Shown here piece after piece: positions 1 to 63,117 of a stretch of 63,117 bases of DNA. The position numbers and the translations under genes were made by a program. The stretch is from Oscillospiraceae bacterium (lineage in GTDB: Bacteria; Bacillota; Clostridia; Oscillospirales; Ruminococcaceae): positions 1-63,117 of the forward strand of contig JALEOL010000003.1 of the NCBI GenBank assembly GCA_022766785.1, in the 5' to 3' direction. The number at the start of each line of letters is the position of its first letter. The stretch's first letter is position 1. The notes beneath the pieces are model-generated. The model was not told where the DNA came from. It made no database searches and saw nothing but the letters and a program-made list of their open reading frames with translations.

Positions 1-329
1 CCGCCGACAACTATCGCCGCGGTGCTTCCGGCGCTGATGAATGCGTCTGCGTTACCGTCCGAGAGGTAGTACAGCGCCTTTCCCATAGATGTTCCTGCTT
101 TTTCCTTGATGACCGATTTCGGCGGATCCTCGGTGGTAATAACACCCTCCGCCGGAATTATCTCTATCCTGTCGTGGGATACGCCCAGAGCCTTCATGCG
201 CTCCTCCAGCGTCTTTTCGTCGCCGGTAACTGCAACGTCTATCCCAAGCTCCTTTACCGCGAGAGCCGCGCCTTTGAGTACTTCGTCCGGGGCGTTGTCG
301 CCGCCGAATCCGTCTATTACAATCTTCAT
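1..329 (-). CDS. plsX: Phosphate acyltransferase PlsX (5' part only; 3' end beyond the window)
   Basis: The reverse strand from ATG at 329 encodes MKIVIDGFGGDNAPDEVLKG, the conserved N-terminus of PlsX (family consensus MKIAVDAMGGDNAP), followed by the AFISAGSTAA segment typical of the family. PlsX converts acyl-ACP to acyl-phosphate, which PlsY uses in the first step of phospholipid synthesis; it is a peripheral membrane enzyme. About 109 of roughly 330 residues are visible and the frame stays open to the edge, so this is truncation by the window. An AGGTGAT ribosome binding site precedes the ATG. It lies downstream of trmFO on the same strand, separated by a palindromic element. Confidence 0.93.
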   Translation of the reverse strand, partial: MKIVIDGFGGDNAPDEVLKGAALAVKELGIDVAVTGDEKTLEERMKALGVSHDRIEIIPAEGVITTEDPPKSVIKEKAGTSMGKALYYLSDGNADAFISAGSTAAIVVG

Positions 330-385
330 AAATATCACCTATGTATCGTGGCAGCGCCGCTTTTCTGCGTATGCCGCCGGTTCTT

Positions 386-640
386 ATACTAATAACCGTT
401 TAAACGAAGGAAAAGATTTGCGGAAAGACAGTGCCGATATCCAGAGATACGCTGAATAAATCAAATTCGACCCACTCAAACCTGGGGACTCGCGGGTCTG
501 AATTTGATACGCTTCGCTTTATTCAACGTATCCCTTGGAAAAGAAACGCAGGCGTACTTTCTGTACGTCAAGTTTCTTTGACGACGATAGCGGTGCTGGA
601 TTTCTGCAAAGATTCCCTGAGTTTAAATGGTTATTAGTAT
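386..640. repeat. MITE-like imperfect palindrome between trmFO and plsX
   Basis: The ends are inverted copies: TACTAATAACC plus (G)TTTAAAC at 387-404 and its reverse complement at 622-639. Inner parts also mirror one another: GATACGCTGAATAAATCAAA near 450 matches, inverted, a variant with an extra insert near 500-535. The whole 255 bp could fold into one long arm. It contains no credible ORF. The right end coincides with the trmFO stop codon (640-642). This is the only content of the gap of about 310 bases. I infer a non-autonomous mobile element or REP-like unit; no transposase is nearby. Confidence 0.7.
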
Positions 641-1956
641 TACTCACTCTCTGAAAGCGCCCTGTCCAAGTCCTCCAGCGCCCTGTGCGCCAGCGCTGCG
701 TAACGCTCCTGCTTTCCCTTTATCACCCTGTCAAGCCCCGGGAGTATCCCCATGCTGCTTGCCATCGGCTGAAAGTTTGTCACGCTCGGGTCGCTGATGT
801 AGCTGCAAAGCGCGCCCATCATAGTCGTCCTCGGCAATTCAAGCGGCTGCCTGCCGGAAAGCCTGTCCGCAAGCGCTCTGCCTGCGATTATCCCGGAAGC
901 CGCGCTCTCAACGTAGCCCTCCACCCCGGTCATCTGACCGCCGAAAAACAGGTTATCCGAATTTCTCAGCATGAACCACTTGTCAAGAAGCCGCGGGCTG
1001 TCCAGAAAAGTATTGCGGTGCATTACGCCGTACCGCACGAATTCCGCATTCTCCAGCCCCGGTATCATTGAGAACACGCGCTTCTGCTCCCCGAATTTCA
1101 GGTTCGTCTGGAAGCCCACGAGATTGTACATCGTGCCCTCTCGGTTCTCCTTGCGAAGCTGCACCACCGCGTAGGGGCGCATGCCGCTTCTCGGGTCGGT
1201 AAGTCCCACCGGCTTCATGCAGCCGTAGCGGACGCTCTCAAAACCGCGCTTCGCAAGCACTTCCACTGGCATACAGCCCTCGAAAACACGCATTCCGGCG
1301 CTCTCCTCGGGTCTGTCGAACTCCTTGAGCGGAGCGCTTTCAGCCGTGACAAGAGCCTCGTAGAAAGCCTCGTATTCCTCCCTTGTCATGGGGCAGTTGA
1401 TGTAATCCGCCTCGCCCTTATCGTACCTCGTCTGGAAGAACGCCTTGCTGAAGTCAATGCTGTCCGCAGCCACGATAGGCGCAGCCGCGTCATAGAAGCT
1501 AAGCCCCTCGCCGCACATCTCGCGTATCTTCTCCGCAAGAGCGTCAGAGGTCAGCGGCCCGGTGCAGACTACCGCGTTACCTGTGGGCAGCTCAGTCACC
1601 TCGCCGTTTATCACCCGGATATTGGTACAGCTTGTTACTATCCTTGTGATCTCGTCCGAAAACTCCGTCCTGTTGACCGCAAGCGCACCGCCGGCAGGCA
1701 CTGCGGTCTTATCCGCAGCTTGTAATATCACCGAGCCGAACCGCCGCATTTCCTCCTTGAGAAGTCCGCAGGCGCTCTCGGGCCGTGCCGCCTTGAGTGA
1801 GTTGGAGCAAACCAACTCCGCAAAGCCCTTGTAATGGTGAGCCGGGGAATACTTCTCGGGCTTCATCTCGTGTAACTCCACATCAAAGCCGCGCCGTGCA
1901 AGCTGTACCGCCGCCTCGCACCCGGCAAGCCCGGCGCCGATGACCTTAACTATCAT
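640..1956 (-). CDS. trmFO: TrmFO, folate/FAD-dependent tRNA (uracil-54-C5)-methyltransferase
   Basis: 438 residues, the usual length. The N-terminus VIGAGLAGCEAA is the FAD-binding glycine motif, followed by the TrmFO hallmark stretch ending SPAHH and by LVCSNSLKA. The C-terminal FFGGQMTGVEGYVESAASG segment is also diagnostic. The enzyme makes ribothymidine at position 54 of tRNA using methylene-tetrahydrofolate and FADH2 in place of SAM, as is typical of Firmicutes. Its start overlaps the end of topA by 11 bases, so the two are translationally coupled; topA-trmFO is a common Firmicute pair. Confidence 0.96.
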   Translation of the reverse strand: MIVKVIGAGLAGCEAAVQLARRGFDVELHEMKPEKYSPAHHYKGFAELVCSNSLKAARPESACGLLKEEMRRFGSVILQAADKTAVPAGGALAVNRTEFSDEITRIVTSCTNIRVINGEVTELPTGNAVVCTGPLTSDALAEKIREMCGEGLSFYDAAAPIVAADSIDFSKAFFQTRYDKGEADYINCPMTREEYEAFYEALVTAESAPLKEFDRPEESAGMRVFEGCMPVEVLAKRGFESVRYGCMKPVGLTDPRSGMRPYAVVQLRKENREGTMYNLVGFQTNLKFGEQKRVFSMIPGLENAEFVRYGVMHRNTFLDSPRLLDKWFMLRNSDNLFFGGQMTGVEGYVESAASGIIAGRALADRLSGRQPLELPRTTMMGALCSYISDPSVTNFQPMASSMGILPGLDRVIKGKQERYAALAHRALEDLDRALSESE

Positions 1957-4060
1957 TGCCCTTGTCCTTTGAATTGTCGCTGTCGAGAGGGCGCTCGTAG
2001 CCGCAGCCCTCCTTAGCGCAGTAGATCTTTCCCATTCGCCCGGTTTTCTTGAAAAGCGACGCGCCGCACTGGGGGCACTTTTCCTCTATCGGCAGATCCC
2101 AGGTCATGAAGTTGCAGTTCTGGTAATCCTCGCAGCCATAGAACGGCTTGCCCTTCTTGGACTTCTTTGCAAGCATCTTCTTGCCGCACCTGGGACAGCT
2201 GCCCTTTGTTTCGGTGACGATCTTCTTGGTGAATTTGCACTCCGGGAAGCCGCTGCACCCCAGGAACTTTCCAAAAGGTCCGATCTTTATCACCATCGGC
2301 TTTCCGCATTCCTCGCAGATTATATCCGTCGGCTCGTCGGGTACCTTTACGCGCTTGCCCTCCATGTCGTTTTCCGCTTTCTCAAGGGTCTTTGAGAAGC
2401 CGTCGTAGAACTTCCGGAGCACCTCTACCCAGTTCTTGTCGCCGTGCTCGATATCATCGAGTGAGGTCTCCATTTTCGCGGTGAATTTGACATCTACTAT
2501 ATTGTTAAAATGATCCTTCAGCAGCTCGGTGATGACCTCTCCCAGTGAAGTCGGCCGGAGCTGGTTGCCCTGCTCACGCTCAACATAATGCCGGTCGAGT
2601 ATCGTTGAAATAGTCGGCGCATAGGTGGAGGGTCTGCCGATACCGTTTTCCTCCAGCTCCTTGATGAGTGACGCTTCATTATATCGCGCCGGGGGCTGTG
2701 TGAAATGCTGATTGCCGAGTACTTCCTTTGCGGTGAGCTTCTCGCCCTTTTCAAGCCTGGGGAGGGCGCCGGTCTGCTCGCCGTCGGCTTCCCTGGTCTC
2801 CTCGTAAAGCCGCGTGAAACCGTCGAACTTCACTGAATAACCGCTGCTCTTGAACAGGCAGCCGGCAGCGGAGATGTCCACAGCCACGGTATCCAGCACG
2901 GCGTTCTGCATCTGGCTCGCCATAAAGCGCTCCCAGATGAGCTTGTACAGCTTGTACTGGTCGCTGGTGAGGGAAGCCTTTACCTTTTCCGGGGTAAGGC
3001 TTACGGTAGTCGGACGAATAGCCTCGTGCGCGTCCTGGGCGTTGTTCTTGGACTTGAATGTACGGGGCTTCTCGGGCAGATACTCAGCACCGTAAAGCTC
3101 CTTTATGAGATCGGCAGCCGCTGCCTTTGCCTCGTCGGAAATTCTCAGAGAGTCGGTACGCATGTAGGTGATAAGACCCACAGCGCCCATTCCTGCAACG
3201 TCGATACCCTCGTACAGCTCCTGCGCAGCTTTCATGGTGCGCCTTGCCTGGAAAGAATAGCGGCGGCTGGCTTCCTGCTGCAATGTCGAGGTGGTGAACG
3301 GCGGCGACGGCTGCTTTTTGCGCTGGGACTTTTTTAACCCGGTCACGATGAATTCCGCTCCGTTAAGCCTTTCCAGCAGCTTGTCTGCTTCTTCCTTGCT
3401 GGAAATGGCGATCTTCTCGCCGTCTGCCTCGGCAAGCTTTGACGAGAACGCTTTCTTGGAGGAAGAAGCGGTGAACTTTGCGTCAATGCTCCAGTATTCC
3501 TGGGAAACGAAGCTGCGGATCTCGTTCTCGCGGTCAACGATGATCCTCACTGCCACCGACTGAACGCGTCCTGCGGAAAGTCCGCGCCTTACCTTCTTCC
3601 AGAGGAACGGCGACAGCTTATAGCCCACGATCCTGTCCAGTATACGGCGTGCCTGCTGCGCGTCCACGATATCGGTATCTATGCACCGCGGCGACGCCAT
3701 TCCACTCTGAACCCCTGCCTTGGTGATCTCGTTGAACGTCACTCTCACCGGAGCGTTCCCGTCGATATTCAGCAGATGCGAAAGGTGCCATGCGATCGCT
3801 TCTCCCTCACGATCCGGGTCGGTCGCGAGGTAGATCATATCGCTCGCCTTAGCGTGCTTTTTCAGTTCTTTTATTACATCAGCCTTGTCCTTCATATTGA
3901 CGTACTGCGGCGCAAAATCATGCTCCACATCAACGCCCAGCTTGGATTTCGGCAGGTCGATTATATGCCCGGTGGAAGCTATAACATCGTAGCCCTCGCC
4001 GAGATACTTTTTTACAGTCTTTGCCTTTGACGGCGACTCCAGTATTACAAGGTGCGGCAA
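1946..4060 (-). CDS. topA: DNA topoisomerase I (type IA)
   Basis: About 704 residues. The Toprim domain starts at LVILESPSKAKTVKKYL and continues with DPDREGEA; the catalytic tyrosine lies in GLITYMRTDS. Three C-terminal zinc ribbons are visible (CEECGKP, CPRCGKK, CPQCGAS). The enzyme relaxes negative supercoils behind RNA polymerase. The longest frame opens at 4123, but I place the start at TTG 4060: AGGGGGAAC lies just upstream and the protein then begins (M)PHLVILES as in the family. The upstream 195 bases are highly structured (see the ncRNA entry). Confidence 0.95.
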   Translation of the reverse strand: MPHLVILESPSKAKTVKKYLGEGYDVIASTGHIIDLPKSKLGVDVEHDFAPQYVNMKDKADVIKELKKHAKASDMIYLATDPDREGEAIAWHLSHLLNIDGNAPVRVTFNEITKAGVQSGMASPRCIDTDIVDAQQARRILDRIVGYKLSPFLWKKVRRGLSAGRVQSVAVRIIVDRENEIRSFVSQEYWSIDAKFTASSSKKAFSSKLAEADGEKIAISSKEEADKLLERLNGAEFIVTGLKKSQRKKQPSPPFTTSTLQQEASRRYSFQARRTMKAAQELYEGIDVAGMGAVGLITYMRTDSLRISDEAKAAAADLIKELYGAEYLPEKPRTFKSKNNAQDAHEAIRPTTVSLTPEKVKASLTSDQYKLYKLIWERFMASQMQNAVLDTVAVDISAAGCLFKSSGYSVKFDGFTRLYEETREADGEQTGALPRLEKGEKLTAKEVLGNQHFTQPPARYNEASLIKELEENGIGRPSTYAPTISTILDRHYVEREQGNQLRPTSLGEVITELLKDHFNNIVDVKFTAKMETSLDDIEHGDKNWVEVLRKFYDGFSKTLEKAENDMEGKRVKVPDEPTDIICEECGKPMVIKIGPFGKFLGCSGFPECKFTKKIVTETKGSCPRCGKKMLAKKSKKGKPFYGCEDYQNCNFMTWDLPIEEKCPQCGASLFKKTGRMGKIYCAKEGCGYERPLDSDNSKDKGNDS

Positions 4061-4255
4061 AAAAGTTCCCCCTAATCTGTGTATAAATTCAAATGCGAGA
4101 CCACCAGGGTCTCCAAAAGACATCGCAAAGCCTAAAGCTCGCTTACGGTTTTGCGATATCTGCTGCGCCGCTAACGCAGCAGCCGTGGTGTATAATATGC
4201 CGTTTGCTGCTTATTATACGCCGAACAGCCTGGCATAAATGTCCAGCTTCTAATG
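4061..4255 (-). ncRNA. Structured leader/intergenic RNA upstream of topA (five predicted hairpins)
   Basis: On the reverse strand, between the methyltransferase stop and the topA start, five inverted repeats follow one another: CTGG/CCAG; GTATAATA/TATTATAC; CTGCTGCG/CGCAGCAG; ATCGCAAA(A)CC/GG(C)TTTGCGAT; GAGACC/GGTCTC. The fourth is followed by TCTTTT and might terminate transcription. No ORF of note is present. The role is unknown; a topA leader or a processed intergenic RNA is inference. Confidence 0.45.
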
Positions 4256-5023
4256 TTACTTTGACAGCTCCCACAGCAATATCGCTGCTGCGACCGCCGC
4301 ATTGAGCGACTCCGCGCCGGATATCGGGATATAAACTGCACGGGTGCATTCCGCAGCCACAGACGGAGAGATACCCCTGCCCTCGCTGCCGATGACCACC
4401 GCCGCCTTTTCCGGAAATTCTATCTCCCCAAGCCTTGCGGCGCTCTCGTCCAGCATAGCGCCGTACACCGAGAAACCGGCGGCTCTGAGCGCCCTCACCT
4501 GCCCGGCAATATCCCCCACTGCGCAGGGAAGTCTCAGCACGCTCCCCATTGAAGCGCGCAGCGTTTTCGGCGACCAGATATCGGCGCAGTCCGAAGAAAG
4601 CGCGGCGCCGTCAAACCCCAGCGCCTCCGCTGTCCTTATGATCGTGCCGACATTACCGGGATCCTGCACTCCGTCAAGCAGAACCAGCCGCCTGCCGGAA
4701 AGCTCCGGAACGTCGCCGGGCTTCTCTGCGACCGCGAACAGCCCCTGTGGAGCCTTTGTGTCTGAAATATATTCAGCGATCTCGCCGGATATCACCGCGA
4801 CCTCGCCGCAGCGTGCTTTCAGCAGCGCCGCCGTTTCCGGGTATTTTTCGGCTGCTCTTTCGGTCAGCATTGCGGCAATTATGCGGTAGTCGCTCTTAGC
4901 CAGCTCGCCGCAGAGATGATCCCCCTCAACGGCGAACACCCCCTGCGAGTCCCTGGCGGATTTCTCCCGGAAAAGATCCCGGAAGCGCTTTACAGCGTCG
5001 TTTTTTCTTGATGTGATCACCAA
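4256..5023 (-). CDS. TrmH/SpoU-family 2'-O-ribose RNA methyltransferase
   Basis: 255 residues. The N-terminal substrate-binding part (SRKNDAVKRFRDL) is followed by a SPOUT knot domain with the three signature motifs: GVQDPGNVGTIIRTAEALG, VIGSEGRGIS and PISGAESLNAAVAAAILLWE. Members methylate 2'-OH groups of 23S rRNA or tRNA with SAM as trefoil-knot dimers. It is probably an rRNA methyltransferase (RlmB/TsnR-like); the exact target cannot be read from sequence. The start is TTG at 5023 behind AGGGGGA. It sits between rplT (after that operon's terminator) and topA. Confidence 0.9.
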   Translation of the reverse strand: MVITSRKNDAVKRFRDLFREKSARDSQGVFAVEGDHLCGELAKSDYRIIAAMLTERAAEKYPETAALLKARCGEVAVISGEIAEYISDTKAPQGLFAVAEKPGDVPELSGRRLVLLDGVQDPGNVGTIIRTAEALGFDGAALSSDCADIWSPKTLRASMGSVLRLPCAVGDIAGQVRALRAAGFSVYGAMLDESAARLGEIEFPEKAAVVIGSEGRGISPSVAAECTRAVYIPISGAESLNAAVAAAILLWELSK

Positions 5024-5046
5024 CGGAGCAATTCCCCCTACATAGC

Positions 5047-5080
5047 GAAAAATCTCACGCCCCGGAACAGAACGTGAGAT
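5047..5080 (-). terminator. Intrinsic terminator of infC-rpmI-rplT
   Basis: On the reverse strand ATCTCACG and CGTGAGAT form an 8-bp stem followed by TTTTCGC, directly after the rplT stop. Confidence 0.8.
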
Positions 5081-5090
5081 ATTATCACGA

Positions 5091-5444
5091 TTAAAGCGCT
5101 GCCTTAGCCTTCTCTGTCAGTGCAGTGAAGCCTGCTGCGTCGTTGATTGCGATCTCAGACAGCATCTTTCTGTTCAGAGTGATGCCAGCCTTCTTCAGAC
5201 CGTTCATGAATGTGGAATAGTTCATGCCGTTGGACTTAGCAGCAGCAGAAATTCTGGTGATCCAGAGCTTTCTGAAATCTCTCTTTTTGAGACGTCTGCC
5301 GATGTAAGCGTACTGACCGGACTTCCATACGGCTTCCTTAGCGGTCTTGAACAGTCTGCTCTTACCGCCCCAGTAACCCTTAGCCAGCTTTAATGTTCTA
5401 TTTCTTCTCTTGCGAGTTGCGAGTGCGCCCTTTACGCGTGCCAT
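5091..5444 (-). CDS. rplT: 50S ribosomal protein L20
   Basis: 117 residues, the standard length. [16 protein letters not shown] followed by [15 protein letters not shown] is the conserved L20 start, and the rest matches the family without gaps. L20 binds 23S rRNA early in large-subunit assembly and in Firmicutes represses its own operon by binding the leader RNA. It is last in infC-rpmI-rplT, 51 bases after rpmI, with a strong AGGAGGTAATGT ribosome binding site. Confidence 0.98.
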
Positions 5445-5495
5445 TTTACATTACCTCCTGATATTTTGTGTATGCGGACTTATTCCGCAATCTGA

Positions 5496-5693
5496 TTATT
5501 TGTACGGAATAAGGCTCTTTACAGCAGCTACGTTGGTAACGTCTGCATATGCGCCAGCACGCAGGCCTCTCTTGCGCTTTGTGGACTTCTTGGTAAGAAT
5601 GTGGCGTCTGTTGGTGTGACCCATCTTAACCATACCGTTCTTTGTCAGCTTGAAGCGCTTCTTCGCTCCGCTGTGAGTTTTGATCTTAGGCAT
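5496..5693 (-). CDS. rpmI: 50S ribosomal protein L35
   Basis: 65 residues beginning [17 protein letters not shown], the canonical L35 N-terminus, and very basic throughout. The frame is open further upstream (an extra 13 residues), but the AAGGAGGAT ribosome binding site is correctly spaced only for the ATG at 5693, which also gives exactly the family length. It is a structural protein of the large subunit and the middle gene of infC-rpmI-rplT. Confidence 0.98.
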
Positions 5694-5771
5694 TTTCATA
5701 TCCTCCTTGAGATTTTGTTTCGGGCTGAGCACCCACCGGTGACAAGCGCCGGGTGCGCCGCCTCGCCTGTC

Positions 5772-6287
5772 TTATTTCTTCGGGCTGAGCACTATCGCGT
5801 AGTTCTTGCCCTCAAGCTTTGACGGCTTTTCGGAACCGCCGTACTCTGAAACGGCATCGAGGAACTTCTTCATCAGTTCGTCACTGAGATTCATGTGCGA
5901 CATTTCTCTCGCACGTCTGAAGCGAATGGTGACCTTTACCTTGTCGCCGTTCTGGAGGAACTTTATGCAGTTCTTCACCTTGATGTTGAAATCGTTGGTG
6001 TCGATGTTGAGCGACATCTTGATCTCCTTGACCTCGGCCTGCTTCTGGTTCTTCCGGGCTTCTTTCTCCCTCTTGGTCTGCTCAAAACGGTATTTGCCAA
6101 AATCCATGATCTTGCATACCGGAGGATTTGCCGTCGGAGCGATGAGAACGAGGTCAAGATCTGCCTCGATCGCCTTCGCAAGCGCGTCCGCAGTCGCCAT
6201 AATGCCAAGCTGCTCGCCGTCTGCGCCGACTACTCTTACTTCCTTTTCACGGATCTCCTCATTGATGAGCTGTTCTTTCGTGCCGAT
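5772..6287 (-). CDS. infC: Translation initiation factor IF-3, probable AUC start codon
   Basis: From 6287 the product is 171 residues: N-domain (INEEIREKEVRVVGADGEQLGIM), lysine-rich linker, C-domain ending GKNYAIVLSPKK. IF-3 checks the start codon and keeps subunits apart. The frame contains no ATG, GTG or TTG at the right place: AAAGGCGG lies 9 bases before an ATC codon (6287-6285), where the family protein begins. An ATG at 6392 would add 35 residues overlapping the leader terminator. infC uses AUU in E. coli and Bacillus relatives, letting IF-3 repress itself; AUC would act likewise (inference). Confidence 0.95.
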   Translation of the reverse strand: MGTKEQLINEEIREKEVRVVGADGEQLGIMATADALAKAIEADLDLVLIAPTANPPVCKIMDFGKYRFEQTKREKEARKNQKQAEVKEIKMSLNIDTNDFNIKVKNCIKFLQNGDKVKVTIRFRRAREMSHMNLSDELMKKFLDAVSEYGGSEKPSKLEGKNYAIVLSPKK

Positions 6288-6299
6288 ATCAAAGCACCG

Positions 6300-6463
6300 C
6301 CTTTCTTGATTTCGTTTCAGCTGTGAAATAAAATAAGCGTGAGCAAACACACTGCTCACGCTTAAATGAAACGCCTTACGGCTTATTCTCATTTAACATA
6401 CCGCGCCTGGCAGAACGAACGCCGGCGGGTGAGAGTGTGGTGACTCTGCTTTATTACTAGGAT
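6300..6463 (-). promoter_or_regulatory. infC-rpmI-rplT leader with attenuator (L20-leader type)
   Basis: About 170 bases separate the promoter from infC. The reverse strand holds a perfect 11-bp stem (6353-6363 with 6335-6345, AAGCGTGAGCA/TGCTCACGCTT) followed by ATTTTATTT, an intrinsic terminator inside the leader. Further hairpin material lies upstream (CCGGCG region near 6422). In Firmicutes, L20 binds such leaders and causes premature termination. Assignment to the L20-leader class rests on position and terminator, not on a covariance match. Confidence 0.7.
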
Positions 6464-6492
6464 ATTATACACCATTATTATCTCTTTGTCAA
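6464..6492 (-). promoter_or_regulatory. Sigma-A promoter of infC operon
   Basis: On the reverse strand TTGACA (6492-6487), a 17-base spacer and TATAAT (6469-6464): perfect consensus. Confidence 0.92.
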
Positions 6493-6614
6493 GTGGTTAT
6501 TCAAACTTTTTTTGATTTTTTCAAGAGATCTTCCACATCAGAGCTTCCCATTTCACACTGCAATAACAAGGCGCATTGCCTCTCCATTCAGAAAAGCAAC
6601 GCTCCCGTCGCTGC

Positions 6615-7139
6615 TCATGATTGTCCGTCAAGCACAAAATCGCCGGCGAACGCCAGATTGATGGTGTTATCATTATACGAGAAGCCATTTCCGGCTATAT
6701 AACCGTCACACTCGTCCCAGTTGATAAACACGCAGATACTGTCAACGCCGTCCATCATAACCGCCCTGTATTCATTAGGGTGTAAATAATCCTTAACCGA
6801 GTTCCTTGCAGCATTCCGGTGAGATTCTTCTTCATCATCGGAGTACTCATCATTCAGCCAATCGTAGCACAGTCCTTCAAGGTCGGGACCGCTGACATTA
6901 ATGATATTATCATCAACATCTATCCAGTACTCGCTTTCAGCGTCCCCGTCGAGATAATACCTGCCTTCCGGTATTGCAACGTCATGGAAGGACAGCTCCT
7001 CTATTTTATCCTCATTATTCTCCAGAGCCGCAGAATTAGCGGTGCTTACCGCAAGCGACACGCCGACGATCCCGCCAGTGACCGCTAACGCACCAACGCA
7101 TGCCAATGCGATCTTAGTAAAATTCCTTGATACGATCAT
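6615..7139 (-). CDS. Secreted or membrane-anchored hypothetical protein
   Basis: 174 residues that I do not recognise. The N-terminus MIVSRNFTKIALACVGALAV runs into a hydrophobic stretch to about residue 31, consistent with a signal peptide or anchor and no lipobox cysteine. The mature part is acidic (many D/E, for example DDEEES) and rich in aromatic residues, with SEYWIDVDDNIINVSG, suggesting a small beta-rich extracellular domain. An AAGGAGGAA ribosome binding site precedes the ATG. It follows the broken gene at 7154-7546 by 14 bases and probably shares its promoter. Base composition is more AT-rich than in the flanking housekeeping genes. Confidence 0.75.
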   Translation of the reverse strand: MIVSRNFTKIALACVGALAVTGGIVGVSLAVSTANSAALENNEDKIEELSFHDVAIPEGRYYLDGDAESEYWIDVDDNIINVSGPDLEGLCYDWLNDEYSDDEEESHRNAARNSVKDYLHPNEYRAVMMDGVDSICVFINWDECDGYIAGNGFSYNDNTINLAFAGDFVLDGQS

Positions 7140-7153
7140 AAAAGCCTTCCTCC

Positions 7154-7546
7154 TTATCTGGTATATGTTTTGCCATAAGCTGTGATCTTCCTGGTTGAAA
7201 CTACCTTTCCCTGGGCTGCAAAGTTACTTACATAGTCATCAATATATTGTGAATTTGCTTTGCATTTATGGACTTTGTCTTTCGTCATTACCAGGTTGCT
7301 GGTTCCACTGCCCGGAGCGTACGAATATGATGTGATAACGTCCCTTACATACACCGTTTCATAGTAAAATGCTACAAGCACGATATCATCTGTTTAGATG
7401 CTTATAAATGCATCGTCATTATCCGTTGCATAATAAAACCCATTGTATATGGGATTGGAGGTGTCCGCCGAAGCAGTTACACTTATCAGCGGGAGCGTCA
7501 ATGCCCCAGCGCAAAGCAGTGCCTTGATTTTCTTTGATAATATCAT
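7154..7546 (-). pseudogene. Small secreted protein gene interrupted by an in-frame TAA
   Basis: From ATG 7546, behind GAAAGGAGGAAAAA, the frame gives MILSKKIKALLCAGALTLPL, a signal peptide with probable cleavage after ASA (residues 25-27), then 23 mature residues to a TAA at 7396-7394 (codon 51). The same frame continues without another stop for 79 codons to 7154 (VLVAFYYETVYVRDV ... GKTYTR). One base change would restore a 130-residue secreted protein. It is either a recent nonsense pseudogene, a read-through case or a sequencing error. The product family is not recognised. A consensus promoter lies upstream, so transcription is likely. Confidence 0.7.
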
Positions 7547-7567
7547 TTTTTCCTCCTTTCACCATTA

Positions 7568-7596
7568 TTATATAACTTATCGCCTTTGATGTCAAT
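7568..7596 (-). promoter_or_regulatory. Sigma-A promoter for the secreted-protein pair
   Basis: On the reverse strand TTGACA (7596-7591), 17-base spacer, TATAAT (7573-7568), about 22 bases before the ATG at 7546. Confidence 0.88.
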
Positions 7597-7660
7597 ATGC
7601 TAGTGTCAAAATCGTCAACATGTTGCAAATATCATATTGACATTCAACAAATATATACAA

Positions 7661-7698
7661 AACAAAAAAACACGCAGTTCAACAATTGAACTGCGTGT
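7661..7698 (-). terminator. Terminator of serC-serA
   Basis: A 12-bp stem (CACGCAGTTCAA paired with TTGAACTGCGTG) followed on the reverse strand by TTTTTTTGTTTTG, just past the serA stop. Confidence 0.9.
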
Positions 7699-7718
7699 CA
7701 ACAATTAACGTTTTCGAA

Positions 7719-8882
7719 TTACTTGATAACTCTTACGGAAACCACGCCTGCAACACCCTTGATTGCAGCCTCGATACCGGAAGCATCGCCCTTTACGTCA
7801 AGGCAGGTGTACGCATAGTCCTTCTTGGACTTGCTTACCATGTTCTCGATATTAAGACCAGCAGCGGAAACCGGGGCGGTGATGTTGTTCAGCAGACCCT
7901 CGGAATTCTTGTGGATAACGCAGATCTTTGCGTTGCCGGAGATAGCCATTTCAACGTTCGGGAGGTTGACTGAGTTCTTGATGTTTCCGTTCTCGATATA
8001 GTCAACGATCTCCTTTACCGCCATGACAGCGCAGTTGTCCTCGCTCTCGGGAGTGGAAGCGCCCAGGTGCGGCATAGCCACAACGCCGTCAACGCCGATA
8101 AGCCCGTCTGTAACGAAGTCGGTAACATAGCAAGCCATTCCGCCGTTTGCGAGAGCGTCGATGATAGCCTTTTCTTCCACCAGTGTATCTCTGGAGAAGT
8201 TCAGGATACGAACGGTCTTCTTCATTGAAGCAATAGCCTCAGCATTGATCATACCCTTTGTGTCAGGCAGAGCGGGAACATGCAGCGTGACGTAATCGCA
8301 GTTCTCGAATATCTCCTTGTTGCTCTTTACATAGTGAACCTTGCCGGACAGCTTCAGAGCGTTCTCAACAGAGAGGAACGGGTCAGCGCCGTAAACGTCC
8401 ATTCCAAGCTCCGCGCACGCATTAGCTACCAGAATACCGATAGCTCCCAGACCGATAACGCCGAGCTTCTTGCCCATGATCTCCGGGCCTACGAACTGGC
8501 TCTTGCCTTTTTCCACCAGCTTGCCTACCTCGTCGCCCTTGCCTTTGAGGGTCTTTACCCACTCCATAGCAGCAGGGATCTTTCTTGAGGACAGCAGCAG
8601 ACCTGCGATAACAAGCTCCTTAACGGCGTTTGCGTTCGCGCCGGGGGTGTTGAATACAACAACGCCATTCTCGCTGCACTTGTCGAGAGGGATATTGTTG
8701 ACGCCTGCGCCTGCTCTTGCAATGGCGAGCAGGTTAGCCGGCAGCTCCATTTCATGCATAGAAGCGGAGCGCACCAGGATAGCGTCGGGGTTCGCGATAT
8801 CTTCGCCGACGGTGTACTTGCTCTTGTCGAGCAGGTCTGTGCCGCATGCGGCGATCTTGTTGAGTGTAAGTACGTTTATCAT
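7719..8882 (-). CDS. serA: D-3-phosphoglycerate dehydrogenase with ACT domain
   Basis: 387 residues. The substrate domain (RSASMHEMELP, ARAGAGVNNIPLDKC) is followed by the NAD Rossmann motif GVIGLGAIG, a catalytic H in MPHLGASTPESE and a C-terminal ACT domain from about residue 315 (ICVIHKNSEGLLNNI). It oxidises 3-phosphoglycerate to 3-phosphohydroxypyruvate, the first step of serine synthesis; the ACT domain suggests feedback control by serine. It is the short form (no intervening ASB domain). It lies 30 bases after serC, so the two steps are co-expressed; no serB is seen nearby. Confidence 0.95.
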   Translation of the reverse strand: MINVLTLNKIAACGTDLLDKSKYTVGEDIANPDAILVRSASMHEMELPANLLAIARAGAGVNNIPLDKCSENGVVVFNTPGANANAVKELVIAGLLLSSRKIPAAMEWVKTLKGKGDEVGKLVEKGKSQFVGPEIMGKKLGVIGLGAIGILVANACAELGMDVYGADPFLSVENALKLSGKVHYVKSNKEIFENCDYVTLHVPALPDTKGMINAEAIASMKKTVRILNFSRDTLVEEKAIIDALANGGMACYVTDFVTDGLIGVDGVVAMPHLGASTPESEDNCAVMAVKEIVDYIENGNIKNSVNLPNVEMAISGNAKICVIHKNSEGLLNNITAPVSAAGLNIENMVSKSKKDYAYTCLDVKGDASGIEAAIKGVAGVVSVRVIK

Positions 8883-8912
8883 GTCATGATCTCCTTTGAC
8901 CGGCAGATTTTA

Positions 8913-9992
8913 TCAGCCGTTTTCAGCCTCGAACTTCTTCATGAACTCGACCAGCTTCTCAACGCCCTCGATAGGCATAGCGTTGTAGATAGAAGCTCTC
9001 ATGCCGCCGACTGTTCTGTGACCTTTGAGGTTCACAAAGCCGGCTGCGGTCGCCTCCTTGACGAACTTTGCGTCAAGCTCCTCGTTTCCGGTGACGAACG
9101 GAACGTTCATGAGAGAGCGGTCCTTCGGCTCTACAGTGCCCTTGAACAGCTTGCTGGAATCGAGGAAATCGTACAGGATCTTAGCCTTCTTCTCGTTGTG
9201 AGCCTTCATTGCTTCAAGGCCGCCCATCTTCTTGATCCACTTGAACACCTTGCCGCAGATGTAGATAGCGTAGCAGTTAGGCGTGTTGTACAGCGAGTCG
9301 TTGTCAGCCTGGGTCTTCCACTTCAACATGGTGGGAGTGCCGGGGAGAACGTCGTCTGTGATGAGATCCTCACGGATAATAGCGATAACAAGACCTGCAG
9401 GACCTACGTTCTTCTGAACGCCGCCGTAGATAACGCCGTACTTGGTGACATCTACCGGCTCGGACAGGAAGCAGGAGGAAACGTCAGCCACCAGTGTGTG
9501 ACCCTTTGTGTTGGGGAGGGTCTTGAACTTGGTGCCGTAGATCGTGTTGTTCTCGCAGATGTAAACGTAGTCAGCGTCCTCGGGGATATCGAGGTCGGAG
9601 CAGTCGGGGATATAGGAGAAAGTCTTGTCTGCGGAGGAAGCAACAGCAACTGCGTCGCCGTAGATCTTAGCCTCCTGATAAGCCTTCTTTGCCCACTGAC
9701 CGGTGACTATGTAGGCTGCCTTCCTGTTCTTCATGAGGTTCATGGGGACTGCCGCAAACTGCTGGGACGCACCGCCCTGGAGGAACAGAACCTTGTAGTT
9801 ATCCGGAATGTTCATGATATCACGGATATCCTTTTCTGCTTCCTTGATGATCGCGTCGTATGCCTTTGAACGGTGGGACATCTCCATTACGGACATTCCG
9901 GTGCCCTTGTAATCGAGCATTTCGTCTGCCGCTTCCTGAAGTACCTCCTCGGGCAGAACCGCGGGACCTGCGCTGAAGTTGTAAACTCTCAT
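8913..9992 (-). CDS. serC: Phosphoserine aminotransferase
   Basis: 359 residues beginning MRVYNFSAGPAVLPEEVLQE, the SerC signature. The pyridoxal-phosphate lysine lies in GVIYGGVQKNVGPAG, and the C-terminal GHRTVGGMRASIYNAMP is typical. It transaminates 3-phosphohydroxypyruvate with glutamate to phosphoserine. The frame is open for ten more codons upstream, but the AGGAGG site matches the ATG at 9992. First gene of serC-serA, transcribed from the promoter at 10096-10124. Confidence 0.96.
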   Translation of the reverse strand: MRVYNFSAGPAVLPEEVLQEAADEMLDYKGTGMSVMEMSHRSKAYDAIIKEAEKDIRDIMNIPDNYKVLFLQGGASQQFAAVPMNLMKNRKAAYIVTGQWAKKAYQEAKIYGDAVAVASSADKTFSYIPDCSDLDIPEDADYVYICENNTIYGTKFKTLPNTKGHTLVADVSSCFLSEPVDVTKYGVIYGGVQKNVGPAGLVIAIIREDLITDDVLPGTPTMLKWKTQADNDSLYNTPNCYAIYICGKVFKWIKKMGGLEAMKAHNEKKAKILYDFLDSSKLFKGTVEPKDRSLMNVPFVTGNEELDAKFVKEATAAGFVNLKGHRTVGGMRASIYNAMPIEGVEKLVEFMKKFEAENG

Positions 9993-10044
9993 TGAATTGC
10001 CTCCTGTAAAGCTCATGCGCATTTGCGCATTAAAATAAACCGCG

Positions 10045-10067
10045 AAAAAAACCGCATATTTCGCAGT
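10045..10067 (-). promoter_or_regulatory. Possible attenuator hairpin in the serC leader
   Basis: On the reverse strand ACTGCG and TGCGGT pair around AAATA (10067-10051) and are followed at once by seven T residues. It lies between the promoter and serC. A second small hairpin (TGCGC/GCGCA near 10018-10030) sits before the ribosome binding site. The stem is short, so termination may be weak. Confidence 0.4.
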
Positions 10068-10095
10068 TTTATGGCGTTAATGAATTAACACTTCT

Positions 10096-10124
10096 ATTAT
10101 AAGACAATTTTTCCTTTATGTCAA
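10096..10124 (-). promoter_or_regulatory. Sigma-A promoter of serC-serA
   Basis: On the reverse strand TTGACA (10124-10119), 17-base spacer, TATAAT (10101-10096). Between it and the plus-strand gene at 10405 lie about 280 AT-rich bases in which I see no gene and no clear plus-strand promoter. Confidence 0.92.
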
Positions 10125-10404
10125 GACGGAAATAGCCGTTATGCAAAATATTTTCTTATTTTTGCAGTTTCGGGACAAACTCCATGCAGAGATCGGCTAC
10201 TTTATAATATATTCCGGATTTAATTTTGTGTTCTTCTGACGGAGAAAAAGAAATGCATTTCATTCGCATTAAAATGCAGAATTATTTGCCCGGTTCAGTT
10301 TTCACACAATTTTCACAAAACTATCACTTTTTCTATTTTTTTGCATTAAGCTATCACTGGGTACGTTTGTTGCGTGCCGAATACAATATTTTGGAGGATA
10401 ATTT

Positions 10405-11451
10405 ATGAAACTTGGCAAGAAAATTGTCGCTGCGGTGCTTGCCGCGGCAACGGCGCTGACTGCGCTGACTGTAACATCATTCGCAAATGATGTTATCGGC
10501 ACTAACCCGACCCCGCTGAAAGACGGCGTTCAGGTAACTGCTCAGATACCCTATGATAAAAGCGGTAACTATGACGATGGTCACAACTATAAGGATTTCA
10601 TATTTACAGCTCCTGCAAGCGGAACACTCAAAATAACTTTTGATATTTCCTGCAACACCACACAGGTTTATTGTTATAGAGCAGACACCATGGAAGGTGT
10701 TAATCGTGTAGGTTTTGACGCCACAAGCGGATCTATCACAGATGGTCTTGCATTATGGAACGGCACTACAAGTGTTTTCTCCGGTGCAAAATACTTTAAT
10801 GTTGAAAAAGGCGATTACTATATCCGTGTTACCAGACATTTCCCTTACAGTACCGATAGATGGAGGCTCGGAGATGGTACACAGGGTAACGGCAGACTCC
10901 ACATCACCGCTGAAATGGTAAAGCCCGAAGCACCGCAGGATATCCAGGTAGTTTCCAAGACCGACACCACCGTGAAATTACAGTGGAGAGAGCCTGACAA
11001 CGCTTCTTCCTACGACCTGCGCTACAAGGCAGGCGGCGCTTCCCAGTGGACTACAGTCACCGACATCATGGACAACAACTACACTATCAAGAAGCTCAAG
11101 GGCGCAACAAAGTACACCTACCAGATGCGTTCCAAGACCGCAAGCGGTATTGTAGGCGAATGGAGCAAGTCTGCTACCGTAAAGACCACCGACCCCAAGA
11201 ACGTAAAGTTCGACGTTCCGAAGGTAAACACCTCCGTTGCAGTACACATCACCTGGGGCGCTGTAAAGAACGCCACCGGCTACAAGTTCCAGTACTCCAC
11301 CGACAAGAAGAACTGGAAGACTATCACTGTTGAAGACCCTGCAGTCGATATGCCTGTTACACCCGGCAAGACCTACTACTACAAGATCGCAGCCAAGAAC
11401 AGCGCAAAAACCGGCTCTTTCAGCAAGGTTTACAGCATAAAAATAGGCTGA
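10405..11451 (+). CDS. Secreted protein with two fibronectin type III domains
   Basis: 348 residues. The signal peptide MKLGKKIVAAVLAAATALTA ends near SFA (about residue 27). A unique beta-rich domain follows (about 30-170, KDFIFTAPASGTLKITF, resembling a pre-peptidase C-terminal or jelly-roll fold), then two FN3 repeats (about 173-260, starting PEAPQDIQVVSKTDTTVKLQW, and 264-348, starting KNVKFDVPKVNTS). FN3 modules are common in cell-surface and carbohydrate-active proteins of ruminococci; no catalytic or sortase motif is visible. GGAGGATAATTT precedes the ATG. The gene is monocistronic. The role, perhaps adhesion or cell-wall association, is inference. Confidence 0.85.
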   Translation: MKLGKKIVAAVLAAATALTALTVTSFANDVIGTNPTPLKDGVQVTAQIPYDKSGNYDDGHNYKDFIFTAPASGTLKITFDISCNTTQVYCYRADTMEGVNRVGFDATSGSITDGLALWNGTTSVFSGAKYFNVEKGDYYIRVTRHFPYSTDRWRLGDGTQGNGRLHITAEMVKPEAPQDIQVVSKTDTTVKLQWREPDNASSYDLRYKAGGASQWTTVTDIMDNNYTIKKLKGATKYTYQMRSKTASGIVGEWSKSATVKTTDPKNVKFDVPKVNTSVAVHITWGAVKNATGYKFQYSTDKKNWKTITVEDPAVDMPVTPGKTYYYKIAAKNSAKTGSFSKVYSIKIG

Positions 11452-11532
11452 TAATGCCGGTCAGACCGGGACGATCTTTGTCAGCAGCTGATCGTAAAGC
11501 GGTGACTGAAAATTCGATCCTGCATATTACGG

Positions 11533-11561
11533 TTGACAAAACAGCATAAAAGGTGTATCAT
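11533..11561 (+). promoter_or_regulatory. Sigma-A promoter of the C26 amidotransferase gene
   Basis: TTGACA (11533-11538), 17-base spacer, TATCAT (11556-11561). Confidence 0.85.
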
Positions 11562-11569
11562 ATTGATGA

Positions 11570-11627
11570 GCACCGTACAGCGCCGTCGGTGTTCCCCCGG
11601 GGAACTATACGGTGCTGTATTTTTTTT
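11570..11627 (+). terminator. Terminator hairpin inside the 5' leader (attenuator candidate)
   Basis: GCACCGTA (11570-11577) pairs with TACGGTGC (11608-11615), with an inner TTCCCC/GGGGAA helix, followed by eight T residues (11620-11627). It begins within a few bases of the predicted transcription start and precedes the gene at 11643, so transcripts from the promoter must pass it. Confidence 0.75.
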
Positions 11628-11642
11628 ACAGAGGTGCTGTAT

Positions 11643-12344
11643 ATGAAAAAACCTATCGGCGTTATGCCGCTTTATGACAGCGAAAAAGACAGTCTGTGGG
11701 AGATCCCCGGTTATTTTGACATGCTGCGCCATGAGGGAGGGCTACCCATGATGCTCCCCCTGACGGACGACCCGTCGGAGCTTGACTGGTTCATGGAGCA
11801 CTGCGGAGGGTTTCTGCTCACCGGCGGACAGGACGTCGCCCCGGAAAGCTACGGGCAGCAGCGCATTCCGGAATGCGGCGAAAGCTACGTCCCCCGGGAC
11901 AGAATGGACATGTACGTCCTGCGCAGGGCGGTTCAGCTGGATAAGCCGGTGCTCGGGATATGCCGGGGCATACAGCTGATGAACGCCTGCTTCGGCGGCA
12001 CGCTCTATCAGGATCTGCCTACAGAATTCTCCTCAGCAGTGGAGCACCACATGCAGCCGCCCTACGACCGCACGGTGCACAGCGTGAGCTTCCCGGAAAA
12101 TTCGCCGCTGCGTGATATATTCGGGACGGAAAGCGCCCGGGTGAACAGCTATCACCACCAGGCGGTAAAGGGGCTGTCCGAGTTCTTCCGGATAGCGGCG
12201 GTGTCCGAGGACGGGCTGACCGAAGGTATTTTCATGCCGGGAAAGCGCTTTATGCTTGGCGTTCAGTGGCACCCGGAGTTTTCCTGTAAGACCGACGAAA
12301 ACAGCCGAAAGCTGGCTGCTGCATTCGTCAATGCGATAAGGTGA
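11643..12344 (+). CDS. Class I glutamine amidotransferase-like peptidase C26 (gamma-glutamyl hydrolase family)
   Basis: 233 residues. The catalytic triad is visible: Cys in [17 protein letters not shown], His and Glu in [18 protein letters not shown] is the family's oxyanion region. Members include PuuD (gamma-glutamyl-GABA hydrolase) and other gamma-glutamyl hydrolases; the substrate here is not decided by sequence. The start is the ATG at 11643 behind AGAGGTG; the upstream in-frame extension would run through the leader terminator. Downstream ispF begins 9 bases after the stop, so the two are co-transcribed. Confidence 0.88.
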
Positions 12345-12352
12345 GGTATTCT

Positions 12353-12823
12353 ATGTTCAGGATCGGAACAGGCTACGACGTTCACAGACTTGTGCCGGAG
12401 CGCAGACTGGTGCTGTGCGGTGTGGAGATACCGTCAGAACTGGGGCTTCTGGGGCATTCCGACGCTGATGTGGCAGTCCATGCCCTTATGGACGCGATAC
12501 TGGGCGCTCTGGCTCTGGGGGATATCGGGAAACTATTCCCGGACAGCGACCCACAGTACAAGGGCGCAGACAGCATGGGGCTGCTTTACGAGGTGATAGC
12601 TCTGATGAGATCGAACGGCTATTCTCTGGGCAATCTCGACATCACGATAATCGCCGAGCGCCCGAAGCTCGCAAAGCATATCCCACAAATGCGCGAAAGC
12701 CTTGCGGCGGCATTCGGCTGCGACATAACCCGGGTAAGCGTCAAGGCGACCACCGAGGAGGGGCTGGGTCTAGCCGGCGAGGGTATCGGGGCGCAGGCGG
12801 TCGTACTGCTTTCCCGAGAGTGA
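12353..12823 (+). CDS. ispF: 2-C-methyl-D-erythritol 2,4-cyclodiphosphate synthase
   Basis: 156 residues, the standard length. [13 protein letters not shown] contains the Asp and His zinc ligands (D-V-H), [22 protein letters not shown] the third ligand, and [15 protein letters not shown] the C-terminal signature. It cyclises CDP-ME 2-phosphate to MEcPP in the non-mevalonate isoprenoid pathway. The family usually reads RIGHGYD; here the fourth residue is T. The ATG at 12353 is preceded by AAGGTGAGG. Second gene of the C26-ispF unit. Confidence 0.95.
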
Positions 12824-12856
12824 TGATCTCAGGAGATCGGTAACTATTATACAGAA

Positions 12857-12892
12857 CAGGGCGGAGTTTTCACTTCGCCCTGAATTATTTAT
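12857..12892. terminator. Shared terminator between ispF and pgsA
   Basis: CAGGGCG (12857-12863) pairs with CGCCCTG (12876-12882), extended inwards by AG/CT. It lies between convergent genes and is followed by ATTATTTATTT on the plus strand. Confidence 0.7.
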
Positions 12893-13464
12893 TTAGTTGG
12901 ATCAATAAATTCCCGGTAATCGTAAAGGTACTTCACGCCGGAAGCCACCGTCAGCGCCGCTGCGATGTACATCAGTATATCGCTTATAATCTGAACCGGG
13001 AAAGTGACAGGAGATATCGCCCCGAACTGGACAAGTATCCACATGAAAAGTATCACGCAGATAGCGACCATGGTCATCGCCGTTTTGAGCTTGCCGAGAA
13101 TGCCTGCCGGGATAACCAGCTTCTTTTCGCTGGAGGCAGCCACCAGCCGCACGCCGGAAACCACGAATTCCCGTGCGAGTATCAGCGCAGTCACCCACGC
13201 GCTGCACCACCCCAGCTGAACGAAGCACACCAGTGCCGCAGCCACCAGTATCTTGTCCGCAAGGGGATCCAGGAACTTGCCGAAACTGGTTATCATGTTG
13301 TATTTCCGGGCGATCTTTCCGTCCAGCATATCGGTAATGCTCGCCACTGCGAATACCACAAACGCCCACAGATAGTTGTAAGGCAACGCACCTATCAGCA
13401 TGAACGCCACGAAGAACGGCACCATTACCACGCGCATGAGCGTCAGCCTGTTTGCTAAATTCAT
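12889..13464 (-). CDS. pgsA: CDP-diacylglycerol-glycerol-3-phosphate 3-phosphatidyltransferase
   Basis: 191 residues with four or five hydrophobic helices. The CDP-alcohol phosphotransferase signature D-x2-D-G-x2-A-R-x8-G-x3-D-x3-D is present as TDMLDGKIARK ... GKFLDPLADK. It transfers phosphatidyl to glycerol 3-phosphate, giving phosphatidylglycerol phosphate in the membrane. It overlaps rimO by 4 bases and ends the long minus-strand run that starts near 23.1 kb. Confidence 0.95.
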   Translation of the reverse strand: MNLANRLTLMRVVMVPFFVAFMLIGALPYNYLWAFVVFAVASITDMLDGKIARKYNMITSFGKFLDPLADKILVAAALVCFVQLGWCSAWVTALILAREFVVSGVRLVAASSEKKLVIPAGILGKLKTAMTMVAICVILFMWILVQFGAISPVTFPVQIISDILMYIAAALTVASGVKYLYDYREFIDPTK

Positions 13465-14837
13465 ACCATTTCTCCCAGCAGATTATTGTCCACGACATCA
13501 TCAAAGCGCACCTTCACGAAATCGCCGATACGGGGCTTCTTCGCGCCCTGCGGCACGCTGAAATAGATCATTCCGTCTATCTCCGGGGCGAACATCGCGC
13601 TCCTGCCGAAGTAAAGTCCGCCCTCTGCGAGATACTTGTCATAGCCCTCGACAACGACCTCCTCGGTGCTGCCGATCATGGAGTTGTACAGCTCCGCAAC
13701 GCGGGTGTCCTGCTGCTCCTCCAGTATCTCCTTGCGGTGCTCGCGCACTTCCTCGTCCACCATATCCGGGAACGCCGCAGCCGGAGTGCCCTCCTCCTCT
13801 GAGTAGGCGAAACAGCCCATGCGCTCGAATTTCATCTCCTCGGCGAACTCGCCCAGCTCGTTGAACTGCTCCTCGGTCTCCCCGGGGAAACCGGTGATGA
13901 ACGTCGTCCTCAGTGTGATTCCCGGTATCTCACGGCGGAGCTTCGCCACCAGTTCACGCTCCTCGGCGCCTGTGCTCTTTCGGTTCATGCGTTTCAGTAT
14001 CTCGTCATTGCAGTGCTGCATCGGGATATCGAGGTACTTCACGATCTTGTCCTGGCGCTTCATGCAGTCGATAAGCTCGTCTGTGATGCGCTCGGGGTAG
14101 CAGTACAGCAGCCGTATCCACTTCAGCCCCTCTGTCTCGCACAGCCTGTCCAGCAGCTCCGGGAGCGCCAGTCTGCCGTACAGGTCAAGCCCGTATCTGG
14201 TAACGTCCTGCGCGATTATGACAAGCTCCTTTACGCCGTCCTTGGCAAGCAGCTTCGTTTCCTCAACGATGTCCTCCATTCTGCGGCTGCGGAAACGCCC
14301 CCTGATCTTCGGGATAGCGCAGTAGGTGCAGCAGTTGTCGCAGCCGTCGGCAATTCTCAGATATGCGTAATGCGGCAGCGTGGAGATTATACGCCTGCCC
14401 TCCATGCTGTGCTGCTCCTTTTTGCCGAAATAGCACACCGCCGGTGCGCCCTCGTCATGCGCAGGCTTTGCAAAGTCCGAAAGACCCTCCACGATATCGG
14501 CTATCTTTCCGTATTCCGCGATACCCACAACGGCGTCCACCTCGGGGAACTCCTCCGCAAACTGCTCACGATAGCGCTCGCTGAGACAGCCGGTGACGAC
14601 AATGCGCTTTATCCTGCCCTCGTTCTTGAGGTCGATAAGCTCCATTATCCAGCCTATCGCCTCCTCCTTTGCGGACTGGATAAAGCCGCAGGTGTTCACC
14701 AGCACTATATCCGCCATTCCAGGTTCTGCCACGAATGCGTAACCTTTTTCAGCAATCTTCGCCATCATCTGCTCGGCGTCCACCTGGTTTTTGGAACAGC
14801 CCAGCGATACCATTGCCACCTTGATCTTATTGCTCAT
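13461..14837 (-). CDS. rimO: Ribosomal protein S12 methylthiotransferase RimO
   Basis: 458 residues. N-terminal UPF0004 domain with its cluster cysteines (SLGCSKNQVDAE, VNTCGF, VTGCLSERY), radical-SAM motif CDNCCTYCAIPKIRG, and a C-terminal TRAM domain. It adds a methylthio group to an aspartate of ribosomal protein S12 using two [4Fe-4S] clusters. The signature SLGCSKNxVD separates RimO from the tRNA enzyme MiaB. rimO-pgsA adjacency is common in Firmicutes. Confidence 0.96.
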   Translation of the reverse strand: MSNKIKVAMVSLGCSKNQVDAEQMMAKIAEKGYAFVAEPGMADIVLVNTCGFIQSAKEEAIGWIMELIDLKNEGRIKRIVVTGCLSERYREQFAEEFPEVDAVVGIAEYGKIADIVEGLSDFAKPAHDEGAPAVCYFGKKEQHSMEGRRIISTLPHYAYLRIADGCDNCCTYCAIPKIRGRFRSRRMEDIVEETKLLAKDGVKELVIIAQDVTRYGLDLYGRLALPELLDRLCETEGLKWIRLLYCYPERITDELIDCMKRQDKIVKYLDIPMQHCNDEILKRMNRKSTGAEERELVAKLRREIPGITLRTTFITGFPGETEEQFNELGEFAEEMKFERMGCFAYSEEEGTPAAAFPDMVDEEVREHRKEILEEQQDTRVAELYNSMIGSTEEVVVEGYDKYLAEGGLYFGRSAMFAPEIDGMIYFSVPQGAKKPRIGDFVKVRFDDVVDNNLLGEMV

Positions 14838-14856
14838 TTATCAAATAATCTCCCAG

Positions 14857-15528
14857 TTATTCATCAAAAAACTCATCATCGGAAAGCTCCAGGCGTTCCA
14901 TGCAGCGCTTCACCTGGCTCCAGCCGTAACCTCTCCTCGCAAGCGCCGCCATTGTCCTGCGCCGGTCGTCCGGGTCGGAGAGCTTGTCGGAGTACTTGGT
15001 TTCCAGCAGGTGCATTATTTCCCTGTCGATATCGTCGTCGGAATACTCCTCCAGCACGTCCTCAATGAGATCTCTGTCCAGACCCCTGCGCTGCATCTCC
15101 CAGCGCGTCTTTCCCATGCCGTAGCGCTTGCCGTGTATCAGCCGCTGCGCGAGTTTCCGGGCGTAATCCTCGTCGTCGATGTAGCCGTATTCCTGCATTG
15201 CATCCGCAGCCGCCCGGGAAGCCTCCTCGCCGTAGGTCGGCAGCAGTTTCTTGTACAGTTCATTCCAGCAGTACATTCGGCTGCCCAGCAGGTAGAGTGC
15301 ACGCTTCTTCGCCTTGCGCAGCTTGTCGGCATGCTGCAGCTTTCCCAGCAGGTCAGCGTCCATTTCGCCGCCCTCGTGCAGGTCGTAGTCAGCCACCAGC
15401 GCACAGTTCAGGAAAAACGTCTGACCGCTCTCCAGCTCCAGCTTATATGTGTCGCCCTTGTACAGTGAAAGCTCTGTAATCCTGCCGCCGCAAAGTTCTT
15501 CGCCGCGGAAGTCCGATAGCCGTTTCAT
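14857..15528 (-). CDS. recX: Regulatory protein RecX
   Basis: 223 residues with the RecX three-helix repeats: ALYLLGSRMYCWNELYKKL, YGYIDDEDYARKLAQRLIHGKRYG and RRTMAALARRGYGWSQVKRCME. RecX caps RecA filaments and limits recombinase activity. The N-terminal 60 residues form a beta-rich lead-in (ITELSLYKGDTYKLEL) seen in clostridial RecX. It starts 3 bases after the recA stop, a classical recA-recX arrangement that implies co-expression. Confidence 0.92.
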   Translation of the reverse strand: MKRLSDFRGEELCGGRITELSLYKGDTYKLELESGQTFFLNCALVADYDLHEGGEMDADLLGKLQHADKLRKAKKRALYLLGSRMYCWNELYKKLLPTYGEEASRAAADAMQEYGYIDDEDYARKLAQRLIHGKRYGMGKTRWEMQRRGLDRDLIEDVLEEYSDDDIDREIMHLLETKYSDKLSDPDDRRRTMAALARRGYGWSQVKRCMERLELSDDEFFDE

Positions 15529-15531
15529 CGC

Positions 15532-16707
15532 TTATTCGATATCCTCCGGGGCGAATTCAGCGTAGTCGTCCTCGTCGTCGGATACCTGCTTCTTAGCAGG
15601 CTTCTCTGCGCCCCCGGGGGCTTCGATGCCCTCCTCGTCGTCCTCGGTAAGGCTGTCCAGCAGGGTGGAATTCTTCGCGAACTCCTCACGGATCTTACCC
15701 TCGATCTCATTGCAGATATCCGGATTGCTCTTCAGGTAATCCAGCACCTTATCTCTGCCCTGACCGATCTTCATATCGTTGTAGCTGAACCAGCTGCCGC
15801 TCTTCTTCACGATGTCGAATTCCACAGCGGTATCAACGATCTCACCCAGCTTGGATACGCCCTGACCGTAGAGTATATCGAACTCCGCGGTCTTGAACGG
15901 CGGCGCGACCTTGTTCTTTACGACCTTGCACTTGGTGCGGTTGCCGATGATCTCTCCGCCCTCCTTGATAGGCTCGCCGCGGCGAACCTCGATACGAACA
16001 GAGGAATAGAACTTGAGCGCCCTGCCGCCGGGAGTGGTCTCGGGGTTGCCGTACATAACGCCGATCTTTTCGCGTATCTGGTTGATGAAGATAGCAACGG
16101 TATTGGTGTTGCTGATAACGGCAGTGAGCTTTCTCATCGCCTGGGACATCAGTCTTGCCTGAACGCCCACATGCGCGTCGCCCATGTCACCATCGATCTC
16201 AGCCTTTGTGGTCATTGCCGCAACGGAGTCCAGAACGATCACATCTATCGCGCCGGAGCGAACCAGCGTTTCGATTATTTCAAGCGCCTGCTCACCGGTG
16301 TCCGGCTGGGATACCAGCAGGTTATCCACATCAACGCCGAGCTTTCTTGCGTAAACCGGGTCGAGGGCGTGCTCCACATCAACGAAAGCCGCCATGCCGC
16401 CTGCCTTCTGCGCCTCTGCCACCGCCTGGAGCGAGATGGTGGTCTTACCGGAGGACTCTGTACCATATATCTCGATGATACGCCCACGGGGAAGTCCGCC
16501 TATGCCAAGCGCAAGATCCAGCATGAGCGAGCCTGTGGATATGCTTTCGATATCCATGCGGCGATTCTCACCCATGAACATGACAGTACCCTCTCCGTAC
16601 TTCTTCTCAAGCTGGGATATCGCGCTCTTCAGCACCTTGTCGCGCTCCGCCGGGTCAACTATCCTTACCACCGGCTTGGGAGCCGCCGCTTTTTTCTTTT
16701 CAGCCAT
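15532..16707 (-). CDS. recA: Recombinase RecA
   Basis: 391 residues. Walker [10 protein letters not shown], Walker [10 protein letters not shown], the MAW/L1 region ([18 protein letters not shown]) and [21 protein letters not shown] are all intact. It catalyses strand exchange and triggers LexA cleavage. The C-terminal tail from about residue 345 is long and acidic ([15 protein letters not shown]), as often in Clostridia. No obvious LexA box was found in the 15 bases separating it from prmC, so transcription may come from far upstream or from a promoter inside prmC. Confidence 0.98.
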
Positions 16708-16722
16708 TGTGTGTTCCTCCGT

Positions 16723-17583
16723 TTATTGTTTTATTCCATATATTACTCTAATAACGCCGCACATGTCCTTTTCGTACCGTGCAGCCATTCCGCATTCCTC
16801 GAATATTCTCATAACATCGTCCTGCTGACCCATACCGATCTCCGCCGCCAACATTCCGCCGGGCTTCAGCCTTGCGCTCCACAGCGGTATCATTCTGCGG
16901 TAGTAGTCCAGCCCGTCCTCGCCGCCGGCAAGCGCCGTTTCCGGTTCGAACCGCACCTCGGTCTGTAATTCGCGCATATCCTGCGCCGTGAGGTAGGGGG
17001 GATTGGTAACGATCAGGTCGAACATCGGCAGCGCCTTTGCGGTCTCAGCCGAGAGCACATCTCCGCGAACCGCTTCGCAAAGGGCTTCCACTCCGTTCAG
17101 CGTGATGTTCCTTTCAAGGTAAGAGATCGCCTGCTCCGACAGCTCCACCAGCTTCACCGGAACCTTTGCGAGTTTCGCAAGAGTAATTCCGATACAGCCG
17201 CTCCCGGCGCACAAATCCACAGCTGTAAAACCCTCGTGCAGGTGCTCCCGTGCGAACTTCACCGCCAGTTCAGCCAGGGTCTCCGTGTCCTGCCGGGGGA
17301 TAAGCACGCCCCTGCCGACCTTGAACGGCAGCCCGTAGAATTCCCACTCGCCGAGGATATATTGCAGCGGTTCGCCGGACAGCCTGCGCGTAACGCACCG
17401 CCCCACCTCCGCCTGCTGCTCCGCAGTCACCGGAAGTCCGGGATACATCACCATATCGCTCCGGGTAACGCCGCAGACATGCATGACGAGCTGCTCCGCC
17501 TCGAACCGCGGATCCTCATTGCCGCCCTCGGCAAGCCGCCGGGTACATTCCCGGAGCAGACCGCCGATATCCGCCGCCGTCAC
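16723..17583 (-). CDS. prmC: Release-factor glutamine N5-methyltransferase PrmC
   Basis: 286 residues. The N-terminal helical domain binds the release factor; the SAM domain carries VDLCAGSGCIGI and the glutamine-methylation motif NPPYLT. It methylates the GGQ glutamine of RF1 and RF2. It overlaps the DUF1385 gene by 4 bases; DUF1385-prmC pairing is widespread in Firmicutes, often with prfA, which is not present here. Confidence 0.94.
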   Translation of the reverse strand: MTAADIGGLLRECTRRLAEGGNEDPRFEAEQLVMHVCGVTRSDMVMYPGLPVTAEQQAEVGRCVTRRLSGEPLQYILGEWEFYGLPFKVGRGVLIPRQDTETLAELAVKFAREHLHEGFTAVDLCAGSGCIGITLAKLAKVPVKLVELSEQAISYLERNITLNGVEALCEAVRGDVLSAETAKALPMFDLIVTNPPYLTAQDMRELQTEVRFEPETALAGGEDGLDYYRRMIPLWSARLKPGGMLAAEIGMGQQDDVMRIFEECGMAARYEKDMCGVIRVIYGIKQ

Positions 17584-18644
17584 CAGTTGTCGTCCTCGCC
17601 GTCTTTGGGCAGGCAGGGAGTGACCGCCGCGATAGCCACCTCGATCATGCTGTCGTCAGGCTCTTTTGTGGTAATGCGCTGCATCCACAGTCCGGGAGCG
17701 GAGAATATCTTTGTAATGATGTTGTCGTGACGTCCTGCGAACCTTATCAGCTCATACGCAAAGCCCACAACGAACGGCAGCAGCAGCAGCTTGCACACCG
17801 TTCTCAGGAGAATCGCGATGCTGTCGCTGCTGAGGTGAAGAAGGCTCTTGAAAAGCTCCGGAGTTATCGGCACGACGCTGTACACCAGAATGCTCACCAG
17901 CAGCGTTATAATGATGAAGCTGGTGCCGCACCTCGGGTGGAAGCGGCACATCGGGCGGACATTCTCAACGGTGAGCGGCTTTCCTGCCTCGTAGCAGGCG
18001 ATAGTCTTGTGCTCGGCGCCGTGGTAGCGGTACATTCTGTTCATGTCCTTCATTTTGGAAGTCGCCCACATGTACACCACGAAAATGATTATTTTCAGCA
18101 CGCCCTCAAAGGTAGTTCTCCACATGGAGATATCCACCGACTTCACCAGCACAGTGCTGCCTGCCGGAAGCCCGGGTAGCACGCTCTCAAGCCCACCCAG
18201 AGGCTCTGTGGGAAGCAGGCTCTCTATCCAGGTGAAAAGGTAGCTCGGCACCAGCAGGAACAGGAACACCGCCAGCGCCACGCCGATCACCATTGCGATC
18301 GCCATGATAGCCCCGGTGAGCTTGTCGCCCAGCTTTTCGTCCAGCCACTTCTCGAATTTCGAAGGCTCCTCGTCCTCCTCGTCGTCCAGCATTCCGCTTT
18401 TCTCTGCGGATTTCATCAGGCATTTATAGCCCTCGCCCAGCTGCTGTACGAAGTTTATGCTGCCCCTTATCACCGGGCATTTGTTGTACCATTTCTTCGG
18501 CTTGATATCCCACTCGTCCACGTCGATGCTGCCGTCCTTCATGCGCACCGCCATAGCGCCCTTGGACACGCCTTTCATCATTACGCCCTCGATAAGCGCC
18601 TGTCCGCCGACCGTGGTCTTTTTGCCTGTATTTTTACTCCCCAT
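17580..18644 (-). CDS. DUF1385 membrane protein
   Basis: 354 residues. GGQALIEGVMMKG near the N-terminus and RYHGAEHKTIACYEAG are the DUF1385 signatures; HPRCGTSFI follows. Four to five membrane helices are visible (about residues 110-135, 180-200, 240-265, 285-310). The function is unknown in the literature I know; the linkage to prmC is conserved. The start at 18644 is chosen because AAAGGAGCG precedes it; an ATG six codons upstream would lack a binding site. The start overlaps the histidine kinase end. Confidence 0.88.
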   Translation of the reverse strand: MGSKNTGKKTTVGGQALIEGVMMKGVSKGAMAVRMKDGSIDVDEWDIKPKKWYNKCPVIRGSINFVQQLGEGYKCLMKSAEKSGMLDDEEDEEPSKFEKWLDEKLGDKLTGAIMAIAMVIGVALAVFLFLLVPSYLFTWIESLLPTEPLGGLESVLPGLPAGSTVLVKSVDISMWRTTFEGVLKIIIFVVYMWATSKMKDMNRMYRYHGAEHKTIACYEAGKPLTVENVRPMCRFHPRCGTSFIIITLLVSILVYSVVPITPELFKSLLHLSSDSIAILLRTVCKLLLLPFVVGFAYELIRFAGRHDNIITKIFSAPGLWMQRITTKEPDDSMIEVAIAAVTPCLPKDGEDDNW

Positions 18645-20082
18645 CAGGGTCGCTCCTTTCATTCATCTGCTTGAGCGGCAGCGTAATCGTCACTGTTGTG
18701 CCCTTACCCAGCACGCTGTCGATGTCCAGAGTGCCGCCGTGCATCGAGATTATCTCGTCCGCGACCGCAAGCCCTATTCCGCTGCCCCGACGGGTGTTGT
18801 CCGCCTTGTAGAATTTCGCCTTGACCTTCGGCAGGTCAGACGCCGCAATGCCTATTCCGGTGTCCGCAACGGTTATCGTCAGGGTATCAGCGCCCTTTTC
18901 GACGCTGATATCAACGCTCCCGCCGGGGTCGGAATACTTTATCGCATTGTCAATAACATTGATGAACACCTGCCGCAGCCGGTTCTTGTCACCGTACACC
19001 ACGCACAGGAATTCCGGCTCGGTGTAATGTACCGTCTTGTTCTCCTTGCGCGCCTTGTCGGTGTATATAAGCAGCGCGTCGTCAAGCTCTGCGATGATGT
19101 CGATGTTCGCCATCTGGAGGGAGAACCTGCCGTTCTGTATGCGCGAGAAATCCAGCAGTTCTTCCACCATGCCCTCAAGTCTGCCGGTCTCGTGGGTGAT
19201 GACCGTCATTCCCTTGCGGTAGGTATCCTCGTCATAGCCCGCCTGCAACGTCTCGCTCCAGCCCTTTATTGCGGTGAGCGGAGTACGCAGCTCGTGGCTG
19301 ACCGACGAGATGAAATCGTTCTTTATCGCCTCGGAGTTCTCCAGCTCGTCTGCCATGTCGTTGAACACCCGTGAAAGCTCGCCTATCTCGTCGTTGTTGC
19401 GGATAGCTATGCGCTCGGAGAAATCACCCTTTGCCAGCTTTTTCGCAGTGACGCTTATCTGCATCAGCGGAACGCAGATAGATTTTACAAAGTACATTCC
19501 ACTGCTTATCACCATAAGTATCATTGCAGCGCTGATTATCACCGCAGTAAGCATTATCGTGCTGAGCTGGCTGTCTATCTGCTTCATCGAGGCGACATAC
19601 CTCAGCGCGTTGTATGAGGAACTGGGCTGCGCGATAGTTACCGTGACCGCGATGATGTTCTCACCGTTTTCATAGCCGTGGAATATCCCCACGCCGTCCT
19701 CGGATCTCATCGCCATCTCGTAGTCCGGCATATTATAGCTCTCGTCAGGGGAAAATCCGCTGCTGCTAAGAGTTACCTCGCCGTTCTTGTTGATGGACAT
19801 CATCTCCATCTGCTCCTTCTTGTCGAAGCCCTCGATAAGCTCCCTAACCTCGGAGGAGTAATTCACCGCCATATCCTCGTACAGCCGGGAAAGCACCGTC
19901 GCAGTGGCGTTCGCCTCGGACACGACGTAGTTTTCCGCAGAGCCGTAGTAATACTGCCGGGTGAAATAATAAATGCAGACGTTCGCGATGACCAGAAGTA
20001 TCCCCACGACGCTCAGCGTGTTGAACATCCACCGTCCGGCTATCGAGCTTCGCAGCCCTGTGCGGATAGTTTTCTTGTCCAT
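18634..20082 (-). CDS. HAMP-domain sensor histidine kinase
   Basis: About 482 residues. TM1 (NTLSVVGILLVIANVCIYYF), an extracytoplasmic sensor of roughly 130 residues, TM2 (IMLTAVIISAAMILMVISSG), HAMP, HisKA with phospho-His in SSVSHELRTPLTAI, and a HATPase domain with N, G1 (DTGIGIA) and G2 (GSGIGLAV) boxes. The ATG at 20082 overlaps the response regulator stop (TGATG); a GTG four codons upstream is an alternative. The ligand is unknown; the adjacent lipoprotein may take part in sensing. Confidence 0.93.
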   Translation of the reverse strand: MDKKTIRTGLRSSIAGRWMFNTLSVVGILLVIANVCIYYFTRQYYYGSAENYVVSEANATATVLSRLYEDMAVNYSSEVRELIEGFDKKEQMEMMSINKNGEVTLSSSGFSPDESYNMPDYEMAMRSEDGVGIFHGYENGENIIAVTVTIAQPSSSYNALRYVASMKQIDSQLSTIMLTAVIISAAMILMVISSGMYFVKSICVPLMQISVTAKKLAKGDFSERIAIRNNDEIGELSRVFNDMADELENSEAIKNDFISSVSHELRTPLTAIKGWSETLQAGYDEDTYRKGMTVITHETGRLEGMVEELLDFSRIQNGRFSLQMANIDIIAELDDALLIYTDKARKENKTVHYTEPEFLCVVYGDKNRLRQVFINVIDNAIKYSDPGGSVDISVEKGADTLTITVADTGIGIAASDLPKVKAKFYKADNTRRGSGIGLAVADEIISMHGGTLDIDSVLGKGTTVTITLPLKQMNERSDPDGE

Positions 20083-20777
20083 CAGCCGTTCCACTTATAG
20101 CCGAAGCCCCAGATAGTCTGAATGTACTGCGGATTTGAGGGGTCTTCCTCTATCTTCATTCGCAGGCGGCGGATATTCACGTCCACCACCTTGTCGTCGC
20201 CGTAGTAGGCGTCGCCCCAGATGTGGTGCAGGATCGTCTTTCTGTCAAGCGCCGTGCCGCGGTTCTTCAGCAGGAATTCCATGATGTGGTATTCCACCTG
20301 GGTAAGCTCTATAGGTTCGCCGTTTTTCAGCACCGTGCGGCTCTGGTGATCCAGCGTGAACGGCCCGGAGGTGACATTGCGCACCGCCTCCTGCCGGCTC
20401 TGGCTGACGTTCACGCGGCGGTAGATCGCGTCCACGCGCGCCACCAGCTCGGACGGAGAGAACGGCTTTGTGACGTAATCGTCAGCGCCTATCATCAGAC
20501 AGTTCACCTTGTCCATCTCCTGGCTTTTCGCGGAAAGCATGATAATGCCTATCTCGCTGCTCTGCTCGCGTATCCAGCGGCAGAGTGCAAAGCCGTCCAT
20601 TCCCGGCATCATGATGTCCAGCAGCGCAACGTCAAAATTGCCGTTCTGCTCGGTGTAGACTTTCACAGCGTCCTCGCCGCAGGATACGTCCACCACATCA
20701 TATCCCGACCTTACCAGATTTATCACAACGAAGTCTCGGATAGCGTCCTCGTCCTCGCATACCAGAATTCTTTTCAT
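20082..20777 (-). CDS. OmpR/PhoB-family response regulator
   Basis: 231 residues. Receiver domain with acidic pocket (CEDEDA), phospho-acceptor Asp in VALLDIMMPGMDG and Lys in DDYVTKPFSPSEL, then a winged-helix DNA-binding domain (VEYHIMEFLLKNRG, DVNIRRLRMKIEEDPSNP, IWGFGYKW). Partner of the kinase encoded immediately downstream. It is preceded by the lipoprotein gene at 16 bases, so the three form one unit. Confidence 0.95.
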   Translation of the reverse strand: MKRILVCEDEDAIRDFVVINLVRSGYDVVDVSCGEDAVKVYTEQNGNFDVALLDIMMPGMDGFALCRWIREQSSEIGIIMLSAKSQEMDKVNCLMIGADDYVTKPFSPSELVARVDAIYRRVNVSQSRQEAVRNVTSGPFTLDHQSRTVLKNGEPIELTQVEYHIMEFLLKNRGTALDRKTILHHIWGDAYYGDDKVVDVNIRRLRMKIEEDPSNPQYIQTIWGFGYKWNG

Positions 20778-20793
20778 AATGCCCCCCTGTGCG

Positions 20794-22161
20794 TCACAGC
20801 ACGATAAAGCTGTCCCTGAGTTCGCTTTCAGTAAGCGCCAGCTTTCCGGTCAGATAGCCGGTGGTCTCCTTGCAGCAGATGATGTTCTCCTCGTTCTCGC
20901 CTATCATGTGGTAATCCTTGGAGTTCACCAGCGCCTCGGTGTCGTCCTTGTCGATGGTGCGTATCCTCATCAGCTCGGTGCTGTCGTTTACCTCCAGCCC
21001 GGTCTCTCCGCTGTAGGATATGAATATAATCTCGTTCTCCTGGGAGTTCACCACCGCCGTCACCACTCCCTGCCACCTGCTCGGGAAAAGCAGCGCAAAG
21101 TTGTACTTGCTGCTGTAATAGCTGTAATATTCCTGCTCGTAGCGGTTATTCCTGACCGAATACCACACCACCGCGCACAGCTGCTCTGAGCGCGTCAGCG
21201 TCTCATAACCCGGCAGCGGCACCATTGACGGTATTTCAAGGCAGCCGTCGCCGTCGATGTCGGCGCTGCGGATATCCGTCATATAGTCATTAGTGAAACG
21301 GGATATCACGTTTGTGCGCGCCCCGTCCTCACCGGCGAAGGAATTCACCGGAGTCATAAGCCTCCCGCCCTTGCAGTAAAGCACGTCCGTGCCATACTGT
21401 CCTATGCCCCAGCTGTAATCCACGAACAGCGCCGTGGTGTCCTCGGAAAGCTGCCCCTTAGTCACGCTCACAAAATCAGCGCCGGACCCTCCCAGCGGAG
21501 TTTCGCTCAGCTTCACCAGTCCTGCGTCGGTCTTGGTGAACATCATCGCCATTGCGGTCTGGGTAGTCTTGTCCGGCACGACTGTCACAAGCTCGTCCTG
21601 CCCGTCGGAATTGAGGTCAAGCACCTCCATGCAGGCGTAGCTACCGCTGTACAGCTCGGATATTATTCCGCCGCTGTAGTTCAGCACGCTCAGCGTCCGT
21701 TCGGTCTGGTTGAGCATGGAGAAGCACACGATCACCTCGGTGCTTTTTCCGTTGCCGAGCTTCGCGAAGCTGATGCTGTCCACCTCGCTGCCCACGCACG
21801 CAAGGTCGTACACCGCCTGCCATTCACCGTCGTACTGGTCAAGCACCTTCATTCGCAGCGCGCTCTCTCCGGACTGCACCGACTGGGACTCGTAAAACAC
21901 CAGCGCTTCCTCTCCCGGCTCGTCGTCGATGTCCTGGAGCACGAACGCCGAGCGGAATTCTCCGCCCCTGGGGTATTTCAGGTTTACGGAACTGCCCGTG
22001 CTGTTGATAAGCGCCTGATATATCTCGCTTTGCTCCTGCGTCAGCTTCGGCGCGGTGAGAAGATTTTCCACAGAACCGCCCGAACAGCCGCACAGAGATA
22101 TCGCCGCAGTCAGCGCCGCCGCGCCGTGCAGCAGTCTGATCGGTCTTTTGACTGTCAACAC
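20794..22161 (-). CDS. Lipoprotein with FG-GAP/VCBS-like repeats, linked to a two-component system
   Basis: 455 residues. The signal peptide ends at lipobox LCGC (Cys about 26), so the protein is probably anchored outside the membrane. The body holds repeated beta-propeller-like blades (FVLQDIDDEPGEEALVFYES; VLDLNSDGQDELVTVV; SADIDGDGCLEIPSM) with calcium-type D-x-D-x-D loops, typical of VCBS/FG-GAP families. No catalytic motif. The start is GTG 22161 or TTG 22158 with GGGGG close by. Position directly before the response regulator and kinase suggests an extracytoplasmic accessory sensor (inference). Confidence 0.8.
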   Translation of the reverse strand: MLTVKRPIRLLHGAAALTAAISLCGCSGGSVENLLTAPKLTQEQSEIYQALINSTGSSVNLKYPRGGEFRSAFVLQDIDDEPGEEALVFYESQSVQSGESALRMKVLDQYDGEWQAVYDLACVGSEVDSISFAKLGNGKSTEVIVCFSMLNQTERTLSVLNYSGGIISELYSGSYACMEVLDLNSDGQDELVTVVPDKTTQTAMAMMFTKTDAGLVKLSETPLGGSGADFVSVTKGQLSEDTTALFVDYSWGIGQYGTDVLYCKGGRLMTPVNSFAGEDGARTNVISRFTNDYMTDIRSADIDGDGCLEIPSMVPLPGYETLTRSEQLCAVVWYSVRNNRYEQEYYSYYSSKYNFALLFPSRWQGVVTAVVNSQENEIIFISYSGETGLEVNDSTELMRIRTIDKDDTEALVNSKDYHMIGENEENIICCKETTGYLTGKLALTESELRDSFIVL

Positions 22162-22170
22162 CCCCGGTCG

Positions 22171-23106
22171 TCAGATTTCTGCGCTTTCGTCAACGGAAGC
22201 GGCACTCTCCTGCTTTTTCGGCTTCATGAACAGAGCGATAAGCACCACAAGAGCAAACACTCCAGCCGCGGCGTCCGCCGCAGGAACAAGGCTCATGTAA
22301 TATGCCGACTCGCCGTAATTCGCCTGGTACAGCCATTCCGCCTCATACTGGGTGAACACTATCCTGGAAGCGGTCTCCGCCGGGCCGAACAGCATGGCGG
22401 CAATGCCGGAAAGGCTGTTTGCCAGGATAGTCACCACCGCAGCGGCGCCTGATACCGCGAGCGCCCCACGGGTGTGCTTCCCCTCGTTTCCTGAAAGCAG
22501 CTTTGCCAGCTGCATGAAGAACACAGCCGAAAGGATCACCGAGATACAGTTGATGAGATATTCCGGGACGGTGGTGACCGCCATTTTCTCCATAAAGATA
22601 CCAATGCCGCGAAGCGTGTAGTATACCGCTCCCACAACAGTGGCAAAGCCCAGTCCGGGCTTGAATTCCTTATTGTACAGGATAAAGAACGCCACAACAA
22701 GCATTGCCGCGCCGAAAATAAGATCCACCCACATCATGAACGGAGACGGCAGGACAGCGCTCTCTTTCGGGATACGCATTTCGGAGTAGCCCTCATACAG
22801 CGCGCCGAGAGCCGGCACAAGCATTGCAAAGCCGATCGCCGCAGCCCTGCTGTCTGTTATCCTGGATACGGGGGTCTGGTAGAAAGACGCGCCTTTTTTC
22901 CTGTCGATGACCGCGGCAGCCACCGCGCCGCCAATGGTGAGCAGCACCGCTCCCCAGAAGCAGTAGTTCATGAAAAAGCCGTTAGTGTACTTCAGAAATC
23001 CGCTTGTCATATCTGTTCCGGCGCACAACTGAGCCATTCTTGCCGCGAAAGCGAGAACGAACCCGGGGATAAGCACCCACACGCCAAGCCTGATGTTATT
23101 CTTCAT
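22171..23106 (-). CDS. Multi-spanning membrane protein of unknown function
   Basis: 311 residues with about eight hydrophobic helices (for example LGVWVLIPGFVLAFAARMAQ, YCFWGAVLLTIGGAVAAAVI, FGAAMLVVAFFILY, GVFALVVLIALFM) and short loops. No recognised family motif. The ATG at 23106 has AAGGAGC nine bases upstream. It is the first gene of the long minus-strand run and lies 9 bases before the repeat lipoprotein, which argues for a link with that signalling unit. Confidence 0.75.
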   Translation of the reverse strand: MKNNIRLGVWVLIPGFVLAFAARMAQLCAGTDMTSGFLKYTNGFFMNYCFWGAVLLTIGGAVAAAVIDRKKGASFYQTPVSRITDSRAAAIGFAMLVPALGALYEGYSEMRIPKESAVLPSPFMMWVDLIFGAAMLVVAFFILYNKEFKPGLGFATVVGAVYYTLRGIGIFMEKMAVTTVPEYLINCISVILSAVFFMQLAKLLSGNEGKHTRGALAVSGAAAVVTILANSLSGIAAMLFGPAETASRIVFTQYEAEWLYQANYGESAYYMSLVPAADAAAGVFALVVLIALFMKPKKQESAASVDESAEI

Positions 23107-23165
23107 ATCAAAGTTGCTCCTTGCTGAAAACAAACTGTGTACATCGTATAGACATATCTTATTTT

Positions 23166-23194
23166 ATTTTATCACATATTTGTATAGAATTCAA
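23166..23194 (-). promoter_or_regulatory. Probable promoter of the membrane protein-lipoprotein-TCS-recA run
   Basis: On the reverse strand TTGAAT (23194-23189), 17-base spacer, TAAAAT (23171-23166). Confidence 0.6.
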
Positions 23195-23283
23195 GTGTTT
23201 TTTTGCCTTTGAGAGAGATTTCACAAGAATTACATTTTATGCCGTGCGAATACCAAAACCAGATTTGAAGATTTGTACACAAC

Positions 23284-23314
23284 CCCGATTGACAAACAGT
23301 TCCCTCTTGTGTTA
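23284..23314 (+). promoter_or_regulatory. Orphan plus-strand promoter facing the tyrS terminator
   Basis: TTGACA at about 23289, an 18-base spacer and TATCAT read towards the 3' end of tyrS. No plus-strand gene follows: only a possible 9-codon ORF (ATG near 23321 to TAA) before the terminator hairpin at 23357-23386. It could make a short untranslated RNA. Confidence 0.4.
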
Positions 23315-23348
23315 TCATACCATGAGCGCCGAATTTAACGCCCTGCCA

Positions 23349-23386
23349 TAAAATCACCCCCGGAAGAACTACTCGCCTTCCGGGGG
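23349..23386 (-). terminator. Terminator of tyrS
   Basis: CCCCCGGAAG (23357-23366) pairs with CTTCCGGGGG (23377-23386); on the reverse strand it is followed by TGATTTTAT. Confidence 0.85.
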
Positions 23387-23392
23387 ATATCA

Positions 23393-24604
23393 TTATGCCT
23401 TTGCCACTGCCTTGTGATATACCTTCTTGCCCTTGCGGATAATCACCTCGGGGTTTATCTCGATCTGTGCGTTTACGTCCTCGATAATTACATCGTCTAT
23501 CGCCAGACCCTTGCCGGTGATGAGCGTCCTTGCCTCGCGCTTGGAGTTTACCAGCTTTGTCGCAACCAGCAGGTCAAGAACGCCTATCCTGCCGTCAACA
23601 AGCTCTACCTCGGTGGTGGGCATATTCTCGGAATTGCCGCCCTTGCCGCCGAACAGCGCCTTTGCCGCCGCGAGAGCCTTTTCCGCTTCCTCCTCGCCGT
23701 GAACCAGCTTTGTCAGCTCGTATGCAAGTATCTCCTTTGCCTTGTTCAGCTCGCTGCCCTCCCAGTGGGACATCTCGTCTATCTGCTCCAGCGGCAGGAA
23801 TGTCAGCATCTTTATGCACTTCATTACGTCAGCGTCCGCAACGTTTCTCCAGTACTGGAAGAAATCAAACGGCGAGGTCTTTTCCGGGTCAAGCCAAACC
23901 GCGCCCTTTTCTGTCTTGCCCATTTTCTTGCCCTCGGAGTTAAGAAGCAAGGTGATAGTCATTGCGTGCGCGTCCTTGCCCAGCTTCTTGCGGATAAGCT
24001 CGGTGCCGCCCAGCATGTTAGCCCACTGGTCGTCGCCGCCGAACTGCATATTGCAGCCGTACTTCTGGAACAGCATGTAGAAGTCGTAGCTCTGCATTAT
24101 CATGTAGTTAAATTCCAGGAAAGTAAGTCCGCGCTCCATGCGCTGCTTGTAGCACTCGAAGGTCAGCATTTTGTTTACGCTGAAGCAAGCGCCTACCTCG
24201 CGCAGAACGTCAATGTAATTCAGGTTCATCAGCCAGTCGGCATTGTTCACCATGACAGCCTTGCCGTCTGAAAAGTCGATGAAGCGGCTCATCTGCTTCT
24301 TGAAGCACTCGATGTTGTGCTCGATGTCCTCTTTGGTGAGCATTTTTCTCATGTCGGATTTGCCGGAGGGGTCGCCTATCATTCCGGTGCCGCCGCCAAG
24401 CAGGGCTATCGGCTTGTTTCCTGCCATTTGCAGCCGCTTCATAAGGCACAGCGCCATGAAGTGTCCAACGTGCAGAGAGTCCGCTGTCGGGTCGAAGCCG
24501 ATGTAGAAGGTCGCCTTGCCGGCGTTTATCATCTTCTTTACCTCGTCCTCGTCAGTTACCTGCGCGATAAGTCCTCTCGCTACCAGTTCGTCGTAAAGTT
24601 CCAT
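23393..24604 (-). CDS. tyrS: Tyrosyl-tRNA synthetase
   Basis: 403 residues. Class I signatures are present as HVGHF (HIGH-like) and KMGKT (KMSKS-like); YIGFDPTADSLHVGH and QFGGDDQWANMLGG are TyrRS-specific. A C-terminal S4-like domain (from about 340: LVNSKREARTLITGKGLAIDD) binds the tRNA. It charges tRNA-Tyr. AAAGGAG precedes the ATG. The T-box upstream of the neighbouring Nudix gene probably controls it, since no separate promoter or terminator is seen in the 131-base gap. Confidence 0.97.
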   Translation of the reverse strand: MELYDELVARGLIAQVTDEDEVKKMINAGKATFYIGFDPTADSLHVGHFMALCLMKRLQMAGNKPIALLGGGTGMIGDPSGKSDMRKMLTKEDIEHNIECFKKQMSRFIDFSDGKAVMVNNADWLMNLNYIDVLREVGACFSVNKMLTFECYKQRMERGLTFLEFNYMIMQSYDFYMLFQKYGCNMQFGGDDQWANMLGGTELIRKKLGKDAHAMTITLLLNSEGKKMGKTEKGAVWLDPEKTSPFDFFQYWRNVADADVMKCIKMLTFLPLEQIDEMSHWEGSELNKAKEILAYELTKLVHGEEEAEKALAAAKALFGGKGGNSENMPTTEVELVDGRIGVLDLLVATKLVNSKREARTLITGKGLAIDDVIIEDVNAQIEINPEVIIRKGKKVYHKAVAKA

Positions 24605-24735
24605 TGTTTGTTCTCCTTTATTCTTGATGATTTATGTGATTTTTCAACATTTGAAGGTTAATTCGCGGAGCATTCTCCATAAGCGATGAGATTTCTTTTA
24701 AATCCCACTGATACCACGACCTTTCACTGATGTTA

Positions 24736-25221
24736 TTACATTGCAAGGAAATCCCTCAGCAGTTCTTTCCCGACAGTCCCGTGACTGAGCAGCTCCCGTG
24801 CTTCTTCAAGCCCGAACCACCCTGCCCTCTCCACTTCGCCGGACAGCCTGAACTCCCCCGGCTTCACGATGCAGACGTACCCAAGCATGAGGTTATCGTG
24901 CTTCGGATAGTAATAGCTGTTGATGTAACGCAGGCTCACCACCTCCAGCCCGGTTTCCTCCCGGACTTCCCGAATGGCGGTCTGCTCGGCGGTCTCCTGC
25001 TCCTTGATGAACCCGGCAACGCAGACGTAGTTCTTTGTCGCATAGGTCTGCCGGATAAGCGCGAACCGCCCCTCTCCGTCGGTCAGCAGGCATATCACAC
25101 AGGGGTAGGAGAAGCTGAACCACGGTCTGCCGCAGCTTTCGCAGAACGGTATCTCGCCCTCGTCCCCGACCTGTCTGCTAATAAGCTTCGCACCGCAGCC
25201 GGGGCAGTATGTGAATTTCAT
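24736..25221 (-). CDS. Zinc-ribbon Nudix hydrolase (NADH pyrophosphatase-like)
   Basis: 161 residues. The N-terminal zinc ribbon CPGC ... CESC is followed by a Nudix box G-x5-E-x7-REVREETGLE (residues about 70-92). The arrangement resembles the C-terminal half of NudC, which hydrolyses NAD(H) or removes NAD caps, but the protein is shorter and the NudC SQPWPFP motif is absent, so the substrate is open. GAGGTGATAGA precedes the ATG. It is the first gene after the T-box terminator, ahead of tyrS. Confidence 0.85.
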   Translation of the reverse strand: MKFTYCPGCGAKLISRQVGDEGEIPFCESCGRPWFSFSYPCVICLLTDGEGRFALIRQTYATKNYVCVAGFIKEQETAEQTAIREVREETGLEVVSLRYINSYYYPKHDNLMLGYVCIVKPGEFRLSGEVERAGWFGLEEARELLSHGTVGKELLRDFLAM

Positions 25222-25266
25222 TCTATCACCTCACGCTTATTCTTACCATAAAGTAACGCAGAATAC

Positions 25267-25505
25267 AAAACCCTCCATGAGCATAACTCACAGAGGGCGA
25301 AAAACCGCGGTACCACCTCAATTACGGATATTCCCGTATCTTTGGACAGCTTTAACGGGCTTACCCGTGCGGAACTACTTGCAAACGCTTTCGCACCGCC
25401 GCTCCGGGAGGTAATTCGCCGCCGGACTCCCTGCCGCTTCGCACCGAACAGCGGCTCTCTGAAAGGGTCGTTCCGGGACTACTGATTTCCCGTCAACGCT
25501 TTAAA
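25267..25505 (-). promoter_or_regulatory. T-box riboswitch with terminator, upstream of nudix-tyrS
   Basis: The reverse strand carries the T-box core GAGGTGGTACCGCGG (25319-25305), whose UGGU bulge would pair with an ACCA tRNA end, after a Stem I region containing CAGAGAGC and GGTGCGAA-type elements. The terminator CCCTC...GAGGGTTTTG follows (25297-25267). The specifier loop reads GAAUUACC; UAC (Tyr) fits the tyrS downstream, UUA (Leu) is the other reading. Uncharged tRNA should allow read-through into the Nudix gene and tyrS. Confidence 0.88.
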
Positions 25506-25507
25506 TA

Positions 25508-25712
25508 TAAATTCGGAATTCTGAATTCGGAATTCGGAATTGAATGTGTCCCCCTCCGGGGGAGGGATTAAAAAATGCCGGAGAGTGATTTGTTGTATTA
25601 GAAATATTCTCATATCAATATTTCCCATGTAGCTTTCAGCTTGAACAAATTTAAATCCGTCCGCGAAGCGGACACCATAATTCCGAATTCCGCATTCCGA
25701 ATTCCGAATTAA
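25508..25712. repeat. Palindromic MITE-like element between DAHP synthase and the T-box
   Basis: Both ends consist of GAATTC-type tandem units in opposite orientation: ATTCGGAATTCTGAATTCGG at 25511-25530 and continuing to 25541, and the inverted form at 25679-25710. Just inside are matching blocks GTGTCC...GGATT (25546 on) and AATCC...GGACACC (25655-25676). About 205 bp, no ORF. The right end is 4 bases from the DAHP synthase stop; the left end abuts the T-box. Confidence 0.7.
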
Positions 25713-25713
25713 A

Positions 25714-26742
25714 TCAAAGCTGGTCTGCTATCTCCAGCACGAGCTTCTCGCTCTTGTCCCAGCCAAGGCAGGGGTCAGTTATCGACTTGCCGTAGCAGCC
25801 CTCGCCGACCTTCTGCGCACCGTCCTCGATGTAGCTTTCTATCATAAGCCCCTTGACCATGCTGCGAATCTCGTTGGAATGCCGCATGGAGTGCAGTATC
25901 TCGTTTGCTATGCGAACCTGTTCAAGATACTTCTTGCCGCTGTTGGAGTGGTTGGTGTCCACTATGCACGCGATATTCATGAGGTTCTTTTCCTGGTACA
26001 TATCGTAAAGCAGCTTCAGATCCTCATAATGATAGTTCGGGATAGTCTGGTCGTGCTTGTTCTGCGCGCCTCTCAGGATAGCGTGGGCAAGGGGATTGCC
26101 GTCCGTTGTTACCTCCCAGCCGCGGTAAATGAAAGTATGGCTGCTCTGTGCGGCGCGGATAGAATTCAGCATTATGGAAATAGTGCCGCTGGTGGGGTTT
26201 TTCATGCCGCAGGGACACTCCATGCCGCTGGCGGTGAGACGGTGCTCCTGATCCTCGACAGAACGCGCGCCTACCGCAACATAGCTAAGGATATCCGACA
26301 GATAGCGGTAGTTCTCCGGGTACAGCATTTCATCAGCGCAGACAAGCCCGGTCTCCTCAATAGCACGGGTGTGCAGTTTGCGAACCTTTATCAGTCCCTC
26401 CAGCATATCCTCGCCCTTTGTGGGGTCGGGCTGGTGGATCATTCCCTTGTAGCCCTCGCCGGTAGTACGGGGCTTGTTGGTGTATATTCTAGGAATGATT
26501 ATGATCTTGTCCTTTACCTGCTCCTGAAGCCTTGACAGCCGGCAGGTGTAATCCATCACAGAATCCTCGTTATCGGCGGAGCAAGGCCCGATTATAAGCA
26601 GGAACTTGTCAGACTTCCCGGTGAACACATCGGCGATCATCGCGTCACGTTCTGCCTTTATGCTCTTTATTTTATCGTTCAGCGGATAAAGCTCCTTGAT
26701 CTCCTTGGGAACGGGGAGCTTTCTGCGGAAATTCATTGACAT
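25714..26742 (-). CDS. 3-deoxy-7-phosphoheptulonate synthase (DAHP synthase, AroFGH type)
   Basis: 342 residues. Type I AroFGH signatures: LLIIGPCSADNEDSV, IIIPRIYTNKPRTTGEGYKG, GARSVEDQEHR, GMKNPTSG and IVDTNHSNSGKKY. It condenses phosphoenolpyruvate and erythrose 4-phosphate, the first step of aromatic amino acid synthesis; the N-terminal 40 residues would carry feedback control in enterobacterial homologues. AAGGAG precedes the ATG. It is monocistronic or read into the T-box unit; the palindromic element lies just beyond its stop. Confidence 0.94.
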   Translation of the reverse strand: MSMNFRRKLPVPKEIKELYPLNDKIKSIKAERDAMIADVFTGKSDKFLLIIGPCSADNEDSVMDYTCRLSRLQEQVKDKIIIIPRIYTNKPRTTGEGYKGMIHQPDPTKGEDMLEGLIKVRKLHTRAIEETGLVCADEMLYPENYRYLSDILSYVAVGARSVEDQEHRLTASGMECPCGMKNPTSGTISIMLNSIRAAQSSHTFIYRGWEVTTDGNPLAHAILRGAQNKHDQTIPNYHYEDLKLLYDMYQEKNLMNIACIVDTNHSNSGKKYLEQVRIANEILHSMRHSNEIRSMVKGLMIESYIEDGAQKVGEGCYGKSITDPCLGWDKSEKLVLEIADQL

Positions 26743-26775
26743 CTTAATTATCTCCTTGTAATATATCTGCGTTAC

Positions 26776-26804
26776 ATTATACCATCAATCGCGGAAATTG
26801 TCAA
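26776..26804 (-). promoter_or_regulatory. Sigma-A promoter of DAHP synthase
   Basis: On the reverse strand TTGACA (26804-26799), 17-base spacer, TATAAT (26781-26776). Confidence 0.92.
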
Positions 26805-26815
26805 GTACATAATGC

Positions 26816-26846
26816 GGCAAAAACCGCCCCGGAACGGAGCGGTTTA
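26816..26846 (-). terminator. Terminator of mscL
   Basis: AAACCGC/GCGGTTT stem (26845-26821) with a TTTTTG tail on the reverse strand, just after the mscL stop. Confidence 0.8.
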
Positions 26847-26856
26847 ATTACAGTTA

Positions 26857-27339
26857 TCATTTCCCAGCGGTATCTGCGGTTTCCTTTTCCTTGAGCAGGT
26901 CACGGATCTCGGTGAGCAGAACGATCTGGGGATCGGGCTTAGGCTCGGGCTTCGGTTCCTCTTTCTTCTTGCGCTTTAATCCGGAGATCACCTTTACCAG
27001 AATGAAAACGGAAAGCGCGATCAGCAGGAAGCTGATTATCGACTGAATGAATACGCCGTATCTTACAGCCACCTCTGCAACAACGACCTCGCCGGCTTCG
27101 TTAAGCTCCTCGGGCTGGAGCACCCATTTCAGCTGTGAGAAATCCACCTTTCCGGTGATAAGTCCCAGAACAGGCATCAGCAGATCGCCTACTACCGAAT
27201 TAACGATAGCGGTGAACGCCGAACCGATGATAAGACCTACCGCCATATCAAGCACGTTGCCCTTTGAGATGAACGCCTTGAATTCCTTTGCCAGCTTGAA
27301 CTTATCCTTTTTTACCTCAGGCTTTTTTTCTTCTGCCAT
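26857..27339 (-). CDS. mscL: Large-conductance mechanosensitive channel MscL
   Basis: 160 residues. KEFKAFISKGNVLDMAVGLIIGSAFTAIVNSVVGDLLMP is TM1 with the pore glycines; TM2 lies at YGVFIQSIISFLLIALSVFILV; a charged C-terminal bundle follows (KKKEEPKPEPKPD). It opens under membrane tension to release solutes. The periplasmic loop includes VLQPEELNEAGEVVVAE. The second ATG (27339) is favoured by spacing from GAGAGGA. Confidence 0.95.
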   Translation of the reverse strand: MAEEKKPEVKKDKFKLAKEFKAFISKGNVLDMAVGLIIGSAFTAIVNSVVGDLLMPVLGLITGKVDFSQLKWVLQPEELNEAGEVVVAEVAVRYGVFIQSIISFLLIALSVFILVKVISGLKRKKKEEPKPEPKPDPQIVLLTEIRDLLKEKETADTAGK

Positions 27340-27386
27340 GTTCATTTTCCTCTCATTATGTAATGTAACGTCAAGCGTCTGGAATT

Positions 27387-27415
27387 ATGATACCACAAAA
27401 CAGGGAAAATGTCAA
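27387..27415 (-). promoter_or_regulatory. Sigma-A promoter of mscL
   Basis: On the reverse strand TTGACA (27415-27410), 17-base spacer, TATCAT (27392-27387); it starts 6 bases after the citrate synthase stop. Confidence 0.88.
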
Positions 27416-27420
27416 GCATA

Positions 27421-28785
27421 TTATCTGTCGCTCAGTGCAACGTACTTCTTGTCGAGATTTATCGCCTTGTACGCCGGGCGGATTATGCGCTTGCCGTTTA
27501 TCATTTCTTCCATTCTGTGCGCACACCAGCCTGCCATTCTTGCGCAGGCAAAAAGCCCGGTGTACATTTCTACAGGTATTTTCAGCATCTTGTATACCAG
27601 TCCGGAATACATGTCCACGTTCGCGCATATGTTTTTAATGTCACCGCGCTCGTCCGCGAAAGCGCCGGGAGTAAGACGCTCGATGCTGTCCAGCAGCAGG
27701 AACTCTCTCTCATACTCCGTGCCCTTTGCCAGTTTCATCGCATTCTCCTTGAGTATCTTCGCACGGGGATCGGACAGCGTGTATACCGCGTGACCCATGC
27801 CGTAGATAAGACCGGAGCGGTCGCCCTCCTCCTTGCGGAGCAGCTTGTGGAGATAGTCGGATACCTCCTGATCGTTTTCCCAGTGCTGGATACCTTTCTT
27901 TGCGAAGTCCAGCATCTCCATGACCTTGATGTTAGCGCCGCCGTGACGGGGACCTTTGAGGGAGCCGATCGCCGCAGCATACGCAGAATACGCGTCAGTG
28001 CCGGAGGAAGATACCGTTCTGCAGGTAAAGGTCGAGTTGTTACCGCCGCCGTGCTCAGCGTGGAGCATCAGGCACAGGTCGAGCAGATGAGCCTCCTCGG
28101 CGGTATAGGAGCGGTCGTCACGCAGGGTGGAGAGAATGCTCTCGGCAAGGCTCTCGTCCTTGATGATCTGGTGCATTACCATTGAATCGTTATGGTAAAA
28201 GCGCCTCATCGCCTGGTATGAAGTAACCATTATCGCCGGCAGACGAGAGATTATGGAAATAGCTTTAAGCATCTCGCTCTCGACGGATTTGTCCTCGGGG
28301 GCGGAATCATAGCTGTACAGCGCAAGAACAGCCTGCGCCATTTTGTTCATGATGTTCGGCGAGGGATTTCTGATGATAACGTCCTCGCTGAAATACATCG
28401 GCAGGTCGCGGTATTCCGCAATGAGCTTTGAGAACGTAGTGAGCTGATTCTCGTTCGGCAGAAGTCCGAACAGAAGCAGGTAAGCGACCTCCTCGTAACC
28501 ATAGCGCCCGGAAGCCAGCACATCGCTGACGATATCCCTGATGTTGTAGCCGCGGTAGATAAGCTGACCCTCGATAGGCTGCTTGTCGCCCTCGCTCATG
28601 ACGTAGCCGTGTACACAGCATACGTTGGTTATTCCTGCGACAACGCCGGAGCCGTCGGAATTACGCAGACCGCGCTTTACGCCGAACTTTCCCGGCAGAC
28701 TGGGGTCGATCGCAGTGGTGCTGAGAAAATCCGAGCACATCTGCTTGAACGTTGCCGAATTCTTGAGCTGTTCCATTCTTTTCAT
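27421..28785 (-). CDS. Citrate synthase
   Basis: 454 residues from ATG 28785 (GGAGG upstream; the longer frame is not supported). Family motifs: LIYRGYNIRDI, MLHAEHGGGNNSTFTCR (catalytic His), KGPRHGGANIKVMEML and MGHAVYTLSDPRA (His and Asp region). It condenses acetyl-CoA and oxaloacetate; in anaerobes it feeds 2-oxoglutarate and glutamate synthesis. It is longer than GltA of about 430 residues because of an N-terminal extension found in clostridial enzymes. No terminator is seen before the mscL promoter. Confidence 0.93.
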   Translation of the reverse strand: MKRMEQLKNSATFKQMCSDFLSTTAIDPSLPGKFGVKRGLRNSDGSGVVAGITNVCCVHGYVMSEGDKQPIEGQLIYRGYNIRDIVSDVLASGRYGYEEVAYLLLFGLLPNENQLTTFSKLIAEYRDLPMYFSEDVIIRNPSPNIMNKMAQAVLALYSYDSAPEDKSVESEMLKAISIISRLPAIMVTSYQAMRRFYHNDSMVMHQIIKDESLAESILSTLRDDRSYTAEEAHLLDLCLMLHAEHGGGNNSTFTCRTVSSSGTDAYSAYAAAIGSLKGPRHGGANIKVMEMLDFAKKGIQHWENDQEVSDYLHKLLRKEEGDRSGLIYGMGHAVYTLSDPRAKILKENAMKLAKGTEYEREFLLLDSIERLTPGAFADERGDIKNICANVDMYSGLVYKMLKIPVEMYTGLFACARMAGWCAHRMEEMINGKRIIRPAYKAINLDKKYVALSDR

Positions 28786-28878
28786 AGTTTGCTGCCTCCG
28801 TGCTGTATCTTTCTGATCTTTCTTTTGTTCTGCACGCCGGGATCCCGGCAGATCAACAGATCGGTTAATACCAACTTT

Positions 28879-28907
28879 ATTGTAACACATATGCAATGAA
28901 TTGTCAA
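28879..28907 (-). promoter_or_regulatory. Sigma-A promoter of citrate synthase
   Basis: On the reverse strand TTGACA (28907-28902), 17-base spacer, TACAAT (28884-28879). The leader contains the perfect palindrome GCCGGGATCCCGGC (28836-28849). Confidence 0.9.
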
Positions 28908-29031
28908 GCGCAATTGCAAATTAATGAATAAACCCGGGTCTTAAATTGCAAAATGCACACATAGGAAACAATGTCAGCGCTTTTCCGCAGGGCATGGCGG
29001 AAAAGTCGCACGAGAAAGCAGTGAACTCACC

Positions 29032-29919
29032 ATGAAACACATCGCCGCATTAACCGCGCTGATACTGATATCGCTGATACTTACCGGGTGCAGGACGAAC
29101 CACCGCAGCACGCTTCCCGAACGGCTCACTCTGTACCTCGCGCAGCAGCAGCGCATAATCTCCGTCACCCGGGAGGAATATCTCACCGGGTGCATACTGG
29201 CATACTGCGACCCTTCATTTCAGCCGGAAGCATTGAAAGCTGCCGCCGCCGCATGCTGCGGTCACGCGGTCTCAGTCATGAGGGAACGTTCATCAGGGGA
29301 ATTCATGGGCGCCGACCTTTCCGACGACCCTGAGCGCTGCCCGGCGTGGGTCTCCCCGGAGGAATCGGACGTCGAACAGCTTCTGAACTCCCGGAAGCTC
29401 GCAGAAGCTGTGGAATACGCAGTGCTGCACTGCCCGGAATACGGCGGCGAGCCTGCGTACACTCCGGTATGCCGCACCTCCACCGGGCTTACAGACAGCG
29501 GCGGTCTGCCCTGGCTGCCCTCTCTGGAGCTTCCCGACGACGCCTCCAGCCCCTGGTACTCCTCCACCTGCACCGTTCCTGCGGAATACGCCCGTAAAGC
29601 GCTCCGGGACAGCACCGGCAGCGTTATCCTGCCGCCGGAGGTGTCAGACTGGTTCACCGACCCGGAATACACCCCGGGGGGAGTTCTGACGAAGATACGT
29701 TTCGGTACTGCCGATGTCACCGGTGAACAGCTCCGGCAGGCATTCGGGCTTCGCAGCAGCGCGATAACCCTGACCGTTTCCGGTGAGGAGATCACGCTGA
29801 CCTCACGGGGGTGCGGCGGCAACACCGGCATGAGCGCCTATTCCGCCGAAAGGCTCGCCAGAAGCGGCATGACCGCCGATGAGATACTCCGGTATTTTTT
29901 CCCCGGGATCACAATATAA
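29032..29919 (+). CDS. SpoIID/LytB-domain lipoprotein (stage II sporulation protein D-like)
   Basis: 295 residues. Signal peptide with lipobox LTGC (Cys about 20). SpoIID features: VTREEYLTGC, the catalytic glutamate in PEALKAAAAACC, GADLSDDPERCPAWVSPEE (zinc-region cysteine) and a C-terminal GMSAYSAERLARSGMTADEILRYFFPG. SpoIID is a lytic transglycosylase of the engulfment machinery. The usual G-H-G-V-G-M-S is here G-N-T-G-M-S. No strong ribosome binding site is seen; a 9-bp hairpin (CTTTTCCGC/GCGGAAAAG, 28979-29004) lies in the leader. Confidence 0.8.
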   Translation: MKHIAALTALILISLILTGCRTNHRSTLPERLTLYLAQQQRIISVTREEYLTGCILAYCDPSFQPEALKAAAAACCGHAVSVMRERSSGEFMGADLSDDPERCPAWVSPEESDVEQLLNSRKLAEAVEYAVLHCPEYGGEPAYTPVCRTSTGLTDSGGLPWLPSLELPDDASSPWYSSTCTVPAEYARKALRDSTGSVILPPEVSDWFTDPEYTPGGVLTKIRFGTADVTGEQLRQAFGLRSSAITLTVSGEEITLTSRGCGGNTGMSAYSAERLARSGMTADEILRYFFPGITI

Positions 29920-29945
29920 AACGGGAGAGCAATGCCCTCCCACAA
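29920..29945. terminator. Bidirectional hairpin between convergent genes
   Basis: GGGAG...CTCCC stem around GAGCAATGCC, TTTTATA on the reverse side and AAATTAAAC on the forward side, between spoIID-like and the gene at 29947. Confidence 0.6.
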
Positions 29946-29946
29946 A

Positions 29947-30654
29947 TTAAACATTAGAAATATCAGTTACTCTGGAAAGCCCGTCCTCTGTCCTTTCAAA
30001 AGTAAATCTGACCGCTCTCTCGCCGAACGCCGCCTCGATAACGTTCCCTCCATACTCGAACGGCGTTGCGTTCTGGTGGAGAAATCCGGCGGCAAGCAGC
30101 CTGTGGTCGCAGTAAAAACCGCCGATGATGTCAATATACTGCCGCAGGAATTCCCGGTCGTCCGCTGGTGCAAAAATCTCCTCCGGCAGCCCTGCCACAG
30201 TAACAAATATCGCTCCGCCGTCATACGGACAGCGGTAATAGCATACGTTGTCCCGGGACGACCCGACGCATATCATCGAAAGGTTATGACCGGTGTGAAG
30301 CTCGTCCAGCATGAATTTCCCGGTCTGGAACTCCGCAAGCTCCGGCAGTTCGCGCCGGATACGTCTTGCAGTCGCCGTGCACCGCTCGGGAAGTCCGCTT
30401 TCGGTATGCGCCCAGCTCCACAGCCAGGTGTTCTGTATTGAGGATTCCGTGCCGAGTATGCCTGCCGTGAACTCTCTCTCCCCGAAGCGTATAATGCCGT
30501 TCATGGGATCAAGCCCCCAGCCATTGTCGCCGATGATCCTCTCCCCCATTCTGTTCTGGCAGAGGAAAGCGCGCCCTGACGCCAGCGACAGTATATCAAG
30601 CATGCTGCTGCCGTCAAATTCCACCGGGCAGTCCAGCAGTGAGATCTTTTCCAT
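29947..30654 (-). CDS. DUF6882-like hypothetical protein
   Basis: 235 residues, no signal peptide or membrane segment. A motif ILGTESSIQNTWLWSWAHTESGLP recalls the 'G ... TWLW.W.N' pattern of DUF6882-type proteins, whose function is unknown to me. Cysteine-containing DNVCYYRCPYDGG lies mid-protein. It starts immediately at the end of the upstream gene (GTGTGAATATGG), so it is translationally coupled and is the last gene of the eight-gene run from GH130. Confidence 0.65.
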   Translation of the reverse strand: MEKISLLDCPVEFDGSSMLDILSLASGRAFLCQNRMGERIIGDNGWGLDPMNGIIRFGEREFTAGILGTESSIQNTWLWSWAHTESGLPERCTATARRIRRELPELAEFQTGKFMLDELHTGHNLSMICVGSSRDNVCYYRCPYDGGAIFVTVAGLPEEIFAPADDREFLRQYIDIIGGFYCDHRLLAAGFLHQNATPFEYGGNVIEAAFGERAVRFTFERTEDGLSRVTDISNV

Positions 30655-30656
30655 AT

Positions 30657-31016
30657 TCACACCCCGATATTGATATTTTGTCCGAATTTTCTGAGAATGT
30701 CGCGCATCAGCAGCTTGTCGATGGCATACATGCGGCTGTGTCCCCGGGGAAGGTCGTCCACCCTCAGCTCAAAGCGCATGTATATCTCGGAATAATCCTC
30801 CGAATAGTAAAACGTGCACAGCAGGTATCTGTTCTTGGTGGCGTAGTAATTCACCGGCGCGAAGCCCAGCACCGCCCTGATATCCTGCTCCAGCCGCTGC
30901 TCGGTATCCGCGATGCTCAGTGGCTCGAACTGCACCTTTTTTGTCAGCGGAAGGCTCTCCGCGCGTTTTTCTTCCTCGGTCTTGCCGATCTTCGCCTTTT
31001 TCAGAAAACCGAACAT
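30657..31016 (-). CDS. Hypothetical cytoplasmic protein
   Basis: 119 residues, not recognised. Lysine-rich N-terminus (MFGFLKKAKIGKTEEEKRAE), then an alpha/beta segment (LEQDIRAVLGFAPVNYYATKNRYLLCTFYYSEDYSEIYMRFEL) that could be a small domain of about 75 residues. No transmembrane segment. It lies 9 bases after the GH26-like gene and is coupled to the next gene downstream. Confidence 0.65.
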   Translation of the reverse strand: MFGFLKKAKIGKTEEEKRAESLPLTKKVQFEPLSIADTEQRLEQDIRAVLGFAPVNYYATKNRYLLCTFYYSEDYSEIYMRFELRVDDLPRGHSRMYAIDKLLMRDILRKFGQNINIGV

Positions 31017-31025
31017 ATTTCCCCC

Positions 31026-32633
31026 TTAATCCTGGAAAGCGTATTCCTCCAGATCCGGAAGCTCGTCCAATGTGATACACAGCTCTCCGTTATATGCGTC
31101 ATGCAGCGACTGCCAGCTGTTGTATCTCTCGGAAAGGTCGCCGTGCGAGTCGATAATCGCACTGCCGCTTGCCACCGAAAACCACAGCCACATCGCATTA
31201 TCCCTGTTCATAAGATCCGGGGACGGGAACCTGTCGCAGGCAGTCACCGCCTGCAGCTTCGGGGTCTCTCCCGTCATTGCGGCAAGTGCGGAGAACCTGC
31301 CGGCAAAGCTGGAGGAGCTTTCCTCATAGAAGCTCTGCCCGATGATGTCGCAATACTTCTCGCCCGGGAAGAAATCCTCGCTGCTGCCGTTCCACACCCA
31401 GATGATGTTGTTGAGCGAGTGGTATTTATCCAGCCGGTCGAATACCAGCCGCCACAGCTTTTTGTAGCTATCCGCGTCGCCGCCCCACCAGTACATGCTG
31501 CTGTCGCCGTCCGGCAAAGGCTGGAACACCACCGGAATGCCCTCGGCACGGAACTGTATCAGCACCTCAGCCACGGCGTCAATGTCATTTATCAGCGATA
31601 CAGCGTCTGCGGTGATGATGCCGCTGTCAAGAAGCGCCCCCAGCTCCTCGTCGTCAGCCATGCAGATATCACGGTCAGGGAGTATCTCCGAAAGCCTGAT
31701 ATCCGCGCTGTCCGCGTAATACGCCGGCTTTCCGACCGGAGAGTACCAGTGCCAGCCAAAGGAAACAATGCCGCCGTTCCTGCCCCATTCCAGCGCAAGC
31801 TCAGTCTCCTTGTCGGCGGTATCGCGGCTGGCTTCGTAAACCGCGGTGGTGCAGTACATAAGGTCGCCGGTGCGTATCGCCGGGTATCTGCCGGTCTCCT
31901 TTGCTATGGCGTCTATTTCGGCGTTGGAGCCGGGGCTGACGCACTGACCTGTCAGTACTTTTTTGCCGTAATTATCGGTGAAGAACCGCATAAGACCAAG
32001 AGTTGACACCGCCGTGCCGCTGCCCGAGCAGGATCTTGGAACATCATACGCAGTGCTGCTGACCCGGGTGGAATTCCTCACGGTGATATAGTCAAGAGAA
32101 GCGCTTCCCGAAATGACCTCAAACGTCAGAACGTCAGCGCCGGTGGTGAGGTAAACATTATCTATTGCGAACTCCGAAAACCCCATAGTCTCCGAAGCCG
32201 GGATATAGTACGCGCCCACCACCTCGTTCACGATCTTGAGCCTGACAACCGCGCCACCGTAGGAATGCGCAGCGATCGCAACGCAGTAGTGCTGCGAAGT
32301 CCCGGGGGTGACGATGTGCTGCAGCTTCATTCCCTCGTCCAGGACTATGTAGCCCTCTCCGTCAAACTCACCGTCCGTGCGGACATTCCCCTCAAAGGCA
32401 CCGTCCTCGGCGTTCAGCTTCGCGGAAAACTCCGCATATTCATCAGGATACTTCTTTATCGGGATCTCATCGGGTCTGGGTTCATCGACTGTTTCCACAG
32501 AATCGTCAGTGCTCTCCGCCGTGGGCGCAGCAGTGACGGTCATATCCCTGTCCGGAACCGCCGAGCAGCCGCAGAGCATTGCAGCGGCAGCCAGCGCGGT
32601 CAGTCTTTTGAGTGTAGTGTTCAGCTTTGTCAC
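31026..32633 (-). CDS. GH26-like lipoprotein, predicted catalytically inactive, with CBM35-like N-terminal module
   Basis: 535 residues. Signal peptide with lipobox ending Cys23, an acidic linker, a beta-sandwich module at about 65-190 (CBM35-like), then a GH26 beta-mannanase-like barrel at about 205-525 (LTGQ, SFGWHW, YWWGG, DIIGQSFYE, WLWFSV). The usual acid/base motif P-L-H-E is QPLPDGDSSMYWWGG at 371-385 (H to P374, E to D375), and the nucleophile T-E is T-A (464-465). Both catalytic glutamates are therefore missing; a mannan-binding role is inference. The start is GTG 32633, or CTG 32624, which GGAGG fits better. Confidence 0.8.
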   Translation of the reverse strand: MTKLNTTLKRLTALAAAAMLCGCSAVPDRDMTVTAAPTAESTDDSVETVDEPRPDEIPIKKYPDEYAEFSAKLNAEDGAFEGNVRTDGEFDGEGYIVLDEGMKLQHIVTPGTSQHYCVAIAAHSYGGAVVRLKIVNEVVGAYYIPASETMGFSEFAIDNVYLTTGADVLTFEVISGSASLDYITVRNSTRVSSTAYDVPRSCSGSGTAVSTLGLMRFFTDNYGKKVLTGQCVSPGSNAEIDAIAKETGRYPAIRTGDLMYCTTAVYEASRDTADKETELALEWGRNGGIVSFGWHWYSPVGKPAYYADSADIRLSEILPDRDICMADDEELGALLDSGIITADAVSLINDIDAVAEVLIQFRAEGIPVVFQPLPDGDSSMYWWGGDADSYKKLWRLVFDRLDKYHSLNNIIWVWNGSSEDFFPGEKYCDIIGQSFYEESSSSFAGRFSALAAMTGETPKLQAVTACDRFPSPDLMNRDNAMWLWFSVASGSAIIDSHGDLSERYNSWQSLHDAYNGELCITLDELPDLEEYAFQD

Positions 32634-32679
32634 CTCCGGTGTTCTTTTTTGTGTGATATGCGTTTCACAGCGCAGTGCG

Positions 32680-34707
32680 CTATTCGATAACGATATCGTC
32701 CCCGGGACGTATCACCTCGTCCAGCCGTGCAAGCCTGCCGTTTATCATCACGGTTGAGGAGCCGGCAAGCAGCCCCGTCGGGTCGTCTGAAAACGCCGCC
32801 AGTATATCCAGGAATACCGGCTGACGTCCGTTTGTTATCGGGAATACCGCCGGCGTTCCGTTGAACACTATCGGGATACCCTCGCTCTCGTCCGCCGCAG
32901 GTCCAGCCTTCGTTTCTTCGGCGGAAGTCACCACATCTCCGTCGGACAGCAGCTGCTCCGCAGTAGCCGGAGATCCGTTCAGCAGAGCGCTTTCCGCAGG
33001 GATACCCTCATGCGCTGCAAGTTCCCCGAAAGTCGCAAGGCGGACATGCTGCAAAACCGCGCCGTTCTCGATCTCAGCGTCGGCGGCGGTGGGCGTGCCG
33101 TTCACCAGGATATATTTCCCGGCGGTAAGGCTCCTGCCGTTTACGTTTACTTCGATAACGGACATCCCGGAAAGGTCATACTGATCCGAGATCAGCGCCG
33201 CTGCGTCCTCCCCGGGAACAGCCGGGACTATCACCACTTCGTCGCCCTTGCGCACCTGGGAATTGACCGAGCACTCCCTGCCGTTCAGTGACATCTCCGC
33301 CGGAACGCTGGGAGTTCCCCGGAGCACTATCCTTTCTCCGTCCGCGGTGTAGGTAAGGCTCTTTCCGGAACGCGCCATGAGCTGCTCCGGCTTTATCCCG
33401 GCAAGGGTGCACAGCTCGAACACCGTAAGCCTGCGCGTGTCCAGAGCGCGTATTTTCCTGCCGTTCAGGGTTATCGTCGTGAAATCGTACTTTACGCCCT
33501 CGCTGGCGGTTATCGCAATTCCCACCGGAGTGGCGTGCTCGGTGTCAAGCTGGATATTTTTCGGCGCGGTGATACCCCGTATCATTTCTCTTGAACCGAC
33601 AGCCACCCGGGAGGCGTCAAGCCCCAGTCCCTTTGCGACTAACTCCGGAAGCCCCGACAGCTTGCTGCCGCCGCCCACCAGGAACACCGCCTGGGGCGCT
33701 CCGCCGTTCGCCGAAAGAATCTCGGAGCAAATAGTCTGCGCCAGCTCCTCAGCCGCCGGGCGTATCAGCTCCGAGACCTGCTCGGCGGTTATCGTGTGCT
33801 TCGCAAACAGGATATCGGTGTACTCCGTCTGCGGCTCGGTGCAGGTCTTGATGCGCTCCGCTTCGTTGAAATCCACCAGAAGCTGCTTCATGAGCGCCTC
33901 GGTCATTTCGTCCCCGGCGATAGTCGCCATGCCGTAGGCGGTGATGCTGCCGTCCCGGGAAGCCGCCACGTCCGAAGTACCTGCGCCGATATCGCACATG
34001 ACGATGTTGATAAGCCGCAGCTCCTTCGGCACTACCGCGTTTATTGCCGCGATAGGCTCCAGGGTCAGCCCTGCGGTCTCCAGCCCTGCAAGATCAACGG
34101 CGGCGCACAGGCTCTCCACCACATACGCCGGCAGGAACGCGGCGATCACCTCGGTCACAAGCTCGTTTCCCCGGTGTCCCTCCGGCTTGCTGACCTTGTA
34201 CCCGTCAAGCGTGAGGGAAATAACGCTGTGACCCACGCAGTAGAACGACGACGTGGAATTCTCCTCGGTGAAAGCCTCCTCGGCGGAACGCACCGCCTCC
34301 AGTTCAGCCTCGCGGATATCTCCGGCGGAAATAACGCGCTTGGAGGAAACGTCATGCGCGCAGCTGTGGCGCAGCGTCCTCAGCGCACGGCCTGCCGCGG
34401 CGATGCACACACGCTGGAGCTTTATCAGCTGACGGCGTTCCAGCGCTGATTTAACAGATTTCACCACCGCTGCAACGGCTTCGATATCCTCTATCTGACC
34501 GTCGGTCATGGAGCGGCTCTCATGCGCCCGGGTCTCCATGTCGATGAGCTTATACCCGTCAGCGGTTTTCTCTGCAAGAACTCCCACAACGGTGCGTGTG
34601 CCGATATCCAGTGCGAATATTATGTCGCCCTGCTGCTTTTTCGTGCGGCGCGGCGTGGTCTTTTTCGCTGTGGACTTTGAGGTGGTTCGTGGTTTTTTCT
34701 GTTCCAT
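32680..34707 (-). CDS. FtsA-like actin-fold ATPase with C-terminal beta-grasp-like repeats
   Basis: 675 residues. A basic N-terminal tail (to about 26) is followed by an actin-like ATPase: phosphate-1 FALDIGTRTV (31-40), SHS2-like insert (about 100-190), phosphate-2 MCDIGAGTSDVAAS (237-250), adenosine motif VFLVGGGSKLSGLPELVA (341-358). From about 405 the C-terminus carries four N-G-x(8-13)-G-D-x-V-x-I units (474-495, 535-556, 577-593, 655-674) like the end of ThiS/MoaD. No membrane-targeting helix is seen. Long FtsA relatives occur in Clostridia; the partner is unknown. It sits between a small membrane protein and the GH26-like lipoprotein. Confidence 0.82.
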   Translation of the reverse strand: MEQKKPRTTSKSTAKKTTPRRTKKQQGDIIFALDIGTRTVVGVLAEKTADGYKLIDMETRAHESRSMTDGQIEDIEAVAAVVKSVKSALERRQLIKLQRVCIAAAGRALRTLRHSCAHDVSSKRVISAGDIREAELEAVRSAEEAFTEENSTSSFYCVGHSVISLTLDGYKVSKPEGHRGNELVTEVIAAFLPAYVVESLCAAVDLAGLETAGLTLEPIAAINAVVPKELRLINIVMCDIGAGTSDVAASRDGSITAYGMATIAGDEMTEALMKQLLVDFNEAERIKTCTEPQTEYTDILFAKHTITAEQVSELIRPAAEELAQTICSEILSANGGAPQAVFLVGGGSKLSGLPELVAKGLGLDASRVAVGSREMIRGITAPKNIQLDTEHATPVGIAITASEGVKYDFTTITLNGRKIRALDTRRLTVFELCTLAGIKPEQLMARSGKSLTYTADGERIVLRGTPSVPAEMSLNGRECSVNSQVRKGDEVVIVPAVPGEDAAALISDQYDLSGMSVIEVNVNGRSLTAGKYILVNGTPTAADAEIENGAVLQHVRLATFGELAAHEGIPAESALLNGSPATAEQLLSDGDVVTSAEETKAGPAADESEGIPIVFNGTPAVFPITNGRQPVFLDILAAFSDDPTGLLAGSSTVMINGRLARLDEVIRPGDDIVIE

Positions 34708-34747
34708 ATTTACGTCCTTGATGCGTTGATGTCGGTTTTGTGGTGAC

Positions 34748-35158
34748 TTATCTTATCCAGCCGTTTCCCAGACCGTCGGTGAGTACCCAGCAGTTCATTT
34801 CCAGAGAGAACTGCAGGCTGTCTGAGCATTCCGGAATTCCCACAACAATGGGGTTGTCAACTGAACCGGGTTTCGCGTTCCGGTCGCGGTGGTACTTTCC
34901 GTCGCAGTAATTGCGGCGATATGCCGCCGTCTTCTGCTGATCTATCTTCTCCGCAGTTAGCCCCAGCTTTTCAAGCCGCTGCTCAACAGTAAGCACAGGC
35001 TTTCGCTCTACAGGCGCTCTGGGAACGGACGAGGGCTTATGTGCGACAGGGCGCTTTTTCGGCGCTTCGTCTTTTCTAACGGACTTACGAACGGCGTTCA
35101 CGGTACCTGCTATAAGCAGGGCGCAGCCGGCTATGGGAATAAACACAGGTATCGCCAT
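34748..35158 (-). CDS. Small membrane-anchored hypothetical protein
   Basis: 136 residues, not recognised. One N-terminal hydrophobic helix (MAIPVFIPIAGCALLIAGTV), a basic proline-rich stretch (KKRPVAHKPSSVPRAPVERKP), a short helical segment (QRLEKLGLTAEKI) and a C-terminal YCDGKYHRDR ... DNPIVVGIPECS region. AAAGGGACTGTAAA precedes the ATG. It lies 22 bases after the TrkA-like gene and 40 before the FtsA-like gene. Confidence 0.7.
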   Translation of the reverse strand: MAIPVFIPIAGCALLIAGTVNAVRKSVRKDEAPKKRPVAHKPSSVPRAPVERKPVLTVEQRLEKLGLTAEKIDQQKTAAYRRNYCDGKYHRDRNAKPGSVDNPIVVGIPECSDSLQFSLEMNCWVLTDGLGNGWIR

Positions 35159-35180
35159 TTTACAGTCCCTTTCCGGAAAG

Positions 35181-35843
35181 TCAGTCCTTTAGCCTTAATT
35201 TCTTCCGAAGCTCCCTCTCGGCGGTGCCCAGAGTTACCAGCAGCAGCTTGTCCCCGCTGTGCAGCCTTGTCTGACCACGGGGGATTATCGTCCTGCCGCC
35301 GCGGTTTATGCAGGCTACGCTGCAGGACTGCGGCAGATCAAGCTCCATAAGGGTGCTGCCGGCGAGCTTGTAATTCTCGGGAAGTATTATTTCAAGCAGG
35401 GAAGCCTCACCCTCGTTGAGCTGCACAAGCTCCCTTATCGCAGAGATATCCGCCTCGCGCTTCAGGTTCTGGATAATGAAGTCTGTTGCAGAAACCACGG
35501 TATCCACGCCCAGAGAGCGCAGCGCAGCGGTGTTATTGGGATTGTTGACCTTTGCAACGGTCTTTTTCACCCCGAAAATCTTCTTGGCGGTCTGGCAGCA
35601 GACCAGATTGGTTTCGTCCCTGCCGGTGACTGCGGCAACAACGTCCGCGTCCTCCGCCCCGGCTTCCCGGAGCACACCCTGGGAAGTCCCGTCGCCGGAG
35701 CACACCCTGACGTCCAGCAGGTCTGCGCACATGCGGCACTGCTCCTTATCCTGCTCCACAAGCACCGCCTCGTGCCCCTGGCTGCGCATAGTCTTGGCAA
35801 GGTAGAAGCCCACCTTGCCGCCGCCCACAATTATGATCTTCAT
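35181..35843 (-). CDS. TrkA-type potassium-uptake regulatory protein (RCK domain)
   Basis: 220 residues. RCK_N Rossmann domain with IIVGGGKVGFYLA and Asp/Glu at the end of strand 2 (VLVEQD), then a TrkA_C domain (about 140-215: SLLEIILPENYKLAG ... LHSGDKLLLVTLG). Such proteins gate TrkH/KtrB-type potassium channels in response to NAD(H) or nucleotides, or c-di-AMP through TrkA_C. No channel gene is adjacent. GGAGGATATGCT precedes the ATG. Confidence 0.9.
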   Translation of the reverse strand: MKIIIVGGGKVGFYLAKTMRSQGHEAVLVEQDKEQCRMCADLLDVRVCSGDGTSQGVLREAGAEDADVVAAVTGRDETNLVCCQTAKKIFGVKKTVAKVNNPNNTAALRSLGVDTVVSATDFIIQNLKREADISAIRELVQLNEGEASLLEIILPENYKLAGSTLMELDLPQSCSVACINRGGRTIIPRGQTRLHSGDKLLLVTLGTAERELRKKLRLKD

Positions 35844-35867
35844 AGCATATCCTCCGGCAGAAGCGCC

Positions 35868-36413
35868 TTATTCCGCCTTGTCAAGTGCGTCAATGCCGCT
35901 GCTTATCTCCATGACCTTTCTGCGCAGCTCGCCGCCGCGGTTCTCCAGCCATTTTGCGACAGTGCGCGTGGTCTGACCGTTCTGCGCCATTTCTTCAAGC
36001 CTGCTGAAAGACACCCACTTTGCCGCGCAGACCTCGCTGGACTGAAGATCCAGCCGGTCAAGCCCCACATCCTTATGCACGATATAGAAATCCCTCAGCA
36101 TACTGTCAGTGGTGAGCGTCCATTCAAGGCTGATCTCTCCCGGGTCTGCCTTTATCCCGGTCTCCTCGAAAAGCTCCCTGACCGCCGCCTCCCGGCTGGT
36201 CTCGCCGCTTACCGCGCAGCCGCCGCTGCATTCCCACCTGCCGCCGCTGGTCTTCTGCGGCACTCTCTGGGTGAGGAGTATCTTCCCCTGGCTGTTCACC
36301 GTCATGATCTGGACTACGATGTGGTATTCACCGTGAGGGATCGGCGCGCCGCGCTGTATCTTGCGCCCCAGCCTGCGGCGGTCTGCGGTGTACAGATCGA
36401 AGTATTCCGTCAT
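35868..36413 (-). CDS. Nudix hydrolase (IDI-like subgroup)
   Basis: 181 residues with Nudix box G-x5-E-x7-R-E-L-F-E-E-T-G ([23 protein letters not shown], about 75-97) and an N-terminal [22 protein letters not shown] segment that is typical of isopentenyl-diphosphate-isomerase-like Nudix proteins of Firmicutes. Its substrate is unknown. It overlaps the GH130 gene by 4 bases, so it is translated with it. Confidence 0.88.
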
Positions 36414-37597
36414 ACTCTGCGCTCTCCGGACAGGTTTTTCGCGATAAGCTCGCAGCGCTGCTTTACGCAGTCGGCGGAGCGCAGCGGATCGGACGGGGTG
36501 TTGAAGGTGTAGTCCATCAGCTGCTCGATCGTTGTGGAAGCCACATGGAGCCTTGTATCAGAAGAAGCGTAGTAGATGTATACGCTTCCGTCCTCGCGGA
36601 CGATAGCGCCGTTTGTGAACGCAACGTTGGAAACGTCGCCCACACGCTCGATACCGTGGGGAGCGATGAACAGCCCGGAGGGGCTTGCGATGAGCTTTGA
36701 CGGGTCGTCAAGGTCGGTCGCGAAAACATAGATGACGTATCTCAGCCCTGCGGCGGTGTTCCTTACGCCGTGGGCAATGTGTATCCAGCCCTTTGGGGTC
36801 TTTATCGGCACAGCGCCTGCACCGTTCTTCACCTCGGTTATGGTGTGGTAAATCCTCGGTGAGATCACCACCTCGTCAGTGCACAGCACCGGGTCTGTGA
36901 TGTCCTTGCACAGCGCAAAGCACACTCCGCCGCCTGATCCCGTGGATATGAAATCGTCCTGGGGACGGGTGTAGAACGCGTACATTCCGTTGACGAACTC
37001 CGGGTGGAGAACGACATTGCGCTGCTGGGGCGACTTCGAAATGAGATTGGGCAGTCTCTCCCACTTTACAAGATCCTTTGTGCGGACTATGCCAGCCTGG
37101 GCGGTCGCCGCAGAAAGGTCGGGGTTATCCTTGTCCTTGCTCTCGGAGCAGAACACGCCGTAGATCCAGCCGTCCTCGTGCTGGGTGAGGCGCATATCGT
37201 AAACGTTGGTCTCCTCGGGGCAGGTGTCCGGCAGGATCACGGGATAGTCGCGGAAGCGGAAGCCCTCGGTGGGCTTGTCGCTCTCTGCCACGGCGAAGAA
37301 GGACTTTCTGTCAGCTCCCTCAACGCGTGCCACCAGGCAGTATTTTCCGTTGAGGAAAACTGCGCCGGAATTCATCACGGCATTTACCCCCAGACGCTCC
37401 ATGAGGTTCGGGTTATCGTTATAGGAAAGGTCGTAGCGCCAGATGATCGGTGCGTGCGCGGCGGTGAGCACCGGGTTCTGGTATCTTGTGTAGATACCGT
37501 TGTAAAAGTCAGAGGCGGGGTTGGGTCGGTTGATAAGCTCCTCCTGCTCTCTCACCAGCTTTGACAGACGTGCATTGAATTCTTCTTTAGTAAGCAT
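36410..37597 (-). CDS. GH130 4-O-beta-D-mannosyl-D-glucose phosphorylase-like enzyme
   Basis: 395 residues, full length for GH130 subfamily 1. Motifs: [40 protein letters not shown] (catalytic Asp region), [21 protein letters not shown] and [20 protein letters not shown]. The family phosphorolyses Man-beta-1,4-Glc to mannose 1-phosphate and glucose; ruminococci use it in mannan breakdown. AAAGGAAAATT precedes the ATG. First gene of the eight-gene run and close to the GH26-like lipoprotein, which supports a mannan theme. Confidence 0.9.
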
Positions 37598-37660
37598 AAT
37601 TTTCCTTTCTCTCCGGGCGTGGTTTTATTGTCCCGGAATGTAAAATCAATATTCTTTTTT

Positions 37661-37689
37661 ATTATAGCATACTTTTGCAAATATTTCAA
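37661..37689 (-). promoter_or_regulatory. Sigma-A promoter of the GH130 run
   Basis: On the reverse strand TTGAAA (37689-37684), 17-base spacer, TATAAT (37666-37661). Back to back with the next promoter. Confidence 0.88.
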
Positions 37690-37691
37690 GG

Positions 37692-37720
37692 TTGACAGCA
37701 AAGAAAATTCGATATATAAT
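37692..37720 (+). promoter_or_regulatory. Sigma-A promoter of phosphodiesterase-whiA
   Basis: TTGACA (37692-37697), 17-base spacer, TATAAT (37715-37720). Only two bases separate its -35 from the opposing promoter's -35, so a single regulator could control both. Confidence 0.92.
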
Positions 37721-37770
37721 ATGATTATGTCCCGGAAACGGGTGCAGAATTTCTTTAAGGAATGATCGTC

Positions 37771-38316
37771 ATGAAACTGATGTTCGCGTCCGACATACAC
37801 GGTTCGGCGCTTTATTGTGAAAGAATGCTGGAAGCGTTCCGGCGCGAGGGAGCGCAGCGGCTCTGCCTGCTGGGGGATATCCTTTACCACGGACCGCGCA
37901 ACGACCTGCCGGAGGGTCACGACCCCAAAAAGGTCACTTCCCTGTTAAACCAGATGAAGTCTGAGCTGCTGTGCGTGCGCGGCAACTGCGACACCGAGGT
38001 GGATCAGATGGTGCTGGAATTTCCGGTGCTCGCCGATTACGCCATGATATTTGAGGACGGACGGTGCTTTTTCCTCACCCATGGTCATCATTATAGCCCC
38101 GGTGCGCTGCCGCCGCTCTGCCCCGGAGACGTACTGATAAACGGACACACTCACATATTCAGAGCGGAATGTGTCAACGGGATACACTGCCTGAACGACG
38201 GCTCGGTCTCCCTGCCGAAAGAGGGAAAGCCGCGCAGCTACATGATCTATGAGAACGGCAGGTTCACGATAAAACAGCTGGAGAGCGGCGAGCCGCTTCT
38301 TTCCTACAGTCTCTGA
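37771..38316 (+). CDS. YfcE-family metallophosphoesterase
   Basis: 181 residues. Metal-ligand motifs D-x-H (ASDIHGS), GDILYHGPRN, GNCD, GHH and GHTH are all present, as in YfcE/MJ0936 phosphodiesterases. E. coli YfcE hydrolyses model phosphodiesters; its natural substrate is unclear. The start is the second ATG (37771), seven bases from AAGGAA. It lies 13 bases before whiA. Confidence 0.9.
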   Translation: MKLMFASDIHGSALYCERMLEAFRREGAQRLCLLGDILYHGPRNDLPEGHDPKKVTSLLNQMKSELLCVRGNCDTEVDQMVLEFPVLADYAMIFEDGRCFFLTHGHHYSPGALPPLCPGDVLINGHTHIFRAECVNGIHCLNDGSVSLPKEGKPRSYMIYENGRFTIKQLESGEPLLSYSL

Positions 38317-38329
38317 CCGGGAGGGAGCC

Positions 38330-39247
38330 ATGTCATTCAGTTCAGATATCAGAGCCGAGCTGTGCGACGTGCACAGCCTGACTTTGGAGCAGTCCGTGTC
38401 GGTGCTTTACGGGATAATGTTCGCCTCACGCAGCGAGAACGGCAGACCGGTGATACAGACCGAGAACCTCGACCTGATAAACGCCGCGCTGGAGCTTATG
38501 AGAACGGCGTTCCCCGGGGTGCATTCGGAGATAGTGCGGCTTGTAAAAAGCAGCGGCTCTCTTTACACCCTGAAGCTGAAGAGCGGCTGGGAGCAGATAG
38601 CGGAGCGCTTCGGGGATCTAAACAGCATAAACAGCCGGGCGGTTCCGGGGGAAGACGAGTGCAGCGGAGCGTTCCTCAGAGGAGTGTTCATCAGCTGCGG
38701 CTCAGTCACCGACCCAAACAAGGAGTATCACCTGGAACTGGTGCTGCCGGAAAGCAGCCGCAGCGCCACGCTTCTGGAATTCATCACAGAGCACGGAATG
38801 GCGATGAAGCAGACCCGGCGCGGCAGGGCGAAGCGCAGCGTTATCTACGCAAAGGAAAGCGAGCTTATCGAGGATTTCCTGACCTATATCGGCGCTGCAA
38901 ATCACTCAATGGAGATAATGCAGGTGAAGATAGTCAAGGATTTCCGCAACCGGGTCAACCGCTCGGTGAACTGCGAAAACGCTAATCTCGACAAAACCGT
39001 CGCCGCCTCCAACAAAAGCGCGGAGGATATCCGTCTGATATTCAGCACCATCGGCGAGGGCAGCCTTTCCCCCGAGCTACGGCAGACCGCGCGGCTGCGG
39101 CTGGAGAACCAGGAGCTTTCCCTGTCGGAGCTTTGCGGAATGTTCACGGAACCGATAACCAGGAGCGGACTTAACCACCGCCTGAAAAAGCTCTCAAGGA
39201 TCGCCGATGAGATACGCTCAAAACAAAACAACAAAAAAAGGCTGTGA
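38330..39247 (+). CDS. whiA: WhiA, LAGLIDADG/HTH DNA-binding protein
   Basis: 305 residues. N-terminal degenerate LAGLIDADG domain (GAFLRGVFISCGSVTDPNKEYHLEL) and C-terminal WhiA helix-turn-helix (LSLSELCGMFTEPITRSGLNHRLKKLSRIA). In Bacillus WhiA affects cell division and chromosome segregation. It usually sits in rapZ-yvcK-whiA, sometimes with hprK; here rapZ and hprK are 8-11 kb away on the other strand and yvcK is not in the window. GGAGGGAGCC precedes the ATG. Confidence 0.95.
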   Translation: MSFSSDIRAELCDVHSLTLEQSVSVLYGIMFASRSENGRPVIQTENLDLINAALELMRTAFPGVHSEIVRLVKSSGSLYTLKLKSGWEQIAERFGDLNSINSRAVPGEDECSGAFLRGVFISCGSVTDPNKEYHLELVLPESSRSATLLEFITEHGMAMKQTRRGRAKRSVIYAKESELIEDFLTYIGAANHSMEIMQVKIVKDFRNRVNRSVNCENANLDKTVAASNKSAEDIRLIFSTIGEGSLSPELRQTARLRLENQELSLSELCGMFTEPITRSGLNHRLKKLSRIADEIRSKQNNKKRL

Positions 39248-39262
39248 GACCCACAGCCTTTT
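39236..39262. terminator. Bidirectional terminator overlapping the whiA stop
   Basis: AAAAGGCTGTG (39236-39246) pairs with CACAGCCTTTT (39252-39262). It serves whiA (plus) and the surface protein (minus, TTTTTTTG tail). Confidence 0.88.
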
Positions 39263-39281
39263 AGTTATTGGTGTGAAGAAA

Positions 39282-40007
39282 TTACTTTCTCTTTCTGGAG
39301 ATAGCAACCGCGCCGCCTGCGATAACAGCAAGACCAGCTATAGCAGCAACGCCCTCAACGCCGGTGTCAGGAGAACCCTTCTCGGTAGCAGCAGCAGAAC
39401 CTGCGTCTGTTGCGTCGGAAGCGGTATCCTCAGCAGCAGCGCCGCCGCCAAGACCGGTCACGTTGAATGTGATCTTTATGGACTCGTAGGAGTCGTTCGG
39501 GATAGCAGCCAGGTTGTCATATACGTTGATGATCTGTACTCTTGCGGTGTTCTTGATGTCGAACTCCCAGTCGGAATAGTCATCGCTCTTTGTTGCACAG
39601 TCTACGCTCATTGCGGTCGCTTCCTTGTCGAAGTCAACAGCAGCGCCGTTCAGCTCGATAGATACAACATCGAACTTAACGTCGGGGGTCTTGTCGAGGT
39701 CGATGTTGGACTCGATCTTGAGCATGTTCCAGCCGCCGTCCTTAACGCCGTTCAGTTCAACGGTGTAGGTGCCGTCGCCGGTGATCTGTGCGTCAACGAA
39801 GGAAGCACCCTCAAGCTCGACAGCCTCGCCGAGATCGTTGTCCCAGTAAAGCAGAGAAGACTGGGCAATGGTGTTGCGGAACATGTAGCTGGAAGACTGC
39901 CATGTGATACCTGCAACATAGCTCTCCTCAGCAGAAGCAGGCATTACGAATGCCGCTGCGGCAACAGCGCATGCAGCTGCTGCGGAAACAATGTTTCTGA
40001 TTTTCAT
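39282..40007 (-). CDS. Cell-surface protein with SPDTG sortase-type sorting signal
   Basis: 241 residues from ATG 40007 (AGGAGGAAT upstream; the longer frame runs into the promoter). A signal peptide (MKIRNIVSAAAACAVAAAAF) cleaves near ASA. A beta-rich middle domain of about 150 residues (SYVAGITWQSSSYMF ... RVQIINVYDN) is followed by an Ala/Ser/Thr-rich linker and the C-terminal signal SPDTG, a hydrophobic helix and RKRK. Sortases attach such proteins to peptidoglycan. Family of the middle domain unknown; perhaps binding of carbohydrate (inference). Confidence 0.85.
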   Translation of the reverse strand: MKIRNIVSAAAACAVAAAAFVMPASAEESYVAGITWQSSSYMFRNTIAQSSLLYWDNDLGEAVELEGASFVDAQITGDGTYTVELNGVKDGGWNMLKIESNIDLDKTPDVKFDVVSIELNGAAVDFDKEATAMSVDCATKSDDYSDWEFDIKNTARVQIINVYDNLAAIPNDSYESIKITFNVTGLGGGAAAEDTASDATDAGSAAATEKGSPDTGVEGVAAIAGLAVIAGGAVAISRKRK

Positions 40008-40079
40008 GATAAAATTCCTCCTAATTTTGTATGCCGGGCGGATACTGCGGGGAAGCAGACCTCCCGAATGTACAATATA

Positions 40080-40108
40080 ATTATAATACAGCAAGGAAAA
40101 TAATACAA
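40080..40108 (-). promoter_or_regulatory. Promoter of the surface protein
   Basis: On the reverse strand TTGTAT (40108-40103), 17-base spacer, TATAAT (40085-40080). Confidence 0.75.
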
Positions 40109-40387
40109 GAGGTAAAATTGCACAAATACGCTGTGTATTTTCTGTAAAAAGCGCCACTAAACCGATAACCTTTATTGAATTCATTTCATCATGTGGGAAT
40201 ATGCGGAGAGCATTCTTTTCCTTGATTAACCCGGCGGACAACAGGCGATACTATATTTGAAAAGGATCCTGCATTCAACTTTATTTCAAAAAACGCAAAA
40301 ACAGCACATTCTTTTTTGTTCATAATGCCAAAATGAAATCAAATGAGATTTTTTTTGCAAATTGCACTATCTTTTTTGGGGAATGTG

Positions 40388-40396
40388 TGATATAAT
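40388..40396 (+). promoter_or_regulatory. Extended -10 promoter of murA
   Basis: TGATATAAT at 40388-40396 (TG-N-TATAAT) without a good -35. The leader of about 120 bases to murA contains a 7-bp hairpin TGTCCTC/GAGGACA (about 40490-40508) directly before the ribosome binding site. Between 40110 and 40385 I see no gene and no other clear signal. Confidence 0.6.
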
Positions 40397-40523
40397 GTAA
40401 TGGTGTAAATTCATAGGGATAACCATGCCCTGCACACATACATATGATATATCCGGCTTTTGCTGTAATATACAATATAACACAAATCTGTCCTCACTGG
40501 GAGGACAAGGGGGAAGTGCAGTT

Positions 40524-41822
40524 TTGGAAAAATACGTTATCAAGGGCGGAAAGACCCTGAGCGGCGAGGTTTTCATCAGCGGCGCAAAAAATGCAGTCGC
40601 TGCGATACTCCCATGCACCATTCTTTCCGACGAGCCTTGCGTCATTGAAAATATACCCAACATCAGCGATGTTCACATCACGCTGCAGATCATGTCCGAA
40701 ATGGGCGCAAAGATCCGCATGCTGAACAAGACCACCGTTGAGATCGACACGCGTCACCTGCAGAACCTGCCTGTTCCATACGAAAAGGCAAAGCTCATGC
40801 GTGCCACAACCTATTTCCTGGGAACGCTCCTGGGGCGCTTTCACAGCGCTCATGTGTCCATGCCCGGCGGCTGCAATCTCGGCGACAGACCGATCGACCA
40901 GCACCTGAAGTGCTTCTCGGCTTTGGGGGCAGAATACGAGATAGACGGCGGTATGGTGAACCTCAGAGCCGACAGACTTATCGGCACACAGATATTCTTT
41001 GACAAAAACACAGTCGGCGCCACGATCAACGCGATCATGGCTTCAGTTAAGGCGGAGGGTCTCACCATTATCGAGAACGCCGCCAAGGAGCCTCATGTAG
41101 TTGACCTTGCTAACTGTCTTAACAGCATGGGCGCTGATATCCTGGGAGCAGGCACCGACGTTATCAAGATACGCGGAGTTAAGTACCTCCACGGCACGAC
41201 CTACAGCGTCATTCCCGACCAGATCGAAGCCGGAACCTTTATGACGATAGCCGCCGCAGCGCGCAGCAATATTCTCATCAGAAACGTTATCCCGAAGCAC
41301 CTCGAGCCTATCACCCAGAAGCTGGTGAAGATAGGCGTGCAGGTGGAGCAGTTTGACGACGCGGTACGGGTCATCGGCGGGCAGGAGTACTACGGCACCA
41401 GCGTAAAGACCAATCCCCACCCGGGCTTCCCCACTGATATGCAGCCGCAGATGGCGGCGGTGCTCACCTGTGCAAAGGGAGCGAGCATGGTGACGGAGAG
41501 CATTTTCGACAACCGGTTCCGTTATGTCGATGAGCTTCGCAGAATGGGCGCGAACATTTCCGTTGAGGGCAGGGTCGCTGTCATAGAGGGCGTGGAAAGA
41601 CTAAAGGGCGCTCCCGTCAAGGCGACTGACCTGCGTGCAGGCGCTGCGCTTATCGTTGCGGCTCTGGGCGCAGAGGGCGTGACCGAGATCTACGACATCT
41701 TCCATGTTGAGCGCGGTTACGAGAACATGGAGGTAAAGCTCCGCAGCCTGGGCGCTGATATCCAGAAGGTTGACGAACCTGATCCCACCGCCGAGGAAAA
41801 GGTGCTGAAAAAGGCTCTCTGA
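40524..41822 (+). CDS. murA: UDP-N-acetylglucosamine 1-carboxyvinyltransferase
   Basis: 432 residues from TTG 40524 (AGGGGGA upstream; product begins (M)EKYVIKGGKTLSGEV as in the family). ISGAKNAVAAILP is the MurA N-terminal signature; the catalytic Cys lies in SMPGGCNLGDRPID, and GFPTDMQPQ is present. It adds enolpyruvyl to UDP-GlcNAc, the first committed step of peptidoglycan synthesis, and is the fosfomycin target; Cys rather than Asp predicts sensitivity. Its stop overlaps the walJ start (TGATG). Confidence 0.95.
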   Translation: MEKYVIKGGKTLSGEVFISGAKNAVAAILPCTILSDEPCVIENIPNISDVHITLQIMSEMGAKIRMLNKTTVEIDTRHLQNLPVPYEKAKLMRATTYFLGTLLGRFHSAHVSMPGGCNLGDRPIDQHLKCFSALGAEYEIDGGMVNLRADRLIGTQIFFDKNTVGATINAIMASVKAEGLTIIENAAKEPHVVDLANCLNSMGADILGAGTDVIKIRGVKYLHGTTYSVIPDQIEAGTFMTIAAAARSNILIRNVIPKHLEPITQKLVKIGVQVEQFDDAVRVIGGQEYYGTSVKTNPHPGFPTDMQPQMAAVLTCAKGASMVTESIFDNRFRYVDELRRMGANISVEGRVAVIEGVERLKGAPVKATDLRAGAALIVAALGAEGVTEIYDIFHVERGYENMEVKLRSLGADIQKVDEPDPTAEEKVLKKAL

Positions 41823-42619
41823 TGGCAAGAATATTCCCGATATGCAGCTCAAGCAGCGGCAACTCCACCTTTATCGGCACGCGCGGTCACGGCATACTGA
41901 TCGACGCAGGGTGCAGCTTCCGCGCTTTAAAGACATCGCTGGAGCTTATCGAGACCTCGATGAACCAGATCGAAGCCGTGTTCATAACCCACGAGCACAT
42001 CGACCATATCAAGGGGCTTTTACAGCTGACAAAGCACACCAGGATCCCTGTATTCGCAAGTCCCGGGACGATCGCCCAGCTTCGGCGTTCCGTCCGTGAA
42101 ACGATACCCGAGGAAACGCGGCTTTACGACATAATCCACGAACCGTACCAGAGCGCGGATTTCGAGGTCAGGGCGTTCCACACGCCGCACGACACTCCTG
42201 AAAGCGTTGGTTACACCGTGAATTTCGGCGGAAAGAAGCTTGCGGTCTGCACCGATCTCGGAAAAGTCACCGCAGAGGTGGAGGAAAATCTGCTTGGCTG
42301 CGAGGCAATTCTGCTGGAAAGTAACTACGACCCCGGAATGCTCGCGAAGAACCTCAGCTATCCGGCTGACCTCAAAAGGCGTATCGCCGGAGAAAAGGGG
42401 CACCTGTCCAACAACGCCGCTGCCGACTTTTCATGGAAACTCATCGAAAGCGGCGCGACAAAGATCATTCTTGGACATCTCAGCCGCGAAAACAACACCC
42501 CTGCCACCGCAGAAAGGTGTTTCACCGACTTCCTCAGCACAAAGGGAGCGAGGGTCGGCAGGGACTATATCCTTGAAGTTGCCCCGGTCATGACCCAGGG
42601 AAGATACATAGTGGTTTGA
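41822..42619 (+). CDS. WalJ/YycJ-type metallo-beta-lactamase-fold nuclease
   Basis: 265 residues. CSSSSGNSTFI near the N-terminus and THEHIDHIKG (H-x-E-x-D-H) are characteristic of YycJ/WalJ; GHLSRENN and further His/Asp ligands follow. B. subtilis YycJ/WalJ is a nuclease-fold protein linked to WalRK and to cell-wall and DNA metabolism. Overlap by one base with murA implies coupling. No walRK genes are near. Confidence 0.9.
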   Translation: MARIFPICSSSSGNSTFIGTRGHGILIDAGCSFRALKTSLELIETSMNQIEAVFITHEHIDHIKGLLQLTKHTRIPVFASPGTIAQLRRSVRETIPEETRLYDIIHEPYQSADFEVRAFHTPHDTPESVGYTVNFGGKKLAVCTDLGKVTAEVEENLLGCEAILLESNYDPGMLAKNLSYPADLKRRIAGEKGHLSNNAAADFSWKLIESGATKIILGHLSRENNTPATAERCFTDFLSTKGARVGRDYILEVAPVMTQGRYIVV

Positions 42620-42660
42620 CACGATCATCTCACATTGAGATCAGGTTCAACGAAATAAAA

Positions 42661-42690
42661 AACGGGACGCAGACGCGCCCCGGATTTTTT
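42661..42690. terminator. Terminator of murA-walJ
   Basis: CGGG(A)CGC/GCG(C)CCCG imperfect stem followed by TTTTTT on the plus strand; its T-run overlaps the stop of the convergent small gene. Confidence 0.7.
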
Positions 42691-42838
42691 ACTGTCTGAT
42701 GTATATTCCCTGATCTTCAATGTAGTCCTCCAGCTCCTGCTTCATGTCGTCCACCCATGTGTGAGAGGAAGGCTCGGCGGTGCTGCCCGGCTTTGAGGTG
42801 TTCTCCGGGACGGGCTTCTTTTCCTTTTCGTCGGTCAT
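42689..42838 (-). CDS. Small hydrophilic protein (49 aa)
   Basis: Starts at ATG 42838 with AAAGGAGAA upstream. The sequence is charged and proline-rich (MTDEKEKKPVPENTSKPGST), ending in an acidic helix (DDMKQELEDYIEDQG). No membrane segment, no family known to me. It lies alone between the convergent walJ and the divergent gene at 42908. Confidence 0.6.
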   Translation of the reverse strand: MTDEKEKKPVPENTSKPGSTAEPSSHTWVDDMKQELEDYIEDQGIYIRQ

Positions 42839-42907
42839 GGTCATTCTCCTTTCAAAACCACTTATATCATAACACATTTTTCAAATAATTGCAACGGGGG
42901 GTATTTT

Positions 42908-43546
42908 ATGGCAACATGGCTTGCTCATCTTCGTGTGGCGGACAGACTGCTGGATAAATTCGGCTTCCCTCCTCACGAGTTCCTCGCAGGGAACATCGCT
43001 CCGGACTGTGGCGAGCCTGTTCCGGGAGGCTTCGACCCACCGAAAGAGATCACCCACTGGACAAACTCCGGCAAGGCTCACTGCGACTATGAACGTTTCC
43101 GCAGGGAGCTGCTTTCGCAGAATAACGTTCCGAAAGAGCGCGTGTTCCTCACCGGGTATTTCTGCCACCTCATGGCGGACGTCCTTTGGGTAAAGCTCAT
43201 CAACGAGCCGACAAAGCGTCGCTTCAACGAGCTCTACACCGCCGACCGCGATGAATACTACCGCCGTGTGAAGCCGGAGTGGTATGCAAACGACTTCCTG
43301 TTTCTGGAGCGGCACCCGGATTTCCGCAGTTTCCGTTTGTTCTGCGAAATAACCGAGTTCCCGGTGAGCTGTCTGCCGTATTACCGCACCGACAGCGTTG
43401 AGAAGCAGATACGCTATATCCGGCAGTATTACCTCTCTCCAAAGGAGCTGCCGGAAGAATTCGTGTACCTTACCCCGGAACAAACGGACCGGTGGGTGGA
43501 GGAAGCAGCACAGCTCATTTCACAACGGCTTCTCATAGGATTATAG
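42908..43546 (+). CDS. Zinc-dependent phospholipase C-like protein (PF00882 type)
   Basis: 212 residues, all alpha. Conserved histidines and aspartates of the family are present: TWLAHLRVADRLL, LAGNIAPDCG, ITHW, GYFCHLMADVLW. No signal peptide, so the protein is probably cytoplasmic, unlike secreted alpha-toxin-type enzymes. The substrate is unknown; PF00882 members in Firmicutes include many uncharacterised hydrolases. A GGGGGG-containing ribosome binding site precedes the ATG. Confidence 0.8.
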   Translation: MATWLAHLRVADRLLDKFGFPPHEFLAGNIAPDCGEPVPGGFDPPKEITHWTNSGKAHCDYERFRRELLSQNNVPKERVFLTGYFCHLMADVLWVKLINEPTKRRFNELYTADRDEYYRRVKPEWYANDFLFLERHPDFRSFRLFCEITEFPVSCLPYYRTDSVEKQIRYIRQYYLSPKELPEEFVYLTPEQTDRWVEEAAQLISQRLLIGL

Positions 43547-43557
43547 TTTATGCAAAT

Positions 43558-43580
43558 CCCCCCGATCACTGGTCGGGGGG
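43558..43580. terminator. Hairpin between the PF00882 gene and amt
   Basis: CCCCCCGA/TCGGGGGG, an 8-bp GC-rich stem between convergent genes, with only short T tracts on either side. Confidence 0.6.
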
Positions 43581-43622
43581 ACTGCTTATGCGGTTTTATT
43601 CAGGAAGGTTTATGAAGATAGC

Positions 43623-45449
43623 TTATTCAACGTCCTGGAGTGCGTCATATCCGGTCTCTCCGGTGCGAACCTTTACAACGTCCTCAACATCGTATACGAA
43701 GATCTTGCCGTCGCCGATACGACCTGTGTAAAGAGCCTGCTTAGCGGTCTCGACAACAGTTTCAACAGGAACCTTGCATACCACGATCTCGACCTTTACC
43801 TTGGGCAGCAGGTGAGTTTCGACCTTAACGCCACGGTAGAACTCTGTAGAGCCCTTCTGCATACCGCAGCCGAGGACGTTGGTTACTGTCATACCGGTAA
43901 TGCCGATCTCAGACATAGCAGCCTTGAGCACCTCGAACTTATCCTGCTTGCAGAGGATAACGACCTTGCTCATCTTTGTGCCGTCAGCAGGCTTGGAGCT
44001 CTTGTAAGCCACAGGAACAGCAGTCTCAACAGGAGCAGAACCGAGTTTAACGGTTTCAACTTCCTTCTCCTTGCCGGAGGTGGAGAGTTCAACATGCATT
44101 GCAGGAACGAAGTCCGCATAAGAGGAGGGGAGTCCGTGCTCTGTAGCGTCCAGACCGACGATCTCTTCGTGACGGGATACTCTCAGACCGATAGTCTTCT
44201 TGATGATGAGGAATGTGAGCGTGATGGTGACAGCGGTCCATGCAAGTACTGCTACCATGCCGAGGAGCTGTACGCCCAGCTGAGCAAATCCACCACCGTA
44301 GAACAGACCTACGGCATGTTCACCAGTGCCGTTAACAGCAGCTACGCCGCCGTTCTGACCTGCGCCGTTGGAGAAGAGACCAACTGCGATGGTACCCCAG
44401 ATACCGTTTAAGAAATGTACTGCAACCGCGCCAACGGGGTCGTCGATGTGGAGCTTGTAATCGAGGAGCCAAACGCCGAAGCATACCAGGAAGCCGGAAA
44501 CCAGACCGATGATAGCAGCGCCAAGACAGTCGGTGTCAGCGCAGGGAGCGGTGATGGCCACCAGACCAGCCAGGGAAGCGTTCAGGCACATGGAAACATC
44601 GGGTTTGCCGTGCTTGAGCCATGTGAATACCATTGTCGTGCAGGTTGCAACCGCAGGGGCAACTGTTGTTGTGAGGAAGATGTTTGCGAGGTAGTGGGTA
44701 TCAGAAGCGGCAGCGCCGTTGAATCCGTACCAGCCGAACCAGAGAATGAATACGCCGAGAGCGCCGAGAGTCATGGAGTGACCAAGGATCGCGTTGGGCT
44801 TGCCGTCTTTATCAAACTTGCCGATACGGGGACCGACCATCTTTGCGCCGATGAGCGCGCACAGACCGCCGACCATGTGAATACATGTGGAACCAGCGAA
44901 ATCAACGAAGCCCATCTGAGCCAGCCAGCCGCCGCCCCAGATCCAGTGAGCCTCGATCGGGTAAACGACCGCGCTGATGACGCCGGAATAGATGCAGTAG
45001 CTGAGGAACTTTGTACGTTCTGCCATCGCACCGGAAACGATAGTCGCAGCAGTAGCGCAGAAAACGAGGTTGAACACGAACTCAGCGCATCTGTCAAAAT
45101 CCGTGAAGCTGCCGAGAATGTCGAGGTTCGGGATACCTACCAGACCGAAGAGGGTGTCCTCGCCGAGCAGGAGTCCAAAGCCGAGGAGAATGAATACTAC
45201 CGTGCCGATACAGAAGTCCATCAGGTTCTTCATGATGATGTTGCCGGCGTTCTTGGAACGCGTCATACCGGTTTCGACCATCGCGAAGCCGCACTGCATG
45301 AAGAATACCCACGCCGCACCGATGAGGTACCATATGCCGTTTACATCGCTGCCGCTGTACATCGTTTCATCGACGACAGCCTGCACAGCGGATTGCTGTT
45401 CAGCGGAGAGCACAGCGGCTTCCGTTGCAAGAGTTAATAGTGTGTTCAT
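43623..45449 (-). CDS. Ammonium transporter fused to a PII signalling domain
   Basis: 608 residues. Amt domain (about 30-425) with eleven helices, Asp in VDFAGSTCIH (D183), twin pore histidines H191 and H345 (HFLNGIWG). A linker of about 65 residues leads to a complete PII/GlnK domain (493-608) with T-loop TEFYRGVKVE and signature TGRIGDGKIFV. Free GlnK plugs AmtB trimers, so the fusion probably senses ATP/ADP and 2-oxoglutarate at the pore. The uridylylation Tyr51 of enteric PII is Val here, so control by uridylylation is not expected. AAAGGGGA precedes the ATG. Confidence 0.95.
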   Translation of the reverse strand: MNTLLTLATEAAVLSAEQQSAVQAVVDETMYSGSDVNGIWYLIGAAWVFFMQCGFAMVETGMTRSKNAGNIIMKNLMDFCIGTVVFILLGFGLLLGEDTLFGLVGIPNLDILGSFTDFDRCAEFVFNLVFCATAATIVSGAMAERTKFLSYCIYSGVISAVVYPIEAHWIWGGGWLAQMGFVDFAGSTCIHMVGGLCALIGAKMVGPRIGKFDKDGKPNAILGHSMTLGALGVFILWFGWYGFNGAAASDTHYLANIFLTTTVAPAVATCTTMVFTWLKHGKPDVSMCLNASLAGLVAITAPCADTDCLGAAIIGLVSGFLVCFGVWLLDYKLHIDDPVGAVAVHFLNGIWGTIAVGLFSNGAGQNGGVAAVNGTGEHAVGLFYGGGFAQLGVQLLGMVAVLAWTAVTITLTFLIIKKTIGLRVSRHEEIVGLDATEHGLPSSYADFVPAMHVELSTSGKEKEVETVKLGSAPVETAVPVAYKSSKPADGTKMSKVVILCKQDKFEVLKAAMSEIGITGMTVTNVLGCGMQKGSTEFYRGVKVETHLLPKVKVEIVVCKVPVETVVETAKQALYTGRIGDGKIFVYDVEDVVKVRTGETGYDALQDVE

Positions 45450-45519
45450 TAAGAACCGTCCCCTTTCTTTTTTAAGAAGCGCTTCCGGTACCGCATATAG
45501 CCGGACGCCTCAAGGTTAC

Positions 45520-45591
45520 TGAATAAACAAGCAGGGCTATGACAGACCGGCTTCACCATTGAAGTCTGCCTGTCATAGCCCCTTTGCTATG
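45520..45591 (-). promoter_or_regulatory. Leader terminator and possible ANTAR-type two-hairpin antiterminator before amt-PII
   Basis: On the reverse strand a 12-bp stem GGGCTATGACAG (45581-45570)/CTGTCATAGCCC (45545-45534) followed by TGCTTGTTTATT forms a terminator-like hairpin. Its 5' arm also pairs upstream as CATAGC-AAAGGG-GCTATG (45591-45574), and the loop holds CTTC-AATGGT-GAAG (45564-45551). Both small hairpins have six-base loops with A at 1 and G at 4, the rule for ANTAR protein targets. P1 and the terminator exclude each other. Confidence 0.45.
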
Positions 45592-45596
45592 GTTAG

Positions 45597-45625
45597 ATTA
45601 TACACCAATACTCTTTTTTTGTCAA
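45597..45625 (-). promoter_or_regulatory. Sigma-A promoter of amt-PII
   Basis: On the reverse strand TTGACA (45625-45620), 17-base spacer, TATAAT (45602-45597). The predicted start lies within a base or two of the first leader hairpin. From here to 45884 I see no other gene. Confidence 0.92.
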
Positions 45626-45884
45626 GGGATTTTTGCAAGTTTTTTTGAGAAAAAATTCATTTTGGCATTTTGCCGTATAATTTCCGCCAAAACACAATGG
45701 TCTATATGCAATCAGTACAAAAACACAAATATTCCTACCCTCAATAGCTGTTTTTTTGTACTCCGGCACGATTTTCCGGGTATTAGCGGTTCTGTTTTCA
45801 GTTATTTCCGCCGGTAGTTTTCTTATATTTGCAGGAATTTTGCAAAGAATAACAGCACGAGCTTTCAAAAAGGAGATGAAAACC

Positions 45885-46049
45885 ATGTCACACAGAACAC
45901 AGGCATATATAAAAAGCGGAGCCGCCGGACTTATCGCCGGGGGACTTGCATTCATGGCGGTGAAGTCAATGTGCTCCCACCGAAGCTTCCGGAGAATGTC
46001 CACCGCAAAGGCGTTCAAGATGATAGGCACGCTGATGGACGCTTTCTGA
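45885..46049 (+). CDS. Small single-helix membrane protein (54 aa)
   Basis: ATG 45885 with AAAGGAG nine bases upstream gives MSHRTQAYIKSGAAGLIAGG followed by LAFMAVKSM and a basic cysteine/histidine segment (CSHRSFRRMSTAK). One hydrophobic helix near residues 12-25. It is the sort of small protein seen next to sporulation or envelope genes in Clostridia, but I do not recognise a family. The frame is open upstream without a binding site. Confidence 0.6.
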   Translation: MSHRTQAYIKSGAAGLIAGGLAFMAVKSMCSHRSFRRMSTAKAFKMIGTLMDAF

Positions 46050-46066
46050 TACCTCTTCCGGACAAT

Positions 46067-46097
46067 CAAAAAAATGTGGGCGGAGTACTCTCCGCCC
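46067..46097 (-). terminator. Terminator of hprK-rapZ operon
   Basis: GGGCGGAG/CTCCGCCC 8-bp stem, followed on the reverse strand by ACATTTTTTT. Confidence 0.88.
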
Positions 46098-46107
46098 TGA
46101 TTATATT

Positions 46108-46965
46108 CTACTTCTTGTCAGCGTCACGGTGAAGCGTGCGCACTCTCAGTCCCTGCGCCTTGAGGTAAGCCGCCGTCTGCTCCGCAAAGGTAACGCTGCG
46201 GTGCTTTCCTCCGGTGCAGCCGTAGGCTATGACCAGACGGCTCTTGCCCTCGGTGACATAGTGGGGTATCAGGAACGATATCAGGTCAAACAGCTTGTCC
46301 CGTAATTCCTGTGACTGCGGAAAGCTCATGACGTAATCCTGCACTTCCCTGTCAAGCCCGGTCTTGTGTTTCAGCTCCGGGATATAGAACGGATTAGGCA
46401 GGCAGCGCACGTCGAACACCAGATCCGCCTCCAGCGGCGAGCCGTACTTGAACCCGAACGACATGCAGCTTACTATCATACCGTCGGACGCCTTTTCAAG
46501 AAACAGCCCGGCGATCTGCTCCTTGAGCTGACCGGTGCTGAGGTTGGTGGAGTCGATTATGTAGTCGGCGCTCTCCCTTATCCTGCTGAGAAGCTCCGCC
46601 TCCGCGTCGATAGCCTTGCCGATATCTCCGCCGGAGACCTCGTCCAGGGGGTGCTTTCGCCGGGTCTCCTTATATCGCTTCATCAGCACCTCGCGTGAAG
46701 CCTCAAGAAACAGCACCTTCACGTCTATCCCACGGACGTGAAGCCGCGTGATGCACTCCTCCAGCTTGAAAAACATCGCTCCGCCGCGGATATCGGTGAC
46801 TATCGCGACCTTGCTTATCTCGGCGTTGTCGTTGCACATCGAAGCGAAATCCGGTATAAGCTGCGGCGGCATATTGTCGATGCAGAAATACCCGATATCC
46901 TCCAGCGCTTTCATTACCGAGGATTTACCCGAACCGGACAGCCCGGTGACTATTACAAATTCCAT
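46108..46965 (-). CDS. rapZ: RapZ/YvcJ P-loop nucleotide-binding protein
   Basis: 285 residues. Walker A GLSGSGKSS, DIGYFCIDNMPPQL and the C-terminal GCTGGKHRSV region are family hallmarks. In E. coli RapZ is an RNase adaptor that controls GlmS and binds GlcN6P; the Bacillus homologue YvcJ has GTPase activity and is linked to competence. Last gene of hprK-glcK-small-murB-rapZ, a cell-wall/carbon-control grouping. Confidence 0.95.
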   Translation of the reverse strand: MEFVIVTGLSGSGKSSVMKALEDIGYFCIDNMPPQLIPDFASMCNDNAEISKVAIVTDIRGGAMFFKLEECITRLHVRGIDVKVLFLEASREVLMKRYKETRRKHPLDEVSGGDIGKAIDAEAELLSRIRESADYIIDSTNLSTGQLKEQIAGLFLEKASDGMIVSCMSFGFKYGSPLEADLVFDVRCLPNPFYIPELKHKTGLDREVQDYVMSFPQSQELRDKLFDLISFLIPHYVTEGKSRLVIAYGCTGGKHRSVTFAEQTAAYLKAQGLRVRTLHRDADKK

Positions 46966-46977
46966 GATACGCGCTCC

Positions 46978-47886
46978 TTACCGTTCTCCGAGAATGAGCA
47001 TTTCGCATTCCAGCTCCACGCCCTTTTTCTCCAGCACTATCCGGCGCACTTCCTCCACCACCGCGATCACGTCCTGGAAAGTGGCGTTATCCCGGTTTAT
47101 CACAAATCCGCTGTGCTTTTCGCTTACCTGCGCTCCCCCGACGGAGAAGCCTTTCAGACCGCACTCCTCGATAAGCGCGGCGGCAAAATACCCCTCGGGT
47201 CTTTTAAACGTGCTGCCGCAGCTGGGGTAATTCAGCGGCTGCTTGTCGCGGCGGCGCTGCATAAGCTCGTCCATGCGCGCAGTTATCGCAGCCTTGTCCC
47301 CGGGGCGAAGCTCCATGGTAACGGAGGTTATCACATAGCGCCCGCCGGAAAAAATGCTGCTCCGATAGCCAAGCCCCATTTCCGCGGCAGCCATTTCGTG
47401 CAGCTTTCCGTCCTCTCCGATATAGCGGCAGGAACGCACCACGTCCTTCATTTCACCGCCATACGCTCCGGCGTTCATGAAAAGCGCGCCGCCCACCGAG
47501 CCGGGGATACCGTATGCAAATTCCAGACCGCCCAGAGAGCTGTCCCTTGCAGTCACGCAGACGCGCTGCAAAGATGTTCCTGCCCAGGCGGTAATGGCGC
47601 AGCCGTTTATCTCCACAGGAACATCTCCCGAAGAAAGATATATAACAGCTCCGCGATATCCCTCGGAGCTTACCAGCAGATTGCTGCCTCTGCCCAGAAT
47701 GAAATACGGGATATCCTCACACCGGCAGCAGTTCACTGCGGCGAGCAGCTGCTGTTCGTTTGTGACAGTAACCAGAATGTCGCACTTTCCGCCTATCCTC
47801 ATCGTGGTAAGCGGTGCCAGGGGCTTTTCATATTCAAAGGCAGCGCCGTACTTACGGCACGCTTCTTCAAGTCGGGTGTAATTCAA
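46978..47886 (-). CDS. murB: UDP-N-acetylenolpyruvoylglucosamine reductase
   Basis: 302 residues, type IIa. FAD-binding FILGRGSNLLVSSEGYRG, GIPGSVGGALFMNAGAYGGE, the proton-donor serine in YPSCGSTFKRP, and a C-terminal ISEKHSGF-like segment (QVSEKHSGFVINRDNAT). It reduces the MurA product to UDP-MurNAc. The start is TTG 47886 behind GGGAGG. It is 12 bases upstream of rapZ; hprK, murB and rapZ clustering is common in Firmicutes. Confidence 0.95.
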   Translation of the reverse strand: MNYTRLEEACRKYGAAFEYEKPLAPLTTMRIGGKCDILVTVTNEQQLLAAVNCCRCEDIPYFILGRGSNLLVSSEGYRGAVIYLSSGDVPVEINGCAITAWAGTSLQRVCVTARDSSLGGLEFAYGIPGSVGGALFMNAGAYGGEMKDVVRSCRYIGEDGKLHEMAAAEMGLGYRSSIFSGGRYVITSVTMELRPGDKAAITARMDELMQRRRDKQPLNYPSCGSTFKRPEGYFAAALIEECGLKGFSVGGAQVSEKHSGFVINRDNATFQDVIAVVEEVRRIVLEKKGVELECEMLILGER

Positions 47887-47939
47887 GGCAGACCTCCCGG
47901 TGTTTTTGGTGAATTGTATGCTGCAAAGCGGCGGAAATA

Positions 47940-48140
47940 TTACTCAAACGAAAAAACGTTCTCTCCGTCCTCGATCGCGGTATACACCTTGCGAAGCATC
48001 TCCTGCGCCTCGCCGTAAACCTCATACTCCGCGAGCTTTATATCGTCGGCTCCGGGCACAACGGCGAAAACCGCGTTTCCGTCGATATACAGACGACCGC
48101 TTTCAGCAAGAACAGTTCCGTCCTGTGACAGGTAGTACAT
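47940..48140 (-). CDS. Small conserved-looking protein (66 aa)
   Basis: MYYLSQDGTVLAESGRLYID followed by a short beta-hairpin-like region and an acidic helix (AEYEVYGEAQEMLRKVYTAIEDGE). Not recognised. AAGGAGGGCTT precedes the ATG. It lies 9 bases after glcK and 53 before murB, in the operon. Confidence 0.7.
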   Translation of the reverse strand: MYYLSQDGTVLAESGRLYIDGNAVFAVVPGADDIKLAEYEVYGEAQEMLRKVYTAIEDGENVFSFE

Positions 48141-48149
48141 AAGCCCTCC

Positions 48150-49109
48150 TTAGTCCGCCAGCGTATAGAGGAACGCCGCGCCGATGATACCGGCGTCGTT
48201 GCCCAGCTTGCAGATACCGAGCTTTGTTGACTGCTGCGGATCGATGCTGTAAGCCTCTTTTGCGATGATCTCCTCCAGCGGCTTTGTGAGGTTCTCACCC
48301 TCCTTGCAGATACCGCCGCCGATGAGCAGCACCTCCGGCTGGAATGTGTTCACGATATTGGTAAGTCCGCAGCCGAGGTAGCTTATGTACATATCAACGA
48401 CATCGCTTGCCGCCTTGTCCCCTGCGCGCCAGCCGTCAAACGCGGTCTTTCCGTCAACGTTGTCTATGCTGCCGGAGCACAGCTCCCACATCTTGCTGTC
48501 CTTGTGGGCTTCCATTGCTTCCTTTGTCATGTTGATAAGGGCGGTCGCGGAGGAATACGCCTCAAAGCAGCCCTTTCTGCCGCAGCCGCACTGTCTGCCG
48601 CCGTACTGGATAACGGTGTGTCCCAGCTCAGCGCCGCAGAAATTAAATCCGGTGTAGATCTTCCCGTCGATGATGATGCCGCCGCCCACGCCGGTGCCGA
48701 GGGTGACTACCACAACATCGTGATAGCCCTTGCCTGCGCCTGCCAGCACTTCTCCGAATGCGGCTGCGTTAGCGTCGTTCTCGACATAGACCTCCTTGCC
48801 GAGCCTTGCCCCCACCAGGGAACGCAGGTCGGTGTCCTTAAAACCGAGATTGCAGGAATACAGCACCACGCCGGTGTTTCGGGAAGCGGTGCCCGGAGTG
48901 CCGATGCCGATGCTGTTCAGCTCGTCGATGGTGACCTTCGCCTCGTTGAGAGCTTTCCAGACCGTCTCCGCGATAGAATCCGCGATCTCCTCCGCGGGTC
49001 TTGGGAGGTCAGTTTTGCAGGTAGCCTTGGATACGATGTTGTAGTTTTCGTCCACCAGACCCACCTTGATATTTGTTCCGCCGAGATCAATGCCAATGTT
49101 GTACTTCAT
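48150..49109 (-). CDS. ROK-family glucokinase
   Basis: 319 residues. ATP motif GIDLGGTNIKVGLV, catalytic Asp in VENDANAAAFGE, and the ROK zinc motif C-G-C-G-R-K-G-C-F-E (QCGCGRKGCFEA). It phosphorylates glucose to glucose 6-phosphate. In Gram-positive bacteria GlcK supports non-PTS sugar use and carbon control; linkage to hprK fits that role. Starts 22 bases after hprK. Confidence 0.93.
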   Translation of the reverse strand: MKYNIGIDLGGTNIKVGLVDENYNIVSKATCKTDLPRPAEEIADSIAETVWKALNEAKVTIDELNSIGIGTPGTASRNTGVVLYSCNLGFKDTDLRSLVGARLGKEVYVENDANAAAFGEVLAGAGKGYHDVVVVTLGTGVGGGIIIDGKIYTGFNFCGAELGHTVIQYGGRQCGCGRKGCFEAYSSATALINMTKEAMEAHKDSKMWELCSGSIDNVDGKTAFDGWRAGDKAASDVVDMYISYLGCGLTNIVNTFQPEVLLIGGGICKEGENLTKPLEEIIAKEAYSIDPQQSTKLGICKLGNDAGIIGAAFLYTLAD

Positions 49110-49131
49110 TTTTATTCAGCCTTTCTTACAT

Positions 49132-50103
49132 TTAAATATTGAGGTCTGACATTATTTCTTCGCTGTCAGAGTCTATCCCCAGCTGGTGGAGGAGATCCTT
49201 CGCCGCATTGTAGCCCATTTTCTTCTGGCGGTTGTTCATAGCTGCAACCTCGAGAATGACCGCAAGGTTACGTCCGGGCTTTACCGGGATAGTGAGCAGC
49301 GGCACTTTAACCCCGAGGATAGTCATATAGTGGGTGTCAACGCCCATTCTGTCGTAGGTCTTTTCGGGGTTCCACAGCTCAAGCTCCACCACCATGTCTA
49401 TCTTCTCGTTGAGCTTTACCGCGCCGACGCCGAACAGCTGGCGCGCGTTGATGATACCAATGCCGCGCAGCTCCAGGAAGTGGCGGATATTGTCCGGCGA
49501 GCTTCCCACCAGGGTGATGTTGGAGGCTTTCTTTATCTCGACTGCGTCGTCTGCTATCAGCCTGTGACCGCGCTTTACAAGCTCGATAGCGGTCTCGCTC
49601 TTACCAACTCCGCTCTCGCCCAGGATAAGCACGCCCTCGCCGTATATCTCGATAAGCACACCGTGGCGCGTGATACGGGGCGCAAGCTGGAGATTAAGGA
49701 AGTTTACCAGCTTTGAGGTGAACACCGAGGTGCTCTCCTCTGTGCGCAGCAGCGGCATTTCGTTCGCCTTTGCGCTCTCCAGCAGCTCGGGGAATATATC
49801 AAGGTTCCTTGTCACCATAAGCGCCGGGAACTTGTAGCTCAGCAGATTGTCGATACGGCTGCGGCGCACCTCCGGGTCGAGGGTGTTGAGATACGCCCAC
49901 TCGGTCTTGCCCATCACCTGTATGCGCTGCTTGTCAAAGTATTCGTAAAATCCGGCGAACTGAAGTCCCGGACGGTTTATCTCATGATCGGAAATAAGTG
50001 TGTTCTCTCCGTCCTCCGGCATGTAGATGACCTCGAGCTTCTGCTCGTCGATTATCTTCCGGAGGGGGAATGAGAACTCCCTGTTTATCTCATCAAAAGG
50101 CAT
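49132..50103 (-). CDS. hprK: HPr kinase/phosphorylase
   Basis: 323 residues from ATG 50103 (AAAGGAACA upstream). Walker A GESGVGKSETAIEL, the HprK signature ELRGIGIINARQLFG, and Asp/Glu metal residues (LIADDAVEI). It phosphorylates HPr on Ser46 and reverses this with inorganic phosphate, the master switch of carbon catabolite repression in low-GC Gram-positives. First gene of the operon to rapZ. Confidence 0.96.
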   Translation of the reverse strand: MPFDEINREFSFPLRKIIDEQKLEVIYMPEDGENTLISDHEINRPGLQFAGFYEYFDKQRIQVMGKTEWAYLNTLDPEVRRSRIDNLLSYKFPALMVTRNLDIFPELLESAKANEMPLLRTEESTSVFTSKLVNFLNLQLAPRITRHGVLIEIYGEGVLILGESGVGKSETAIELVKRGHRLIADDAVEIKKASNITLVGSSPDNIRHFLELRGIGIINARQLFGVGAVKLNEKIDMVVELELWNPEKTYDRMGVDTHYMTILGVKVPLLTIPVKPGRNLAVILEVAAMNNRQKKMGYNAAKDLLHQLGIDSDSEEIMSDLNI

Positions 50104-50155
50104 ATGATCTGTTCCTTTCCTGTAACATATCCGCGGCACATAACACCACAATTAT

Positions 50156-50184
50156 ATTATACAACAACAAGGAGATTATTTCAA
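50156..50184 (-). promoter_or_regulatory. Sigma-A promoter of hprK operon
   Basis: On the reverse strand TTGAAA (50184-50179), 17-base spacer, TATAAT (50161-50156). Confidence 0.9.
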
Positions 50185-50357
50185 GGGATTTTGTGAAATT
50201 TTCAGCCGGACGTTCATAAGAAATCTGCGGTTCTATATCGTCTGTTCATTGGTTTGTTTTTTTATTATTCTGAGGTAACCCTGAATAATTCCCGAAACAC
50301 CGCCAATGCTGAATTTGAAAAGAAGAACAGCTCATTACGGAAACTGTGGGGTGTATT

Positions 50358-50936
50358 ATGACAACTAAGTTACTTGACATCTTAATGGCACTTGGCGCGG
50401 CGCTGGCGGTGCTTCTGGGGAGCTTCAATGCGTTCGCGAGGGAATGCGACGAGGTACCCGGCGCCGTGCTTCGGCTGCATATCCCGGCGAACAGCGACAG
50501 CGAGTACGACCAGGCGGTAAAACTCGCAGTGCGGGACATGGTATTGGAGAAATACAGCGCCCGTCTTGTCGGGTTCGCCACCCGTGACGAAGCCGCCCGT
50601 GAGGTTCAGCGGCTCCTCCCCGGGATACAGAAAACCTGCTGCGACTTTCTGGCACAGCAGGGTGTGGATTATGGCGCGGAGGCGGAGCTTACAGAGATGT
50701 ACTTCACCACGAGGGAGTACGAAAACGTCACGCTCCCTGCCGGGTATTACCTTGCGCTGAGGATAACCCTGGGCAGCGGCGAGGGGCGCAACTGGTGGTG
50801 CGTGATGTTTCCGCCGCTGTGTATCCCGTTAGCGTCGGAGCCGCTCCCCGAGGATAGTTTGCCGGAGGATTTCACCAGAAACCGCATTGAGATAAAATTC
50901 GCGATATTCGAGTTCTTCAAGGGGCTGTTCGGCTGA
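50358..50936 (+). CDS. spoIIR: Stage II sporulation protein R
   Basis: 192 residues. N-terminal hydrophobic segment (LMALGAALAVLLGSFNAFA) and the SpoIIR motifs AVLRLHIPANSDSEYDQAVKL AV, then LPAGYYLALRITLGSGEGRNWWCVMFPPLC. SpoIIR is made in the forespore under sigma-F, exported, and activates SpoIIGA so that sigma-E is processed in the mother cell. GTGGGGTG precedes the ATG at 50358. I found no convincing sigma-F promoter. The spoIIA operon starts about 860 bases downstream. Confidence 0.93.
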   Translation: MTTKLLDILMALGAALAVLLGSFNAFARECDEVPGAVLRLHIPANSDSEYDQAVKLAVRDMVLEKYSARLVGFATRDEAAREVQRLLPGIQKTCCDFLAQQGVDYGAEAELTEMYFTTREYENVTLPAGYYLALRITLGSGEGRNWWCVMFPPLCIPLASEPLPEDSLPEDFTRNRIEIKFAIFEFFKGLFG

Positions 50937-50942
50937 AACGCG

Positions 50943-51518
50943 TCAGAAAATGAGCATAAGCCGGATAAGCAGCGTGAGCGAGAGCTTCTTTGCAAGCCGC
51001 AGCCCCTGCCTGCTCCTGCGGATCGTCATTTCGCAGAACTCCCCGGTGGCGCACATCTTGTCCACCAGCTGTATAGCCCAGCCCTCGGCGGAATGCGGCA
51101 TGTGCCTGGAAAGCGGCCACATGTGGTTTGCGATCATGTCGCCCTCCTTGTCGTTTATGGGAAAAAGCTCCGACGCGTTAAAAAACGCCACCTTGGGGTG
51201 GACTGAGCAGTGTCCGCCCTCGTCGTCAACAGGCTCGTGCTCTTTCCTGTTGTACAGGAACAGATCGTGGAGTATCCCTGCTCTTGCAGCGGAACGCGCG
51301 TCAAGGCGCAGCTTACGGCAGAGGAGATAGTTGTAATACGAAACATTCACGCAGTGCTGAAGCCGCGAAGTGCCCTTGTGGTGGGTAAATCCGTCCAGCT
51401 GCCGCACCGTGGGATCGTTCAGCAGGTCGCTGACGCATTCGTAGTATTCCGGCACATCGTCGATCTGCCTGCGTGAGAAAATAGCCTTATACAATTTATC
51501 GCCTTTCACAATTGGCAT
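50943..51518 (-). CDS. HD-domain phosphohydrolase-like protein
   Basis: 191 residues. HD motif: RLQHCVNVSYYNYLLCRKL, AGILHDLFLYN (H-D) and later ANHMWPL and VDKMCA (fourth ligand region). Such proteins hydrolyse nucleotides or phosphate esters. The C-terminal 25 residues are hydrophobic (LSLTLLIRLMLIF) and may touch the membrane. The ATG at 51518 lacks a ribosome binding site; TTG 51494 preceded by AAAGGCG is an alternative start. It is placed convergently between spoIIR and the divergent spoIIA. Confidence 0.8.
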   Translation of the reverse strand: MPIVKGDKLYKAIFSRRQIDDVPEYYECVSDLLNDPTVRQLDGFTHHKGTSRLQHCVNVSYYNYLLCRKLRLDARSAARAGILHDLFLYNRKEHEPVDDEGGHCSVHPKVAFFNASELFPINDKEGDMIANHMWPLSRHMPHSAEGWAIQLVDKMCATGEFCEMTIRRSRQGLRLAKKLSLTLLIRLMLIF

Positions 51519-51552
51519 TTATGCCCAAATATATGCTTGTGTTTCTGTTGAT

Positions 51553-51581
51553 ATTGTACTATATTCTATGTCGCAAATCAA
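51553..51581 (-). promoter_or_regulatory. Promoter of the HD-domain gene
   Basis: On the reverse strand TTGATT (51581-51576), 17-base spacer, TACAAT (51558-51553). Confidence 0.7.
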
Positions 51582-51638
51582 GAGATTATACGAATTTTTG
51601 TTGTATGTGCACAGATATTTCTGCGTTGTTTGTGCAGT

Positions 51639-51667
51639 TTTCAACAATGATCGCGGAATTGTATAAT
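51639..51667 (+). promoter_or_regulatory. Possible promoter of spoIIA
   Basis: TTTCAA (51639-51644), 17-base spacer, TATAAT (51662-51667), about 130 bases before spoIIAA. A sigma-H promoter would be expected for spoIIA; no clear sigma-H match was found. Confidence 0.5.
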
Positions 51668-51797
51668 AATACACAAATTCCGCCGCAAATATTCCCGTTC
51701 AGCGAATATCACGCCGGAAAAACCAAAAAACCCGGCGGCATAACGACAGCCTTCGCAGCGGCGGTGTGGTATCATTGACAAAAAGGGAGGTGATCGC

Positions 51798-52109
51798 ATG
51801 ATCGACATCATCACAGACGGCAGCCGAATGACAGCGAAGCTCTCCGGGGACATCGACCACCACGCGGCACGGGAGCTGCGCCGGGAGCTTGACGAGATGA
51901 TAACGCGCTGTCAGCCGGAGCTTCTGATAATTGACATGGAAAACGTGGGATTTATGGACAGCAGCGGCGTGGGACTGATACTTGGCAGGCTGCGAAACGT
52001 CAGGGCATACGGCGGAGAGATCGCAGTGCGCGGCGCGTCCCGGGAGATCGCGGCGGTGATCAGGCTCTCGGGATTATCGGGGCTTCTCTCGGAGGAGGTA
52101 AAAGAATGA
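51798..52109 (+). CDS. spoIIAA: Anti-sigma F factor antagonist SpoIIAA
   Basis: 103 residues, STAS domain. The phosphorylated serine lies in VGFMDSSGVGLILG. Dephosphorylated SpoIIAA binds SpoIIAB and frees sigma-F in the forespore. GGGAGGTGATCGC precedes the ATG. First gene of spoIIAA-spoIIAB-sigF; its stop overlaps the next start by 4 bases. Confidence 0.94.
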   Translation: MIDIITDGSRMTAKLSGDIDHHAARELRRELDEMITRCQPELLIIDMENVGFMDSSGVGLILGRLRNVRAYGGEIAVRGASREIAAVIRLSGLSGLLSEEVKE

Positions 52110-52570
52110 AACGGGAATTGATAAACGAATGCAGACTGAGCTTTGCGCCGCTGTCGGTGAACGAGGCTTTCGCAAGGAGCGCCGCGGCGGCGTTCGCGTC
52201 TCAGTGCGACCCCACTGTAAAGGAAATAAGCGAGATCCGCACCGCAGTGTCAGAGGCGGTAACTAACGCGATAGTGCACGGCTACCGGAACTGCTCCGGT
52301 CAGGTCGAGCTACATATGCGGCAGTATTCCGGCGGACTGCTCACCATAAGCATAAGGGACAAGGGAACAGGCATAGATGATATCCCCCGGGCGATGACGC
52401 CGCTTTTCACCACAGCCCCGGACGAGGAGCGCAGCGGACTTGGCTTCTCGGTAATGGAGAGCTTCATGGACAGGGTGACGGTGAAAAGCGCCCCGGGAAA
52501 GGGCACAACTGTAACGCTGGAAAAACGGCTGAGCAGCCGCATTCCCGAAGCTGCCGGGCAGGTGGGCTGA
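52106..52570 (+). CDS. spoIIAB: Anti-sigma F factor / serine kinase SpoIIAB
   Basis: 154 residues, GHKL kinase fold: N box EAVTNAIVHGY, G1 IRDKGTGIDDI, G2 RSGLGFSVMESFMD, and GTTVTLEK. It binds and inactivates sigma-F and phosphorylates SpoIIAA. Overlaps spoIIAA and is followed by sigF after one base. Confidence 0.95.
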   Translation: MKRELINECRLSFAPLSVNEAFARSAAAAFASQCDPTVKEISEIRTAVSEAVTNAIVHGYRNCSGQVELHMRQYSGGLLTISIRDKGTGIDDIPRAMTPLFTTAPDEERSGLGFSVMESFMDRVTVKSAPGKGTTVTLEKRLSSRIPEAAGQVG

Positions 52571-52571
52571 C

Positions 52572-53222
52572 ATGGAAGGCTCACAGCGCGACCAGTTTAT
52601 AGAGAGCAATCTGCCGCTGGTGCACAAGCTGGCAAACCGCTTCCGGGGACGGGGTATCGAGTATGAGGAGCTGTATTCCGCCGGCTGTGTGGGGTTAGTC
52701 AAGGCGTGCGACAGATTCGAGCCGGAACGCGGACTGTGCTTCTCCACCTACGCAGTCCCGGTGATACTGGGTGAAATACGCCGGCTGTTCCGGGACGGCG
52801 GCAGCGTAAAGATAAGCCGTGGACTGAAGGAGCTTTCCGTCAGGGCGGCAAAAGTCCGGGATCAGCTCTCCGCAGACGGCGAACCCAGAGTTTCGGACAT
52901 CGCAAACGCATTGGGCGTGACCCGGGAGGAAGCCGCGGAGGCTCTCTGCGCCGCAGTACCGCCGGTGTCCCTGAACTCCGGGGGAAGCGAGGGCGAGGAG
53001 CTTATCGTCCCCTGCGGCTCCGGCGAGGAAAAGCTGATCGACCGTCTGGCACTGCGGCAGTGCCTTGAAAACCTCACCGGTACGGACAGGGATATAGTCA
53101 TACTGCGGTATTTCAGGGGAATGACCCAATGCGAGACCGCACGAATACTGGGGCTTACCCAGGTAATGGTGAGCCGCAGGGAGCGAAAGCTGCTTTCCTC
53201 TCTCCGGGAGCAGCTGGTCTGA
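52572..53222 (+). CDS. sigF: RNA polymerase sigma-F factor
   Basis: 216 residues, close to typical. Region 2 (LVHKLANRFRGRGIEYEELYSAGCVGLVKACDRFEPERGL CFSTYAVPVILGEIRRLFRDGG), region 3 and region 4 (REVV-like LTGTDRDIVILRYFRGMTQCETARILGLTQVMVSRRERKLL) are all complete. It directs the first forespore-specific transcription and would drive spoIIR. Final gene of the spoIIA operon, before a terminator. Confidence 0.95.
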   Translation: MEGSQRDQFIESNLPLVHKLANRFRGRGIEYEELYSAGCVGLVKACDRFEPERGLCFSTYAVPVILGEIRRLFRDGGSVKISRGLKELSVRAAKVRDQLSADGEPRVSDIANALGVTREEAAEALCAAVPPVSLNSGGSEGEELIVPCGSGEEKLIDRLALRQCLENLTGTDRDIVILRYFRGMTQCETARILGLTQVMVSRRERKLLSSLREQLV

Positions 53223-53240
53223 ACTCCACCAAAATCAAAA

Positions 53241-53271
53241 ACCCCGGTTATAGTCCGGGGTCATTTTTTTT
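53241..53271 (+). terminator. Terminator of spoIIA operon
   Basis: ACCCCGG (53241-53247)/CCGGGGT (53255-53261) stem followed by CATTTTTTTT. Confidence 0.9.
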
Positions 53272-53275
53272 GCGG

Positions 53276-54157
53276 CTATTCAGAAGCGGCTGTGAACATC
53301 AGCTTTGTGCCGGAATAAACAGCGTTCAGCCTTCCGTTCTCCAGCAGGCGCGAAACATGGCTGCGCACCGTCTGACCCACAAGGAGATACTGCATGAGAT
53401 ACAGCCGTATCCCATATTTCTCCAGCGACATTCCGATCAGGTCGTCGATAGTGCGCGGCTGAGAGCACATCAGAACGATGTCCTGTGCGACCTCGTTCAC
53501 CGCCGCGGCATTCACCCTTGCAAGAGGGCGTATATCATCGCACGGCTCGTCGTGGGAGGGAATGAACAGCGTTCCCTCCAGCCGGGAAAGCTCCTCCAGC
53601 GAATGCAGGTGCTTTTCGATGTCATACACGAACGAAATACGGTGCTTGTCCAGGGCGTCGGCGCTGATAACAGTATCCGCCGTGAACCACACTCCGTCCC
53701 GGGTGCGGAATACCGCCTGCGCCATATCATGCCCGTCCAGCCGTCTGTATTCAAGCCCGGTGGGAAGCTCCTGCGGAGTAAGCTCCGTGCACTCGCAGGG
53801 CGGCGGCAGCAGGAACTTACTGCACATCTCCGGGCTGGGTCTGCCGCCGTACAGCGTTGTCGCGATAAGAAAGCTGTGCTTCACCGCCGCGGCGCTTACC
53901 CCCGGCGCGAATACCCGGCAGCCGGTCTGCTCTTTCAGCCACGCCGCGCCGCTGGTGTGATCCGTGTGCGAATGCGTCAGGAACAGCTCCGTAAGTCTCC
54001 AGCCATTGCCCCGGATATGCTCCAGCGCTTTTTCCGCGCAGGCACGGTCTCCGGAGTCTATCATGCACACCTCTCCGGGGGCGTGCAGGTAAAATCCCAC
54101 ATTTGTGGGCGCGCTCATATACCAGGTGCTTTCTCCTGCATATTTCAGTTCAAACAT
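53276..54157 (-). CDS. Metallo-beta-lactamase-fold hydrolase
   Basis: 293 residues. THSHTDHTSG (H-x-H-x-D-H), an Asp ligand in FTADTV, and a late His in IPSHDEP. A C-terminal helical part (about 215-293) resembles a winged helix (RSHVSRLLENGRLNAVYSGTKLMF). The family spans glyoxalase II, lactonases and quinoprotein-like hydrolases; the substrate is unknown. ACGGAGGAACAG precedes the ATG. Unlinked to the spoIIA terminator strand. Confidence 0.85.
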   Translation of the reverse strand: MFELKYAGESTWYMSAPTNVGFYLHAPGEVCMIDSGDRACAEKALEHIRGNGWRLTELFLTHSHTDHTSGAAWLKEQTGCRVFAPGVSAAAVKHSFLIATTLYGGRPSPEMCSKFLLPPPCECTELTPQELPTGLEYRRLDGHDMAQAVFRTRDGVWFTADTVISADALDKHRISFVYDIEKHLHSLEELSRLEGTLFIPSHDEPCDDIRPLARVNAAAVNEVAQDIVLMCSQPRTIDDLIGMSLEKYGIRLYLMQYLLVGQTVRSHVSRLLENGRLNAVYSGTKLMFTAASE

Positions 54158-54238
54158 CTGTTCCTCCGTTGTATCTTTCCCAGCTCCGGTAATATCCCGG
54201 AACAGCAGGCAGCCCGGACGTTTCCGCCCGGGTTTGGG

Positions 54239-55582
54239 TCACTTTTTCCTGTTCTTCGGCCTGATATGGAATTTCTCCTTGTACATCTCGCCGCGTTCCC
54301 TCAGAACGTCTGTGAAGCCGTGCTTCTTTTCAGGGACAGGCTCGGGTGGATTGTCAGGCTCCTCCACGGCGAAGTCCGGGGTGATATAGCTCACATCTTT
54401 GGCGTATTCCGAGGTGCTTCTTGGCAGCCTGCGCTTCTTCAGGCGGTTCTCGATGAAATCCTTGAACAGCATATAAACCACCGCGCACACCGGCACGCCC
54501 AGGAACATTCCGAGCATACCGAACAGACCGCCGCCTACCAGGATAGAAATAAGTATCCACACCGCCGGAAGCCCTGTGGAATCGCCTAGTATCCAGGGCG
54601 CAAGGATATTTCCGTCCACCGTCTGGAGCACCAGCACGAATATCGCGAACCACAGCGCCTGTATCGGGTCGTTGGACAGCAGCAGGAGTATCGCGCAGGG
54701 TATAGCGCCGATAAAAGGCCCGATATACGGTATCAGGTTGAACACGAACATGATCGCTGATATCAGCAGCGCATAAGGCAGCCCCATGATCGTTGTGCCG
54801 ATAAAGCACAGCAGAGCCACCACGAACGCCTCGATGATCTTTCCGATGATAGAGCCGAGGAACTTCTTGCTTGCCTCGCGGCAGATACCGAGGAAGCGCT
54901 GAGCCTTTTCCACCCTGAGGAACGAGAATATCAGCTTTTTGGTCTGCCCGATGAACATTTCCTTGCGCGCAAGCAGGTATATCGAAATGGTAAGACCGAT
55001 GATGAGATTTTTCATCGTGTCGAGCACCGCCCACACCATTGCGGCAACATTTCCGGCTATACCCACAAGCTCCGCGGAGTATTCTTTCCATATCTTGCCG
55101 ATAAAGGCGTTGAAATCGTCCAGAGGGTTGCCGAAGAACTCTATCATCTCCGGGTGATCCTCAAAGATATCGTTCAGCCAGTTCTTTATCGTTGCGATAT
55201 AGCTGTCCATATTGCTGAAGATAGAGACCAGGTTCTCCACCAGCTGCGGAATGACCATGATCACCACCAGAGCCAGCACCAGAATTACCACCAGCATTGT
55301 CAGCGTAAGCGAAAGCGCCCTCGCCTTTCCCCGTGTCTTCTTATTTTCCGATGTGGACAGCTTTCTGAACAATCCGTTCTCGAAATTCATCATAAGAGGA
55401 TTAAGCAGATACGCGCAGAAGATACCGATCAATATCGGGCTTGCTATTGCGCCCACCGCCGACAGCTTCGCCATTACCGAGTCGAAGTTGAAAATGATCA
55501 TCACGGCAATTGCGCTGACGATCACCGCGCAGGTGGCATAAACGGCTATCGTCAGGTATTTCCTGTTCCAGTTTATATTCAA
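54239..55582 (-). CDS. AI-2E-family membrane permease
   Basis: 447 residues from TTG 55582 behind GGGGGTGATCGT. Seven to eight helices with the AI-2E pattern: N-terminal pair, PILIGIFCAYLLNPLM, the soluble coiled-coil domain (about 125-215), then the conserved GLPYALLISAIMFVFNLIPYIGPFIGAIPCAI and QTVDGNILAPWILGDSTGLPAVWILISILVGGGLFGMLGMFLGVP. The TqsA family exports autoinducer-2, but many members act as Na+/H+ antiporters or have unknown substrates. The C-terminal tail of about 60 residues is charged. Confidence 0.9.
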   Translation of the reverse strand: MNINWNRKYLTIAVYATCAVIVSAIAVMIIFNFDSVMAKLSAVGAIASPILIGIFCAYLLNPLMMNFENGLFRKLSTSENKKTRGKARALSLTLTMLVVILVLALVVIMVIPQLVENLVSIFSNMDSYIATIKNWLNDIFEDHPEMIEFFGNPLDDFNAFIGKIWKEYSAELVGIAGNVAAMVWAVLDTMKNLIIGLTISIYLLARKEMFIGQTKKLIFSFLRVEKAQRFLGICREASKKFLGSIIGKIIEAFVVALLCFIGTTIMGLPYALLISAIMFVFNLIPYIGPFIGAIPCAILLLLSNDPIQALWFAIFVLVLQTVDGNILAPWILGDSTGLPAVWILISILVGGGLFGMLGMFLGVPVCAVVYMLFKDFIENRLKKRRLPRSTSEYAKDVSYITPDFAVEEPDNPPEPVPEKKHGFTDVLRERGEMYKEKFHIRPKNRKK

Positions 55583-55615
55583 ACGATCACCCCCGATTAT
55601 CTGTGTAACACAGAT

Positions 55616-55645
55616 ATTATACACCATTTACCCGGTAAAAGTCAA
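55616..55645 (-). promoter_or_regulatory. Promoter of the AI-2E permease
   Basis: On the reverse strand TTGACT (55645-55640), 18-base spacer, TATAAT (55621-55616). Confidence 0.8.
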
Positions 55646-55658
55646 CCCCGTACAGCTA

Positions 55659-55687
55659 TTGCAAAAAATTAAGATATGTGCTATAAT
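55659..55687 (+). promoter_or_regulatory. Promoter of the TIM-barrel isomerase
   Basis: TTGCAA (55659-55664), 17-base spacer, TATAAT (55682-55687), divergent from the AI-2E promoter. Confidence 0.82.
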
Positions 55688-55721
55688 CAAAGGAGACATC
55701 AACACAGAACAGAGGTGTATC

Positions 55722-56507
55722 ATGAAAGCAGGAGTATCAACGGCTTCAATGTATCCGCTGCATGCCGAGGACGCATTCCGGGAGCTGGCGGAGCTGGGCG
55801 TCACCACGGCGGAGCTTTTCGCAAACAGCACCTGCGAGGCACGGGAGCCTGTCACGGGGCTTATCCGGGATACCGTCCGGGAGCACGGCATGGAGATCGT
55901 GAGCTTTCACCCGTTTTCCTCCCCTATGGAATCGGTGTTTCTTTTCTCGGATTACGACCGCCGCATTGAGGAAATGCTGGAGCTGTACCGGGAATTCTTC
56001 GGCACGATGCAGCTTCTCGGCACAAAGATATTCGTGCTGCACGGCGCTATTCTCAGCAGCAACTGCACTCCGGAGCACTATGTCAGACAGTTCCGGCTGC
56101 TGGCGGAAACAGCGGAGCAGTTCGGCGTGACCGTGGCGCAGGAGAACGTCAGCTACTGCCTTTCCGGAAAGCTGGACTTCCTTAAAATGATGAAACGGGA
56201 GCTGGGCGGATATGCGCGGTTCGTGCTGGATCTCAAGCAGTGCCGCCGCAGCAGGGAGGACATCTTCGCGGCAGTCCGGGAGCTTGGGGACAGCATAGTA
56301 CACCTGCACATCAGCGACGCGGACGCCGACCATGACTGCCTGCCCGTGGGACATGGCTGCTTCGACTTCCGCCGGCTGATACAGGAAATGGACGCACTGG
56401 GCTACAACGGCGCGTACATGGTGGAGCTTTACCGCAGAAATTACGATGAATACTACCGCCTGAAAGAGTCCGTTGACCGGCTTTTGGAGATATCCGACGG
56501 GATTTGA
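55722..56507 (+). CDS. Sugar phosphate isomerase/epimerase-like TIM-barrel protein
   Basis: 261 residues, xylose-isomerase-like/AP-endonuclease-2 fold. Metal-ligand glutamates and histidines appear in VAQENVSYC, FVLDLKQCRRS, IVHLHISDAD and MVELYRRNYDE. Members act on sugars, inositols or keto acids; the substrate is unknown. Start ATG 55722 with AGAGGTG. The last 55 bases overlap a small gene on the other strand. Confidence 0.82.
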   Translation: MKAGVSTASMYPLHAEDAFRELAELGVTTAELFANSTCEAREPVTGLIRDTVREHGMEIVSFHPFSSPMESVFLFSDYDRRIEEMLELYREFFGTMQLLGTKIFVLHGAILSSNCTPEHYVRQFRLLAETAEQFGVTVAQENVSYCLSGKLDFLKMMKRELGGYARFVLDLKQCRRSREDIFAAVRELGDSIVHLHISDADADHDCLPVGHGCFDFRRLIQEMDALGYNGAYMVELYRRNYDEYYRLKESVDRLLEISDGI

Positions 56508-56632
56508 CCACGGTTTTCGTCCAGAAGTTCAAAGAATGTCCGCACAAGCTCCAGCGCCCGGCGTATATCCCCGGCGGAACGTTTTTCCAGCAGACGGCGC
56601 AGTTCCTCTGTGAGCTTTTCTTTTTCAGTCAT
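56453..56632 (-). CDS. Small protein (59 aa) resembling the C-terminal tail of the neighbouring XRE regulator
   Basis: ATG 56632 with an excellent GGGGGTGATCTC binding site gives MTEKEKLTEELRRLLEKRSA, then GDIRRALELVRTFFELLDEN. The motif R-S-x2-(E/D)-I-x2-A-L-x-L-V-R-x-F-F-x2-(I/L)-D recurs at the C-terminus of the XRE protein encoded just upstream. The last third overlaps the isomerase gene on the opposite strand. Function unknown; a partner or a decoy for an oligomerisation helix is speculation. Confidence 0.6.
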   Translation of the reverse strand: MTEKEKLTEELRRLLEKRSAGDIRRALELVRTFFELLDENRGQIPSDISKSRSTDSFRR

Positions 56633-56655
56633 GAGATCACCCCCGGTAATATCAT

Positions 56656-56686
56656 AACAAAAAACAGGGACATGCGTATGTCCCTG
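56656..56686 (-). terminator. Terminator after the XRE gene
   Basis: CAGGGACAT/ATGTCCCTG 9-bp stem with TTTTTTGTT on the reverse strand, between the XRE gene and the 59-residue gene. Confidence 0.88.
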
Positions 56687-56690
56687 AAAA

Positions 56691-57017
56691 TTATTTCACG
56701 TCGTCAATGCTGTCGAAAAAGGAGCGGACCAGCTTCAGCGCACCCTCTATCTCCCGGGGAGACCTGCCCCTGGCAAGCGACCGCCACTCCCCCACTCTCA
56801 GGCTGTCGTCCCCGGAATAGTCCCCGTTGAGCAGATAATCAGCGGATACCCCGAAGAACCCGGACAGCTTCGTCACTATCTCAGAGCTGGGATTTCTCTT
56901 TCCGCTCTCTATCAGCGCGATGTAGCTCTCGCTGACAAATATCTTCTCCGCAAGCTCCGCCTGGGTGATACCACCCTGTGTGCGAAGCGACTTCACTCTC
57001 TCGCCCATACCGTTCAC
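56691..57017 (-). CDS. XRE-family transcriptional regulator
   Basis: 108 residues from GTG 57017 (GGAGGTG five bases upstream). HTH_3 domain at about 5-65: VKSLRTQGGITQAELAEKIF, VSESYIALIESGKRNPSSEIV, LSGFFGVSADYLL. The remaining 40 residues form a short helical tail (IEGALKLVRSFFDSID). Small XRE proteins repress neighbouring or horizontally acquired genes; the target is unknown. Confidence 0.88.
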   Translation of the reverse strand: MNGMGERVKSLRTQGGITQAELAEKIFVSESYIALIESGKRNPSSEIVTKLSGFFGVSADYLLNGDYSGDDSLRVGEWRSLARGRSPREIEGALKLVRSFFDSIDDVK

Positions 57018-57150
57018 GACAACACCTCCCTGATATGCTATAATATAGTATAACATATTTTCAGGAGGAAATAAACTTTCTGTTAGAAATGCATTTCTTT
57101 ACAACAAGTAACAAGCATCAATGGGATACCGCTCACCCCAAAGCCGCTGC

Positions 57151-57179
57151 TTGACAAAACAGAAGATCTGTGATATATT
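57151..57179 (+). promoter_or_regulatory. Sigma-A promoter of the fluoride-riboswitch unit
   Basis: TTGACA (57151-57156), 17-base spacer, TATATT (57174-57179); start expected a few bases before the aptamer. Confidence 0.88.
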
Positions 57180-57184
57180 ATCTA

Positions 57185-57312
57185 CAGGGAATGACGACCT
57201 CCCTGGGGACTTTCCCCGAACCGCAACAAGTTTGCTGATGGCATCTGCGATACTGCACGCCGGGAATTTTCCGGTGCGTTTTGGTATACGCAGGCTGTCG
57301 GCTTTTTTATTT
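57185..57312 (+). promoter_or_regulatory. Fluoride (crcB) riboswitch with terminator expression platform
   Basis: The aptamer at 57185-57250 fits the crcB motif: AGGGA-AUGAC ... UCCCU (P1 and loop), an optional GGGG-ACUUU-CCCC hairpin, GAACCGC, and the diagnostic 3' element GCUGAUGGCAUCUGC. That 3' element (57234-57248) is also the 5' arm of a long terminator: GCTGATGGC pairs with GCTGTCGGC (57294-57302), CTGCG/CGCAG and ATAC/GTAT inside, then TTTTTTATTT. Ligand binding should therefore favour read-through into the antiporter gene. Confidence 0.85.
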
Positions 57313-57346
57313 CCGGAACGCACCCCGGCACAACGGAGGTATAACT

Positions 57347-58531
57347 ATGTTACTTAGCGCCGCACTCATACTGATATTCGGTCTGATACTGGGAGAGACC
57401 GCCGGAAAGCTCCGTTTGCCGAAGCTTACGGGAATGCTCGCCGCCGGGATAATACTAGGAACGCTTGGCTGGCTCGACCCGAAGCTGATGGGCATATCCG
57501 CCGAACTGCGGAAGATCGCCCTGATAATAATCCTGACCCGTGCCGGGCTGAACCTGGAGCTTGCCGACCTGAAAAAATGCGGCAGACCGGCGCTTCTGAT
57601 GAGCTTTATCCCGGCAAGCCTTGAAATATTCGGGGTCACGCTGCTGGCGCATTTCCTGCTGGGGCTTGGCTTTGCCGAAGCCGCACTGATGGGAACGGTG
57701 CTTGGCGCGGTTTCCCCTGCGGTGATAGTCCCGAAAATGCTGAAACTGATGTCGGAGAAGCGCGGCACCGACAAGCTGATACCCCAGATGATCCTCGCCG
57801 GCGCGTCAATTGACGACGTGTTCGTGATCGTGATGTTTTCGGTGTTCACCGGGGTATGCTCCGGGGGAGAAGTGTCGGCGCTTTCCATTGTGAATATCCC
57901 ATTGTCGATAGTTCTGGGCGCGGCGTTTGGGGCGCTGTGCGGCGTTCTGCTTGCAATGGCTTTCCGCAGGATACACCTGGGGGACAGCGTTAAGGTCGTG
58001 ATACTGATGAGCCTTTCGTTCCTGCTGGTGTCGCTGGAGGATTCGCTGCCGGGTTACATAGGCTTCTCCGGACTGGTGGCGGTCATGGCGTGCGGCATTG
58101 CACTCAGGCAGAGATCGCCGGAACGCGCGGCGAGGGTATCGGCTAAATACTCAAAGCTGTGGACTGCCGCGGAGATCATGCTGTTCGTTCTGGTGGGCGC
58201 AGAGGTGAATATCTCAGCCGCCGCCGACATCTGGCTGCCGGTTCTCGGGATGATATCCGGGGCGCTGCTGTTCCGCTTTGCCGGGGTGTTCCTCTGCATG
58301 ATAAAGACACGGCTGAACCTTCGGGAACGGTTTTTCTGCATGATCGCCTACATGCCAAAAGCCACTGTGCAGGCGGCGATCGGCGGCGTTCCGCTGGCAA
58401 TGGGGCTTTCCTGCGGAGATACGATACTCGCCGGCGCGGTGGTGGCGATACTTGTCACTGCGACTCTGGGGGCGTTTTTGATAGAGTTCACGGCTGAAAA
58501 ACTGCTTTCGCGGCAGGAGGAACAGATATAA
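57347..58531 (+). CDS. CPA2-type cation:proton antiporter (fluoride-responsive)
   Basis: 394 residues from ATG 57347 (CGGAGGT upstream). About twelve helices; Na_H_Exchanger motifs include LRLPKLTGMLAAGIILG, LTRAGLNLEL, GAVSPAVIVPKML, GASIDDVFVIV (the Asp pair of the ion site) and MPKATVQAAIGGVPLAMG. Such antiporters are among the known targets of fluoride riboswitches, besides CrcB and CLC-F, and may compensate for HF-driven acidification or move fluoride-related ions; the exact ion is inference. It ends before a bidirectional terminator. Confidence 0.9.
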   Translation: MLLSAALILIFGLILGETAGKLRLPKLTGMLAAGIILGTLGWLDPKLMGISAELRKIALIIILTRAGLNLELADLKKCGRPALLMSFIPASLEIFGVTLLAHFLLGLGFAEAALMGTVLGAVSPAVIVPKMLKLMSEKRGTDKLIPQMILAGASIDDVFVIVMFSVFTGVCSGGEVSALSIVNIPLSIVLGAAFGALCGVLLAMAFRRIHLGDSVKVVILMSLSFLLVSLEDSLPGYIGFSGLVAVMACGIALRQRSPERAARVSAKYSKLWTAAEIMLFVLVGAEVNISAAADIWLPVLGMISGALLFRFAGVFLCMIKTRLNLRERFFCMIAYMPKATVQAAIGGVPLAMGLSCGDTILAGAVVAILVTATLGAFLIEFTAEKLLSRQEEQI

Positions 58532-58536
58532 AAACA

Positions 58537-58579
58537 GGGGCGGATAACGTGTCCGCCCCCAATTTGTTGGTTTTTTTTT
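58537..58579. terminator. Bidirectional terminator between antiporter and diiron flavoprotein
   Basis: GGGGCGGA/TCCGCCCC 8-bp stem; T tract on both strands (TTTTTTTTTG forward, TGTTTTTAT reverse). Confidence 0.9.
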
Positions 58580-58601
58580 GAAATCCGATCACCGGAAGAT
58601 A

Positions 58602-59750
58602 TCAGGCAAGCTCCTCTGCCAGCGCCGCGATCTGCGCCTCGCTGTCGGCGTTCAAAGCCGAACGAATGGTGACGGTGGTTTCGGTGAAAGTAAGCTCCTT
58701 GCAATTTTCAAGCATTCCTTTCATCACCTTTGCCGCCATCGGCGCCCAGGAACCGTTTTCGATAAAGCCTACCTTGCGCTTCTGGTAATTTCTCTCGGTA
58801 AGGCTTTCGATGAACGTTCTCATGAACGGGAACACGTCCGCGTTGTATGTAGTGGAGGCAAGCACCAGCCTGTCATAACGGAACGCGTCCTCAACGCACT
58901 CTGCCATGTCCTCTCTTGCAAGATCGTGCACAACTACCTTTACGCCCTTGTCAGCTAGCTTTGCCGCGAGCAGGTCTGCCGCCTTCATGGTGTGACCGTA
59001 AACGCCGCACGCCGCAATAACGACGCCCTCGCTCTCCGGACGGTAGGACGACCAGGTATCGTACTGTCCTATGTAATGACCGAGGTTCTCTGTAAGTACC
59101 GGACCGTGCAGGGGGCAGATCGCCGCGATATCCAGCGCCGCCGCCTTTTTCAGCACCGCCTGAACCTGAGCGCCGTATTTGCCCACGATGCCGAAATAAT
59201 ACCGGCGAGCCTCGCAGTCCCACTCCTCGTCAACATCAAGCGCTCCGAACTTGCCGAAGCCGTCTGCGGAGAAAAGCACCTTGTCGGCGCTGTCGTAACT
59301 CATGACTACCTCAGGCCAGTGAACCATAGGCGCGGTGACGAACGTGAGCGTATGCCTGCCAAGCTCCAGAGTGCTGTTCTCGCCAACTACCACCTGTCGA
59401 TCCTGGAAATCCGTCCCGAAGAACTGCTTCATCATCACGAACGCCTGCTTTGACGCAACGATCTTTGCCGCCGGGTACTTCTCTGCGAAAGCCGCGATAT
59501 TAGCGGAATGATCCGGCTCCATGTGGTGAACCACAAGGTAATCCGGGGACTTGCCGGAAAGCGCCTTTTCGATATTGCCGAGCCATTCACCGGTAAACGC
59601 ACCGTCCACGGTGTCCATGACCGCGGTCTTTTCGTCCATGATAACGTAGGAATTGTACGCCATTCCGTTGGGGACGACATACTGTCCCTCAAAAAGATCG
59701 ATCTCGTGGTCGTTCACGCCGACATATCTGATATCCTCTGTGATAGTCAT
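58602..59750 (-). CDS. Flavodiiron protein (FprA-type oxygen/NO reductase)
   Basis: 382 residues. N-terminal metallo-beta-lactamase diiron domain with H-x-E-x-D-H (HHMEPDHSAN), later His in MVHWPE, Asp in FSADGFG and His in CPLHGP; C-terminal flavodoxin domain from about 255 (GVVIAACGVYGHTMKAADLLA, VLASTTYN). It reduces O2 to water or NO to N2O with electrons from rubredoxin, protecting anaerobes. Probable electron partners are the rubredoxin-domain proteins near 62.5-63.1 kb. Confidence 0.93.
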   Translation of the reverse strand: MTITEDIRYVGVNDHEIDLFEGQYVVPNGMAYNSYVIMDEKTAVMDTVDGAFTGEWLGNIEKALSGKSPDYLVVHHMEPDHSANIAAFAEKYPAAKIVASKQAFVMMKQFFGTDFQDRQVVVGENSTLELGRHTLTFVTAPMVHWPEVVMSYDSADKVLFSADGFGKFGALDVDEEWDCEARRYYFGIVGKYGAQVQAVLKKAAALDIAAICPLHGPVLTENLGHYIGQYDTWSSYRPESEGVVIAACGVYGHTMKAADLLAAKLADKGVKVVVHDLAREDMAECVEDAFRYDRLVLASTTYNADVFPFMRTFIESLTERNYQKRKVGFIENGSWAPMAAKVMKGMLENCKELTFTETTVTIRSALNADSEAQIAALAEELA

Positions 59751-59800
59751 TTTGTTTCCTCCTTAGAAATATGCAGCGATTTCTTTTTTTAATCGTAATT

Positions 59801-59829
59801 ATTATATACCATTACCGGGAGTTTGTCAA
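59801..59829 (-). promoter_or_regulatory. Sigma-A promoter of flavodiiron protein
   Basis: On the reverse strand TTGACA (59829-59824), 17-base spacer, TATAAT (59806-59801). Confidence 0.92.
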
Positions 59830-59890
59830 GGTAATTTCACCGGATTTATCAAAAGCTCCCGGTGCCAAGATTTATAACGCAGAAAAGCGA

Positions 59891-59920
59891 GTGACGCATT
59901 TCATTCGGCGCTCATATAAT
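59891..59920 (+). promoter_or_regulatory. Possible promoter of feoAB
   Basis: GTGACG (59891-59896), 18-base spacer, TATAAT (59915-59920). No clear Fur or DtxR box was found. Confidence 0.5.
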
Positions 59921-59970
59921 GAACCAAACGGGTGCATTCTGCCCGGAATAAATCGCAAAGGGGAATGAGC

Positions 59971-60219
59971 ATGGAGCGCTGTCTGAACGAAATAAAACCG
60001 GGCGAAACTGCGGTGGTGCGGTATCTCAGGGCACACGGCAGCATGCGCCGGAGACTTCTTGATATAGGTCTTGTGGAGGGCACACGGGTGGAGTGCGTGG
60101 GGGTAAGTCCCATGGGCGACCCGGCAGCGTATCTTATACGGGGAGCGGTCATCGCGATACGCAGCGCGGACAGCCGCAATGTACTTATCAAGGAGGAACA
60201 GCATGGGTCTGACCAGTAA
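59971..60219 (+). CDS. feoA: Ferrous iron transport protein FeoA
   Basis: 82 residues, SH3-like fold: LNEIKPGETAVVRYL, RRRLLDIGLVEGTRVECVG and DPAAYLIRGAVIAIR match FeoA throughout. It is a small cytoplasmic partner of FeoB. The ATG at 59971 is spaced correctly from AAGGGG. Overlaps feoB by 17 bases. Confidence 0.93.
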   Translation: MERCLNEIKPGETAVVRYLRAHGSMRRRLLDIGLVEGTRVECVGVSPMGDPAAYLIRGAVIAIRSADSRNVLIKEEQHGSDQ

Positions 60220-62329
60220 TTCCACCGGCTTTGCCGCAGCAGGATTATGCCCGGTGATAAAGCGCCGCACCCCGGACGAGAGGATAGTCGCCATTGCCGG
60301 AAATCCGAATGTCGGTAAAAGCACCATTTTCAACAGTCTCACCGGAATGCGCCAGCACACCGGAAACTGGCCCGGAAAGACGATCGCGGCGGCACAGGGG
60401 TTCTGCCGGACGGACAAATTCAGCTATGTCCTCGCGGATATCCCGGGAACGTATTCCCTGCTGGCTCATTCCGCCGAGGAGGAAGCTGCCCGGGACTTTA
60501 TCTGCTTCGGCGAAATCGACGCGGCGATAGTCGTGTGCGACGCGACCTGCCTTCAGCGCAGTCTCAACCTTGCTTTGCAGGTAATGGAGCTGTGCCCGAA
60601 AACGCTGGTGTGCGTCAATCTCTGCGATGAAGCGAAGCGGCGTGGTATCACCCTGGATCTTGAAACGCTGGAAAGAAACCTCGGCGTGCCGGTGGTGGGG
60701 ACTTCTGCCCATGACAGGCGGACTCTCATGAGACTAACGGACGCCCTTGACCGCCTGTGCGCCGGAGCCGCCCCGGAGAACTATAAGCGGCTGCATTATA
60801 TCCGCCCGGTAGAGGAAGCGATATCCATTGCAAGAGCGCCGCTGGAACGCTTCGGCGGCAGGCTGGATCCACGGTGGCTGGCGCTGCGGCTGACCGAGGG
60901 GGACAGCTCGCTCCGGGAAAAAGCCGGGGAATACCTCAGCGCGGATCTGGAAGCAGAGGAGATAACCGCGGCGGTGGAGAAAGCGAGAACTCACCTTGCG
61001 AACTCCGACATCACACTGGATATCCTCCGCGACAGGATCGTTTCCTGCATAACCCTCAACGCCGAGGAAGCGGCAGACGGAGCGGTAACAGAATGCCCCG
61101 GCTGCCGGGACGCCGACCGCAGGGTGGATAAGCTGCTGACCGGCAGAGTGCTGGGCTATCCGATGATGATACTGCTTCTTCTGGTGATATTCTGGCTGAC
61201 GATAAGCGGCGCGAATTACCCGTCGCAGCTTCTGTCAACGGGCTTCGGATGGCTTGGGGAACGCCTGTCGGAACTGCTCGGCGGCGCCCCGGATTGGCTG
61301 CGTGGGATACTCGTGGACGGAGCCTATCGCACCTTATCCTGGGTGACGGCGGTCATGCTCCCACCAATGGCGATATTCTTTCCGCTGTTCACACTGCTTG
61401 AGGACTGCGGCTATCTGCCCCGGGTGGCGTTCAACCTCGACAAGCCGTTCCAGAAATGCAACGCCTGCGGTAAACAGGCGCTTACTATGGCAATGGGTTT
61501 CGGCTGCAACGCTGCCGGGATAGTGGGCTGCCGGATAATCGACTCAAAGCGCGAACGGCTGATCGCAATGCTCACGAACGCCTTTGTTCCCTGCAACGGA
61601 AAATTCCCGTTCATCATCACGCTTTCAACAGTTTTCTTCACGGGTGCGGCAGGTATTTCGGGATCACTGGCGTCTGCGGCTATTGTCACTTTGCTGATAA
61701 TTCTCGGCGTTCTGATGACTTTTGCGGCTTCACGTCTGCTCTCTGTCACTATCCTCAAAGGTCAGCCGTCGGGGTTCACGCTGGAACTCCCACCGTACAG
61801 AAAGCCGCAGATCGGAAAGGTGATAGTGCGCTCCATGCTTGACCGCACGCTGTTCGTTCTGGGAAGAGCGGCGGCGGTAGCGGCTCCGGCAGGCGCGGTT
61901 ATATGGATACTCGCAAATGTCAGCATTGACGGGAGCACCCTGCTGAACATCTGCACCGGGTTTCTCGACCCGTTCGCGCGGTGGCTTGGTATGGACGGTG
62001 TGATACTTATGGCGTTCATTCTGGGGCTGCCGGCGAATGAGATAGTAATACCGATAATCATAATGTGCTACATGGCTCAGGGCAGCCTGACCGAGCTTTC
62101 ACTGCCGGAGCTTTTTCAGCTTCTCACCGACAACGGCTGGACATGGCGCACAGCAGTGTGCACATTACTGTTCTCGCTGATGCACTGGCCATGCTCCACT
62201 TCCCTGCTGACTATCCGAAAGGAAGCTGGCGGCTGGAAATGGGTCGCGGCAGCGTTCCTTATCCCCACCTGCGCAGGGCTTCTCGCGTGCTTCACCGTGG
62301 CTCAGATAACAGGAGCTTTTTTTGCATGA
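60203..62329 (+). CDS. feoB: Ferrous iron transporter FeoB
   Basis: 708 residues. N-terminal GTPase: G1 [10 protein letters not shown]2 NWPGKT, G3 DIPGTYS, G4 NLCD (usual NxxD), then the GDI helical domain, then two Gate/Nramp-like repeats ([53 protein letters not shown]) with about nine helices. It imports Fe2+. An N-terminal 25-residue extension precedes the G domain. AGGAGGAACAGC precedes the ATG. No FeoC follows. Confidence 0.95.
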
Positions 62330-62406
62330 CGATCATCTGCCCTTTCAGTTGGTATATTTTTACAGTCTGTTTTTTTGCCGGACGCAGATTTTTTTTGAAA
62401 AAACCC

Positions 62407-62435
62407 TTGACAAATCCACAGGGTTGTGCTATAAT
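62407..62435 (+). promoter_or_regulatory. Sigma-A promoter of reverse rubrerythrin
   Basis: TTGACA (62407-62412), 17-base spacer, TATAAT (62430-62435). Confidence 0.93.
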
Positions 62436-62496
62436 TTTAATCAGGAAATCAAGAATAATTCCTAATTTAATAAACAATACTACGGAGGTCAAAATT

Positions 62497-63051
62497 ATGA
62501 AGTTTGTATGTCCTGTATGCGGCTATGTTTACGAAGGCGACGCGGCTCCCGAGAAGTGCCCGCAGTGCGGAGTTCCCGGCTCCAAGTTCACTGTTATCGA
62601 CGATAACGGCGGCAAGCTGGTTTTCGCTGACGAGCACAAGATCGGCGTTGGCAAGCTGGAGGGCGTTCCCGAGGAGATCATCGAGGGTCTGCGCGCTAAC
62701 TTCAACGGCGAGTGCACCGAGGTCGGCATGTATCTGGCAATGGCAAGAGCTGCTCACCGCGAGGGTTATCCCGAGGTAGGTCTGTACTATGAGAAGGCTG
62801 CATGGGAGGAAGCAGAGCACGCTGCAAAGTTCGCCGAGCTTCTGGGCGAGGTAGTATCCGCCTCCACCAAGGAGAACCTCACCAAGCGTGTTGAGGCTGA
62901 GCACGGCGCTACCGCAGGCAAGCTGGATCTCGCCAAGAAGGCAAAGGCTCTCAACCTTGACGCTATCCACGACACCGTTCACGAGATGGCAAAGGACGAG
63001 GCAAGACATGGCAAGGCATTCGAGGGTCTGCTGAACAGATATTTCAAGTAA
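62497..63051 (+). CDS. Reverse rubrerythrin (N-terminal rubredoxin, C-terminal diiron domain)
   Basis: 184 residues from ATG 62497 (ACGGAGGTC upstream). Rubredoxin site CPVCGY ... CPQCGVPG (residues 5-25) comes first, then a ferritin-like diiron domain with E-x-x-H type ligands ([54 protein letters not shown]). The domain order is reversed relative to classical rubrerythrin, as in the Clostridium acetobutylicum peroxidase. It reduces H2O2 and O2. High codon bias (a strongly expressed gene) and a consensus promoter fit an abundant protein. Confidence 0.93.
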
Positions 63052-63090
63052 TAACTGCGCATAATATTTCTGCGAAAGGAGAACAAAACC

Positions 63091-63117
63091 ATGGAAAAGC
63101 ACGTTTGTCCCTGCGGA
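63091..63117 (+). CDS. Probable rubredoxin (first nine codons; 3' part beyond the window)
   Basis: ATG 63091 behind AAAGGAGAACAAAACC begins MEKHVCPCG and runs to the edge. An early cysteine pair in this context, 39 bases after a rubredoxin-domain rubrerythrin, suggests a small rubredoxin-type electron carrier for the oxygen-defence enzymes. Only nine residues are visible, so this is a guess from context. Confidence 0.4.

Follow-up and report, generated by a model that had tools for sequence, protein, structure and literature searches.

The locus belongs to a window of 63,117 nucleotides of Oscillospiraceae DNA (the whole stretch analysed), whose forward strand carries a compact transcription unit made up of a promoter, a riboswitch aptamer, a terminator, an antiporter gene and a closing hairpin. 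The promoter (57151-57179) is sigma-70-like, with TTGACA and TATATT boxes, a 17-base spacer and 11 of 12 bases matching. This agrees with the promoter reading of the original prediction, though chance alone would give 0.7 such sites in the 361 bases scanned, and the match by itself is weak evidence. Since the -10 box ends at 57179, transcription should start at about 57186, one base ahead of P1 of the aptamer. A ribosome-binding site, GGAGG (57335-57339), is read directly 7 bases ahead of the ATG of the antiporter gene (57347-58531; 394 amino acids), and the unit is closed at 58537-58559 by a hairpin that resembles a terminator and was detected on both strands. The likely genes flanking the antiporter lie on the opposite strand, and hence the unit has one gene. 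The coordinates given earlier proved right, with the coding start at 57347, as did the statement that the antiporter is the only gene downstream of the switch.

The leader had been assigned to the fluoride (crcB-type) riboswitches by resemblance, with a proposal to search 57180-57260 by covariance. The Rfam covariance search bears out this assignment: the fluoride riboswitch model RF01734 matches 57178-57254 at 34.7 bits (E 7.2e-6 for the whole window), narrowly passing the gathering score of 34 with 0.7 bits to spare. This is the sole match at E 0.001 in the 2.48 Mb genome. P1 is formed by 57187-57190 with 57200-57203, P3 by 57223-57225 with 57233-57235, and the pseudoknot by 57193-57197 with 57241-57245, all on the forward strand. 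Alignment and pair counting revealed that three of the five pseudoknot pairs are standard, the other two being C.A and A.G. At family level, the pseudoknotted RF01734 fold is backed by covariation. In a 26-row alignment (25 rows distinct) of aptamers from related genomes, both-sided changes occur in 6 of the 12 pairs of P1, P3 and the pseudoknot, a value matched by 4 of 500 shuffles and one of a kind that shared ancestry can inflate; 92.1% of the cells are paired, as against at most 61.2% with the partners slid. One of the five covariation measures, that of further pair types, gave no excess over shuffles (221 of 500 reach its value).

The low score, together with the two non-standard pairs, could indicate that the aptamer of the window has decayed, in which case fluoride would no longer be sensed and the gene would be constitutively terminated or on. 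We regard this as highly improbable, as P1, P3, the terminator and the reading frame are all intact, and the C.A pair recurs in L018, L024 and L031, the three closest congeners with the aptamer-antiporter pair; in L031 it is followed by A-U and C-G at the next two pairs. The count covers the window and these three, while L107, which lies near all four in the protein tree, was left out of it. The window holds a weak-scoring variant that is apparently conserved. The C.A pair sits in the middle of the pseudoknot in place of A-U; if protonated to A+.C, it could make switching depend on pH and thereby attune it to HF stress.

The 3' strand of the aptamer, GCTGATGGCATCTGC (57234-57248), closes both P3 and the pseudoknot and is at the same time the 5' arm of an intrinsic terminator (57234-57312), which represents the expression platform. 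The 3' arm ends at 57302 and is directly followed by the T run TTTTTTATTT (57303-57312). Folding of 57178-57313 pairs this strand with the one ending at 57302 (-51.7 kcal/mol, z -4.4), and none of 200 shuffles is as stable. A terminator re-using the aptamer 3' strand with at least 11 pairs was found in 20 of 21 antiporter leaders (the window and 20 relatives, L031 being the sole miss) versus 76 of 420 shuffled controls. The double role claimed for this strand is thus borne out by folding and by conservation among relatives, and the platform is exclusive with the aptamer. A laxer terminator criterion, passed by 85 of 86 leaders but also by 192 of 430 shuffles, was discarded. The leader resembles the transcriptional type of RF01734 riboswitch in its P1, P3, pseudoknot, conserved core and strand-sharing terminator, and differs from it in the two non-standard pseudoknot pairs and in a hairpin nested within the terminator. 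This extra stable hairpin, in the terminator loop at about 57254-57278, is also present in L018 and L024 and was seen in only these three of the 16 leaders compared.

A transcriptional ON switch can as good as be read from this anatomy, while fluoride as the ligand is inferred from the riboswitch class. When fluoride is absent, the aptamer 3' strand would be drawn into the terminator (57234-57302) and transcription would stop at the T run; when it is present (as Mg-F), the pseudoknot would keep the 3' strand, the terminator would be blocked and the antiporter would be made.

The protein matches PF00999 at 152.5 bits (gathering score 26.2) and has no second Pfam match. It reaches the cut-off of no NCBIfam model: TIGR00932, a curated CPA2 subfamily, gives 38.1 bits against a cut-off of 238.3, and PRK05326, the equivalog of NhaP2-type K+/H+ antiporters, 78.5 bits against 355. 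In 19 orthologues, the scan gave matches to the same NCBIfam models, with a best E-value of 3.5e-22. When the family profile was compared with solved structures, the nearest relative was SLC9B2/NHA2 (PDB 7b4l and 7p1i), matched over its full length at 215 and 209 bits, the next match scoring 63.5 bits. D156 is kept in 112 of 113 homologues, D157 in 113 of 113, K338 in all 112 that have a letter at this position, and E276 in 111 of 113; E93, R310 and E327 are conserved along with them. Judged from the sequence, the Asp-Asp pair and the Lys make up the ion site that characterises CPA2 cation/proton exchangers, and DD-type exchangers are electrogenic. Since this site is conserved, the earlier CPA2-type label holds, in keeping with NHA2 as the nearest solved relative, and the protein can be classed as a bacterial antiporter of the NHA/SLC9B type.

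The bacterial family and NHA2 have in common, besides full-length homology, the DD pair and the motifs SPAVVVP and PKATVQAAIG. NHA2 differs in being an animal protein without a riboswitch, and the alignment shows Gln where the bacterial proteins have E276. Gln also occupies this position in the aptamer-carrying members from Ilyobacter and cyanobacteria. Two cyanobacterial members with an aptamer (L285 and L287, from Picosynechococcus and Leptolyngbya plasmids) have Ser-Asp in place of Asp-Asp, and scanning showed both of these proteins to be fusions of the antiporter with a universal-stress domain.

Analysis of 100 related genomes, including that of the window, revealed 27 aptamer sites in 26 genomes, with the antiporter present at 20 of these 27 loci. 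RF01734 matches upstream of all 21 antiporter orthologues in this set; 19 of the matches exceed the cut-off and two fall short of it (28.8 bits in L024 and 27.8 bits in L031, the latter for the twenty-first orthologue, in G035). In 381 genomes sampled from the class, the antiporter is present in 62 genomes (66 matches, E 1e-40) and the aptamer in 82 (98 sites); for 50 of the 66 antiporter matches, an aptamer lies no more than 600 bases upstream. Among the 85 class aptamers above the cut-off, 49 stand before the antiporter, 13 before CrcB and at least six before a CLC gene, the last being counted among the matches listed and perhaps underestimated. The antiporter family is, therefore, the commonest fluoride riboswitch target in the class sample.

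The named loci that we studied further are the best 80 of 566 confirmed antiporter matches. At 66 of these 80, our own aptamer model matches within 450 bases, two of the matches (L087 and L114) being doubtful: that of L087 has an E-value of 0.038 and was treated as linked in the 66 and as unlinked in the tree, and L114 is within the 66, yet has no Rfam match up to E 0.01. At two further loci, the aptamer lies 1.2 and 2.2 kb upstream. For the protein alignment and tree, L118 was removed (a wrong start had been taken), and the 79 remaining rows of these best-ranked loci comprise 69 Bacillota, four Spirochaetota, four Bacteroidota, one member of the Pseudomonadota and one unassigned. Aptamer presence changes at least 18 times on this tree, and aptamer-free members are thus scattered. 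Of six loci outside the Bacillota that were searched with Rfam, those of Parabacteroides, Bacteroidales and Rikenellaceae exceed the cut-off, two from Brachyspira fall short of it (at 31.8 and 26.4 bits), and the third from Brachyspira is L114, mentioned above.

Plasmid records gave 797 protein matches at E 1e-20, only 12 of which cover at least 80% of the protein. Ten plasmid loci were listed and six checked, and all six have an over-cut-off aptamer upstream of an antiporter of 36-50% identity: Acetoanaerobium, Peptoclostridium, two of Picosynechococcus, Leptolyngbya and Ilyobacter. The laboratory cyanobacterium Picosynechococcus sp. PCC 7002 has the aptamer-antiporter pair on pAQ7, its riboswitch scoring 47.5 bits. 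In Peptoclostridium (L284, 2308-4131), the gene of a CBS-domain protein lies between the aptamer and the antiporter. The linkage accordingly extends to Bacteroidota, Fusobacteriota and Cyanobacteriota and, more weakly, to Spirochaetota.

When 15 unlinked antiporter genes were rechecked, 14 were without an aptamer and one had a weak match of 19.9 bits. The notion that the aptamers of unlinked antiporters lie farther up an operon was rejected, as an additional stretch of up to 5 kb, searched in 14 of 16 cases, contained none; of the other two, G283:C137 ends at a contig edge and G213:C126, an edge fragment, was left out. In a survey of open frames of at least 90 amino acids within 2.5 kb, where several loci are clipped by contig ends, no gene recurs in more than six of the 80 named loci (best 80 of 566), and a tblastn search with CLC proteins found none in the flanks of these loci. 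The antiporter unit travels alone. In Anaerotignum neopropionicum (L091, 2720-6179), an aptamer leads a row of genes that ends in the antiporter; those before it are, we presume, a NifU-like gene, one for a GGGtGRT protein and, directly before the antiporter, a UspA-like gene.

The distribution of the antiporter was then compared with that of CrcB. Neither CrcB nor CLC was found in the genome of the window, which is 85.75% complete. Among the 100 relatives, 21 have an antiporter orthologue, 24 have CrcB and none has both. Within the genus (43 genomes), the numbers are 10, 18 and none (P 0.0017), and in its 27 good genomes, five, 15 and none (P 0.0098); three rank strata combined give P 0.0004. 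In the 381 genomes of the class, the antiporter occurs in 62 and CrcB in 73 (72 over the cut-off), with one shared genome against 11.9 expected (Fisher p 1.3e-5), kinship being handled in these exclusion tests by rank strata rather than by a genome tree. The single shared genome, G466, holds a distant member of the antiporter family (318 bits). Nine families and five genera in the class sample include some genomes with the antiporter and others with CrcB, without overlap; a tenth family and a sixth genus have both only through G466. Of 50 named antiporter genomes searched (from the best 80 of 566 loci), two have CrcB, both of them Bacteroidota, and 26 of the 62 class antiporter genomes lack CrcB as well as CLC of every kind. 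Antiporter and CrcB are hence almost mutually exclusive in the genomes sampled, as would be expected of an alternative exporter.

CLC genes follow another pattern. None was found in any genome of the genus, and those of the class (CLC of any kind, 159 genomes) overlap with the antiporter in 36 genomes against 25.9 expected and with CrcB in 48 against 30.5. CLC-F signatures, as given in the accessible text of PMC11139923, were sought in 33 of the 36 class genomes with both antiporter and CLC (G161, G350 and G465 were left out). Two come near the signature without an exact match: G441, with GMALL, GREGV and GEVVP, by a loosened pattern, and G394, with GNNII, GREGT and GEVTP, by eye where the pattern missed it. 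Six are ambiguous (G294, G306, G321, G404, G412 and G423). In the subset of class CLCs examined, the antiporter is present in two of ten genomes with CLC-F-like signatures, against 1.6 expected. The proposal that the CLC of antiporter genomes is a CLC-F merely assisted by the antiporter thus does not account for most of these genomes. A GTN-type CLC in G044 fails the signature, yet its solved matches are CLC-F structures only, which means that the signatures alone do not decide the matter. A CLC variant of the form GND..GREGAAI..GEVIP was seen in G294, G306, G321, G412 and G423, all of them antiporter genomes (5 of 5 among the fetched CLCs, a set that favoured such genomes); it could represent a CLC-F type that has escaped recognition, or else a partner.

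The pairing of fluoride riboswitches with Na+/H+ antiporters is already published. According to the accessible portions of a review (PMC11139923, citing Baker et al. 2012), these antiporters are the next commonest riboswitch-linked class after the exporters and are read as serving pH homeostasis, and in C. difficile (CD0656-7), a riboswitch-linked antiporter shares an operon with a CLC-type gene (PMC11477304, from the part available). New here are the target counts in the class, the avoidance of CrcB, the reach of the linkage across phyla and the lack of regular neighbours. Like these known cases, the locus has an aptamer upstream of a gene of the Na+/H+-antiporter family; in contrast to them, it is a stand-alone unit, and its antiporter is of the NHA/SLC9B type, the commonest target in the class sample, and avoids CrcB genomes. 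In the sections available of PMC9495176, PMC7266159, PMC11077948, PMC13104614 and PMC5533749, CrcB and/or CLC-F are named as the exporters, with no claim of an antiporter as the main defence, and a search of the open-licence literature found no such claim among the papers listed, which is weak evidence of absence. CrcB/Fluc and CLC-F are under the control of the same riboswitch class, and CrcB and the antiporter fill the same place in different genomes, but their folds are unrelated, and the former are proven fluoride exporters while the antiporter is a candidate only.

The original prediction of a stress role is probably too weak, as the genome distribution suggests a stand-in for the CrcB channel; from this distribution, the antiporter looks like a substitute rather than a helper. 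We consider it an evenly balanced proposition that the switch and its NHA/SLC9B-type exchanger constitute the main fluoride-induced defence in place of CrcB, acting through H+/cation exchange, and, as far as the sequence goes, this is the most likely of the three readings of the protein. In most genomes holding it, the antiporter would then be the main inducible answer to fluoride. HF would enter the cell and accumulate as trapped F- to a degree set by the pH gradient; by admitting H+ against Na+ or K+, the antiporter would lower this gradient, and F- would leave as HF. The lowest internal F- that such a mechanism could achieve is the concentration outside. It may be likened to that of Kef, a CPA2 exchanger with regulatory domains whose gating depends on glutathione adducts, as opposed to the window protein, which matches PF00999 alone. 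In the available part of PMC10224563, Kef K+/H+ antiporters are likewise described as protecting against a toxicant by acidifying the cytoplasm. Against the exchange reading stand the published pH-homeostasis view, the C. difficile operon with its CLC-type gene, a probable exporter, the scattered aptamer-free antiporters, the overlap with CLC above expectation and the lack of a sign of CLC-F exclusion among the ten genomes with CLC-F-like signatures.

Several of these points would suit an antiporter that only helps, repairing pH or Na+/K+ balance after HF influx has acidified the cytoplasm, with the avoidance of CrcB reflecting ancestry or ecology. This is the published reading, to which the retained DD and Lys of a cation/H+ exchanger, the C. 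difficile co-operon, the positive overlap with CLC genes and the assessment of kinship by ranks rather than by a genome tree all lend weight. A helper should, however, be equally useful beside CrcB, and the near absence of shared genomes argues against it; the two genes replace each other within nine families, five genera and the genus of the window. Moreover, CrcB itself overlaps positively with CLC, and no regular neighbour gene accompanies the antiporter in the 80 named loci (best 80 of 566). We therefore view a purely auxiliary role as rather unlikely, though it is a stronger contender than the following one.

The same distribution could also arise if the protein were itself a fluoride exporter on the NHA fold (exchanging F- for H+, say, or moving it together with a cation), to be placed beside CrcB/Fluc, CLC-F and FEX. 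Its exclusion of CrcB resembles that between CrcB and CLC-F, which, according to the accessible text of PMC11139923, are usually mutually exclusive, with both in about 3% of strains. Also in favour of this reading, the near-invariant E276 is Gln in NHA2, and the Ser-Asp of the two aptamer-carrying cyanobacterial members implies that the cation site is not fixed. However, conservation of Asp-Asp and Lys speaks against direct export, D157 and K338 being typical of cation/H+ exchangers, and E276 is itself replaced by Gln in aptamer-carrying members from Ilyobacter and cyanobacteria. We know of no NHA-type protein that transports anions, and deem direct export improbable.

Proton/cation exchange as the main defence is thus the reading that we favour. 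If antiporters of this kind do replace the channel, they would be an unrecognised main fluoride defence in many anaerobes, and perhaps in spirochaetes, fusobacteria and cyanobacteria. Exporter-less species tend to be reduced-genome symbionts, with Tenericutes, Spirochetes and Fusobacteria as examples, in the accessible text of the review (PMC11139923), and the antiporter occurs in Spirochaetota and Fusobacteriota, two of these groups. With somewhat less confidence than in an even call, we suggest that bacterial NHA/SLC9B-type antiporters form a fluoride-resistance family, sufficient without CrcB or CLC-F, from Clostridia to cyanobacteria and including Spirochaetota and Fusobacteriota, which would work by direct export or by proton exchange that turns HF leakage into export, and of which NHA2 would be a relative. 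The RNA ligand would also give a physiological role to an exchanger that falls below every NCBIfam cut-off.

Elsewhere in the window, a T-box leader (127.8 bits; 25290-25505, reverse strand) lies upstream of a gene at 23393-24604, which we take to encode a tyrosyl-tRNA synthetase. Beyond the antiporter unit, 59932-63051 presumably holds FeoA/FeoB-like genes for ferrous iron transport and, after them, a rubrerythrin-like gene.
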